A stretch of 43,665 nt of DNA, from assembly GCA_027488435.1 (NCBI GenBank), contig JAIYBR010000221.1:1-43665 (forward strand), given 5' to 3'. Within the stretch, counting starts at the first letter, position 1. Each line of letters opens with the position of its first letter. The stretch comes from Flavobacteriales bacterium (GTDB lineage: Bacteria > Bacteroidota > Bacteroidia > Flavobacteriales_D > Sanyastnellaceae). The position numbers were made by a program, and so were the translations under genes. A model generated the notes under the pieces. The model saw only the letters and a list, made by a program, of their open reading frames with translations, ran no database searches and was not told where the DNA came from. Below, piece after piece: positions 1 to 43,665 of this stretch.

Positions 1-1195
1 CACCAATAGCGTTGCACACATCTGGCTTCTCTCCGAATTTCTCGGCGAGTTTCATACCGAGGATTGCGTGCGGCAATTCGCTTTCATCATCCGGTACTTT
101 TCCTATATCGTGCAGAAGACCTGCGCGCTTGGCAGCTTTCGGGTTTAAGCCTAATTCGCTTGCCATTGTAGCGCAAAGGTTGGCAACTTCACGCGAGTGC
201 TGCAGCAGGTTTTGTCCGTAAGAAGAGCGGTACTTCATGCGGCCTACCATGCGAATGAGTTCGCTGTGCAAGCCGTGAATACCTAATTCTATGGTGGTGC
301 GCTTACCGATTTCAACGATTTCGTCGTTGATGTTCTTGGTCACCTTCGCAACAACCTCTTCAATACGCGCGGGGTGAATACGTCCGTCTGTAACCAACTG
401 GTGCAACGACAAACGAGCAATTTCACGGCGAACCGGATCGAAGCATGAAAGCACAATGGCTTCTGGGGTGTCGTCTACGATGATTTCAACACCTGTGGCT
501 GCTTCCAGCGCGCGGATGTTGCGGCCTTCACGACCGATGATGCGGCCTTTGATTTCGTCGTTCTCGATGTTGAATACAGAAACACTGTTTTCTACCGCAT
601 GTTCAACGGCAGTGCGTTGAATAGTTTGAATGACGATTTTCTTGGCTTCTTGGTTGGCCTTCAGCTTGGCCTCGTCTACAATGCCTTGAATTTGAGAAGC
701 TGCTGCGTTGCGCGCATCTTCTTTCAGCTGTTCCATGAGACGCTTCTTTGCGTCATCGGCCGACATCTTCGCAGTCTCTTCCAAAAGAGCAACTACTTTT
801 TGGTTACTCTTCTCTAGTTCTGCCTGCTTGCGCTGAGTAGTGTCGAGTTGCTTATTGAGGTTTTCGCGCTGAGTTTCGAGTTCCTTTTCCTTACGCTTGG
901 TTTGTTCTACTTGCTGAGAAAGTTCACGCTCGCGCGATTTAACTCTGTCTTCACCTTGCTGTAGTTTTTTGTTGCGTTCACGAACTTCGTTTTCGTGTTG
1001 GTTCTTCATTTCCAAAAATTTCTCTTTGGCTTGAAGAATCTTTTTTTCCTTAATTGTTTCACCTTCTTTGGTTGCTTCTGCCAGAATTCCTTCCTTCTTA
1101 TTCTTCAAAATGTTGTTGAAGACTACCCAGGTAAATCCACCACCTACGGCCACTCCGGCAAGAGAAGCAACGAGCACATACATAATTTCGCCCAT
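1..1195 (-). CDS. rny: Ribonuclease Y, 3'-truncated by the window edge
   Basis: RNase Y is a membrane-anchored endoribonuclease that starts mRNA decay. The first 398 codons are visible on the minus strand; the ORF runs off the left edge without a stop. Domains in order are one N-terminal membrane helix (about residues 5-27), a long charged coiled coil (about 35-190), a KH RNA-binding domain with [10 protein letters not shown] at 217-226, and the start of the HD domain with LLHDIGK at 360-366 (H362, D363). The remaining HD-domain metal ligands lie beyond the window. The start is the ATG at 1195, which immediately precedes the hydrophobic anchor; no Shine-Dalgarno is visible. It lies 83 bases downstream of zapA in the same direction, an arrangement I recall as common in Bacteroidota. 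The assignment is certain at family level. Confidence 0.96.
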
Positions 1196-1278
1196 AGCTT
1201 TATATAATTAAAATGTTATTCCCGCCGGCACTTTGCCTTTGGGTTGTGACACAGGAATGTTCGGAAATTACGATGGGG

Positions 1279-1599
1279 TTAGGCCAGGTAATGGTCTAAC
1301 TGACTTTCCAAAGCAAGCAGAGAAGGAGAGAGATCGACCGGTACTTCTACACGTTCAACCACTTTTTCTACCACGCGCTCAATGCGTGGTTCCTGGTTTT
1401 TGATAGCACTGGCAGCCATTTGTAACGATGCCATGGCCAGCAGGTCTTGTTTATCTTTTACTGCGTAGTTCTGTTGGAATGCCTGTATGCTCTCTTCAAT
1501 GGCCGTTTCTGCCTTGCGGATGTTTGTCTCTTCCGCACTGCCCAATGTGAGAGGGTAGGTGCGGCCTGCAATGTTCACTTTGATCGAAATGTCGCTCAT
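1279..1599 (-). CDS. zapA: Cell division protein ZapA
   Basis: ZapA binds FtsZ and promotes bundling of the Z-ring in the cytoplasm. The 106-residue product has the typical ZapA order. An N-terminal globular part (MSDISIKVNIAGRTYPLTL) is followed by a helix containing the family's recurrent DLLAMASLQMA segment (about residues 52-62) and a C-terminal coiled coil rich in Val, Glu and Arg. The length matches the family. It lies 9 bases downstream of the coiled-coil gene at 1609-1911 and upstream of rny, so the three are probably co-transcribed. The identification rests on sequence pattern and gene neighbourhood, and I consider it secure. Confidence 0.9.
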   Translation of the reverse strand: MSDISIKVNIAGRTYPLTLGSAEETNIRKAETAIEESIQAFQQNYAVKDKQDLLAMASLQMAASAIKNQEPRIERVVEKVVERVEVPVDLSPSLLALESQLDHYLA

Positions 1600-1608
1600 G
1601 TCTATTGC

Positions 1609-1911
1609 TTATTTGTTGAGAAGCGTAATACACTCATCTATTTCCTTCACCAGCTCATTGATCCTGTGTCGGGTAACACCGCGGAAGTTTTCGTCCTGCG
1701 GTGTAGGCATTGAGCCGGTGTTTACACCATTAGTTACTCGATTACTCAATTCATCAACCTGTTGTTGAAGTTCCTTATTGATGCGATGCATGGCCTCATT
1801 TTCTTCGCGCAAGCGTTGAAGCTGCTGCTGAAGATTCAGTTTGGCCTCACCTAGTGTGACGATTTTGGCCTGTATGCGTTCGATCAAAAGTTCATTCATT
1901 GGATCTGACAA
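1609..1911 (-). CDS. Small coiled-coil protein, ZapB-like, upstream of zapA
   Basis: This 100-residue protein has no signal peptide. Residues 8-58 form a strongly predicted coiled coil (heptads of Leu/Ile with many Glu, Gln and Arg). A short Gly/Asn/Pro linker follows, then a second amphipathic helix (about 80-99). Coiled-coil proteins of this size often lie directly upstream of zapA in Bacteroidota and are usually annotated as hypothetical or as cell-division ZapB-like. A role with ZapA at the division ring is inferred from context only. An alternative start at Met5 is possible. A consensus promoter lies 27 bases upstream (1939-1968) and probably drives this gene, zapA and rny. Confidence 0.75.
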   Translation of the reverse strand: MSDPMNELLIERIQAKIVTLGEAKLNLQQQLQRLREENEAMHRINKELQQQVDELSNRVTNGVNTGSMPTPQDENFRGVTRHRINELVKEIDECITLLNK

Positions 1912-1938
1912 AGAATAGAGTCATTAATGATTGTGGGT

Positions 1939-1968
1939 CAAATTTACGCTAAGTTCTATTTGCAACAA
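1939..1968 (-). promoter_or_regulatory. Bacteroidota promoter for the zapB-like/zapA/rny operon
   Basis: On the minus strand, TTG (1966-1968) is separated by 19 bases from TAAATTTG (1939-1946). This matches the Bacteroidota sigma-A pattern TTG-N19-21-TAnnTTTG exactly. The expected start site is about five bases further, leaving a leader of roughly 20 bases before the ATG at 1911. Confidence 0.65.
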
Positions 1969-2052
1969 GTTTGATTTTTCCTTTTTCGTGTGTTCATATT
2001 TTAAGGGAAAGTATGTCGAATAAAGCGTGAGTTCCCGCCATCTTGGGCCATT

Positions 2053-3774
2053 ATGTCGTATATGTGCAAGTGCCCGATTGTTGTTTTCATTCTTGTTCTC
2101 TCAACATTGCCGCGAGCATTATTCGCACAAGTCAAGGAGTATCCTACCGATTTTTTTCGGTCGCCTCTGGAAATACCTCTTAATCTTTCCGGAAATTTTG
2201 GAGAATTGCGCACCAATCACTTCCATGCCGGTATCGATATAAAAACAGAGCAACGCGAAGGGTTGAATGTTGTCGCGGCTGCCGATGGATATGTTTCTCG
2301 GATAAAGGTTGCTTCGGTTGGATACGGGTACGCTTTGTATATAGACCACCCCAATGGATACACGACCGTTTACGGTCATTTGCTGAAGTATGCACCTGCT
2401 ATTGAGGAGTATGCCAAAAGCCAGCAGTATGATTTGGAGTCTTTCAGCGTAGACCTTTTTCCGGAAAAGAGTCTTTTGCCGGTTTTCAAAGGCCAGGTGG
2501 TTGGGCTTTCGGGTAATACGGGTAGTAGTGGGGGGCCACATCTTCACTTCGAGATTCGTGAAACCGCAACCGAAAAACTGCTGAATCCGCTCTTATTCGG
2601 GTTACAGGTGAAGGATAAAATTCCGCCTTCTGTATCTAATGTTTGGGTTGTTCCTATGAACGATTCTTCCTGGGTGAATGGAGCGCGCATACCCGTATCG
2701 CTCGAAACAAAGGGTGGAGGGCTCAAGACTACCACGTTGCCCAACGTTTATGGCGATGTCGGATTTGCCATTACTACGGTTGATATGTTGGACGGTAATA
2801 GCAACCGATGTGGAATTTACCGCATCGAGTTTTTTGTAGATGGTTTGCAGATATACGGTCAGCGCATGGATCGTCTCGATTTTGCTACGAACCGTGCTAT
2901 GAATGCTCACACTATCTATGAGCGATTTAAAAAAGATCGAAGTTCTATACATGGCTCGTATCGTTTGCCGGGAAATCCACTCGATATTTATGACAACCTT
3001 GTCAATGATGGTGTAGTCAGCTTTCGTGATGGAAAAAGCCACGTGTGTGAGTATCGATTACTCGATATTATGGGCAATGAAACGCGCGTTAAGTTCAGTG
3101 TTCAGTCGCTGACAGCGCAGGGAAAAGTTGCTCCTTCGAAAGCTCATCTTGCTCATTGGGACTGGGAGCGTGACAATGCTGTTGAAACAGAGCGTGTAAG
3201 GCTCTCCATGAAAGCCAATACACTTTATGAAAATCTAGATTTGGATATCAGTGAAACGACAAAGATTCCAAACTCAGTAGGGCCTGCTTATTTGATTGCA
3301 TCTGCATACGAGCCTGTGCACAATTCATATTCTCTTGCATTGAAAGCCGACAAAGTAAAATCGGGTTATGAGAAGAAAACAACGGTTGTTCGCTGGGACC
3401 CTGATAAAGATAAATTGATTGCTGAGCCTAGTAAGTATGAGAATGGATGGATTACTGCGGAGCCCATGTATCTCGGGTATTTCGGACTTATGACGGACAC
3501 AGTTAAGCCTGCTATTTCTGTCGTCGATTTTGCACCGGTGATGAAAGGAAGGAAGAGTTTTTCTTTTAAAATTTCCGATGGGCTTTCCGGTGTCGATCAA
3601 ATTATTCCTCGTATCGACGGCAAGTGGGCGCTCATGGAGTATGATGCAAAGAACAGTCGACTGACCTATTATTTCGAAAACCGATACATATCGCCCGGAG
3701 CGCATCAATTTGAACTCACCATAATTGACGGTGTGGGCAATGAGAAACGATTTAATGGGCAATTCACATGGTGA
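2053..3774 (+). CDS. Secreted M23 family metallopeptidase (peptidoglycan hydrolase-like)
   Basis: This 573-residue protein has an N-terminal signal peptide (cleavage probably after LFAQ, residue 26). The LytM/M23 zinc peptidase domain comes first. HFHAGID supplies H58 and D62, GHL supplies H109, and GPHLHFEIR supplies H163 and H165, so the full zinc-ligand and catalytic set is present. M23 enzymes cleave peptidoglycan cross-bridges, or act as scaffolds when degenerate; this one looks catalytically intact. The C-terminal 350 or so residues are beta-rich and Ig-like and have no named domain that I recognise. The next gene overlaps its stop by 7 bases, so the two are translationally coupled. The ATG at 2053 places the signal peptide at the N-terminus. 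Confidence 0.9.
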   Translation: MSYMCKCPIVVFILVLSTLPRALFAQVKEYPTDFFRSPLEIPLNLSGNFGELRTNHFHAGIDIKTEQREGLNVVAAADGYVSRIKVASVGYGYALYIDHPNGYTTVYGHLLKYAPAIEEYAKSQQYDLESFSVDLFPEKSLLPVFKGQVVGLSGNTGSSGGPHLHFEIRETATEKLLNPLLFGLQVKDKIPPSVSNVWVVPMNDSSWVNGARIPVSLETKGGGLKTTTLPNVYGDVGFAITTVDMLDGNSNRCGIYRIEFFVDGLQIYGQRMDRLDFATNRAMNAHTIYERFKKDRSSIHGSYRLPGNPLDIYDNLVNDGVVSFRDGKSHVCEYRLLDIMGNETRVKFSVQSLTAQGKVAPSKAHLAHWDWERDNAVETERVRLSMKANTLYENLDLDISETTKIPNSVGPAYLIASAYEPVHNSYSLALKADKVKSGYEKKTTVVRWDPDKDKLIAEPSKYENGWITAEPMYLGYFGLMTDTVKPAISVVDFAPVMKGRKSFSFKISDGLSGVDQIIPRIDGKWALMEYDAKNSRLTYYFENRYISPGAHQFELTIIDGVGNEKRFNGQFTW

Positions 3775-4463
3775 AATTTTCGAAATCGAACAGCTATTTA
3801 CCGCTTTTTATTCTAAGCCTCATTTTTATTGGTTGCACCGGAGGTTCCCTTCGTGAGCCGGCAATGAAGTCGGCCGCACTTGTTGGTGCAACAAAGGCCA
3901 AAGCAGAATTGTTGGAGCAATCGACCGGGAATGTTTATTCGCTCAGTATTGAGGGCGCGAACATTATGCCCGATTTCACACCAGAGCAAATCACATCTGT
4001 TTGCGCATTGGCTTTCTTCAATGAGCTTAGCGAACAGCAGCGAAGTAGCAATTGCTTTGTGAGGGTTAATATTTCTCCGGATAAGTTTGCTCCTATGCAA
4101 GCCACCTTCACAAGCGAAGAATTGACCATAGCCGATCGCTGTATCGAAAATGCGGCGACTTTTTTAAGTTGGCATCCTTCCAAGGGACTTGATTCCATTC
4201 GGCCGGCTATCGATGCCTCATTCTTCCCCGATTCTTCACTCGCATTTATTGGCCAGAGTATTCTTGCGCAAGACTCTGCCGACAATGCTTGGATACGCAC
4301 TGAGATTATGGGTTTCCGCCAAGATACGCTCGCTAAAATCCCGGTGCTTGTATTAAACGCAAAGTCTATCCGAAAACAACAAACGCAGTGGTATGACGTC
4401 TTTGCACGTTACTCCAATCAGCAACTCATTTTTGTTTCGGCTAAGCTCGGTAAGACTAAATGA
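3768..4463 (+). CDS. Hypothetical lipoprotein coupled to the M23 peptidase
   Basis: The product is 231 residues with a lipoprotein signal ending in LIFIGC (Cys23), so it is probably lipidated in the cell envelope. I recognise no domain in the mature part. It is mixed alpha/beta with two cysteines near residues 83 and 101 and a second short Cys-containing stretch near residue 125. The start codon overlaps the last codons of the M23 peptidase gene, which suggests that the two products are made together; it may be a partner or substrate-recruiting factor for the peptidase, but that is only inference. The 3' end overlaps the convergent ACMSD gene by 8 bases, so the two transcripts share no separate terminator. 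Confidence 0.75.
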   Translation: MVKFSKSNSYLPLFILSLIFIGCTGGSLREPAMKSAALVGATKAKAELLEQSTGNVYSLSIEGANIMPDFTPEQITSVCALAFFNELSEQQRSSNCFVRVNISPDKFAPMQATFTSEELTIADRCIENAATFLSWHPSKGLDSIRPAIDASFFPDSSLAFIGQSILAQDSADNAWIRTEIMGFRQDTLAKIPVLVLNAKSIRKQQTQWYDVFARYSNQQLIFVSAKLGKTK

Positions 4464-5466
4464 ATTGACTTCGATCGAGTTTCAACCACTCAAGAGTTGA
4501 ATCACAAAAAATGGCCTGCAAATCTTCGGATGGCAGATTCATTTGAGTAATGAATTTACCCACTTCTAAATCGCCTAATGGGAATGGATAATCTGTTCCA
4601 AGGGAAACACGTTTAGATCCCTGCATGCTCAACACATATTCGAACAGCTTCGCATCGTGCGTTGCGCTGTCGACCCAAAATTTTCCTACATACTCTCTGG
4701 GATTCACGGGATTGTCGATTGCAACCAAATCGGGTCTGCAATTGAATCCATGCTCAATTCGCCCCAAGGTTGGCAAAAAGGAACCTCCGGCATGTGCGAA
4801 ATTGAAGCGAATTTCCGGGTAGCGCTCCAAAACACCTGCGAAAATGAGCGAGCACATCGCCCGTGCTGTTTCTGCAGGCATTCCGACTAACCAGGGAAGC
4901 CAATATTTCTTCATGTCGTCTTGCCCCATCATTTCCCACGGGTGGACCAAAACAGCCATGTCTAGATCGCGTATGGCTTGCCACAGTGGTTCGAAAATAG
5001 TTTCGCCCAGATTTTTTTGATTGACATTACTTCCTATTTGAATGCCCTTCATGCCGATAGCCTTGCACCGCTCCAATTCATGAATGGCCATGTCGATATC
5101 TTGCATGGGGATTGTGCCGAGGCCCACGTAGTTTTTAGGATATCTAGCCACGATGTCTGCAATATGATCGTTGAGGTAACGGGCAACGGTAAGTCCATCG
5201 GAAGGCTGTGCCCAATAAGCAAACAAAACCGGAATGGTACATACCACTTGCACTTGTGTGTCATACTTCGCATACTCTTCTATGCGAATATTTTCGTCCC
5301 AGCAATTCGATTCAATTTCGCGGAAAAATTTATCGCCCTGCATCATTCGCGCAAACCCCGGCCTGTGATGATCGAGATGAATGAAACTGCCATAACCGAA
5401 TTGTGCCGACCAGTCGGGAACAACCTTGGGCATGATGTGGGTATGCATGTCTATTTTGAGATTCAT
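4456..5466 (-). CDS. 2-amino-3-carboxymuconate-6-semialdehyde decarboxylase (ACMSD)
   Basis: ACMSD decarboxylates 2-amino-3-carboxymuconate semialdehyde, diverting the kynurenine pathway from quinolinate/NAD synthesis toward degradation. The enzyme is an amidohydrolase-superfamily TIM barrel with one zinc. The 336-residue product matches the family length. The metal and catalytic residues are all present: H8 and H10 (DMHTH), H175 (LVHPW), H225 (NFAHAGG) and D292 (GTDYPFPLG). Long stretches, such as KYWLPWLVGMPAET, closely resemble the animal and Pseudomonas enzymes as I remember them. It lies 17 bases downstream of a peptide-binding lipoprotein gene in the same direction. No other kynurenine-pathway gene is in the window. 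Related 2-hydroxymuconate-type decarboxylases are the main alternative, but the resemblance to ACMSD is stronger. Confidence 0.9.
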   Translation of the reverse strand: MNLKIDMHTHIMPKVVPDWSAQFGYGSFIHLDHHRPGFARMMQGDKFFREIESNCWDENIRIEEYAKYDTQVQVVCTIPVLFAYWAQPSDGLTVARYLNDHIADIVARYPKNYVGLGTIPMQDIDMAIHELERCKAIGMKGIQIGSNVNQKNLGETIFEPLWQAIRDLDMAVLVHPWEMMGQDDMKKYWLPWLVGMPAETARAMCSLIFAGVLERYPEIRFNFAHAGGSFLPTLGRIEHGFNCRPDLVAIDNPVNPREYVGKFWVDSATHDAKLFEYVLSMQGSKRVSLGTDYPFPLGDLEVGKFITQMNLPSEDLQAIFCDSTLEWLKLDRSQFI

Positions 5467-5483
5467 AGTCGATGATGTGTGTG

Positions 5484-7130
5484 TTAGTTTTTGCGCACCG
5501 TTCGCAGGTCGAGCATGTTCACGGGGTTGGTTTGCAGTCCTTGAATATTGTTGCGCACGAAATGTGAAACCTGGTCGTAGTAAAGGGGTATGACAGGCGC
5601 GTCTTCCATAAGCAGATTATTCAAGGTTGCTATTTGTGAGTGTCGAATACTGTCATTGGATTCGTGGCGAACGGCTTCGTAGCGTGAATCGAATTCGGCA
5701 TTTTTATAGTGCGTGTAATTCGGGCCTGTTGGACAGAAATTCGGCGAATAAAATACCGTCAAGAAGTTTTCTGCATCGGCGTAATCGGCCAGCCATGATT
5801 TTCTGAATACGGCCAACTGTGCTTTTGCTGATTGTTCGCGCAGGGCCGGTCCTTGCAATACATTGATACGGACCGGTATTCCGATCTTACCGAGGGCATG
5901 CTGAATGTACTCCATCAGGTCGGCATAGTCGCTGGTGGTAGAGAGAACCACTTCAGACATATTCTTTCCATCCGGATAACCGGCTTCGGCGAGCAGCGCG
6001 CGCGCCTTCATTACATCATAGGCATAGAATTGAATTTTGTTAGCCGGATTCAACATAGGAGGAACGAATCCACTGTGAGCTGCAAATACCGTGTTATTGC
6101 GGAGGTATCTCACCATCTCATCTTTATCGATTGCGTGTGATATCGCTTGCCGCACTCTTACATCCATCAAAGGCGAATTGGCGTTGATTTCTGCCGATGG
6201 ATCCATCTGAAAACCGAGATAATCGGTCTTAATGAAAGGCGTTCGTTGAAACTTCAATTTGCTTTTATAGGTTTCTGCCAGCTCGCCCGATTGATTGAGC
6301 AACTCATCTTTGAACGAGGTATGAATGCCGCTCATGAAATCGTACTTGCCTTGAAGTAGCCCTTGAAACTCGACAGACATATCTTTCACGAATTCTATTT
6401 TGACTGCATCGAGATAGGGGAGTGTATGACCTGACTCATCCTTCATCCAATAGTTATTACTTCGATGCATCACCAACGCAACGTTCTCATACCAAAAGGC
6501 AAATCGGAATGGGCCTGTTCCAATTGGATGCTCTCGAAAGTCGGCACCATAGTGTTCGACCACTTCTCTTGGGACGACATTGCAATATTGCATTGTGAGC
6601 ATACCTAAAAATGGTTGGAAAGGCTCTTTTAAATGAATGACGAAAACACTGTCGTTGATTGCTTCAAATCCGCCCTGATTAGAACGATCTACACTGCTGA
6701 AAATCCACGAAGCCGGGCAAGCTAATGCAGGGTCGAGCAATCTATTGAAGCTGTAAACGAAATCGGATGCTACTACTTTGCGTCCTGAAGTGTCATTGAA
6801 AAGAGGACTTGGATGGAAGTAAACGTGATCGCGCAAATAGAAGGTGTAGTCTTTTCCATCATTACTTATCTCCCAGCGATGAGCAATGCACGGAATGACT
6901 TTCATCTGTGAGTCGAGTTCAACCAGTCCATCGAATAACTGATTGGTTGCCCACATCACTTCGATATCGCGCGAGAACGCCGGGTCGAGTGTTGTGATGC
7001 CATTGCTCTCGTTGTAACAAAATACCTTTCGTGCATCAAGCGAATTGGATTGACACGACATCAACGCCGAAAGCACTGACCAGGTCAGTGCCATCGAAAG
7101 ATAGGTTCGGCAGGAATATCGTTTCATCAT
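5484..7130 (-). CDS. Oligopeptide ABC transporter substrate-binding lipoprotein (SBP_bac_5)
   Basis: This 548-residue protein has a lipoprotein signal with Cys26 (ALMSC) and the full family-5 extracellular solute-binding fold. Family marks include TTLDPAFSRD near the mature N-terminus, GLVELD, the YTFYLRDHVYFHP segment, and HPIGTGPFRF in the middle. Such proteins bind peptides (or sometimes other small solutes) and deliver them to an ABC permease. No permease or ATPase gene lies nearby, so it is an orphan binding protein here. Two adjacent ATGs (7130 and 7127) could start it. A perfect TAnnTTTG box ends 7 bases upstream, predicting an almost leaderless mRNA that continues into ACMSD. Confidence 0.9.
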   Translation of the reverse strand: MMKRYSCRTYLSMALTWSVLSALMSCQSNSLDARKVFCYNESNGITTLDPAFSRDIEVMWATNQLFDGLVELDSQMKVIPCIAHRWEISNDGKDYTFYLRDHVYFHPSPLFNDTSGRKVVASDFVYSFNRLLDPALACPASWIFSSVDRSNQGGFEAINDSVFVIHLKEPFQPFLGMLTMQYCNVVPREVVEHYGADFREHPIGTGPFRFAFWYENVALVMHRSNNYWMKDESGHTLPYLDAVKIEFVKDMSVEFQGLLQGKYDFMSGIHTSFKDELLNQSGELAETYKSKLKFQRTPFIKTDYLGFQMDPSAEINANSPLMDVRVRQAISHAIDKDEMVRYLRNNTVFAAHSGFVPPMLNPANKIQFYAYDVMKARALLAEAGYPDGKNMSEVVLSTTSDYADLMEYIQHALGKIGIPVRINVLQGPALREQSAKAQLAVFRKSWLADYADAENFLTVFYSPNFCPTGPNYTHYKNAEFDSRYEAVRHESNDSIRHSQIATLNNLLMEDAPVIPLYYDQVSHFVRNNIQGLQTNPVNMLDLRTVRKN

Positions 7131-7137
7131 GGCCTGC

Positions 7138-7145
7138 CAAAAGTA
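7138..7145 (-). promoter_or_regulatory. -7 box TACTTTTG, near-leaderless promoter of the peptide-binding protein gene
   Basis: TACTTTTG on the minus strand ends only 7 bases before the ATG at 7130. A good -33 TTG at the usual spacing is not visible. The predicted transcript start lies 2-3 bases before the start codon. Confidence 0.5.
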
Positions 7146-7163
7146 GTCAGGCCAACAGGAAGT

Positions 7164-7610
7164 TTAGTTGTCTGTGGATATGTCGATGTTCATCGATTTG
7201 CGCCGCATACTCGCGCTTGACGGTGGATAGTAACGATCCGGTTTTCGATTTCCCATAAAGTCGAATCGCTTCCAATAACCAACTTTCACGCCGGCTTGGT
7301 ATTCACCCTCGCTTTCTACACTTCCATTTGGAAAGAAGTATTTAAAGTATCCGTCTTCAATATAGCGGCCGCTACGTTCGATGTATTGACCCTCTACTTT
7401 TAGGTTTTCCATTCCATCATAAACGGAGCCTTTGTATTTGGTGTCGTCGAGGGGCGTAAGCTGCAGTCGATACGTGGATCCCGTTTCCGCGGCGGTTTGC
7501 ATCATTGCATTTAAATGTACTGTTTTCGGCTGAAGTTGGCTTTGTGCCATTACTCCGAATCCGAACGTGCACATGCCAAACAGCAGCGTGTAGAGTTTAC
7601 GTTTATTCAT
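7164..7610 (-). CDS. Small secreted MORN/YwqK-like repeat protein
   Basis: The product is 148 residues with a signal peptide ending near VMAQ (residue 22). The C-terminal half has MORN-like motifs of the YwqK type: GYFKYFFPNGSVESEGEY followed by GYWKRFDFMGNRKPDRYY. In Bacteroidota such repeats occur in many exported proteins of unknown role. The name 'YwqK antitoxin', often transferred to them, is not supported here because no toxin gene is next to it. It precedes the peptide-binding protein gene by 33 bases, but that gene has its own promoter. Function unknown. Confidence 0.75.
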   Translation of the reverse strand: MNKRKLYTLLFGMCTFGFGVMAQSQLQPKTVHLNAMMQTAAETGSTYRLQLTPLDDTKYKGSVYDGMENLKVEGQYIERSGRYIEDGYFKYFFPNGSVESEGEYQAGVKVGYWKRFDFMGNRKPDRYYPPSSASMRRKSMNIDISTDN

Positions 7611-7664
7611 GTTAGATCAGTTTGCAGGGTAATACGCGCTCCGGCTGCGGTTAGTTACATTTTT

Positions 7665-7693
7665 TTGAAATTCGTTTTATCAGGGCATCTTTG
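7665..7693 (+). promoter_or_regulatory. Probable promoter of the endonuclease/exonuclease/phosphatase gene
   Basis: TTG (7665-7667) is followed after 18 bases by CATCTTTG (7686-7693), one mismatch from TAnnTTTG. The box ends 15 bases before the ATG at 7709. Confidence 0.4.
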
Positions 7694-7708
7694 CGGAAAA
7701 ACTATGTG

Positions 7709-8743
7709 ATGAAGAAACACTCATTTTTAATGCTACTATCCGTTCTTTTTGCGGGCCTCACTTCTTGTGCGATTGCACAGAAAATAGATAAGGGCTCGAA
7801 TGAAGAAGCGGTAGTTGCTTTCTATAATGTCGAGAATCTGTTTGATACAATCGATGATCCACTTACCATCGATGAAGACTTCACGCCAACGGGTAAACTT
7901 CAATGGACGGCACCGCGATACAATGAAAAGCTGTCGCGTATATCAGAAGTAATCGATCTGTTGCCGGGCGAGTTGCCGGTGTTCATCGGATTGTGTGAGA
8001 TTGAGAATCGTTCAGGACTCGTTGATCTCGTTAAGCAACCTAAATGGAATACAAGAGCTGATAAGGTTTCGTATGAAATCATTCATGCCGATAGTCCGGA
8101 TGAGAGGGGCATCGATGTGGCTGCTATCTACGATGCTTCGAGATTGAAGAATGTTCGCTTCGAATATTATTCCATTGCATTGCCCGACCCTAAAGATCCA
8201 AACACAAGAGACATTCTTCACGCTAGCGGAGTATTAGGTAAGGATGAAATTCATTTTTTTGTCAATCACTGGCCAAGTCGAAGTGGTGGACAGGCGGAAA
8301 GCGAACCGAACAGGTTCGCAGTAGCGGCCTTGTTGAGGTCTAAGGTAGATGCTGTCCTTTCAGAGAATTCGAATGCGAAAATTCTAATCATGGGCGATTT
8401 CAATGATCATCCAAACGACAAGAGTATGTTCGAAATCCTTGGCGCCAAGAATGAACCTTCAGCTCCACTTTACAATCAGATGTATGCTATTCATACAGCT
8501 GGAAATGGTTCTTATTTTTATAAGGGTGAGTGGGGAGCATTGGATCAAATGATCACTTCTTCCGGATTCATGATCACCAAGGGCTGGCATGTTGATGCGC
8601 AAGCTGCGGGTGTATTGCGCGATGAGAAGATATTGTTTCGCGACAAAGAGGGAATTGCTCGTCCAAGTAGATCCTATGCCGGCGACTCTTACAAAGGAGG
8701 CTACTCGGATCATTTGCCTGTGTTCATCAAACTGCAGAAATAG
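7709..8743 (+). CDS. Endonuclease/exonuclease/phosphatase family lipoprotein
   Basis: The 344-residue product has a lipoprotein-type signal (AGLTSC, Cys20). The fold is that of the DNase I-like EEP superfamily, as shown by AFYNVENLFDT (Mg-binding Asn/Glu region), GLCEIENR (catalytic Glu), HFFVNHWPSR (His), MGDFNDHP (Asp-Asn pair) and YSDHLPVFIKL (C-terminal Asp-His). All catalytic motifs look intact. Exported EEP proteins of Bacteroidota may act on extracellular nucleic acid or on phosphoesters; the substrate cannot be read from sequence. A longer reading from a TTG at 7691 is open, but it would start inside the probable -7 box, so I chose the ATG at 7709. A bidirectional terminator follows. 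Confidence 0.9.
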   Translation: MKKHSFLMLLSVLFAGLTSCAIAQKIDKGSNEEAVVAFYNVENLFDTIDDPLTIDEDFTPTGKLQWTAPRYNEKLSRISEVIDLLPGELPVFIGLCEIENRSGLVDLVKQPKWNTRADKVSYEIIHADSPDERGIDVAAIYDASRLKNVRFEYYSIALPDPKDPNTRDILHASGVLGKDEIHFFVNHWPSRSGGQAESEPNRFAVAALLRSKVDAVLSENSNAKILIMGDFNDHPNDKSMFEILGAKNEPSAPLYNQMYAIHTAGNGSYFYKGEWGALDQMITSSGFMITKGWHVDAQAAGVLRDEKILFRDKEGIARPSRSYAGDSYKGGYSDHLPVFIKLQK

Positions 8744-8781
8744 AAATCATAGTTACGGAGTATCCATATTTTTAAAAACAA

Positions 8782-8804
8782 AAAACCCCGCATTGCGGGG
8801 TTTT
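8782..8804. terminator. Bidirectional rho-independent terminator
   Basis: CCCCGC and GCGGGG (8786-8791 and 8795-8800) form a 6-bp stem with an ATT loop. It is flanked by A-tracts on the left and T-tracts on the right, so it can terminate both the EEP gene (plus) and the dodecin-fusion transcript (minus). Confidence 0.9.
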
Positions 8805-8824
8805 CATTTTCGTTAATAAGAATA

Positions 8825-9325
8825 TTACTTCTTTGCAGCAGCTTTCTTAGGAGCGGCAGCCTTCTTAGGAGCAGCTTTCTTAGCAGCGGCCTTCTTAGGA
8901 GCAGCAGCTTTCTTAGCAGCAGCCTTCTTAGGAGCAGCAGCTTTCTTAGGAGCAGCCTTCTTAGCAGCAGCCTTCTTAGGAGCAGCAGCCTTCTTCTTAG
9001 GAGCAGCTTTCTTAGCAGCAGCTTTCTTCTTAGGAGCAGCCTTCTTGGCAGCAGCCTTCTTCACGGCCTTTGGGGCAGCGTGTGATTTTGACTTTGTTTT
9101 CATATTTGTAACAGTTGATTTGTGATTTACAATTTCATAAGTGACCTTGGCCGTAACGCAAAACTCATTCACCTTTCCATTTAACACTTTTGCGGTTTGG
9201 TCTTGAACATACACCGAACTAACACTATTGAAACGAGCCATTGCCTCCTCTACAACTTTTTCCGTAGCATCTTCCCAGCTTTTGGGTGAGGCATGTGTTA
9301 TCTCTGTCACTCGATAAACTCCCAT
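8825..9325 (-). CDS. Dodecin-like domain fused to a histone H1-like Lys/Ala/Pro tail
   Basis: The 166 residues form one uninterrupted reading frame. Residues 1-68 match the dodecin family (MGVYRVTEIT, SPKSWEDA at 13-20, NGKVNEF and VTAKVTYEI). Dodecins are small proteins that assemble as hollow 12-mers and usually store flavin. Aligned by eye to flavin dodecins, the stacking Trp corresponds to Ser37 and the flavin-contacting Gln to Cys56, so flavin binding is doubtful. The SPxSWExA pattern recalls the non-flavin 'calcium dodecin' group. Residues 76-166 are almost only Lys, Ala and Pro in repeats such as AAAKKAAPKK, like bacterial H1-like DNA-binding proteins. An in-frame Met75 could start a free tail protein. 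The gene lies 32 bases downstream of the DUF2279 gene. A role in DNA compaction is inference. Confidence 0.9.
   Translation of the reverse strand: MGVYRVTEITHASPKSWEDATEKVVEEAMARFNSVSSVYVQDQTAKVLNGKVNEFCVTAKVTYEIVNHKSTVTNMKTKSKSHAAPKAVKKAAAKKAAPKKKAAAKKAAPKKKAAAPKKAAAKKAAPKKAAAPKKAAAKKAAAPKKAAAKKAAPKKAAAPKKAAAKK
8828..9076 (-). repeat. In-frame tandem Lys/Ala/Pro-coding repeats
   Basis: The segment encoding residues 84-166 of the fusion is built from near-identical units of GCT/GCA (Ala), AAG/AAA (Lys) and CCT (Pro) codons, coding for PKKAAAKKAA-type units. Unit order varies (AAAPKK versus AAPKKK). Repeats this similar can expand or contract in frame, so tail length may differ between strains. 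Confidence 0.9.
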
Positions 9326-9357
9326 TTCAATTTTTCACTTCGGTTTCTGTTCAGGTC

Positions 9358-10251
9358 TTAAAAAAACAATCCGTGAAATTTTATTTTTCCATTATCACGA
9401 ATTTCAAAAGTTGGTCCTGGAATTTTTATGAAGCTTAAAACTTTCGCTGTTCGCCGCATCCATTTTTTCTTCCATCGAACACGTTCCAAATCTGCATCAA
9501 ATGAAAAGTAGAATTCACGCTCACGTTGAAAATTATTAACATCATCAACAACGAAATTTGCACTCGTCATTTTAGTTGCACCATATCCAATTGCAACATT
9601 AAGCCACCTCGGGAAATCCGCGCCAGAAGCCAGAAATCGATGTATGTTGAATGATGCCCAGTATGTTTGTGCGTTGTAGTCTTTTAAAATGCGTTGTTGA
9701 AAATTACGACCAAGTGTTGATTCATTCATCACTGCAAATGTTGATGGAGTGTAAGAAAATTTTAGTGCGATGCGTTGCTCTTTCCAAAAAAAATCTTGTG
9801 TTGCATACACGAAAATTCCACTCGCATTCGCAAGCATGTCACCCCATGAGAATCCCCACTGCGCACTTCGCCCATCTAATATTTCTATGCTCGTCATATA
9901 GAGCAGACTTGTTGAAATGCCGCGCCAATTGTCTTTTCCAGAAGGTTGTGCCCACGAATAGAAATCGGAAAGTTGTTTGGCAAGCAAATAAGATGTGAAT
10001 GCATGTCCGGCTTTATCTACCTGAAGCCATTCACTGTTGTCGTTAAAGGAGTGAAGCTTGGTACGGGGAAAATTTTTGTACCACAATTCATTTAGCAACG
10101 TATAGCTGATGCCTGCTGTTGCCATACAACTGCTCCATGCGATTACATCACGTCGCTTGAAGTTTGTTGTATCTTTTTGCGAGAATGAGTTGGAATGAAA
10201 ATGCAGAAGAGCGATGAGCAGAAGGTGAACAATCCAAGTTTTTATTTTCAT
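9358..10251 (-). CDS. DUF2279 (YfiM-like) envelope protein
   Basis: The product is 297 residues with an N-terminal signal or anchor (about residues 8-24). The core shows DUF2279/YfiM hallmarks: KAGHAFTSYLLAKQ near residues 80-93 and EILDGRSAQWGFSWGDMLAN near 122-141, followed by a segment that aligns with the usual hydrophobic helix. The C-terminal 130 residues are aromatic-rich with alternating hydrophobics and look beta-like. Homologues are envelope proteins of unknown function. It is the first gene of a likely two-gene unit with the dodecin-H1 fusion. I see no consensus promoter upstream. Confidence 0.8.
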   Translation of the reverse strand: MKIKTWIVHLLLIALLHFHSNSFSQKDTTNFKRRDVIAWSSCMATAGISYTLLNELWYKNFPRTKLHSFNDNSEWLQVDKAGHAFTSYLLAKQLSDFYSWAQPSGKDNWRGISTSLLYMTSIEILDGRSAQWGFSWGDMLANASGIFVYATQDFFWKEQRIALKFSYTPSTFAVMNESTLGRNFQQRILKDYNAQTYWASFNIHRFLASGADFPRWLNVAIGYGATKMTSANFVVDDVNNFQREREFYFSFDADLERVRWKKKWMRRTAKVLSFIKIPGPTFEIRDNGKIKFHGLFF

Positions 10252-10318
10252 GTCTACACCATCATGTTACAAGACGAAAGCATTGATTGAATGAAAGGCT
10301 TTAATTCCACGAGACGAT

Positions 10319-12514
10319 TTACTCTTGGATAATCCAGTAGTTGATTTTTTGACGCAGCGTTTCTGCACTCATTGGTTTTTCTAAGATGTCGTCCATGCCC
10401 GCTTGCATGCATGATGCTTTGTCTTTTTTCTGATCATTACTCAAACCGATTATCACAGGCATGGCATCGTAACTCACTAATCGCTTCAATTGTTTGGTTG
10501 TTTCAATGCCATCAATTTCGTTGTCCTTTACATCCATTAGAATCAAGTCATAATCTTCTCTGCGCGACTTTTCAATAACTTCTCTTCCTGATGCTACTGT
10601 GATAAACGTATGACCGAGCAACTCGAGAGTTTTTGCATTCACCGCCCTCGACAATTCATTGTCTTGCGCTAGCAATATTTTGATGGGAGATTTCGCAGAT
10701 AGTATATCTGTGTTGCCACTTTGCATGTTGAGTTTAGCTCGTTGCGTCGGGCTAATTTTCATCACATCAATTATGGTGTCGAGCAATTTTGATTGCTTGA
10801 CCGGCTTCGTTAAGTAAGCGTTGTATAAATTGTCGTTATCGGCCATAGCATATTCACCAATGGAAGATAGAACAATGATGGGAAGCTCTTGAATATTGAA
10901 GTGAGCGCGTATACTTTTCGCAACAGAGTGTCCATCCATTTCTGGCATTTGCATATCGAGAATCACAAAATCGAATTTGTTGAGACTCGACATAACATCA
11001 GTGACAAGTTGGGGGCTATTGAACGGTGTGACTTGGATGCCCCAGCCCGACAGTTGCTTAACGAGAATTTTTAAGTTGGTTGTATTGTCATCGACAATTA
11101 GCGCCTGCATTCCTCGTAACGCATTTACTTTCTCCCGATGTTCTTCTCCCGAAACTTCAGCAACCAGACCGAACGAAAATGAGGAGCCTTTTCCGAGTTT
11201 GCTTTGAACTTTTATCTTGCTTCCGAGTTCAGTCGCTAGGCTTTGACTAATGGCAAGGCCCAAACCTGAGCCACCGTATTTTTTTTGAAAAGATGAATCA
11301 ACTTGATAAAACGACTCGAATATTTTCTCAAGTTTATCCTCTTCGATTCCTATTCCCGTATCGGTCACACTGAATTCAACTTGCACGAATCCATTTTCTA
11401 TGTTAACCAATTCTGTTCTTATTACTACTTCACCCTTCTCTGTAAACTTGATGGCGTTATTGACTAAATTCATCAATATCTGTCGCACTCGATGTTCATC
11501 ACTGATGAGCTCTATCGGAACTTTTGAACTCAGGTCGCTCATCAGTTCGATTTTCTTGCCATGTGCCAGTGGCTTGAGCATGTCTATTACTTGGTCGATA
11601 CAGTCAGACAAATTGAATCGCTCTTTGCGTATTTCCATTTTACCCGATTGTAATTTGGCGACGTCGAGAACATTGTTCAATAGATCAAGCAAATGAAATG
11701 CACTGTTGTGAATGTTTCGTGCACACGCACGCTGCTCTTCATCTAACTTGCTCTGAAGGAGAATTTCGCTCATTCCGATTACTCCATTTAATGGAGTTCT
11801 CACCTCATGACTCATGTTTGAAAGAAATTCTGCTTTCGCACTGAGTGCTTCTTTCACTTTTTGCTCAGCAGTTTCTATTTCGGTATGAACAGAGTCGAAC
11901 GTGAGCTTCAAGGGTTTTAGAATGGCGATAATTCCAAAGAAGATTAGAAAAATCGTGGACGCCGCGATAACGATGAGCGCGACAGTCGTAAGTTTACTTT
12001 GCAATTCACTCTCAGCCAAGAACTGCCCTGTCACGTTGTTGATGCTGCCAATGTAATTCTCCAACACAACCATCCCCGAATCGAGTTGAGCCGTTTCATA
12101 ATCGTTCGGATTTCCAATAAAGCCTGTCAGAAAATCACGCCCTTGAACAAACTGCCCTGATGATTGCTGAAGCATCGCTTGTGATGCGTTGGAGTTATTG
12201 CCGTTCGTGCCGTAATGCTCGCTTCCGGTCAATAGTGCTTTTTGTGCACTTTCCCATTTGCTGAGCGTGAGGCGTAAATCATCGGTCTCTGAAGTAATAT
12301 CTGTATTGGATTTAGCATGGCGTTGAATGCCGTACATCTTACGACCCAATTCTTCCGCGATGGCTTTTTGCCGCGATGAAAGGCTAATTTTCGTGAGATA
12401 GTTGTTTTGACTGCGCTGGCTGAAGAAAAGCGCAATTGCTGCTGCAGTGGTGATGAATACCATAAGCAGCAGAAGTGCTTTAAGACGACTTGATATCTTA
12501 CTACTTCCTAGCAT
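10319..12514 (-). CDS. Hybrid sensor histidine kinase with two receiver domains
   Basis: This is a 731-residue inner-membrane sensor. The first membrane helix is at about residues 13-31 and the second at about 175-198. Between them lies a helical periplasmic domain of about 140 residues with NarX/PilJ-like character. Next come HisKA with SNMSHEVRTPLNG (phosphorylated H236), HATPase with N353 and the G boxes DTGIGI and GGSGLGL, receiver 1 (VDDN at 474-477, phospho-Asp520 in ILDMQMPEMDG) and receiver 2 (about 611-730, phospho-Asp661). Receiver 2 is atypical: Gln617 replaces one residue of the acidic pair, and the usual Met-Pro after the phospho-Asp is Asp-Asn. No separate response regulator or HPt gene is near. 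A TATCTTTG box lies 7 bases upstream of the ATG. Confidence 0.93.
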   Translation of the reverse strand: MLGSSKISSRLKALLLLMVFITTAAAIALFFSQRSQNNYLTKISLSSRQKAIAEELGRKMYGIQRHAKSNTDITSETDDLRLTLSKWESAQKALLTGSEHYGTNGNNSNASQAMLQQSSGQFVQGRDFLTGFIGNPNDYETAQLDSGMVVLENYIGSINNVTGQFLAESELQSKLTTVALIVIAASTIFLIFFGIIAILKPLKLTFDSVHTEIETAEQKVKEALSAKAEFLSNMSHEVRTPLNGVIGMSEILLQSKLDEEQRACARNIHNSAFHLLDLLNNVLDVAKLQSGKMEIRKERFNLSDCIDQVIDMLKPLAHGKKIELMSDLSSKVPIELISDEHRVRQILMNLVNNAIKFTEKGEVVIRTELVNIENGFVQVEFSVTDTGIGIEEDKLEKIFESFYQVDSSFQKKYGGSGLGLAISQSLATELGSKIKVQSKLGKGSSFSFGLVAEVSGEEHREKVNALRGMQALIVDDNTTNLKILVKQLSGWGIQVTPFNSPQLVTDVMSSLNKFDFVILDMQMPEMDGHSVAKSIRAHFNIQELPIIVLSSIGEYAMADNDNLYNAYLTKPVKQSKLLDTIIDVMKISPTQRAKLNMQSGNTDILSAKSPIKILLAQDNELSRAVNAKTLELLGHTFITVASGREVIEKSRREDYDLILMDVKDNEIDGIETTKQLKRLVSYDAMPVIIGLSNDQKKDKASCMQAGMDDILEKPMSAETLRQKINYWIIQE

Positions 12515-12521
12515 GTTGCCA

Positions 12522-12529
12522 CAAAGATA
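12522..12529 (-). promoter_or_regulatory. -7 box TATCTTTG, near-leaderless promoter of the hybrid kinase
   Basis: A perfect TAnnTTTG box on the minus strand ends 7 bases before the ATG at 12514. It lies in the 41-base gap after mltG, so the kinase can be transcribed separately from the mltG operon. No clear -33 TTG is seen. Confidence 0.5.
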
Positions 12530-12555
12530 ATTAAATATACAAGTTATGAACAGGG

Positions 12556-13569
12556 TCAGTTTTTCGCTTGATTATTCAGCCATCGGATGTAATCAGCTCG
12601 ATTCTGTTCATGTTCACCAAGATTTACTGCAAAGCGATGCTTGCCCGTGCCCCCCGGTTCCGCACACATATATAGGTAGCGATGCTGTTCAGGGCGTAGC
12701 ACTGCGTCGACATACGTGCTCTCAGGGAAGTTGATAGGGCCCGGGGGCAAGCCGGTAAATTTGTATGTGTTGTAGGGGGTCTCACTCTGTATGTCATTCA
12801 GGTATACTCGGCCCGACGATTTCCTTCGGCCGAATAGAGCAGTTGGGTCAGACTGCAATGGCATGCCAATGCGGAGTCTATTCAAATACAATCCGGCAAT
12901 GCGAGGTGCTTCTCCTAAATTCGAAGTTTCAGCCTTTACAATGGAAGCAAGTGTTATGACTTCATGTGTGTTCAATCCCAACTGACTGCATTCATCGGTT
13001 CTCGATGAATTCCATAGCTTATCCGACTGCTCTTTCATCTTTTTCAAGAAGGAAGCGCCATCCATAATCCAATAAAATTCATACGTGTCGGGACGAATGA
13101 TTGATGCGACTTTGTTTTTTTCGATATTCAACTTGCTGAGAATGGTGTCATTTTCAAAAGAGCTCATGAAGTGAGAACTATCATGCATTAGAGACTCACC
13201 TAATTTTCTGGCAAGTTCATCTAAGGAAGAAACATCATCAATTCTGAGTTTGACGGTGGCCTGTCCACCCGATCTGAATTCGCGAATGATATCGTTGTTA
13301 GACATTCCTTTTTTAAACTGATACCTTCCCGGTCGAATGTCCCTAAGACGTTTGATGGTCGTTGCAATTCCCCAGGTTGAATAATTCTCCAAAGGAAGGT
13401 TACATTCATAACAAATTTCACTTGCACGCGTGGTTTTTTTCACCTGGCAAGTGAAGTCTATTTCAATGCCTGAAATATTCGTTTTTAAGAATATGAAATA
13501 AAAGAAGTATCCGCCCAACAGGATACCTGCTAGAAAAAGGGTAGCAATAATTTTTATGCGCGTGTTCAT
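12556..13569 (-). CDS. mltG: Endolytic murein transglycosylase MltG
   Basis: MltG is an inner-membrane lytic transglycosylase that cuts nascent peptidoglycan strands. The product is 337 residues from the ATG at 13569, which overlaps the GNAT stop in an ATGA arrangement; an upstream ATG at 13584 is less likely. One membrane helix (about residues 7-28) precedes a LysM-like region and the YceG domain. Family motifs include GRYQFKKGMSNNDII, RPDTYEFYW, LASIVKAET with the probable catalytic Glu214, LYLNRLRIGMPLQSDPTA, and YNTYKFTGLPPGPI. The first Glu of the usual E-K-E-T motif is Lys here, but the Glu that I align with E. coli E218 is kept. It is the last gene of the CoA-binding protein, GNAT and mltG operon. 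Confidence 0.94.
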   Translation of the reverse strand: MNTRIKIIATLFLAGILLGGYFFYFIFLKTNISGIEIDFTCQVKKTTRASEICYECNLPLENYSTWGIATTIKRLRDIRPGRYQFKKGMSNNDIIREFRSGGQATVKLRIDDVSSLDELARKLGESLMHDSSHFMSSFENDTILSKLNIEKNKVASIIRPDTYEFYWIMDGASFLKKMKEQSDKLWNSSRTDECSQLGLNTHEVITLASIVKAETSNLGEAPRIAGLYLNRLRIGMPLQSDPTALFGRRKSSGRVYLNDIQSETPYNTYKFTGLPPGPINFPESTYVDAVLRPEQHRYLYMCAEPGGTGKHRFAVNLGEHEQNRADYIRWLNNQAKN

Positions 13570-14045
13570 ACATTTCTTGTCCAAATAAATTGATGAGCAG
13601 GTTGACGGTTGTATTCAATAGCAGCGCCTTCGGAGAATCCTGCGTTCAAAAAAAGGCGTCGACTCGAAGTGTTGTTGCTATAGATGATACTGCGTATGAC
13701 TTGACAACCTCTTCTATTTAATATGTCAATGGCATGATTCAAAGCGATGGCTCCGTAGCCTTTGCCCCTGTGCTCCGGTTTTGCAATGAAAATACCCAAT
13801 CCGCAATGATTATTGGTTTCATCGTATTCGAAAATGTCAATAGCACCAATAGGCAGCAACTCAAAGCAAATAACCAGGCGCTCAATTTCTGGGTTGTTTT
13901 GGTCCAAGCATTTTGCGTGAAAGGAATCTATTTCTTCCATATTGTATGGGCCTTGTTGTTCCGATACTTGCCATAACTCCGGTATATTCTCCCATTCGAA
14001 GGCGAGAAGTAGGTCCTCTTTTAGTAATGGTCGCAGAGAAATCAT
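13566..14045 (-). CDS. GNAT family N-acetyltransferase (RimJ/SpeG-like)
   Basis: The 159-residue cytoplasmic protein has the GNAT fold: an N-terminal LRPLLKEDLLLAFEWEN segment, a central beta strand, the acetyl-CoA pyrophosphate loop EHRGKGYGAIAL (consensus Q/RxxGxG/A, about residues 90-101), and a C-terminal SNNTSSRRLFLNAGF motif. The latter is typical of the RimJ/RimL and spermidine acetyltransferase group. The acceptor substrate cannot be told from sequence. The stop codon overlaps the mltG start, and the gene follows the CoA-binding protein gene by 10 bases, so all three are probably co-translated. Confidence 0.88.
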   Translation of the reverse strand: MISLRPLLKEDLLLAFEWENIPELWQVSEQQGPYNMEEIDSFHAKCLDQNNPEIERLVICFELLPIGAIDIFEYDETNNHCGLGIFIAKPEHRGKGYGAIALNHAIDILNRRGCQVIRSIIYSNNTSSRRLFLNAGFSEGAAIEYNRQPAHQFIWTRNV

Positions 14046-14055
14046 GGATGGAACT

Positions 14056-14415
14056 TCAATATTGATCCGTAGCTAGTAATACGAGTGTGCATGCGTGTTC
14101 TACAGTTATTCCTTTTGAGCGAAAAAGATTCTCGATTGCTGTATTTTCTGTTCCCGGATTGAAAATGACTCTTCGCGGGGATAATGCAAGAATCGTTTCT
14201 TGCCATTGGGCTTGATGGTGGGGGCCAACGTATAGTGTCACCGTGTCGATGTGCTTTGCATTTTCTAACTTAGACTGAATATTGATTCCGGCGACGGTTC
14301 CTTCGCGTAGCCCAAGTGCCAAGGTTTCGATGCCATGCGCAACTAGCGCCTGAATGGCTTTATAGCTGTAGCGCTCCGGATTGAGTGATGCTCCAATCAC
14401 AACCGTTTTTTTCAT
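14056..14415 (-). CDS. CoA-binding domain protein (YccU-like)
   Basis: This 119-residue single-domain Rossmann protein matches the CoA-binding family (YccU type). It starts with KKTVVIGASLNPERYSY, a nucleotide-binding loop, and contains VTLYVGPHHQ and the RRVIFNPGTEN motif (about residues 81-91) seen in this family. Its molecular role is not well established. It is the first gene of the operon leading to the GNAT gene and mltG. A slightly degenerate -7 box (CATCTTTG, 14420-14427) ends 4 bases from its ATG. Confidence 0.88.
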   Translation of the reverse strand: MKKTVVIGASLNPERYSYKAIQALVAHGIETLALGLREGTVAGINIQSKLENAKHIDTVTLYVGPHHQAQWQETILALSPRRVIFNPGTENTAIENLFRSKGITVEHACTLVLLATDQY

Positions 14416-14419
14416 GTTG

Positions 14420-14427
14420 CAAAGATG
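14420..14427 (-). promoter_or_regulatory. Possible leaderless promoter of the CoA-binding/GNAT/mltG operon
   Basis: CATCTTTG on the minus strand has one mismatch to TAnnTTTG and ends 4 bases before the ATG at 14415. It shares a 64-base divergent region with the promoter of the polysaccharide export gene. Confidence 0.35.
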
Positions 14428-14452
14428 ATAAGTCGGATTCCTTTTTCCATCT

Positions 14453-14460
14453 TACTTTTG
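14453..14460 (+). promoter_or_regulatory. -7 box TACTTTTG upstream of the polysaccharide export gene
   Basis: A perfect TAnnTTTG box lies 19 bases before the ATG at 14480. No TTG is seen at the normal -33 distance. Confidence 0.5.
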
Positions 14461-14479
14461 TCGATAAACTTATTGTAAC

Positions 14480-15250
14480 ATGCTTCGGTCTAAAGGTTTT
14501 CTATTTGCTGTGATCTTATCTGCCTTGATGAGTTCGTGCGGAATCAATTCTGAGTTTATGTTTCAGGCGCCGAAGGATTATGTTTACGATGTTCCGGTAA
14601 TCGATTCTTCCAGTATCGATTATCGCATTCAGCCCAACGATGTTATTTCCTTCGAACTCTTTACCAACGAAGGTGCGCTTATGATTGAAGTGAGCACGAG
14701 TTCAGCTGAAACTCAATCTACTCTTCGAACTGCCAATGTTGAGTATCTGGTAAATTCACAAGGGTTTGTAGAGCTTCCCGTTATTGGAATGCAAAAACTC
14801 AGTGGGCTCAATATAGCAGAAGCACAGGACTTTATTGAAGCTCTTTATACACCTCAATTTAATCGGCCCTACGTCCAACTGAAAGTGATGAATCGCAGAG
14901 CGATAATTTTTACTAGTCCCGCGGGCAATGGACAGGTTTTGCAACTTGGTGCAGAGAGCATTAGTGTCATTGAAGCTTTAGCCAAATCAGGTGGTATTGG
15001 GCAATACGCAGAAGCCGACAATATCAAGTTGTTTAGAAAGTCTGAGAGTGGCGAGCGACTTACCTATCATATTGATTTGTCAACGATAGATGGTATACAG
15101 TATGCGGATATGTCGGTGGAAGCTGGCGACATTATTTATGTCCAAACACGAAAAAGAGTTGGTCAGCAAGTTTCAGCCGAGGTGCGCTCATGGGTGTTCC
15201 TGTTTTCGGGTATAGTATTGTTACTCACGCTTCCACAACGTTTACAGTAA
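14480..15250 (+). CDS. Polysaccharide biosynthesis/export lipoprotein (OPX/Wza family)
   Basis: The product is 256 residues with a lipoprotein signal ending in LMSSC (Cys20). It contains the Poly_export domain (YRIQPNDVISFELF near residues 49-62; VNSQGFVELPVIGMQKLSG near 91-109), a SLBB-like domain (QVLQLGAESISVIEALAKSGGIG near 152-174) and a C-terminal hydrophobic helix (about 235-252) like the membrane-spanning helix of Wza. OPX proteins form the outer-membrane channel for capsule or exopolysaccharide. The usual partners (Wzc-type kinase, flippase, polymerase) are not in the window. rfbC starts one base after its stop. Confidence 0.9.
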   Translation: MLRSKGFLFAVILSALMSSCGINSEFMFQAPKDYVYDVPVIDSSSIDYRIQPNDVISFELFTNEGALMIEVSTSSAETQSTLRTANVEYLVNSQGFVELPVIGMQKLSGLNIAEAQDFIEALYTPQFNRPYVQLKVMNRRAIIFTSPAGNGQVLQLGAESISVIEALAKSGGIGQYAEADNIKLFRKSESGERLTYHIDLSTIDGIQYADMSVEAGDIIYVQTRKRVGQQVSAEVRSWVFLFSGIVLLLTLPQRLQ

Positions 15251-15251
15251 A

Positions 15252-15800
15252 ATGAAGATTCGACGTACTGAATTTCGAGATATTTTAATAATTGAAAGTT
15301 CTGTGTTCACGGATGGACGAGGGGCCTTTCAAGAGACTTTTAACGAGGCGCGTTTTCGAGTGGAAACAGGTTTGAACGTCACTTTTGTTCAAGATAATGA
15401 AAGTGTTTCCAAGGCGAATGTGTTGCGTGGTCTTCACTTGCAATTTCCGCCCAAAGGTCAAGCAAAGCTGGTAAGGGTTTCGCGTGGTCGGGCCCTAGAT
15501 GTGGTGGTTGATTTGCGAAGAACAGAGCCAACTTTCGGCCGGCACTTTATGATTGAGTTGTCAGCAGAAAATGCCACACAACTTTTCATACCTGAAGGTT
15601 TTGCCCATGGTTTTTTGACCCTGGAAGATCAAACCGTGTTCGCTTATAAATGTTCCAACTATTACAGCAAGGAATTAGAACGCAGCATCCGATGGAATGA
15701 TCCTGAATTGGCAATCGATTGGGGGGCTTTTAACCCGTTAGTTTCGGAACGTGATGCTCAGGCTTCATTCATGCGTGAATTCGAGTCACCGTTTTTTTGA
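15252..15800 (+). CDS. rfbC: dTDP-4-dehydrorhamnose 3,5-epimerase
   Basis: RfbC (RmlC) epimerises dTDP-4-keto-6-deoxyglucose at C3 and C5 on the path to dTDP-L-rhamnose. The 182-residue cupin has the family marks DGRGAFQETF, QDNESVSKANVLRGLHLQ with the catalytic His62, GRALDVVVDLR, and FIPEGFAHGFLTL, followed by the Tyr-containing FAYKCSNYYS segment. Length and motifs fit a functional enzyme. The partner genes rfbA, rfbB and rfbD are not adjacent. It sits between the OPX lipoprotein gene (1 base gap) and the lytic transglycosylase gene, so it is part of a short envelope operon. Confidence 0.94.
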   Translation: MKIRRTEFRDILIIESSVFTDGRGAFQETFNEARFRVETGLNVTFVQDNESVSKANVLRGLHLQFPPKGQAKLVRVSRGRALDVVVDLRRTEPTFGRHFMIELSAENATQLFIPEGFAHGFLTLEDQTVFAYKCSNYYSKELERSIRWNDPELAIDWGAFNPLVSERDAQASFMREFESPFF

Positions 15801-15808
15801 AAATCAAA

Positions 15809-16744
15809 ATGAACGCTCGCCTAATAATAGTATCTGCCACAGCCGTCATTTCGGCTTCTGTCGCTGTCTTAGTTCTTGTGGCATTTGCAAATCGATTGAA
15901 ACCAACCAAAGAAGAGAATGACGCCTATAAGCAACTCATCAACGGAGAGTATCGGATTTTTGCTATGCCTCTTCCCGAGAGAATAGATTTTGCCGGTGAA
16001 ATGGTTCCTCTTGAAAGGGCAGATATTCGGGAAAGTTTGGACCGTGAGCTCTTAGTTAATACCTATTGGCATAGTAACACCTTGTTGGCAATTAAACGGT
16101 CGTATCGGTGGTTCCCTGTCATCGAGCCTATCTTAAAGGCCAATGACATACCCGATGACTTTAAGTATCTGGCGGTTATTGAGAGTGCATTGTCCAATGC
16201 TACTTCCCCTGCCGGGGCGAAAGGGTTTTGGCAGTTTCTTGAGGAGACGGGAAGGCAGTATGATTTGGAAATTACTGATCAGGTAGATGAGCGTTATGAT
16301 GTCGAGAAGAGCACACAAGCTGCTTGCCATTACCTCAAAGATGCTTTCGATCGCTACGGTTCTTGGGCTATGGCTGCAGCATCTTATAATATGGGAATGG
16401 GTGGCTTGCAACGTCAGTTGGGGCGTCAGAACCAAAACGCTTATTGGGATTTATTGCTGAATGAAGAAACCGCGCGTTATGTGTATCGCATTCTCGCGAT
16501 GAAGGAGATTTTTAATCACGCCGATCAATATGGTTTTGTAATGCGCCCCGCCGAGTTGTATGAGCCATTAGCATACGCGGTTTTCTCTGTCGATACAACC
16601 ATTGGTAACCTGGCCGTATTTGCAAATGAGCAAGGTATTTCTTATAAACTATTGAAGTGGTACAACCCCTGGCTGCGCGAAAATTATCTGAAGATTTCTC
16701 AGGGAAAGAGTTATCAAATCAAGATTCCAACCGGAAAGCAATAG
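15809..16744 (+). CDS. Lytic transglycosylase (SLT domain, MltD-like)
   Basis: The product is 311 residues from the ATG at 15809; a TTG at 15797 overlapping the rfbC stop would add four residues. A hydrophobic segment (about 5-28) anchors or exports it. The SLT domain contains the catalytic Glu125 in LAVIESALSNA, then SPAGAKGFWQF, DERYDVEKSTQAACHYL and AAASYNMGMGGLQ, all typical of family 1 lytic transglycosylases that cleave glycan strands to 1,6-anhydroMurNAc. The C-terminal 60 residues are LysM-like. The last 26 bases overlap the convergent CoA transferase gene. Together with the OPX gene it may open the peptidoglycan for an envelope-spanning exporter; this is inference. Confidence 0.92.
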   Translation: MNARLIIVSATAVISASVAVLVLVAFANRLKPTKEENDAYKQLINGEYRIFAMPLPERIDFAGEMVPLERADIRESLDRELLVNTYWHSNTLLAIKRSYRWFPVIEPILKANDIPDDFKYLAVIESALSNATSPAGAKGFWQFLEETGRQYDLEITDQVDERYDVEKSTQAACHYLKDAFDRYGSWAMAAASYNMGMGGLQRQLGRQNQNAYWDLLLNEETARYVYRILAMKEIFNHADQYGFVMRPAELYEPLAYAVFSVDTTIGNLAVFANEQGISYKLLKWYNPWLRENYLKISQGKSYQIKIPTGKQ

Positions 16745-17789
16745 ACGTCATTCGCTTTGTATGACTTTCGGAAATAACTTCCTCACGTACCATACTCTTA
16801 GCGAAATCATCCTTGAAAATTTCTTCCATGGAACGAATCGAACCAGCGGGTACACCGATTTCGATGAAACGTTTCATCCAGTAATCTCTGGTTTCTAAAG
16901 CAAGTTTTGATTGAAGAAGAGCAGCGAGTTCGCTGCGATGAAGCACTCTTTTCTGGTTCGTTGAAAATTGCTCTTCATGTGGCAAACGCATTAGCATGGT
17001 GCATTCGCATAGCTTTTCGAATTGTTGATTGCTGCCAATGGCTAAAACAAGTTGCTTTTGATCTAAGCAGGTAAACGTTTCACCATACGGTGCAATATTC
17101 GGATGCAGGGATCCTTCGGGTTGAGCAATGTGTCCGGCCATGAGGTAGTTGCTGGCCTGATTCATCAGCGCTGATAATGCTGACTCTTCAAGTGTTACGC
17201 GAACGATTGAACCTCGACCGCTTTTTAGGCGTTGAATGAGCGCACATAGAATTCCTTCTTTCATCTGATGGGCTGCCAAAACGTCGATGAGTGCAACGGG
17301 CATTTTCAATGGTCCGCTGTTTTTTTCTCCATTCATGAACATAAATCCACACTCGGCTTGCAGCACAACGTCGTATGCGATTCGATTCGGGTTTGAAGCA
17401 AACCCTTTTAATGACGCATAAATAATTCGGGGATTGATGGCTTGCACATCACTTGGGGAGAGTCGAAATTTTAGGTCATCACCTTCTTTGAAATTGACAA
17501 TTACAATATCGCTTTTGGCAATTAATTCGTTTAGTTCAGATCTATCCGATTCCTTTGAGAAATCGAGCTTTCGATATGATTTTTTGTAGTTGACCGACGC
17601 AAAATAGGCGCTGACATCGCCAAGTACATCTTCAGAATTCAAGCGCCAAGTACGCGTCACATCGCAGCCTCGCGGGCTTTCGACTTTTACAACAGTGGCA
17701 CCTAATTCAGCAAAGAAAGTTCCAACCGATGGACCCGCTAAAACAGTTGAAAGGTCGAGTACCTGTAAGTCCTGAAACATGTTTTCCAT
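16719..17789 (-). CDS. Class III CoA transferase (CaiB/BaiF family)
   Basis: Family III CoA transferases move CoA between acyl donors and carboxylic acids through an aspartyl-CoA adduct. The 356-residue product starts with the typical QVLDLSTVLAGPSVGTFFAELGA-type segment, continues with KVESPRGCDVTR, YASLKGF and YDVVLQAECG, and has Asp169 (ALIDVLAA) at the position of the catalytic Asp of formyl-CoA transferase. KSGRGSIVRVTL follows as usual. The substrate is unknown. It is somewhat short, lacking part of the usual C-terminal region. TAGATTTG ends 4 bases before the ATG at 17789, predicting a leaderless mRNA and supporting this start over Met4. The 3' end overlaps the convergent transglycosylase gene. 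Confidence 0.9.
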   Translation of the reverse strand: MENMFQDLQVLDLSTVLAGPSVGTFFAELGATVVKVESPRGCDVTRTWRLNSEDVLGDVSAYFASVNYKKSYRKLDFSKESDRSELNELIAKSDIVIVNFKEGDDLKFRLSPSDVQAINPRIIYASLKGFASNPNRIAYDVVLQAECGFMFMNGEKNSGPLKMPVALIDVLAAHQMKEGILCALIQRLKSGRGSIVRVTLEESALSALMNQASNYLMAGHIAQPEGSLHPNIAPYGETFTCLDQKQLVLAIGSNQQFEKLCECTMLMRLPHEEQFSTNQKRVLHRSELAALLQSKLALETRDYWMKRFIEIGVPAGSIRSMEEIFKDDFAKSMVREEVISESHTKRMTSIAFRLES

Positions 17790-17793
17790 TCAA

Positions 17794-17801
17794 CAAATCT
17801 A
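17794..17801 (-). promoter_or_regulatory. -7 box TAGATTTG, leaderless promoter of the CoA transferase
   Basis: A perfect TAnnTTTG box on the minus strand ends 4 bases before the ATG at 17789. It fills the 15-base gap after the photolyase stop codon, so the CoA transferase may be transcribed independently of the genes upstream. Confidence 0.5.
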
Positions 17802-17804
17802 CTT

Positions 17805-19112
17805 TCATTCTTGCTGCAAAGCAGCTTTGAATGTTTTCAAAACGCGGTCTCGCGCGAAGGCGTGATCAACAATCGGATCAGGGTAGTTTGATGTTCCATA
17901 TTCGGGTATCCATTGCCTGATGTAGCGGTGTTCTTTGTCGAACTTTTCGGTTTGCAGGGTTGGATTAAATACACGGAAGTAGGGTGCGGCGTCGCAACCA
18001 CTGCTTGCTGCCCACTGCCAGCCGCCTACGTTGCTTGCTAAATCAAAATCGAGAAGTTGTTTGGCGAAGTAGCGCTCACCCAAGCGCCAATCGATGAGCA
18101 AGTGTTTTGTGAGAAAGCTTGCTGTAATCATACGCACTCGATTGTGCATGAACCCTGTTTCGTTCAATTCGCGCATGCCGGCATCCACAATCGGATAGCC
18201 TGTTTTTCCGTTACACCATGCATTGAATTCTTCCGGAGCGTGGCGCCAGGGTATTCTGTCATAGGCCGACTTGAAAGCGTGAGAAACGGTATGGGGGAAA
18301 CGATAAATTATCATTTGATAGAAGTCTCTCCATATTAGCTCGTTCAACCATTTTTCATTTTCATTGAACCCAATTCGTGCAAGCGATCGAATGCTGATCG
18401 TTCCAAATCGAAGATGCAGACTCAATCGGGTAGTGCCTCTTATCGATGGAATGTCTCGCGTGTTGTGGTAGTTTTGAATAATAGTCAACGATGTTTGTTC
18501 AGATGGATAATGCTGGAATTCGTCGTTTTTAAACCCCATCGATTCCAATGACAGAATCTCTTCGTTGAGCTGAACTAGCTGATCTGAATTGGGAATGCTG
18601 GCAAACGCGTCAAATGATTTTGAATGGAGTTTTGATTTCCATTTTTTACTGTAAGGTGTGAAAACTGTGTAGGGTAGTCCGTCATCTTTTACAATTTCCT
18701 CTTTCTCGAAAATGACGTGGTCTTTGAATCCATGGAATGGAATCCCTTTGCCTGCGAGAAATTCGTATATCGTTTTATCGCGCTCCCGAGCATAGGGCTC
18801 ATAATCACGATTACAGAAAACTTCGGCCACCGGATATTGACTTACAATTTCCTTCCACACCTCGAGCGGTTCACCATAGAATGTTCTGATTGTACTTCCT
18901 TGCGATACAAGTTGACTATTCAGGCTCTCCAGTGATTTATGAATGAATGTGAGTCTGCGGTCTGTCTTATTCTCAAGTTTATCAAGGATGAGCTTGTCAA
19001 AAATGAAAATACACAAAACAGGTTTGCCGCTCAGAATTGCACGTGAAAGGGAATGATTATCTTCCAGTCGGAGGTCACGACGAAACCAGTGAATGGCTAT
19101 GGGACTTTTCAT
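17805..19112 (-). CDS. Deoxyribodipyrimidine photolyase (class I cryptochrome/photolyase family)
   Basis: Photolyases repair UV-induced cyclobutane pyrimidine dimers using light. The 435-residue product starts with IHWFRRDLRLEDNHSL, the alpha/beta antenna-domain signature. The FAD-binding domain follows: TTRLSLHLRFGTIS, NELIWRDFYQM, GYPIVDAGMRELNETGFMHNR and WQWAASSGCDAAPYFRVFNP. These Trp- and Asn-rich motifs are characteristic of CPD-type class I enzymes and look intact. It lies 36 bases downstream of the ABC exporter gene and 15 bases upstream of the CoA transferase gene. I see no consensus promoter directly in front, so it is probably read through from the upstream genes. Confidence 0.94.
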   Translation of the reverse strand: MKSPIAIHWFRRDLRLEDNHSLSRAILSGKPVLCIFIFDKLILDKLENKTDRRLTFIHKSLESLNSQLVSQGSTIRTFYGEPLEVWKEIVSQYPVAEVFCNRDYEPYARERDKTIYEFLAGKGIPFHGFKDHVIFEKEEIVKDDGLPYTVFTPYSKKWKSKLHSKSFDAFASIPNSDQLVQLNEEILSLESMGFKNDEFQHYPSEQTSLTIIQNYHNTRDIPSIRGTTRLSLHLRFGTISIRSLARIGFNENEKWLNELIWRDFYQMIIYRFPHTVSHAFKSAYDRIPWRHAPEEFNAWCNGKTGYPIVDAGMRELNETGFMHNRVRMITASFLTKHLLIDWRLGERYFAKQLLDFDLASNVGGWQWAASSGCDAAPYFRVFNPTLQTEKFDKEHRYIRQWIPEYGTSNYPDPIVDHAFARDRVLKTFKAALQQE

Positions 19113-19148
19113 TTTCAGAACACATTTGTTTCAAAACAAGTGCATCAA

Positions 19149-21029
19149 TCATTCGTTCGTGCCCTGCGAATTTTCTTCATCCAAGCTTTCTTCAAGCAAT
19201 TGCTTGCGATGCAAAGAAGCATAGGATCCGTTGAGATTCAGAAGTTCGTCATGTGTTCCTTGTTCGGTTATTCTGCCTTGATCCAGGTAAATTATTAAAT
19301 CGGCATCTTTCACCGTGGAAATGCGATGTGCAATCACAATACTTGTTTTCCCCTTCATGATCAGTCTTAGATTCCGAATGATACGATCTTCAGTGTGTGT
19401 GTCGACGGCACTTAGACAGTCATCGAAGAGCAGAATATGCGGGTTGTTTATGAGAGCTCGTGCAATTGAAATGCGTTGTTTCTGTCCTCCACTTAGGTTG
19501 ATTCCTCGCTCTCCTAAAAGAGTTTCATAGCTTGATGGAAATGATTGAATGCTGTCTTCTACGTCGGCTGCTCGCGCTGCGGCTGATATTTCTTCCATCG
19601 CAGCTTCTCTGCCAAACGAGATGTTGTTGCGAATGGTATCTGAGAATAGAAACACTTCCTGTGGTGCATATCCAATATGAGCTCTTAGTGAGGATGTAGT
19701 AATATCGCGAGCGTCTGTTCCGGCTATGTGAATTGATCCTTGGGTTGGGTCAATCATGCGAGGAATAAGCTGTGCAAGTGTTGATTTGCCGCTGCCTGTT
19801 CGACCAATTACACCGATTGTTTTTCCTTCAGGAACGGTGAACGTGATATCCTGTAATGCCGCGATGCCGCTATCGGGGTAAGTATAGCTGACATGATTGA
19901 ATACAATATCGCCCGATTTCCAGTTTTGTGCATTTTCTGAATCATAAATGGATGATGAAGTATTCAGAAACTCGTTGATACGTGCTTGGCTGGCCTCAGC
20001 TTTTAACACAAGGCTTGTAACCCAACCAACCACAGCGAAGGGCCAGGTAAGGATGTTCACGTAAAACACAAACTGTACTATGACTCCGGGAGATAGTTCT
20101 CCGTTCATGACTTTGTGCGCACCGACGTATACGGTTAGAATTGTGCTCAGGCCAACCAAGATGACTATAACAGGCATAAAAAGCGCGTCGGTTCTTACAA
20201 GTTCCAGTTGCTTTTTCTTGTAGTGTTCACTTTCCTCCGTAAAAGAGGTTGAATAGCTTGACTCACGGCCAAATGCCTTTAGTATGCGAATGCCTGAAAT
20301 ACTTTCCTGAACTATTGCACTCAGTCGCGATTGTTGTTGTTGAACGAGTTCTGTTTTTTTGTTGATGGTCTTACTTACGTAAAAAATAAGTATCATCATA
20401 AAGGGAAGTGGCGAAAGGGTATAAAGCGTCAGCTCGACGTCTATTTGTAGCATGACAACTATACACATTACCAATAGCACGAGCAAGTTGAGAGTGTACA
20501 TGACTGCAGGACCCACATACATGCGCACGCGATTAACATCTTCACTGATGCGGTTCATAAGATCGCCTGTTCTATTGCGTTTGTAGAAAGTTGAATCCAA
20601 CTCCTGGTATTTCGCATACACACTATTCTTTATGTCATATTCAATATGTCGTGACATTACGATCAGAGCCTGACGCTGGTAGAACAGAAAAATTCCCTTT
20701 ACAATGAACATGAGAATGTAAAGGCCTGCGAGCAGCAATCCGATTTTGACAACAGTTGAAGCATAATTTTCCTGAGTGAAATGAATGGTTGCCGGAAAGT
20801 CGCTGAACCAGGAATGAATGAATTGAAAGGAGCTTGGAGCCGCAATATTCTGAGGTGATTCTAATTCGTTTTTTACGCGAAGTGCATCGGCTAGAAAATC
20901 AATACCGTCGCGAACAACAACAGGTGCGTATACACTGAAGATGTTTCCCAGAAAAATGAGAAAGAATCCTGCGAATAACCTTCCCCTGTATTTCCAGAAG
21001 TACTTGTTTAGTTGAGCCAGGTTTTTCAT
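19149..21029 (-). CDS. ABC exporter, fused permease and ATPase (MsbA/MdlA-like)
   Basis: This 626-residue half-transporter has about six membrane helices (about residues 15-35, 95-118, 176-196, 203-220, 285-302 and 315-340) followed by the nucleotide-binding domain. Walker A is GRTGSGKST (409-417), the Q-loop is YAPQEVFLFS, the signature is LSGGQ (512-516) and Walker B is ILLFDD (532-537), then SAVD and the H-loop IAHRIS. The residue after the Walker B Asp, normally Glu, is Asp537 here. That is a feature of one subunit in heterodimeric exporters (BmrC/MdlA type), though it is also seen in many stand-alone Bacteroidota exporters. No partner gene is present. The substrate is unknown (lipid, drug or peptide). 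Confidence 0.93.
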   Translation of the reverse strand: MKNLAQLNKYFWKYRGRLFAGFFLIFLGNIFSVYAPVVVRDGIDFLADALRVKNELESPQNIAAPSSFQFIHSWFSDFPATIHFTQENYASTVVKIGLLLAGLYILMFIVKGIFLFYQRQALIVMSRHIEYDIKNSVYAKYQELDSTFYKRNRTGDLMNRISEDVNRVRMYVGPAVMYTLNLLVLLVMCIVVMLQIDVELTLYTLSPLPFMMILIFYVSKTINKKTELVQQQQSRLSAIVQESISGIRILKAFGRESSYSTSFTEESEHYKKKQLELVRTDALFMPVIVILVGLSTILTVYVGAHKVMNGELSPGVIVQFVFYVNILTWPFAVVGWVTSLVLKAEASQARINEFLNTSSSIYDSENAQNWKSGDIVFNHVSYTYPDSGIAALQDITFTVPEGKTIGVIGRTGSGKSTLAQLIPRMIDPTQGSIHIAGTDARDITTSSLRAHIGYAPQEVFLFSDTIRNNISFGREAAMEEISAAARAADVEDSIQSFPSSYETLLGERGINLSGGQKQRISIARALINNPHILLFDDCLSAVDTHTEDRIIRNLRLIMKGKTSIVIAHRISTVKDADLIIYLDQGRITEQGTHDELLNLNGSYASLHRKQLLEESLDEENSQGTNE

Positions 21030-21053
21030 TGCGAAGTTTCCGAGGATGTCATG

Positions 21054-23489
21054 TTAAAATTCAAAGTTCCAGGTTACACTCGGAAGAACGGGAAACAGAC
21101 TTACTTGGTAAGCCTTTATTTGAACCACCCCATTTTGTAACTGGCCTTCGGAGCCAAAATAGATGAAATAAGGATTCATCCTGTTATATAAGTTGTAGAC
21201 AGAAAAATTCCAGTTGCTCTTGAAGTTTTTTCTGCGGACTTTCAATTCTCCGTCAACCGTTTTTTCTGCTCTTTTGTTTTTCATGTGCCAGGTGGCTGAA
21301 ATGTCTGCTCGGTGGTAAGGAGCCATTCTGAAAGCATTACGCTCCGTGTAGACATCAATGATTTTATTTTCATAGAAATATCTTTCAGAAGGTAAGGTAA
21401 TGGCGTTACCTGTTGAGTAAACAAAAACAAATCCTAAATCCAACCTTGGGTGTAGTTTATAGTTTGCGACAACGCTCAGATCATGTCGGCGATCCCAGCG
21501 GGTTGGAAATGGTTTTCCGTCATTGATTGCTTCGAATGTTCTGTCCGTTTTGGACCATGTATAACCAATCCATCCGTTTAGTTTTCCGGTGGCTTTTTTG
21601 AGGAAAAACTCACAGCCATAACTTCTGCCTGAGCCAAATAACAGAAGGTTTTCGATGTTGTCGTTTAGCGTTTCATCTGGTCTTGTACCTTCCTTGTATT
21701 CGCTTTGGTTGGACATCGTTTTGTAATAAATTTCAACACTACTCTCCCAATTGTTGTCTAAGAAATTCTGGAAATAACCGGCACTCCACTGATTGCCAAT
21801 TTGAGGTTGAAGCAGCGCTGTGCTAGGCAGCCAAATGTCGGTAGGCAATGACGTGGGAGATAGACTAGTGAGGTGTATAAACTGATAGTTACGCATATAG
21901 CCAGCTTTGATACTCGAATTGCGTCCTACAATCCAGCGAACATTGATTCGAGGCTCTAATCCGTTGTAATCTTTGACTAATTGTCCTTTCGAAAATTCTT
22001 TTTTCGTTACGGTAACAACCGATGCCAAAGGCCCGGATTCTTGTCGTGAATATTGAGTGAATGGTCCGACGTGCGCGAAGTGCGAATAACGGATTCCGGC
22101 ATTGAGACTAAGCTTTTCAGTTATGTCAAATTCGTCCAGGATGTAAACGGATGTCTCATGGGATATCAGTGTCACCTTGGGGCCCGTATCAAATTCGGTG
22201 TCACCGCTCCGCGCATAAACACTATTAGGTCTGAAGTCATGTCTGGTGTAATCGATGCCCCATTTTAGTCGTTGTCTGTAATTTGGAAAGTAACTCCATT
22301 GTATTTTTCCTCCAATATCCTGAATGCCACTGGAAAGTGTGAACTCAAAACTTTCCTGTTTTGCACCAAATGCGAACGAATAACTAGTGAACGTTGCTAT
22401 GGAGTTCATGAAAAGTTTAGGGTTGATTACCCTGTTCCAGCGAAGTGTTGCCGTTGAATTTCCCCAAGGAATGTTGGTGTTGAAGTTGGTCCGCTTACTC
22501 TTGAAGTCGAACACGTCACGTCCGAAGTAGCCACTCAAAAATAATTGATCACGTGAGCTAATTTTCCAGTTGATTTTGGCGTTGACATCATAAAAATAGT
22601 ATCCTGATCCGTAAGCGTTTGCCGTGGGTTTTATAAATGGTTTCAACAACACATCTATGTATGTTCTTCTTGCGCTGATGATGAAAGATGCTGTATCTTT
22701 TTTGATAGGACCTTCGATTGTGAGTCGAGACGAAATGGTTCCAATACCGCCCTGGGCATGAAAAGATCTTTTATTTCCCTCCTTAAGGGAAATGTCAAGA
22801 ACAGAAGCTAGGCGACCTCCATAATTGGCGGGTATACCTCCTTTGGTGAGTTCCAGATTTTTTACAGCATCGGCATTGAAGACAGAGAAAAACCCGAAGA
22901 GATGCGAAGCATTATATACCGTTGCATTATCGAGCAGAATAAGGTTTTGATCAACACCGCCTCCGCGTACGTAAAATCCGGCGTTGCCTTCGCCACTGCT
23001 TTTAACTCCTGGTAAAAGTGTAAGGGTTTTTAGTATGTCAATTTCTCCCAGCAGCACGGGTAAGGTTTTGACTTGATCCATCTCCAATCCTATTTTACCA
23101 ATATCGGTGCTACGGGTGTTGTTGTCCTTATCTCCTTGAATAGTAACCTCACCGGCTTGAATAACCTGGCTGGTCAAGGCTCGGTCGATGCTAAGGTCTT
23201 TATTTAGATCGATAGTTAACTCCTGTGTCTCGTATCCTAGTAAACTAAAGCGTAAGGTTTGCTTACCGGCTGGTAGTGTGAGAGAGTAAAATCCGTAGAG
23301 ATTGGTAGAAGTGCCAATTCCTTTTTCGGGTTCCGACACCAAAGCTCCCACGAGATATTCTCCATTGGCGGCATCTTGAATTGTTCCATTAATGGTGTGA
23401 TATTGCGGCTGCGAGGAAGATTGGCATAGAGAATCCAACCAGCAAAAGAGCAGTGATATACTCCATATGAATCGACACGTTTTTTTCAT
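21054..23489 (-). CDS. TonB-dependent receptor with carboxypeptidase-like N-terminal domain
   Basis: The 811-residue outer-membrane protein has a signal peptide (about residues 1-23), a carboxypeptidase regulatory-like beta domain (about 28-110: INGTIQDAANGEYLVGALV, GFYSLTLPAGKQTLRFSLLG), a plug domain (about 120-230 with YVRGGGVDQNLILLDNATVY) and a 22-strand-type barrel with many YxxxF/W strands, ending in aromatic WNFEF. It resembles the family in which the plug is linked to 'LPVLLGEIDILKTLTLLPG'-type segments, seen in many Bacteroidota. The ligand is unknown. It heads a collinear set with the ABC exporter and photolyase genes. A degenerate -7 box and a palindrome lie upstream. Confidence 0.92.
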   Translation of the reverse strand: MKKTCRFIWSISLLFCWLDSLCQSSSQPQYHTINGTIQDAANGEYLVGALVSEPEKGIGTSTNLYGFYSLTLPAGKQTLRFSLLGYETQELTIDLNKDLSIDRALTSQVIQAGEVTIQGDKDNNTRSTDIGKIGLEMDQVKTLPVLLGEIDILKTLTLLPGVKSSGEGNAGFYVRGGGVDQNLILLDNATVYNASHLFGFFSVFNADAVKNLELTKGGIPANYGGRLASVLDISLKEGNKRSFHAQGGIGTISSRLTIEGPIKKDTASFIISARRTYIDVLLKPFIKPTANAYGSGYYFYDVNAKINWKISSRDQLFLSGYFGRDVFDFKSKRTNFNTNIPWGNSTATLRWNRVINPKLFMNSIATFTSYSFAFGAKQESFEFTLSSGIQDIGGKIQWSYFPNYRQRLKWGIDYTRHDFRPNSVYARSGDTEFDTGPKVTLISHETSVYILDEFDITEKLSLNAGIRYSHFAHVGPFTQYSRQESGPLASVVTVTKKEFSKGQLVKDYNGLEPRINVRWIVGRNSSIKAGYMRNYQFIHLTSLSPTSLPTDIWLPSTALLQPQIGNQWSAGYFQNFLDNNWESSVEIYYKTMSNQSEYKEGTRPDETLNDNIENLLLFGSGRSYGCEFFLKKATGKLNGWIGYTWSKTDRTFEAINDGKPFPTRWDRRHDLSVVANYKLHPRLDLGFVFVYSTGNAITLPSERYFYENKIIDVYTERNAFRMAPYHRADISATWHMKNKRAEKTVDGELKVRRKNFKSNWNFSVYNLYNRMNPYFIYFGSEGQLQNGVVQIKAYQVSLFPVLPSVTWNFEF

Positions 23490-23497
23490 GATGAACG

Positions 23498-23510
23498 ATT
23501 CGCGAATTTA
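23498..23510. promoter_or_regulatory. Palindrome ATTCGCGAAT overlapping a degenerate -7 box of the TonB receptor
   Basis: ATTCGCGAAT (23498-23507) is a perfect 10-base palindrome. It overlaps TAAATTCG (minus strand, 23503-23510), one mismatch from TAnnTTTG, 13 bases ahead of the receptor ATG at 23489. It could be an operator, but no regulator is known. Confidence 0.3.
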
Positions 23511-23576
23511 CAGCCAACATGCGGAGAGCTGCTTTCTGCAAATTTGATCTCTGCCACAAACCAATGAAGCTGCAAT

Positions 23577-23608
23577 TTGTTTATTTCTTGTCGTAAAATG
23601 TACTTTTG
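23577..23608 (+). promoter_or_regulatory. Consensus promoter of the DUF5916 gene
   Basis: TTG (23577-23579), 21 bases, then TACTTTTG (23601-23608) fits the Bacteroidota consensus. The box ends 12 bases before the ATG at 23621. A TTG at 23606 that would lengthen the protein is part of this box, which argues against it as a start codon. Confidence 0.65.
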
Positions 23609-23620
23609 CCGCTGCTTTCT

Positions 23621-26107
23621 ATGAAAAAAACTGTGTTCACCCGATTGGTACTCATGACGCTCTGCGCCTTGGGTTTGCATGTGGCTCGTGGACAATATGA
23701 GGCAAAATCGCTTAGCGCTCTGCGAGTGGAGGAGTTGCCCAAATTGGATGGCTTTCTCGATGATTCATGCTGGTTACATGCATCAGTAGCGGGAGATTTT
23801 ATTATGGATTCACCAACTCCAGGGGTGCCTCTTTCGCAGTCAACCGAGGTGCGGGTGCTTTACCACGATGATGCACTATATATCGGTATCATGTGTTACG
23901 ATTCTTCGCCCGATAGTATCTTACGCGAGTTGTGTGGTCGCGACAAGACTTGCAATACAGATTATGCCGGAGTAGTATTCAGTTGTTATCGCGATGGTAT
24001 GAATGGATTTGCTTTTTATGCAACACCTAATGGAGAGCAATACGACGCGCGCCTGGATAATAATGGTGATGACCCGAGCTGGAATGCTGTGTGGTATTCC
24101 AAAGCTAGAATCGTGGAAAACGGTTGGTCATTGGAAATGAAAATTCCATTTGCGGCCATTCGTTTTCCTGATCTTTTGGAACAAACATGGAATATCAATT
24201 TTGAACGTGACATCCGCAGAACACGCCATCATGGCTATTGGCGCGGGGTCGACCCGATGGTGGCAGGCACTCTCACTCAAATGGGCACTTTGACGGGAAT
24301 TCGGAATATTAAACCACCACGGCGTATATTTTTATTCCCATACACATCGGGCTATTACAATACGGAGGGCAGTGATACGGGTGAATCAACGAAATCGATG
24401 AGCTATAATTTTGGTCTCGACCTCAAGCTTGGTTTGAATGATGCATTTCCCCTCGATGCAGCATTGCTTCCTGCTTTTGGGCAGACAATCAGCGACCAGC
24501 AAGTGTTGAACCTTAGCGCGTATGAATTGCAGTTTGCCGATAACAGACAGTTTTTTACGGAAGGAACAGAGCTTTTCTCGAAGGGAAATCTGTTTTATTC
24601 ACGTCGAATTGGATTTGAAAGGCCGCTTCGTTTTTTTGATGCATACAGCAATTTGAATGCGCATGAAATTGTAACTGAAAATCCGTCGAAAGATCAAGTC
24701 ATCAATGCAATGAAAATATCCGGTCGCAACAAGCACAAGTTGGGAATAGGGTTTTTCAATGCGGTGACAGCGCCAAGCGAGGCTATGGTACTAGATACCC
24801 TGAACGGACAGAAGCGAACGGTTAGTACATCGAGCCTTTCTAATTACAACGTTACGGTGCTCGATCAGGTGCTGCCTAATAACTCGTTTGTGTCTCTTAT
24901 CAATACCAACGTCTTGCGAAACGGTTCAGATTATGACGTCAACGTTTTGGGAACTTCTTTCGATTTGCGTAACAAGGCTAATTTATTCAGCATCTCGGGC
25001 AATGCTGCATTCAACTTGAAATCGGGCTTGGCCAACAACATAAGTTCAACGAGCCGAAACGGGTTCAGAGAGGATGTGTCTATTAGTAAGATCAGTGGCA
25101 ACTGGACATCATCCATTGGTCAGTGGCTGGAATCAGACACCTACGACCCAACAGACTTGGGCTTTCTGGAGGCCAACAATTCTGCAGGAGCGTGGCTATC
25201 GAATGGATATAGTATTTTCAAGCCGTTTGGAAGGTTTAACAGGATGTGGAGCGATTTAACCATCATGTGGGAAAATTTGTATGCGCCTCGCCGATTTTCA
25301 TCGCTTACTTATGAAGGTTCCGCCGGTATTACAACCAGAAAATTTAATACGTGGGGAATCAATATCGATGGCAGCCCAATTCGGGGAAATGACTTTTTTG
25401 AACCGCGGGTTTGGGGAAGATCTTTCAGGACATTTACCAACTCAATGCTTTACGGTTGGTACAGCAGCGATTACAGAAAGCGAATTGCAATCGACGTAGG
25501 AACGGGTTATGGGTTTTACGAGGATAAAGCGCGTTTTCGATATAATTTCAGGATTTCCCCGCGCATTCGGTTCAATGATCATCTTTTCTTGAATTATGTG
25601 TATAGTTACCAAAGCCATGTCAACGATATTGGTTTTGCATACACCTTTGAAGATGAAGCCCAATCAGAACCGCTTTTTGGAAAAAGAAATGTCATTTCGC
25701 ATACAAACGTACTTTCGCTGAAGTATGCGCTAAATGCTTTTGCTGTTATTAATGCGCGTGTACGACATTATTGGGGTTACACTGTTTTCAATGAGTTTTA
25801 TTCCTTGACCGATTCCGGCGATCTTCAGCAAACCCAAAATTCCGGGGAGAACCAGAACTTCAACTCATACACTGTAGACCTCATTTTTACGTGGATCTTT
25901 ACTCCTGGCAGCGAGCTGAATCTGGTCTGGAAAAATGATATTTCAGCTTTTGACAATTCGGTGCCCGGCTCGCTATCGGAAGACATTCAGTATACCCTCG
26001 GACTTCCTCAAAATAATAGTTTTAGCCTCAAGTTAATTTGGTTTTTGGACTACCATGCTGTTCATCATAGGTTGAGTCATGGTTTTCAGCGTGATAGGTC
26101 GTCGTAA
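23621..26107 (+). CDS. DUF5916 outer-membrane barrel protein with CBM9-like domain
   Basis: The product is 828 residues from the ATG at 23621, with a signal peptide ending near ARGQ (residue 24). Residues of about 35-225 form a CBM9-like beta-sandwich (LPKLDGFLDDSCW, LYIGIMCYDS, GFAFYATPNGEQYDAR, GWSLEMKIPFAAIRFP). The rest is the DUF5916 region, which is probably an outer-membrane beta barrel (FLFPYTSGYYN, FFTEGTELFSKGNLFYSRRIG). Family members are widespread in Bacteroidota and of unknown function. They usually end at the aromatic strand SLKLxxFLDY; here 17 further residues follow, including His-, Arg- and Ser-rich HAVHHRLSHGFQRDRSS, which is unusual for a barrel C-terminus. The gene is divergent from the TonB receptor. 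Confidence 0.88.
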   Translation: MKKTVFTRLVLMTLCALGLHVARGQYEAKSLSALRVEELPKLDGFLDDSCWLHASVAGDFIMDSPTPGVPLSQSTEVRVLYHDDALYIGIMCYDSSPDSILRELCGRDKTCNTDYAGVVFSCYRDGMNGFAFYATPNGEQYDARLDNNGDDPSWNAVWYSKARIVENGWSLEMKIPFAAIRFPDLLEQTWNINFERDIRRTRHHGYWRGVDPMVAGTLTQMGTLTGIRNIKPPRRIFLFPYTSGYYNTEGSDTGESTKSMSYNFGLDLKLGLNDAFPLDAALLPAFGQTISDQQVLNLSAYELQFADNRQFFTEGTELFSKGNLFYSRRIGFERPLRFFDAYSNLNAHEIVTENPSKDQVINAMKISGRNKHKLGIGFFNAVTAPSEAMVLDTLNGQKRTVSTSSLSNYNVTVLDQVLPNNSFVSLINTNVLRNGSDYDVNVLGTSFDLRNKANLFSISGNAAFNLKSGLANNISSTSRNGFREDVSISKISGNWTSSIGQWLESDTYDPTDLGFLEANNSAGAWLSNGYSIFKPFGRFNRMWSDLTIMWENLYAPRRFSSLTYEGSAGITTRKFNTWGINIDGSPIRGNDFFEPRVWGRSFRTFTNSMLYGWYSSDYRKRIAIDVGTGYGFYEDKARFRYNFRISPRIRFNDHLFLNYVYSYQSHVNDIGFAYTFEDEAQSEPLFGKRNVISHTNVLSLKYALNAFAVINARVRHYWGYTVFNEFYSLTDSGDLQQTQNSGENQNFNSYTVDLIFTWIFTPGSELNLVWKNDISAFDNSVPGSLSEDIQYTLGLPQNNSFSLKLIWFLDYHAVHHRLSHGFQRDRSS

Positions 26108-26175
26108 ACTCCGATAAGTGATTTTTTGGATAAGACGTGCAACCTATGGCGCACTCCCTTAGTTTTATAGTCGAC

Positions 26176-26733
26176 ATGCCAAACAGCAGAGACATAATTG
26201 AAGGGTGCATTCGCGGCGAGAAAAACGCTCAGGATCGTCTTTACAAGCAATACTCCTCGCTGCTCTATGGTATATGTCTTCGGTATGCCGGTAATAAGAT
26301 GGAGGCCCAGGATGTGTTGCAAGAGGTATTTGTGAAGATTTACAACAATATCGCGAGCTACAATCACCAGGGGAGCTTTGAGGGCTGGCTTCGCCGAATC
26401 GCAGTAAATACCTCTATTACTAATTATCGCCGCAATTTAAAGCATGCTTTTCAGAAGGACGTAGATGATTTGACCAGGATGAATGAAGAGCCCGCTGCTT
26501 ATGAGGATTCGGAGTATACCGCTGAAGAGTTGATGTCATGCATTGAGAAACTGCCAATGGGCTACAAGACCATCTTCAATCTGTATGTGGTAGAAGGTTT
26601 TATGCACAAGGAAATCAGTGAAATGCTCAACATCGATGTGAATACGTCCAAGTCGCAACTTTCAAGAGCAAAAGTTTACCTGCAACGAGAACTAAAAACT
26701 ATAGCAACCGTAATAAAAGAACATCATGTCTGA
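26176..26733 (+). CDS. ECF RNA polymerase sigma factor
   Basis: The product is 185 residues from the ATG at 26176; upstream GTG (26137) and ATG (26146) codons are possible, but the family normally begins close to the SRDIIEGCIRGEKNAQ segment. Region 2 shows YKQYSSLLYGICLRYAGN and AQDVLQEVFVKIYNNI, followed by GSFEGWLRRIAVNTSI. Region 4 shows LPMGYKTIFNLYVVEGFMHKEISEMLNID and TSKSQLSRAKVYLQ. This is an alternative sigma factor that probably responds to envelope signals. Its last 8 bases overlap the next gene, which encodes a single-span membrane protein, a typical sigma/anti-sigma pairing. Confidence 0.92.
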   Translation: MPNSRDIIEGCIRGEKNAQDRLYKQYSSLLYGICLRYAGNKMEAQDVLQEVFVKIYNNIASYNHQGSFEGWLRRIAVNTSITNYRRNLKHAFQKDVDDLTRMNEEPAAYEDSEYTAEELMSCIEKLPMGYKTIFNLYVVEGFMHKEISEMLNIDVNTSKSQLSRAKVYLQRELKTIATVIKEHHV

Positions 26734-27280
26734 AGATCGTTTTTTCCAGAACATACATTCCGTATTGGTTGAATACAAACCGGAGGTTCCTCATTCTGTT
26801 TACAAGGGCGTGAGGAAAAAATTGTGGTGGTCAAATTTCACAAGGATTAGTGCTACTCGCTTCAATATCTGGTATGCTGTGCTCATTGTTACAGCTGCAT
26901 CGCTGTTGATTAACCTCAGGATGAAGGATGCAACACCGGTGCTCGATGGCCCTTCATCGGCCCAGTCGGAAACACCTAGCGTCAGCAACCAGGAATTGCC
27001 CGCTTCTCATGCACCCGAGGTCAATTCGGGTGCGCAATCCATAGAATTGACCAGCAAAGAGATATCGCCCAAATCTTCTCGTCAAGCGTCCTCCTCTGAA
27101 GCAATTCCAGAAAAGGAACCAACGGATGTTGTTAGAGATATGACCTCTGCAGAGACTCGTTCTGATGAAGCCAATTCTGAAGCGAGCTCAGTTGTTGGTA
27201 AGAAGGATTCTGTGCCACCTTCGGGCAAGGGAGTAAAGAAGGGTTTGAAAGTGAAGACTTTCCAGGTTTCGGATAAGTGA
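26726..27280 (+). CDS. Putative anti-sigma factor, single-pass membrane protein
   Basis: The product is 184 residues: an N-terminal cytoplasmic part of about 45 residues (MSEDRFFQNIHSVLVEYKPE...), one membrane helix (about residues 47-64) and a periplasmic tail of about 120 residues. The tail is low-complexity, rich in Ser, Glu, Pro and Ala, and ends in a basic patch (GKGVKKGLKVKTF). It has no zinc-binding HxxxCxxC motif. Overlap with the ECF sigma gene and the topology suggest an anti-sigma factor that holds the sigma factor at the membrane. This is inference from context; I recognise no named domain. Confidence 0.65.
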   Translation: MSEDRFFQNIHSVLVEYKPEVPHSVYKGVRKKLWWSNFTRISATRFNIWYAVLIVTAASLLINLRMKDATPVLDGPSSAQSETPSVSNQELPASHAPEVNSGAQSIELTSKEISPKSSRQASSSEAIPEKEPTDVVRDMTSAETRSDEANSEASSVVGKKDSVPPSGKGVKKGLKVKTFQVSDK

Positions 27281-27304
27281 GATTCTGTATCTTGCTCTGT
27301 CTAA

Positions 27305-28300
27305 TTGAAAATTGTGGGCAGTTTTAATTGGTATCGGATAATTTCATTTTTTTTGGTAGCTTCGATTAACGATGCTGCCTTTGCTGGTTTTTTGGAATAT
27401 GGTCCGTTATCGGATACGCTCATCATCGATTCTGATACCATATACATTGAGCAAGATGAAGTGACTATTGCCATTGATTCAGCCTTCCGCCAACCCGTTG
27501 TTCTGAAGCCCATGCGAAAACAGCTGTGGTGTGCTTCTATTTCAGCGGGAGTTCACAATACGTTGGCCACGGTCTTATCAAATTCAAATACGTTGCGTTT
27601 ACTCAATGATTTCGCAGGTTTACCTTCGCTCCTGCAGCCCAGCTTCAGCATTGGTGGTGAATTCGGGATGCGATTTCTTACCATCGAAGGAAATCAGGGG
27701 ACATTGGAACTAACAGCCTCTGCTGCTTTTGCGTTTAATAGAATAAGAATTGGTTACACTTCGCTGAAGTCTCCGCAGCAGTTGCAGGAAGACAGCATTG
27801 TTGCGTTTTCTTCGGATGCGAATGAACTACTGATGTCTTATTTTACAATTACGGAGCCACCGGATATTGGTGAGGTTGACACGTTGTCTATTGCACTGAA
27901 CAGTCCCGTGCTCGTTTACAATACCCGGGATGTCTTGGCTACAGTAAGAGCCACATTCAGTCGGGGGTTTAAGTATCCGCGCTTTTTCGTAGAAACGGGT
28001 GTAGCTAAAAGGTTTGTTCAAACAGCGAATACTAGTGACCCTTTCTATTTGATCAACGAGAAAGGAGAGTGGACCACCGTGACATCGGAAAAACTAGAGA
28101 AGCGCAACCTGCTTGTGCCTCATTTTGCGCTGGGAATTGAAAGAAATATCGGCGGTGAATTTTCTTCAAGTAATCGATTTATAACGCTCGGTGCTAGTGT
28201 AAGCGGATCGTTTCCCTCGGCCACTTTTAGCAGTAATGCGCTGCTCACAGTTGAGTTAAAGAGTGTCGGCGTGATGCTTTTTGCTCGTTGGTTTTTTTAG
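27305..28300 (+). CDS. Predicted outer-membrane beta-barrel protein, TTG start
   Basis: The 331-residue protein has a signal peptide (about residues 1-28: hydrophobic WYRIISFFLVASINDAAFA). The mature part has a short acidic N-terminal region (DTLIIDSDTIYIEQDEV) followed by alternating beta strands (SISAGVHNT, IGGEFGMRF, ATFSRGFKYPRFFVETGVAKRF, ITLGASVSGSF) and ends in Phe, as outer-membrane barrels do. No ATG occurs before residue 70, and the signal peptide needs the TTG at 27305 or the GTG at 27314 as start. It follows the sigma/anti-sigma pair by 24 bases and may belong to that operon, possibly as a regulated envelope component. No family recognised. Confidence 0.7.
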   Translation: MKIVGSFNWYRIISFFLVASINDAAFAGFLEYGPLSDTLIIDSDTIYIEQDEVTIAIDSAFRQPVVLKPMRKQLWCASISAGVHNTLATVLSNSNTLRLLNDFAGLPSLLQPSFSIGGEFGMRFLTIEGNQGTLELTASAAFAFNRIRIGYTSLKSPQQLQEDSIVAFSSDANELLMSYFTITEPPDIGEVDTLSIALNSPVLVYNTRDVLATVRATFSRGFKYPRFFVETGVAKRFVQTANTSDPFYLINEKGEWTTVTSEKLEKRNLLVPHFALGIERNIGGEFSSSNRFITLGASVSGSFPSATFSSNALLTVELKSVGVMLFARWFF

Positions 28301-28309
28301 TCATTTTAA

Positions 28310-28339
28310 TAATGTAATTATGCTATCTTAGCAACATTA
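28310..28339. other. Interrupted inverted repeat (TAATGT-n5-TGCTA-TCT-TAGCA-ACATTA)
   Basis: Inner arms TGCTA/TAGCA with a TCT loop are continued by outer arms TAATGT/ACATTA, with a 5-base bulge on the left. A T-tract does not follow, so it is a poor terminator. It overlaps a degenerate -7-like TATCTTAG (28324-28331), ahead of the T9SS cargo gene starting at 28352, so it may be an operator or a 5'-leader hairpin. Confidence 0.35.
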
Positions 28340-28351
28340 CAAGAGCTAATC

Positions 28352-29377
28352 ATGAGAAGTTTGCTTTTAATTTTCATGGCTTCATTGCCAATGATTCTCC
28401 GAGCTCAACTCGACAATGGGAGTTTTGAATCGATTAGTTCTATGCCCAATGGTTTAGGTCAATGGCAAAGAGCAACAGGATGGTCGAATGCAGGAAGCAG
28501 TGAATCAACGCCCGATCTTCTTCACTACGATGCGGTAAGTTCTTGCGATTTGCCTGAGACATCAATGGGGATCGTTCAATCATTTGATGGTGATGCCGTG
28601 ATGGGGCTTGCCATTTGTGGTCGATCAAATACAAACGTGCGAGAATACATCAGCACACGACTTTCTGAGCCCCTTGTTGCTGGTAAACCTTACGCTGTTG
28701 CTTTTCGAATGACGAATGGTAGTCATTTACCGACATCTCAGGCAGGGCTCGCCGTGAACGGGATAGGAATCCACTTTGGTATGTCACCTGCGATGCAGAC
28801 AGGCACAAATCCAATCAGCACACAGCCTCAATTGAAAATAGAGTCAACCGTCTATTCCTCTGAATGGCAGACGTTTCTCTTTACTTTTTATCCGCAAGAA
28901 GCTTACGAGTATATGACGGTCGGATTGTTTGGTGAAGATGCCGATAAGAATATACAGATTTTCAGAGGCACCAATCCAAGCGTAGCCTACTACTTCTTCG
29001 ATTACTTCACTATTGAACCACTTTGGTCGAATGGTGAGGAAGTAGAGGAGGAGGATAGCTCTAAGGTGGTTCTTGAGCCCATTTCAGGAGGGGGGCAGTT
29101 TTTTATACCGAATACATTTACGCCGAATGGCGATGGTAATAATGATCGTTTTATTCCCATTTCATACAGTGAAAAGGAGTGGACGGTAGAAGTCTTTAGC
29201 CCGTGGGGAACCAAAGTGTTTGATTCAAATCAGCTAACCAATGGGTGGGATGGTGCCTTTGAAGGTTCCCCATGCTCTCCGGGTGCCTATGTCTGGCAGA
29301 TCACATATTGGAGAAATCTGCCCAATGGTAAAAGACAACGTGAGGATAGGAGGGGAATGTTTCATTTGGTGCGTTGA
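28352..29377 (+). CDS. T9SS type B (CHU_C) sorting-signal protein with jelly-roll domain
   Basis: The 341-residue secreted protein has a signal peptide (cleaved near LRAQ, residue 19). Residues of about 20-225 resemble a carbohydrate-binding-like jelly roll (LDNGSFESISS, ATGWSNAG, REYISTRLSEPLVAGKPYAVAFRM). An acidic linker (EEVEEEDSS, about 230-238) follows, then the gliding-motility-associated C-terminal domain (about 250-341: FFIPNTFTPNGDGNNDRF, WGTKVFDS, WDGAFEGSPCSPGAYVW). This CHU_C domain directs proteins through the type IX secretion system to the cell surface, so the protein is probably exported across the outer membrane. The binding target is unknown. The preceding gap contains an inverted repeat. 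Confidence 0.9.
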   Translation: MRSLLLIFMASLPMILRAQLDNGSFESISSMPNGLGQWQRATGWSNAGSSESTPDLLHYDAVSSCDLPETSMGIVQSFDGDAVMGLAICGRSNTNVREYISTRLSEPLVAGKPYAVAFRMTNGSHLPTSQAGLAVNGIGIHFGMSPAMQTGTNPISTQPQLKIESTVYSSEWQTFLFTFYPQEAYEYMTVGLFGEDADKNIQIFRGTNPSVAYYFFDYFTIEPLWSNGEEVEEEDSSKVVLEPISGGGQFFIPNTFTPNGDGNNDRFIPISYSEKEWTVEVFSPWGTKVFDSNQLTNGWDGAFEGSPCSPGAYVWQITYWRNLPNGKRQREDRRGMFHLVR

Positions 29378-29407
29378 ATAACAATGTAAATGGCCGTGGC
29401 TTGTCCT

Positions 29408-29415
29408 TAATTTCG
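29408..29415 (+). promoter_or_regulatory. Possible leaderless promoter of bshC (TAATTTCG)
   Basis: TAATTTCG has one mismatch to TAnnTTTG and ends 4 bases before the ATG at 29420. The 42-base gap after the previous gene has no clear -33 element. Confidence 0.3.
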
Positions 29416-29419
29416 CCTC

Positions 29420-30994
29420 ATGCCGCTCAATTCCTTTCCTGATATCGATTTCAGAAAGCTAAATCCTCTTGTAGTCGATTATTGTAAGGCCAATGCTCAA
29501 GTTAGGACCTTCTATGAGATTGAGCCTTCGCTGCATGCAATTGCGCGCTATGCCAATGAGCGACACTTTTCTTCAAAGGAGTATGACGCTCTTCACTCGG
29601 TTTTATTGAATCAATATGCCAAGTTGGTATCCATTCGGCAGGTCAATGACAACATCCAAGCATTTGCTGATGGTGATGCCATTTGCGTTTCCACAGGACA
29701 TCAGTTGTGTCTTTTCGGAGGTCCGGCATATTTCTTTTATAAAATTATTAGTACAATCAAACTTGCTCAGAATCTTCAATCGCTTGTTCCAACGAAGAAG
29801 GTAGTTCCTGTTTTTTGGCTTGCTAGTGAAGACCATGATCGAGAGGAGATCAATCATACATTTCAAAACGGAGCACGTATTGAATGGAATACAAATCAAA
29901 CGGGTGCAGTTGGACGTTTTACTCTGAATGGATTTGAAGATGTGTTCCAGCGGTGGCTCGATTCGGTTCACGATGAGGGGCTGCGCAAAACACTCCTCGA
30001 GATGTGGAGTCGGGCAATGCAAGTAAATGCATGGTCTGAATTAACCCAATCATGGGTGCATGAGTGTTTCGGTGAATGGGGATTGGTTGTTATCAATCCG
30101 GATGATGCCCGGCTGAAGCAGATGTTTGTGCCCATAGTAAAGCGTGAGCTACTAGAAGGTATTGCCTTCTCATGCGTGGGTAGATCGAATGAAATGCTTG
30201 TGCGGCATGGTTATAACGTTCAGGTGAATCCAAGAGAAATTAATCTGTTCTACTTGAGCCCAAACTCGAGGGTGCGCATCGAAAGAGCAGCCGATACTTG
30301 GCATACGACCGATATGCAACGCACCTGGAGCGAGTCTGAATTGATGGAAGAAGTAGACATGCATCCCGAAAATTTCAGTCCCAATGTGTTGCTTCGACCT
30401 CTTTATCAGGAAACCATTTTACCCAACGTAGCGTACGTTGGTGGTCCGGGCGAATTAGCCTACTGGCTTCAATTAAATGCGTTGTTTACCGAATGTAAAA
30501 TGATCATGCCGGCATTGGTGTTGCGCGACTCTGCAATTATTTTGTCACAGGCGACCGGTAAGCGTCTTTCTAAATTGGGATTGAAAGCAAGCGATTTGCT
30601 TAGCGATAAGCAAGAACTTATCACAGCTCTTGCCGGCGACAAGCCCGATTTCTCGAATGAAAAGAAAGAGCTTGTCATACTGTTTGAGCGACTGGCCGAG
30701 CGAATTGGGAAAGTTGAACCGACCCTCGTGGCAACAACAATGGCCGATGCGCAACGCGCTTTAGCGGGCATCGATCAGTTGCAAGCCAAAACTTGGAAGG
30801 CAATTAAAATGAAGGAAGAGCAAAAGCTGACCGCTCTCGAAAAAATCTGGGAAGAGATATATCCATCCAATAACTGGCAGGAGCGCTCACAAAATATCTT
30901 GAAGGAAACCTTGGCAAACGACAAAGAAATGATTCGACAATTGTTCAATGCGTTTCAACCTCCGAAAAGTACGCTTGTGATTATTGAGAGTTAA
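29420..30994 (+). CDS. bshC: Putative cysteine ligase BshC (bacillithiol biosynthesis)
   Basis: BshC adds cysteine to glucosaminyl-malate in the last step of bacillithiol synthesis. The 524-residue product has the family marks CVSTGHQLCLFGGPAYFFYK (about residues 89-108), KVVPVFWLASEDHDREEINH near 130-150, NVLLRPLYQETILPNVAYVGGPGELAYW (about 335-362) and a helical C-terminal region. Length and order of motifs fit. The other bsh genes are elsewhere, which is usual. The stop shares a TTAA with the convergent ruvX stop (4-base overlap), and no terminator lies between them. Confidence 0.92.
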   Translation: MPLNSFPDIDFRKLNPLVVDYCKANAQVRTFYEIEPSLHAIARYANERHFSSKEYDALHSVLLNQYAKLVSIRQVNDNIQAFADGDAICVSTGHQLCLFGGPAYFFYKIISTIKLAQNLQSLVPTKKVVPVFWLASEDHDREEINHTFQNGARIEWNTNQTGAVGRFTLNGFEDVFQRWLDSVHDEGLRKTLLEMWSRAMQVNAWSELTQSWVHECFGEWGLVVINPDDARLKQMFVPIVKRELLEGIAFSCVGRSNEMLVRHGYNVQVNPREINLFYLSPNSRVRIERAADTWHTTDMQRTWSESELMEEVDMHPENFSPNVLLRPLYQETILPNVAYVGGPGELAYWLQLNALFTECKMIMPALVLRDSAIILSQATGKRLSKLGLKASDLLSDKQELITALAGDKPDFSNEKKELVILFERLAERIGKVEPTLVATTMADAQRALAGIDQLQAKTWKAIKMKEEQKLTALEKIWEEIYPSNNWQERSQNILKETLANDKEMIRQLFNAFQPPKSTLVIIES

Positions 30995-31407
30995 GTGTGG
31001 TGATAGTCGAGCCATGATTGAAGGAGAATGGCCGCACTTATTTTATCGAGGTTTCCCTTATCTCGACGTGTGCTTTGCTTTGCCCCTGAAGTGATTAAAG
31101 CCTGAGAAGCCATTTTACTCGTAAACATTTCATTCACTCGATGGATTCTGATTTTTACATTTTGTGCTGCAAGCTTTTGCACAAACTCGAGTTGCAAGCC
31201 TGTGATTTCTGAATCTTCTCCATTGAGGTATTTAGCTTCGCCGACGACAACGTCTTCTATTTTTTCTTTCTCGATTAGTTTTTTCAGATACTGCAGAGCC
31301 CCGCTGCTGGGGATAGTCTCTAACGGTGAGGCAATGATGCGCGCCGAATCGGTCATGGCGAGCCCTATGCGAACTGTTCCGAAATCGATGCCCAATGCTT
31401 TACTCAT
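30991..31407 (-). CDS. ruvX: Putative pre-16S rRNA nuclease / Holliday junction resolvase RuvX (YqgF)
   Basis: The 138-residue YqgF protein has an RNase H-like fold: KALGIDFGTVRIGLAMTD at the N-terminus with Asp8, VVVGEAKYLNG, RVNEMFTSKMASQAL (usually DERLTT) and RRDKGNLDKISAAILLQSWLD with the C-terminal acidic residue. It is implicated in 16S rRNA 5'-end maturation. The reading frame stays open for 180 further codons upstream, but that stretch runs antisense through dapD. The ATG at 31407 is the first start giving a normal YqgF. It is divergent from dapD (57-base gap) and convergent with bshC. Confidence 0.92.
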   Translation of the reverse strand: MSKALGIDFGTVRIGLAMTDSARIIASPLETIPSSGALQYLKKLIEKEKIEDVVVGEAKYLNGEDSEITGLQLEFVQKLAAQNVKIRIHRVNEMFTSKMASQALITSGAKQSTRRDKGNLDKISAAILLQSWLDYHHT

Positions 31408-31440
31408 GATGATTATTTCAGGTTGTGAATATGCACCAAC

Positions 31441-31448
31441 TATTTTTG
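31441..31448 (+). promoter_or_regulatory. -7 box TATTTTTG upstream of dapD
   Basis: A perfect TAnnTTTG box ends 16 bases before the dapD ATG, in the 57-base gap divergent to ruvX. The nearest TTG (31423-31425) is closer than the usual spacing. Confidence 0.45.
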
Positions 31449-31464
31449 ACCAAATAAATCGAAG

Positions 31465-32283
31465 ATGACCAATTTGCAATCGATCATTGAATATGCATGG
31501 GATAACCGTGAAGCCCTTCAGGAGAATGAGGCCCAACAAGCTGTTCGCGAAGTAATCGAAAAACTGGATAAGGGTGAGTTGCGAGTAGCCAATCCGAATG
31601 AGAACGGAGGCTGGGATGTCAACGAATGGATTAAAAAGGCGGTGGTCATGTATTTTCCCATTCAGCAAATGAGAACGATGGAGGCGGGACCGATGGAGTT
31701 TCACGACAAAATGGAGCTCAAGCGAAACTATGCGACACTTGGAGTGCGCGTTGTGCCTCATGCTGTAGCTCGCTATGGCGCGTACTTGGCACCCGGCGTT
31801 ATTATGATGCCGAGCTATGTAAACATCGGTGCGTATGTCGATGCAGGAACGATGGTCGACACTTGGGCTACTGTAGGAAGTTGCGCGCAAATAGGGAAGA
31901 ACGTTCACTTGAGTGGTGGTGTTGGAATTGGAGGTGTTCTCGAACCGCTGCAAGCGGCGCCGGTAATTATTGAAGATGGTGCATTCATTGGATCGCGAGC
32001 AATTGTCGTGGAAGGAGTGCGAGTAGGGAAGGAGGCAGTGTTGGGCGCCAACGTAGTGCTCACGAAGACCACACGCATCATCGATGTGAGCGGTCCCGAG
32101 CCCGTTTCGTTTACAGGTGAAATCCCGGATCGCTCGGTGGTCATTCCGGGCGTGGTCAACAAATCATTTCCCGCCGGAGAATTCGGCGTGCCCTGTGCTC
32201 TCATCATAGGAAAACGCAAAGCCAGCACCGATTTGAAAACATCACTCAACGACGCTCTGCGCGATTTCAATGTATCAGCCTAA
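31465..32283 (+). CDS. dapD: 2,3,4,5-tetrahydropyridine-2,6-dicarboxylate N-succinyltransferase
   Basis: DapD succinylates tetrahydrodipicolinate in the lysine/diaminopimelate pathway. The 272-residue length matches the classical enzyme. The N-terminal helical domain contains IIEYAWDNREAL and the GWDVNEWIKKAVVMYF segment. The left-handed beta-helix contains hexapeptide repeats, including VMMPSYVNIGAYVDAG-type and WATVGSCAQIGKNVHLSGGVGIGGVLEP sequences, with the active-site region around ARYGAYLAPG. The use of DapD indicates the succinylase branch of lysine synthesis. It is the first gene of a unit with the GT9 glycosyltransferase (9-base gap) and GSCFA genes. Confidence 0.97.
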   Translation: MTNLQSIIEYAWDNREALQENEAQQAVREVIEKLDKGELRVANPNENGGWDVNEWIKKAVVMYFPIQQMRTMEAGPMEFHDKMELKRNYATLGVRVVPHAVARYGAYLAPGVIMMPSYVNIGAYVDAGTMVDTWATVGSCAQIGKNVHLSGGVGIGGVLEPLQAAPVIIEDGAFIGSRAIVVEGVRVGKEAVLGANVVLTKTTRIIDVSGPEPVSFTGEIPDRSVVIPGVVNKSFPAGEFGVPCALIIGKRKASTDLKTSLNDALRDFNVSA

Positions 32284-32292
32284 GTTCCACAC

Positions 32293-33288
32293 GTGAAAAA
32301 ATTTCTTGTCATACAAACAGCTTTCATTGGTGATGTGATTCTCGCTACTGCAGTGACAGAGCAACTACACAAGCATTTTCCGGATGCTCAAATCAGCATG
32401 CTTGTGCGTGCCGGTAATGAGACGCTTTTTCAAGGACATCCATTTATTCATCGCGTACATGTTTGGAACAAAAGATCGGCGAAATACCAAAATCTGTTCA
32501 AGCTTATACGCACTATTCGCGCTGAACATTTCGATGGCGTCATCAACTTGCAACGTCATACTGCGTCTGCGCTTATAACCTTTTTGTCGGGTGCCGTTAA
32601 AACCTCCGGATTCAGTTCATCTGCACTTTCTGTTTTCTTCTCGCACAGAGTCAAACATCGATTGGGAAAAAGGAATGAGCTGGAATATATTCACGAAGTT
32701 GATCGCTGCTTGCAACTTACGACACCCTGGTTGAAAGTGGAAAAGGCAAAACCTGTGCTTTATCCGACCACGAATGATTTTTCTGCTGTGACTCCTTATA
32801 CGAGCAAGCCTTTCATCACAATCAGTCCATCTTCGGTGTGGTTCACGAAGCAAGCGCCGGTGGAAGTATGGCGAGAGCTTATCGCTGCTCGCACCGATGT
32901 TCAGATTTACTTGTTGGGAGGGCCGGGCGACAGCAGTCTCTGCGATTCACTCGCCTCAAACAATACACATGTTTCCGTTCTTGCCGGTAAGCTATCGCTC
33001 TTGCAATCGGCCGCGCTTATGAAACAGGCCGAGATGAACTATACCAACGACAGCGCTCCGCTGCATTTGTGCTCTGCTGTGAATGCGCCTGTAAGGGCCG
33101 TATTCTGCAGTACTATTCCGGAATTTGGTTTTGGTCCTCTGTCCAACAATTCCGGCATAGTTCAATCACGGCTTGAGCTTCCCTGCAAACCTTGCGGTAA
33201 TCATGGTAAATCGGCTTGTCCGAAGGGGCATTTCGATTGCGGTAAAATTTCCCTGCCCGATTTGCTTCACACTGAAACGGTAGCATGA
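32293..33288 (+). CDS. Glycosyltransferase family 9 (ADP-heptose:LPS heptosyltransferase-like), GTG start
   Basis: GT9 enzymes transfer heptose (or related sugars) onto the lipopolysaccharide core at the inner face of the inner membrane. The 331-residue product begins KKFLVIQTAFIGDVILATAV, the canonical GT9 start, and has TISPSSVWFTKQAPVEVW, LLGGPGD, VLAGKLSLLQSAALMKQAE and NDSAPLHLCSAVNAPVRAVF (acceptor/nucleotide region). The Cys-rich C-terminal segment PCKPCGNHGKSACPKGHFDC is a frequent feature of Bacteroidota GT9 proteins. The start is GTG at 32293. The stop overlaps the next gene in an ATGA arrangement. Confidence 0.93.
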   Translation: MKKFLVIQTAFIGDVILATAVTEQLHKHFPDAQISMLVRAGNETLFQGHPFIHRVHVWNKRSAKYQNLFKLIRTIRAEHFDGVINLQRHTASALITFLSGAVKTSGFSSSALSVFFSHRVKHRLGKRNELEYIHEVDRCLQLTTPWLKVEKAKPVLYPTTNDFSAVTPYTSKPFITISPSSVWFTKQAPVEVWRELIAARTDVQIYLLGGPGDSSLCDSLASNNTHVSVLAGKLSLLQSAALMKQAEMNYTNDSAPLHLCSAVNAPVRAVFCSTIPEFGFGPLSNNSGIVQSRLELPCKPCGNHGKSACPKGHFDCGKISLPDLLHTETVA

Positions 33289-34220
33289 AGTTTACCACTG
33301 AAATACCTGTCGCCCGGTCGGAACATCAAATCAATGTTTCAGATAAACTGCTTCTTGCAGGCTCCTGTTTTGCCCAGGAGATGGGCCATTGGTTACAGCA
33401 AAGACGTTTTGACGTCAATCTGAATCCCAACGGAATTCTGTTTCAACCCTCCGTGATAGCGCGTTGCTTGCGCCGAGCAATTCTGCAACGGAAGTACGAT
33501 GAGAAGGAACTCGTTCTGAATAATAGCCTTTATCATTCTTTTGACTTTCATGGTTTGTTTAGCTCAGAAAAAACAGCTGAGCTTGTTTTAAAGTTGAATA
33601 CACAACTGGCGAGTTCTTGTGAGTCAATGTCCAATGCATCAACGCTCCTCTTAACATGGGGTTCTGCTTGGGGATATAAATGGAAAGCAACCAACGAGTG
33701 GGTTTCTAATTGCCATAAAATACCTCAGGAAAAGTTTACCAAGGAATTGATGTCTTCCGATGAAATTGTAGAGGAGTATCAGGTTCTTTTGAATGAATTA
33801 TGGTCGATTAATCCGCACCTGAAAGTCATTATTTCGGTAAGTCCTGTGCGCTATTGGAGAGATGGGGCGCAAGGAAATCAATTGTCGAAAGCTCATTTGC
33901 TAATTGCTGCTAGTAAACTCGCAGCTAATAATGCCGCTGTTCATTATTTCCCGGCCTATGAAATCATGATGGATGAACTTCGCGATTATCGATTTTACAA
34001 TCCTGACATGTTGCATCCTACGTCTCAGGCAGTCGACTTTATCATTGGTAAGTTTCAGGAAATGTTTTTTTCGGAAAAGGCGAAGCAATTTGTGGTGCGT
34101 TCAGAGCCGCTTATCCGATTTCTGGGACATCGCCCATTGCAAGAAGATGAACGTGTTTGGCTGGAAAAGCGCTCGCTCAAGGAACAAGAGCTTATTCAAT
34201 TATTGAAGACTTACAAATGA
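33285..34220 (+). CDS. GSCFA domain-containing protein
   Basis: The 311-residue cytoplasmic protein carries the eponymous GSCFA motif (LLAGSCFAQEMGHWL, about residues 23-37) and the NPNGILFQPSVIA segment, followed by LLTWGSAWGYKW, VIISVSPVRYWRDG and DMLHPTSQAVDFI. These are the Gly-Ser block, the Asn/Gly blocks and the terminal Asp-x-x-His motif of an SGNH-hydrolase-like fold. The function of the family is not established; an esterase or acyltransferase activity is plausible. It overlaps the GT9 gene by 4 bases and is followed by a terminator, so it closes the dapD, GT9 and GSCFA unit. Confidence 0.92.
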   Translation: MKFTTEIPVARSEHQINVSDKLLLAGSCFAQEMGHWLQQRRFDVNLNPNGILFQPSVIARCLRRAILQRKYDEKELVLNNSLYHSFDFHGLFSSEKTAELVLKLNTQLASSCESMSNASTLLLTWGSAWGYKWKATNEWVSNCHKIPQEKFTKELMSSDEIVEEYQVLLNELWSINPHLKVIISVSPVRYWRDGAQGNQLSKAHLLIAASKLAANNAAVHYFPAYEIMMDELRDYRFYNPDMLHPTSQAVDFIIGKFQEMFFSEKAKQFVVRSEPLIRFLGHRPLQEDERVWLEKRSLKEQELIQLLKTYK

Positions 34221-34221
34221 A

Positions 34222-34244
34222 AAAAGCCGCTCATGGCGGCTTTT
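34222..34244. terminator. Bidirectional rho-independent terminator
   Basis: GCCGC (34226-34230) and GCGGC (34236-34240) form a stem with a TCATG loop, flanked by A- and T-tracts. It can serve both the GSCFA gene (plus) and the small gene at 34267 (minus). Confidence 0.88.
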
Positions 34245-34266
34245 GTTAGAATGAAATTTCAGCTTC

Positions 34267-34611
34267 TTATTTGTGTGGAGCTGCATTTTTTTCTTCAGTA
34301 TAAAACTTCGTAATCGGATTAACCTGAATATGCACATTGGCTCCGTTTTGTTGAAGCGCTATATGCTCTCCTTCCCCGATTAAAACCTGATCGGTTGTTG
34401 TGAACTTATATCTCAATGCTGTTAAGTGGCGTTCCTGATCAAATTGAGGTGAGTAGGTGAATACAACGCCCTGTAAATGCAAATCTTTGCGCATTTGATT
34501 CAATTGTTCGCGCGTGGTTTGTCCGCTGATACTCACGTCAATGTTTCCGGTCGATTGTGCGAAGAGGATACGGCTTGCACAAACGATGATGGCTGTGATG
34601 AAGTATTTCAT
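34267..34611 (-). CDS. Small secreted protein of unknown function
   Basis: The product is 114 residues with a signal peptide (about residues 1-19, ending LFAQ). The mature part has the motif SISGQTTREQLNQMRKDLHLQGVVF, followed by two beta strands and the segment FTTTDQVLIGEGEHI. Similar segments occur in Bacteroidota M56/TonB-linked proteins, as I recall, but I cannot assign a function. The C-terminus is charged (TEEKNAAPHK). The gene stands alone, facing the GSCFA gene with a shared terminator. No TAnnTTTG box is visible on its strand upstream. Confidence 0.65.
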   Translation of the reverse strand: MKYFITAIIVCASRILFAQSTGNIDVSISGQTTREQLNQMRKDLHLQGVVFTYSPQFDQERHLTALRYKFTTTDQVLIGEGEHIALQQNGANVHIQVNPITKFYTEEKNAAPHK

Positions 34612-34708
34612 GTGTGAAGTTTTGTAAACTTGAATGGCTAGGCAAGTTTACTCCAAAAAAAATCAAGCCTTCTGTTTTTTCTGAAACTTCTTTGGTATAG
34701 CTAAAGTC

Positions 34709-34716
34709 TACATTTG
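34709..34716 (+). promoter_or_regulatory. -7 box TACATTTG upstream of the HEAT-like/psuG unit
   Basis: A perfect TAnnTTTG box ends 16 bases before the ATG at 34733. The -33 TTG is not evident. Confidence 0.5.
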
Positions 34717-34732
34717 CAAAAAAAATGTAAGG

Positions 34733-35278
34733 ATGTCAATAGCACAACAACGACGTTTAGATGCAATACGCAACGACCTGTTCAGCGGTGATGATACACG
34801 CGCAGCCAAAGCGATCAGCAGCTGCGAAGAGGATGGATCGGCACCCATGGTTGAACCGTTGATCGCGTTCTTTGCGTCAAATGCTTCCGAATCGCTTCGA
34901 ACCCGAGTGGCCTCTATGCTTGGCTCTCTGAAAGTCTCGAACGTGGAAATCTATTTCTTGCAGGCGCTTTCAAATCCTGAATGGAAACACATCCGAAAGG
35001 ATGTTATCGGGTTTATGTGGAATACCGGCTTGCAACCAGTTGATGCTGTTAGCCAGATTAGTGAATTGGCAGCCTCAGGGGATTATGCCCTCGCATTGGA
35101 ATGTCTTACGCTTTTGGAAAGTATAGAAGATCCTATTCCCGAGGAGCAGCTGCTTGAGAGCATTGCTGTCGTGCACAAGACCAATTCAGAATCCGTTGAT
35201 GTGGACTATAAAAGGTTATTGAATGAGTATATGAACGTGTTGAATTTTCACCGCGCTCAAACAGATCTAAATAGCTAA
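34733..35278 (+). CDS. HEAT-repeat-like protein of unknown function
   Basis: The 181-residue cytoplasmic protein is all-helical in appearance, with pairs of helices resembling HEAT repeats: DTRAAKAISSCEEDGSAPMVEPLIAFF, SLRTRVASMLGSLKVSNVEIYFLQAL and KHIRKDVIGFMWNTGLQP. Such proteins normally act as binding scaffolds. It is 4 bases upstream of psuG and shares its promoter, but no functional link is known to me. No catalytic motif is visible. Confidence 0.75.
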   Translation: MSIAQQRRLDAIRNDLFSGDDTRAAKAISSCEEDGSAPMVEPLIAFFASNASESLRTRVASMLGSLKVSNVEIYFLQALSNPEWKHIRKDVIGFMWNTGLQPVDAVSQISELAASGDYALALECLTLLESIEDPIPEEQLLESIAVVHKTNSESVDVDYKRLLNEYMNVLNFHRAQTDLNS

Positions 35279-35282
35279 TGCT

Positions 35283-36227
35283 ATGAGTTGGATGAATGAG
35301 TTTACTATTTCGGAAGAAGTGCATGCCGCTCTCAACGAGCATAGGCCTGTGGTAGCGCTCGAGAGTACCATCATTTCTCATGGCATGCCTTTTCCCGATA
35401 ATTTGGCCGTAGCGCGTGAAGTTGAGCATGCAGTGAGAAGCAATGGTGCAGTGCCCGCAACCATCGCCATACTGAACGGTAAAGTTTGTATTGGATTGGA
35501 GTCGGCTGCGCTCGAGCGCTTTGCGCAGGCAACAAATGTGATGAAATGCAGTCGACGTGATCTTCCATTTGCGATTACTCAGGGCATCAACGGAGCAACA
35601 ACGGTAGCTGCTACCATGATTCTGGCCGAAATGGCGGGAATACAAGTCTTCGCCACCGGTGGCATTGGTGGTGTGCACCGCGGAGCAGAGTCGACGTGGG
35701 ATGTATCAGCCGATCTTCCCGAATTCGCCCAAACGAATGTGGCTGTCGTAAGTGCAGGTGCAAAGGCTATTCTCGATTTACCTAAGACACTGGAGTATCT
35801 CGAAACTGCAGGAGTGCCCGTGATAGGTTATCAAACCACCGAATTTCCCGCTTTCTATTCGCGCACATCGGGACTCCCATTAACCCTGTCCCTGAATACT
35901 ACATCTGAAATCGCAGCTTTCATTCATGAAAAACGGCGCATGAATCTTTCAGGCGGAACGATAGTCGCCAATCCGATTCCGGCACAATTTGAAATAACGC
36001 GCGAGAAAATTGAGCCTGCAATAGAGCAGGCCATAGCGGAATCTGTTCGCGCCGGAGTGAGTGGAAAGGAGCTAACTCCGTTTCTCTTGAAGCAAATGCA
36101 TAGCATAACGGGCGGTAACAGCCAGGCGGCTAACAAGGAACTTGTTCTCCATAATGCAAAGGTTGCCGCTCAGATAGCAGTTGACCTTGCAGCCATCAAA
36201 AAAAAACACACTTTCATAGCACTTTGA
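35283..36227 (+). CDS. psuG: Pseudouridine-5'-phosphate glycosidase
   Basis: PsuG splits pseudouridine 5'-phosphate into uracil and ribose 5-phosphate. The 314-residue product matches the family throughout. It shows PVVALESTIISHGMPFP (Glu27), ATIAILNGKVCIGL, KCSRRDLPFAI (Lys88), FATGGIGGVHRGAESTWDVS, VSAGAKAILDLPKTLEYLET (Lys161), and FPAFYSRTSG. These include the catalytic Lys and the metal-binding Asp region. The kinase psuK that normally feeds it is not next to it. It follows the HEAT-like gene by 4 bases. ATGs at 35283 and 35292 are both possible starts. Confidence 0.95.
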   Translation: MSWMNEFTISEEVHAALNEHRPVVALESTIISHGMPFPDNLAVAREVEHAVRSNGAVPATIAILNGKVCIGLESAALERFAQATNVMKCSRRDLPFAITQGINGATTVAATMILAEMAGIQVFATGGIGGVHRGAESTWDVSADLPEFAQTNVAVVSAGAKAILDLPKTLEYLETAGVPVIGYQTTEFPAFYSRTSGLPLTLSLNTTSEIAAFIHEKRRMNLSGGTIVANPIPAQFEITREKIEPAIEQAIAESVRAGVSGKELTPFLLKQMHSITGGNSQAANKELVLHNAKVAAQIAVDLAAIKKKHTFIAL

Positions 36228-36254
36228 TATTTCCGCAAAGGGGCCTGTACTCAT

Positions 36255-36262
36255 TATCTTTG
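36255..36262 (+). promoter_or_regulatory. -7 box TATCTTTG, leaderless promoter of the E1 fusion gene
   Basis: A perfect TAnnTTTG box ends 4 bases before the ATG at 36267, so the predicted transcription start falls at or next to the start codon. Confidence 0.5.
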
Positions 36263-36266
36263 CGCC

Positions 36267-38633
36267 ATGTCTAAAACGTTTGAAACGCCCGACTATATTC
36301 TCACCGAAGAGAAGATCCGTCAACGTATGCTCGATGACTATCGCTTAGCGTGTATTTCGCGCGAGGCTTCTCTGTTAGGAAGAAAGGAAGTCCTGACCGG
36401 AAAAGCCAAGTTCGGAATCTTTGGTGATGGAAAGGAGTTGGCGCAAATTGCGCTTGCTAAGCAGTTCAAACCGGGCGATTGGCGTAGCGGTTACTACCGC
36501 GACCAGACGCTTATGATGGCCATTGAGCAGTTGACAGTGCAGCAGTATTTCGCAGCACTATACGCGCATACCGATATTGAGCATGAACCTGCAAGTGGCG
36601 GAAGACAAATGGGCGGACACTATGCCACGCGTTTTTTGAACGAGGACGGATCGTGGAAGAATGTCGCCGAACTGAAAAATTCATCAGCCGATATTTCACC
36701 GACAGCAGGACAAATGCCGCGTCTTGTTGGGCTGGCGCAGGCTTCCAAACTTTATCGTAATCTGCCGGAATTGCAAGACCATACCCAGTTCAGCAATAAG
36801 GGTAATGAGGTAGCTTTCGGAACCATCGGTGACGCTTCAACCAGTGAGGGACTTTTTTGGGAAAGTATGAATGCGGCTGCTGTGCTAGGCATACCCATGT
36901 GCATGAGCGTGTGGGACGACGGTTGGGGTATCTCCGTACCAAAGAAATTTCAGACCGTCAAGGAAAGTATTTCTGAAGCATTGAAAGGTTTTGAGAAAAC
37001 AACTACGACCAACGGAATTAAGATATTCAAAGCAAAGGGATGGAATTATCCTGAGCTCCTCATGACGTACGAGAAGGCAGTCAACTATTGCCGTGAAAAT
37101 CATATTCCCGTTTTAGTTCATGTGGAAGAAATTACGCAGCCGCAAGGTCACAGTACGAGCGGTTCACACGAGCGATATAAATCAAAAGAGCTTTTATCTT
37201 GGTATGAACAATACGACTGCATAGAACAGTTCAAGAAGTTCATCATTACCGATGGCTCTGCCAGCGAAAAGGAATTGGATGATATTCGCGAAGCGGCCAG
37301 AAAACAAGTACGTGAAGAACAAAAGAAGGCTTGGAGTGCTTATCGAGCCGATGTAGATTCCGACATTGTGACGTGCGTTGCGACTATCGAGGCGCTAGGT
37401 ACAGAAAGCGCAATGGCAATCGCGTCTGAACTTCGCAAGACTCTAGATCCTATTCGCAAAGATGCTTTTGTAGCCGGTAAGAAAGCCTTGCGTTTGAACG
37501 CCAAGGTTGCAGCGGCTCCGCAGCTTGAGTCGGTTTTGCAAGCCTTGCGCGATAAATGCGAAGACCGTTACTCAGGTCAACTATACAACGAATCAACTTC
37601 ATCGGCTTTGTCAGTAACACCGGTGCCTCCACAGTATGATTCACAACCCGAAATGGTTGATGGTCGCGTCATCATTCGCGATAATTGGGATTATGTGTTG
37701 CGCACCCAACCGGAGACACTCATCTTCGGGGAAGACGTTGGTAAGATAGGCGGTGTTAACCAGACAGCAGAGGGCTTGCAGGAAAAATACGGGGATTTGC
37801 GTGTGAGCGATACCGGGATTCGCGAAGCTACTATTATCGGACAAGGCATTGGAATGGCCATGCGTGGCTTGCGCCCCATTGCCGAAATTCAGTATCTCGA
37901 TTATTTATACTACGCGTTGCAAATAATGCGCGACGATTTAGCAACTGTTCATTGGCGAACGCGCGGAGGCCAGCGCGCTCCGCTCATCATATCGACGCGA
38001 GGTCATCGACTTGAAGGTGTATGGCATGCAGGAAGCCCGATGGCTGCTATCATCAGCAGCGTTCGCGGAATGCATGTGTGCGTGCCACGCAATATGACAC
38101 AAGCTGCCGGCATGTACAACACGTTGCTTGCAGCGCAAGAACCTGCTTTAGTAGTGGAGTGTTTAAATGGATATCGATCGAAAGAGCCCATGCCAACGAA
38201 TATTGGGGAATTCAGAATACCATTAGGCGTTCCTGAAATAGTTCGCGAGGGCAGTGATGTGACGATTGTTTCGTATGGTTCAACCATCCATATATGTTTG
38301 CAAGCGGCCCAAATGCTCGAGGAGAGCGGATTACAGGCAGAAGTAATCGATGTGAGAACCCTGCTGCCTTTCGATCGTAATCACAGTATTGTCGAATCGC
38401 TGAAGAAAACGAATCGCATTCTTTTCGTTGATGAAGACGTACCAGGAGGCGCAACTGCCTTTATGCTCAACGAGGTTATCAATATGCAGGGTGGTTACCG
38501 TTATTTGGATGCTCAACCGCAAACACTTTCAGCTCAGCCGCATTTACCTGCCTATGGAAGTGATGGTGATTACTTCAGCAAGCCGTCGGCAGAGGATGTA
38601 TATGATAAAGTCAGAGAACTTTGTGCTTCCTGA
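36267..38633 (+). CDS. 2-oxoacid dehydrogenase E1, alpha and beta subunits fused (branched-chain type)
   Basis: The 788-residue thiamine-diphosphate enzyme carries both halves of the E1 heterodimer in one chain. The alpha half (about residues 15-430) has YYRDQTLMM, ADISPTAGQMPRLVGLAQAS, and the ThDP/Mg motif GDASTSEGLFWESMNAA (188-204). The beta half (about 463-788) has LIFGEDVG, DTGIREATIIGQGIGMAMRGL, HSIVESLKKTNR and VDEDVPGGATAF. It oxidatively decarboxylates a branched-chain or related 2-oxoacid with separate E2 and E3 subunits, which are not in the window. Such fused E1 proteins are well known in Bacteroidota. It has its own near-leaderless promoter. Confidence 0.93.
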   Translation: MSKTFETPDYILTEEKIRQRMLDDYRLACISREASLLGRKEVLTGKAKFGIFGDGKELAQIALAKQFKPGDWRSGYYRDQTLMMAIEQLTVQQYFAALYAHTDIEHEPASGGRQMGGHYATRFLNEDGSWKNVAELKNSSADISPTAGQMPRLVGLAQASKLYRNLPELQDHTQFSNKGNEVAFGTIGDASTSEGLFWESMNAAAVLGIPMCMSVWDDGWGISVPKKFQTVKESISEALKGFEKTTTTNGIKIFKAKGWNYPELLMTYEKAVNYCRENHIPVLVHVEEITQPQGHSTSGSHERYKSKELLSWYEQYDCIEQFKKFIITDGSASEKELDDIREAARKQVREEQKKAWSAYRADVDSDIVTCVATIEALGTESAMAIASELRKTLDPIRKDAFVAGKKALRLNAKVAAAPQLESVLQALRDKCEDRYSGQLYNESTSSALSVTPVPPQYDSQPEMVDGRVIIRDNWDYVLRTQPETLIFGEDVGKIGGVNQTAEGLQEKYGDLRVSDTGIREATIIGQGIGMAMRGLRPIAEIQYLDYLYYALQIMRDDLATVHWRTRGGQRAPLIISTRGHRLEGVWHAGSPMAAIISSVRGMHVCVPRNMTQAAGMYNTLLAAQEPALVVECLNGYRSKEPMPTNIGEFRIPLGVPEIVREGSDVTIVSYGSTIHICLQAAQMLEESGLQAEVIDVRTLLPFDRNHSIVESLKKTNRILFVDEDVPGGATAFMLNEVINMQGGYRYLDAQPQTLSAQPHLPAYGSDGDYFSKPSAEDVYDKVRELCAS

Positions 38634-38655
38634 GGTGGTTGAATAAGACACCTCA
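38631..38655. other. Perfect inverted repeat at the stop of the E1 fusion gene
   Basis: TGAGGTG (38631-38637) pairs with CACCTCA (38649-38655) across an 11-base loop. The left arm includes the stop codon. No T-tract follows, so termination is possible but not typical. Confidence 0.4.
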
Positions 38656-38670
38656 AACTATACCAATTGC

Positions 38671-38702
38671 TTGCCTTCGGAGCGTGGAATCGTTTACTTT
38701 TG
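38671..38702 (+). promoter_or_regulatory. Consensus promoter of the large TonB receptor
   Basis: TTG (38671-38673), 21 bases, then TACTTTTG (38695-38702). The ATG at 38762 is 59 bases further, so this gene has a true leader, unlike many others here. Confidence 0.6.
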
Positions 38703-38724
38703 AAAGAATAAAACCACAGCTTAT

Positions 38725-38745
38725 TCCTTCGTTCGATGCGAAGGA
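38725..38745 (+). promoter_or_regulatory. Leader hairpin before the TonB receptor
   Basis: TCCTTCG and CGAAGGA form a 7-bp stem with a TTCGATG loop, within the predicted 5' leader and 17 bases before the ATG. It could influence translation or mRNA stability. Confidence 0.4.
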
Positions 38746-38761
38746 TCGATAATCACCATCA

Positions 38762-41700
38762 ATGGCGCGTTCACGAATAATCTTTTGCCTTATAGGTCTT
38801 GTTCTTTTCTTGAAAGGCAACCTTGTTGGTCAAACCGAGAGTCAACCTTATTCGCGCACGCTGACCAAAATCGATGAGTCTAGCTTCTTGGTCACCATAA
38901 AAATCAATATGCCCAATGCAAGTGATGTAATTCGCGTGTTGGAAGCATTACCTGAAAGTGCCGAATTGCTGGTTCAAGAGTCCGGTGGATCCATCACAGA
39001 GGTAACTGATCAAACTGTCAAGTTCATTTGGTTTAGGAGTTCAACTACCATGCTCACATCGCAGTATGTGGTTCGCTATTCGAATCAGGCCATGTTGAAT
39101 GGTGCCATCAGCGGTGAATTCATGCAGCTCGACTCCGATAGGGAGCTTTTGCAAATTGTAAAGTCTCCCGTCATTTCTTCCATGCTGAATACACAGCCAA
39201 GTTCATCTGAAAACCAACCGACAGAAGACAAGGAAACTACATCCGGTGAGTTCGAAGTAAGCGGACGTGTTTATGACGAAGTAACGGGAGAACCTCTCAT
39301 TGGTGCTGTGATTGGCGACGCAGCGAGCGGCAATGGAACGACGACCGATCTAGACGGAAACTTCAGTTTCAAGATTTCACAGTTGCCAACAACGCTTCAA
39401 ATTTCTCTGGTTGGTTATACTTCTCAGGAGTTAGTCATAGCCTCAGCGGAAAAGCCTTTGGATATAAGGCTTTCATCGAATGAAAGTCTGTTGAAGGATG
39501 TGAATATCGTTTCAGACCGCATCCTGGAAAGGCAGAAAATGAATCCACTTACGGTAGAAAGTATGGATGCGATTGCCATCAAGGAAGTTCCCACGGGTAA
39601 TTTCTACGAGGGATTAGCTGCACTCAAAGGTGTCGATATTGCTTCGGCTAGTTTGGGATTCCGAATCATTAATACGCGCGGTTTCAATAGCACGTCTCCG
39701 GTGCGCGTGCTGCAACTGATTGATGGAGTAGACAATCAGTCACCCGGATTGAATTTCTCACTTGGAAATTTCTTGGGAGCACCTGATCTGGACGTGAAGT
39801 CGGTGGAGGTTGTTCAAGGAGCGAGTAGTGCTTATTATGGCCCTGGTGCATTCAATGGCGTAATCAGCATGGAAACAAAGAATCCATTTCTGACGCCCGG
39901 ACTAACCGCCAATCTGAAAGTCGGGGAGAGGAGCATGGTACAACCCAGTGTGCGATGGGCTGATTTTTTCCGAAACAAGAATGGCCATCCCTGGTTTGCC
40001 TATAAGTTGAATGTTCTCTACCTCGCAGCTGAGGATTGGCAAGCGACAAATTATACTCCCATTTATGGTTCGTCAGACGGAAGCAATAATCCCGGTCGAT
40101 TTGATGCGGTCAATATTTATGGCGACGAGTATTTCCCGGCTAACGACTATTCAACTGCATCTCCTTCATCGCAACAGTATAGAGGAGTTGGTGCTTTCTA
40201 CCGAACAGGGTATAGGGAGGAGGATTTGGTTGATTATGACACTGAAAATTTGAAGGTGAGTGCAGCGGCCCACTTTCGTTTGAAGCCCGAACTTGAATAC
40301 GATTCACCTGAACTCATACTTCAGTCGAATTTTGGTCAGGGCACTACTGTATATCAGGGCGACAACCGATTTAGTTTGCGTAATATTCTCTTCTACCAGA
40401 ACCGAATAGAGCTGCGAAAAAATAAGAAGTACTTTCTGCGTGCTTATGCTACTCATGAAAATGCGGGCGACAGTTACGACCCGTACTTCACAGCTAAGCG
40501 ATTGCAAGAGGATGCTCGATCGAATGAAGACTGGGCTTCGGTGTACCTCAAGTATTGGCAACAGAAGGTTATTCCGCGAATGAATGCGCTGGGTTACCCG
40601 AATTTACAGTTAAACCCAGCCTGGCCGGGCCCGGTGCTCGACCCATATTACGAACAGTTTTTCTTGCCTTACAGTAATACAGTCTGGATGAATACGTACA
40701 GTGATTCTCTTGCGCAATGGCATCATTGGGTTGAGAATCTCACCAATAACGGGAACGCCGGGATACCCATGGATAGCCTTGGCTACTATTCCCCAGGAAC
40801 AGATCAATTCAATACTGCCTTCAATAGAATTACTTCAGGTAAAAACAACGAAAAGGAACAAGGCACGAAATTCTATGATAGGTCAGCGTTGTACCAATTG
40901 CAAGGTGAATATCAATGGTCTTTTTCTCGACTGGATGAATTGAGAGTAGGGTTTAGTGGCCGTTTGTACACTCCAGATTCGGATGGTACTATTTTCATTG
41001 ATACGCTCACAGAAACAATAACCGGCGATGCCGCGTCGGGTTTCGATACTACGTACAGCAAAAACAGATTTACAAATTATCAATATGGATTTTACGTAGG
41101 GATGGAAAAGAAGGTGGCCGACAAATGGGTATTCAGCGCTACCATGAGAGCCGATAAAAATCAAAATTTTGACGCTGTTTTTTCGCCGGCAGCATCTGTG
41201 GTTTTTTCACCAAGGTCCAATCATTTCTTGCGTTTATCTTTTACCAGCGCAGTTCGCAATCCAACTTTGACCGACCAGTACCTCAACCTGAACGTGGGGC
41301 CGGCAATTCTGAGGGGGAATTTGGAGGGGGCCGACAGCCTTATCACAGTCGATTCATTCATCAAATGGCGTGATACGCAAAAAGCCTCATCGTTGGAATA
41401 TTTCAATGTAGATCCAATACGTCCGGAACAAGCTCAGTCAATAGAAGTGGGGTATAGGGCAACATTGAACAATCGCCTTTTCCTGGATGTTTCGGCATTT
41501 AGCACATTCTATAAAAACTTCATAGGTTATCGCATTGGAATTGACGCTCCTTTCACTGAGTCAGGTCAAATCGAGAATTTGTCTCAGATTCGTGTTTATC
41601 GATATGCTGCCAACAGTTCAAATGAGGTCGTTTCGCAAGGCGCCAATCTTGGTGTCAATTATTACTACTGGAAGCAACATGCCTTTTCATTCAACTATTC

Positions 41701-42073
41701 ATTCAATAAACTGGTGAAAAAGCAGGAAGATGACCCTATAATTCCAGCATTCAATACCCCTCTTCACAAATTCAACGTGGGAGTTAACGGACGAGAGCTA
41801 TGGCCGAACAGCGTAGGTAATACCTGGGGCTATGCTTTGAATTATAAGTGGGTCGATGATTATTTCTGGGAAGGTTCACCCCAATTTACAGGTCCGGTAC
41901 CGGGCTTTACCATACTGGATGCACAAGTAAACTATTCACTTAAGAAATCGGGTGTCAACTTCAAGCTTGGTTGCTCGAATTTGCTCAATAACCTTCACAT
42001 CGAAGCATACGGAGGACCATTAATTGGTCGAATGGCATTTTTTGCCATTCAGTATGAGTGGGATAAAAACTGA
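38762..42073 (+). CDS. Large TonB-dependent receptor with extra N-terminal beta domain
   Basis: This is a 1103-residue outer-membrane receptor. It has a signal peptide (1-24), then a domain of about 85 residues (about 30-115: SFLVTIKINM, LPESAELLVQES, VKFIWFRSSTTMLTSQYVVRY). That domain resembles an unnamed module recurrent in Bacteroidota surface proteins, with its VKFIW signature. A linker of low complexity (about 140-162) follows, then a carboxypeptidase-like domain (about 165-240: VSGRVYDEVTGEPLIGAVI), the plug (about 260-375: INTRGFNSTSPVRVLQLIDGV, GASSAYYGPGAFNGVISM) and a long barrel with many aromatic strands, ending in IQYEWDKN. The ligand is unknown. A partial T9SS esterase-like gene follows 102 bases later. 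Confidence 0.92.
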   Translation: MARSRIIFCLIGLVLFLKGNLVGQTESQPYSRTLTKIDESSFLVTIKINMPNASDVIRVLEALPESAELLVQESGGSITEVTDQTVKFIWFRSSTTMLTSQYVVRYSNQAMLNGAISGEFMQLDSDRELLQIVKSPVISSMLNTQPSSSENQPTEDKETTSGEFEVSGRVYDEVTGEPLIGAVIGDAASGNGTTTDLDGNFSFKISQLPTTLQISLVGYTSQELVIASAEKPLDIRLSSNESLLKDVNIVSDRILERQKMNPLTVESMDAIAIKEVPTGNFYEGLAALKGVDIASASLGFRIINTRGFNSTSPVRVLQLIDGVDNQSPGLNFSLGNFLGAPDLDVKSVEVVQGASSAYYGPGAFNGVISMETKNPFLTPGLTANLKVGERSMVQPSVRWADFFRNKNGHPWFAYKLNVLYLAAEDWQATNYTPIYGSSDGSNNPGRFDAVNIYGDEYFPANDYSTASPSSQQYRGVGAFYRTGYREEDLVDYDTENLKVSAAAHFRLKPELEYDSPELILQSNFGQGTTVYQGDNRFSLRNILFYQNRIELRKNKKYFLRAYATHENAGDSYDPYFTAKRLQEDARSNEDWASVYLKYWQQKVIPRMNALGYPNLQLNPAWPGPVLDPYYEQFFLPYSNTVWMNTYSDSLAQWHHWVENLTNNGNAGIPMDSLGYYSPGTDQFNTAFNRITSGKNNEKEQGTKFYDRSALYQLQGEYQWSFSRLDELRVGFSGRLYTPDSDGTIFIDTLTETITGDAASGFDTTYSKNRFTNYQYGFYVGMEKKVADKWVFSATMRADKNQNFDAVFSPAASVVFSPRSNHFLRLSFTSAVRNPTLTDQYLNLNVGPAILRGNLEGADSLITVDSFIKWRDTQKASSLEYFNVDPIRPEQAQSIEVGYRATLNNRLFLDVSAFSTFYKNFIGYRIGIDAPFTESGQIENLSQIRVYRYAANSSNEVVSQGANLGVNYYYWKQHAFSFNYSFNKLVKKQEDDPIIPAFNTPLHKFNVGVNGRELWPNSVGNTWGYALNYKWVDDYFWEGSPQFTGPVPGFTILDAQVNYSLKKSGVNFKLGCSNLLNNLHIEAYGGPLIGRMAFFAIQYEWDKN

Positions 42074-42136
42074 TTTTCCAATCTTCCTGTTTATAAGTAA
42101 GCGTTGCTCAGGTGCAGCACTATCAGATTTTTGTAG

Positions 42137-42149
42137 ATTGCACTGCAAT
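42137..42149. promoter_or_regulatory. Palindrome ATTGCA-C-TGCAAT upstream of the T9SS esterase-like gene
   Basis: A perfect inverted repeat with 6-base arms and a 1-base centre lies 26 bases before the ATG at 42176. It overlaps TAGATTGC (42135-42142), a degenerate -7-like sequence. It may be an operator. Confidence 0.35.
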
Positions 42150-42175
42150 TTCATAAACCATTTAATCTTTTAACC

Positions 42176-43665
42176 ATGAACAAAATTTCTACTCTATTTC
42201 TGGCTTTGGCCATGTTAGTGTATTCGGGTTCATCTGCTCAACGCTACCTCACCGAGGTTTTCGAGTCAGTTGATGTACAGTCGAATGTAACCTATGGCGT
42301 AAACGCTACTGTTATTGCTTATGCGCAGTTGGGGCAGGCAATTCCACAACCTTTGTTAATGGACGTGTACACTCCTAGCGGTGATACCGTTTCTAATCGT
42401 CCTGTTATTTTGTATTTCCACACGGGAAACTTCCTGCCAACTCCGCAAAATGGCAGCACTAGCGGAACAAAGACCGACCTGAATGTGGTTGAAATGTGTT
42501 CACGTTTGGCTCGTATGGGTTACGTTGTTGCTTCTTGCGATTATCGCCTAGGTTGGAATCCGGTTGCAACCACTCAGGAAGAACGCGTTAACACGCTCAT
42601 CAATGCTGCATACCGTGGTGTTCAAGATTGCAGAACGGCCATTCGTTATTTCCGTAAAACTGAGGCGGAGAATGCTAACCCATTCGGCATTGATCCTTCC
42701 CGTATCTGCGTATGGGGACAAGGCACAGGTGGATACATTTCCTTCGCCGCTGCGACCATCAATGAATATGCTGACATAGCTATTCCAAAATTCACTCGTC
42801 AAATTGAAGTGCCACCAGGTTCTGGTAATTTCATCACGGTGCCTATGGTTATCGAGGCGATCAACGGGGATATTTTCGGAACTTCTCTAGGAATTAATCC
42901 GGCGGATAATGATACACTTTGCTATCCTAACCACGTGGGTTACTCTTCTGACTTTAATGTTATGGTCAACATGGGTGGTGCTTGTGGTGACAGCTCATGG
43001 GTAACTGAAGAAGATGTTCCCATGATATCATTCCATGCTCCATTGGATCTATTCGCTCCTTATGGAATCGGAACTGTTATCGTTCCCGGATTCAATCTTC
43101 CTGTAGTGGAAGTAAGCGGTAGTTATCATGTTCAGCAAATGGCTAATGCTTTCGGTTTGAATGCTTCATTTGCTGCAGCAGATGTTCAAGGTGACATCTT
43201 TACTGCGCAGGCAAACATTTACAACGACGGTTATTTTGGATTGTACCCTTTAAATCGTCCTGTATCTGCAGCCGCTGACAGCGCTCCTTGGGAATGGTGG
43301 AATGCGGACAATCCCAATAATGCGAATGGTTTGTTAACGAACCCTGATATGTCTATGGAAAAGGGTATGACCTACTTAGACACGATTCAGGGTTATGCAG
43401 CTACTAGAATCATGTGCGCCATGCAATTGCCTGGCAATCCATGTGAAGCTTCTGTAGATATAAATGAGGTAGAGTCTGAGTTTAAACTTTATCCAAATCC
43501 AACAACCGGTATTTTCACTGTAAGCGCTGCGAATGGCTCAGCGATTCAAATGCTTGATGTATACGACGTGGCAGGCCGACGCGTAATGAGCATGAATCCA
43601 TTACGTTCGAATGTTACGATGGATATCACCGATTTGCCTCGCGGTATGTATACTATTCAACTGCG
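42176..43665 (+). CDS. Carboxylesterase-like alpha/beta-hydrolase protein with T9SS type A signal, truncated by the window edge
   Basis: About 496 codons are visible from the ATG at 42176; no stop is reached. A signal peptide (1-22, ending SSAQ) is followed by an alpha/beta-hydrolase core: PVILYFHTGNFLP (oxyanion region), GYVVASCDYRLGWNP, CRTAIRYFRKTEAENANPFGIDPSRI and VWGQGTGGYISFAA (about residues 179-192). The nucleophile elbow, normally GxSxG, reads G-Q-G-T-G with Gly183 where Ser is expected, so it may lack esterase activity. The C-terminal T9SS type A sorting domain (FKLYPNPTTGIF from residue 436, DVYDVAGRRVMS, LPRGMYTIQ) shows export by type IX secretion and surface attachment or release. 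Only the last few residues appear to be missing. Confidence 0.88.
   Translation, partial: MNKISTLFLALAMLVYSGSSAQRYLTEVFESVDVQSNVTYGVNATVIAYAQLGQAIPQPLLMDVYTPSGDTVSNRPVILYFHTGNFLPTPQNGSTSGTKTDLNVVEMCSRLARMGYVVASCDYRLGWNPVATTQEERVNTLINAAYRGVQDCRTAIRYFRKTEAENANPFGIDPSRICVWGQGTGGYISFAAATINEYADIAIPKFTRQIEVPPGSGNFITVPMVIEAINGDIFGTSLGINPADNDTLCYPNHVGYSSDFNVMVNMGGACGDSSWVTEEDVPMISFHAPLDLFAPYGIGTVIVPGFNLPVVEVSGSYHVQQMANAFGLNASFAAADVQGDIFTAQANIYNDGYFGLYPLNRPVSAAADSAPWEWWNADNPNNANGLLTNPDMSMEKGMTYLDTIQGYAATRIMCAMQLPGNPCEASVDINEVESEFKLYPNPTTGIFTVSAANGSAIQMLDVYDVAGRRVMSMNPLRSNVTMDITDLPRGMYTIQL

Follow-up and report, generated by a model that had tools for sequence, protein, structure and literature searches.

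A T9SS-tailed pseudo-esterase paired with a TonB-dependent receptor in the Bacteroidia, and its possible role as an extracellular capture protein

TonB-dependent channels import nutrients in the Bacteroidota and often have an extracellular partner, which captures the ligand and delivers it to them. To our knowledge, the extracellular partners known for these channels in the Bacteroidota are lipoproteins. In the SusC/SusD and RagA/RagB systems, the gene of an extracellular binding protein lies beside that of a TonB-dependent channel which carries a carboxypeptidase-regulatory-like domain at its N-terminus, an arrangement shared by the locus described here. However, SusD and RagB are surface lipoproteins built on a TPR fold, whereas the protein of the present locus, hereafter the pseudo-esterase, has an α/β-hydrolase fold, no lipobox and a T9SS sorting tail; it found no match to the SusD family in the Pfam and NCBIfam scans, and the test for a SusD-like fold was not met. 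In the BtuB-BtuG system of vitamin B12 uptake (PMC10404256), a TonB-dependent transporter has its own dedicated surface lid, to which the ligand binds before being transferred, and a lid-like extracellular partner also accompanies the TonB-dependent transporter of the XusA-XusB xenosiderophore uptake system (PMC13142918), the description of which mentions neither the T9SS nor hydrolases. BtuG differs from the pseudo-esterase in being a surface lipoprotein with a known ligand and no relation to esterases, and XusB in being a surface lipoprotein devoted to siderophores.

Two other groups of proteins are relevant from the side of the fold. Neuroligins are animal membrane proteins which have neurexins as binding partners. 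Like the pseudo-esterase, they combine a carboxylesterase fold deprived of the catalytic Ser with an extracellular binding function but, unlike it, they lost this Ser separately and have no transporter partner. The nearest canonical relatives are the T9SS-exported BD-FAE/type A carboxylesterases of the Ser type, e.g., a paralogue encoded in the same genome as the window protein (L002, with a GASAGG elbow), which possess the same fold and export tail but differ from the pseudo-esterase by an intact Ser-Asp-His triad, an intact HGG motif and the absence of an adjoining receptor.

The window, i.e., the whole stretch of 43,665 nucleotides that was analysed, ends inside the gene of the pseudo-esterase. 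The open reading frame 42176-43663 (+) encodes 496 residues without a stop before the contig end, and some 13 residues are missing by comparison with orthologues of about 509 residues, the single-domain orthologues ranging from 499 to 516 residues. The region of the elbow translates as ...SRICVWGQGTGGYISF... (Table 1). Membership of the α/β-hydrolase domain is met by profile, with both BD-FAE (48.5 bits for a cut-off of 26.8, residues 62-199) and COesterase (32.9 bits for a cut-off of 27) above their Pfam cut-offs. The T9SS type A sorting domain announced by the original prediction is borne out by Pfam Por_Secre_tail (39.1 bits, residues 438-495) and by NCBIfam TIGR04183. Elsewhere in the window (8825-9325, minus strand), an unusual fusion was noticed, in which residues 3-65 match dodecin (Pfam 58.6 bits), a flavin-binding shell protein, and are followed by a long lysine/alanine/proline-rich, DNA-binding-like tail resembling histone H1.

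Table 1. Features of the receptor/pseudo-esterase locus, numbered from the first nucleotide of the window.
Feature	Position	Strand	Remarks
Partner TonB-dependent receptor, 1103 aa	38762..42073	+	CarbopepD_reg_2, Plug and β-barrel
Short intergenic gap between receptor and pseudo-esterase	42074..42175	+	Both genes on the same strand; compatible with a single transcript
Pseudo-esterase gene	42176..43665	+	496 aa within the window; truncated at its 3' end, where the contig stops
Signal peptide, residues 1-21	42176..42238	+	Probable cleavage A21|Q22, without lipobox; sequence and A21-Q22 in 27/27 orthologues or nearly so
BD-FAE portion of the α/β-hydrolase domain, residues 62-199	42359..42772	+	Pfam; BD-FAE match in 27/27 members
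Altered oxyanion motif H82-T83-G84	42419..42427	+	HGG in canonical relatives; T83 in 95% of Gly-type and 0% of Ser-type sequences
Nucleophile elbow W180-G181-Q182-G183-T184-G185-G186	42713..42733	+	Gly183 (codon 42722-42724) instead of Ser; codon of W180 begins at 42713
Asp291, catalytic acid still in place	43046..43048	+	Asp in 99% of Gly-type and 100% of Ser-type sequences; matches the acid of solved esterases
P371-W-E-W-W375	43286..43300	+	Opposite the H-x-P-[YH] loop, which bears the catalytic His in canonical relatives; devoid of His
T9SS type A sorting domain (Por_Secre_tail)	43487..43663	+	Pfam/NCBIfam; incomplete at the contig end; present in 27/27 relatives

With respect to the catalytic residues, Gly183 aligns to the nucleophilic Ser of heroin esterase (GQSAGG), acetyl xylan esterase (GFSSGG), Lip_vut4 (GDSSGG) and a 7bfn-type esterase (GGSAGG), and Asp291 to the catalytic acid of solved esterases. 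The WGQGTGG elbow with Gly183 in place of Ser, as read in the original prediction, is thus confirmed both by codons 42713-42730 and by the alignment. The accompanying statement that the rest of the fold is intact was only half right, in that the catalytic His has gone as well and the oxyanion HGG of canonical relatives has turned into HTG. No catalytic His was found in any of the Gly-type sequences inspected, whereas it is present in the Ser-type ones inspected. The place of the lost residue depends on the alignment, one of them putting it opposite D-x-[FY]-T and the other opposite SAPWE (..PWEWW), with His in neither. The canonical relatives of the Ser type keep Ser in 31 of 31 sequences; Asp and His are likewise present in the ones that were inspected. 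The serine carboxylesterase test accordingly gives a mixed outcome, the nucleophilic Ser of the GxSxG motif and the catalytic His being not met and the catalytic Asp being met. A Ser located elsewhere at the nucleophile position would have refuted the original prediction and none was found by alignment; no Ser or Cys substitute is conserved at the elbow among the aligned Gly-type members. An alternative nucleophile was also considered and rejected, the well-conserved Ser102 and Ser393 positions lying outside any triad motif. Judged from its residues, the pseudo-esterase is not a serine esterase; its hydrolytic inactivity is inferred from the absence of both Ser and His, in the absence of activity data.

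The conservation of Asp291 could nevertheless suggest that the protein has remained an enzyme relying on another chemistry, be it based on Asp291, assisted by a metal, or served by a nucleophile from another loop. Asp291 is kept in 99% of the sequences, H82 in 88% and H287 in 79%, and both Y187 and K205 are 99% conserved. However, the elbow position offers neither Ser nor Cys, the C-terminal half has no conserved His at the catalytic place, the oxyanion motif is altered, and H82 and H287 are equally frequent in Ser-type relatives and are therefore not new features. Such a residual enzymatic function is regarded as rather improbable.

The replacement of the nucleophile is by no means a peculiarity of the window protein. 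Of 146 distinct clade members from 27 GTDB families of Bacteroidia, down to about 33% identity, 144 have Gly in the nucleophile slot; Gly also stands at the elbow of all 27 diverse orthologues of alignment A2, so that Gly183 results neither from chance nor from a sequencing error. The conservation of the elbow among homologues, which the original prediction had proposed as a check, is thus strongly positive, with a consensus GxG[TSA]G[GA]Y over the 27 GTDB families; the initial 30 orthologues all read G[QE]G[TA]GGY. In the two exceptions, Asn (L221) or Tyr (L179) is found in a second copy, and a copy with Gly exists in the same genome. In the GTDB family of the window, a homologue was found in 110 of the 114 genomes, canonical paralogues being counted in. 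No relative was found in the viral contigs scanned. A degenerating gene or a sequence error, which the loss of catalytic residues might evoke, is practically excluded and already refuted by this conservation: the identical loss recurs in 144 of the 146 sequences from 27 families, the reading frames are intact, conservation is strong, and the loss has essentially a single origin on the tree (SH-aLRT 99).

Relatives that look like intermediates were also encountered. Twelve sequences from three families (f44, f49 and f66) possess FEPFG or a similar stretch in replacement of the His loop and have Ser in ten cases and Asn in two; in examples such as L246-L250, L253-L257, L259 and L260, the elbow reads GSSSGAY or GSNSGGY, with the His already lost. 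Their genomes contain an orthologue of the receptor, which is not adjacent. In a quick tree these sequences are sister to the Gly clade, with SH-aLRT values of 99 for the Gly-type group and 99 for the joint group. Since these His-less relatives keeping Ser or Asn are sister to the Gly clade, the decay was ordered, the His having been lost before or together with the Ser, and the change from Ser to Gly was essentially one event. In addition, about 15 residues (T83, P88, N92, W127, Y187, K205, F206, G267, A294, V303, P304, V310, W372, W375 and R411) are fixed in at least 90% of the Gly-type sequences and rarely seen in Ser-type relatives; they cluster, along the sequence, near the former active-site motifs. 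Because of these residues fixed only in the Gly type, the pseudo-esterase is regarded as being under a new constraint and not as decaying. An AlphaFold prediction from the window protein together with five related loci (six close sequences) reached a mean pLDDT of only 31, leaving the geometry of the pocket unproven.

The gene directly upstream, overlooked by the original prediction, encodes the partner TonB-dependent receptor. This receptor reaches 107.7 bits with TIGR04056 (SusC/RagA), below the cut-off of 368.25, and is therefore not a SusC/RagA protein by the NCBI cut-off. Some 145 additional residues precede its CarbopepD_reg domain (window 38822-39250, plus strand); they are absent from the 920-1000 aa orthologues of sister species and gave no Pfam match above cut-off. 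Neighbourhoods were compared in 20 genomes and then in 20 more families. Among the first 46 loci, 41 have the receptor directly upstream, as do all loci of family f63, and the gap to the pseudo-esterase spans 6 to 153 nt where the receptor is adjacent. Of 15 Ser-type genes, none has the receptor as a neighbour, except for one which is itself preceded by a Gly-type gene. The receptor is the only neighbour conserved between families, the others being variable. A third gene of the module was sought and rejected, the E1 dehydrogenase fusion, the pseudouridine-5'-phosphate glycosidase and the DUF1573-like genes recurring solely in the family of the window. The first of these, a fused E1 alpha-beta 2-oxoacid dehydrogenase of 788 aa (window 36267-38633, plus strand), adjoins the pair and is conserved beside it in that family; beyond, it was encountered only in family f60, in the opposite orientation. 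A defence function was discarded for lack of any PADLOC hit. In family f61 (L076:5032-6315 and L296), the pseudo-esterase is immediately followed by a canonical T9SS esterase of the Ser type, giving a receptor, a dead esterase and a live esterase in series.

The pseudo-esterase and the receptor form a linked, co-occurring gene pair. Of 291 genomes drawn across the class, 122 hold both genes, three the pseudo-esterase only, three the receptor only, and 163 neither, so that 122 of the 128 genomes with either gene hold both (Fisher p ~1e-74, uncorrected for the relatedness of the genomes). Among these six exceptions are several genomes of limited completeness (e.g., 76-80%). The two genes are adjacent in 85 of the 122 genomes; in 82 of these, the receptor precedes the pseudo-esterase in the same orientation, and in three it lies downstream. 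In the remaining 37, the receptor occurs elsewhere in the same genome. A phylum-wide draw of 297 genomes yielded a receptor orthologue (at least 955 bits) in all seven genomes of the Gly type and in no other, the next best receptor scoring 363 bits. The families with the pair number 30, and in 27 of these the esterase partner is of the Gly type. Within families, both genes are jointly present or jointly absent, e.g., in f21 (two genomes with both, seven without either) and f28 (four of each). One genome (G372, family f70) combines a receptor orthologue of 878 bits with only a canonical Ser-type relative, which may reflect a missing gene or a reverted pair. So tight a pairing could also be that of a regulator or plug, the binding of which would gate the channel or trigger signalling without any transported ligand in the pocket. 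The absence of conserved regulatory genes from the neighbourhood, sigma and anti-sigma factors included, speaks against this reading, and we consider it very unlikely.

The pseudo-esterase qualifies by sequence as a T9SS type A cargo, both a signal peptide and a C-terminal Por_Secre_tail being met; the tail is kept in 27 of the 27 members scanned, and the core components SprA and PorV of the T9SS were found in the host genome. Export in fact is inferred. No lipobox occurs at the cleavage site of the window protein and none that is convincing was found among 148 relatives, the three regex hits all falling within the hydrophobic core; the test for a lipoprotein signal peptide, as expected of a SusD/RagB-type lid, was not met. 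A T9SS cargo may be released or held by LPS rather than seated on a channel. Together with the loss of Ser and His, the T9SS tail supports the reading of a T9SS-exported pseudo-enzyme put forward by the original prediction, with export and inactivity both inferred.

Depending on the members, additional domains occur. Several genera of the family of the window possess tandem pseudo-esterases which reach about 1300 aa and comprise two domains, both of the Gly type (L073:6125-10078 and L075:6347-10246 among them), and both tandem proteins scanned carry a C-terminal CBM-like domain (X25/AMPK1_CBM, starch-binding-like). A SusE-like domain (PF14292) is found in four members of family f12, with scores around the Pfam cut-off. 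These carbohydrate-related domains are restricted to a minority of members. Other orthologues of 660-680 aa, such as L024, L034 and L036, have an extra domain of about 160 aa between the esterase and sorting domains, for which no Pfam match was obtained.

A binding or adhesin role was also suggested by the original prediction, and a surface adhesin or structural partner which binds proteins, cells or matrix, the receptor serving as a dock or having a separate, related task, has to be weighed. Many adhesins are exported by the T9SS, and the two-domain tandem forms exist. Neuroligins, which appear among the sequence hits, illustrate an esterase fold without catalytic Ser acting in cell adhesion (PMC12931606). 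On the other hand, the near-perfect co-occurrence with one subfamily of TonB-dependent receptors fits transport better, and the conserved residues gather round the former active-site motifs. The adhesin reading is thus unlikely, although it keeps some credit. The TonB-dependent receptor adjoining upstream alters the functional reading: rather than a free adhesin or binder, the pseudo-esterase is taken to be one half, the extracellular one, of a transporter pair.

The role we favour, with moderate confidence, is that of an extracellular capture or lid protein for the TonB-dependent transporter, derived from a dead esterase, exported by the T9SS and acting in the manner of SusD, BtuG or XusB. 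In this two-gene outer-membrane module, the receptor would be the uptake channel and the pseudo-esterase would travel via the T9SS to the cell surface, to be positioned over or near the channel. The old esterase pocket, with Ser and His removed, Asp kept and newly conserved Trp, Tyr, Lys and Asn residues, would bind a ligand without hydrolysing it, and the bound ligand would then be passed to the channel. The physical complex, the binding of a ligand, its hand-over and its transport are all inferred, as is the identity of the ligand. A glycan or a glycan-ester is only a weak guess in this respect, based on the SusE-like and starch-binding-like extra domains of some members.

Our search of open-licence papers found nothing that joins the T9SS to an inactive esterase, or a TonB-dependent receptor to a carboxylesterase and the T9SS. 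It is tentatively proposed, with a confidence that stays somewhat short of even, that TonB-dependent uptake systems of this kind form a new class with a wide distribution in the Bacteroidota. Its extracellular capture or lid protein would be a T9SS-exported, catalytically dead esterase rather than a surface lipoprotein, and the living His-less relatives that keep the Ser would document how an enzyme turned into a binding protein. The annotation as "carboxylesterase" is wrong for the whole Gly-type clade. If the proposal is true, the T9SS would be tied directly to the uptake machinery of the Bacteroidota, a transporter family of unknown substrate would be present in about 40% of the sampled Bacteroidia genomes, and the clade would offer a traceable case of the passage from an enzyme to a binding protein, with living intermediates.
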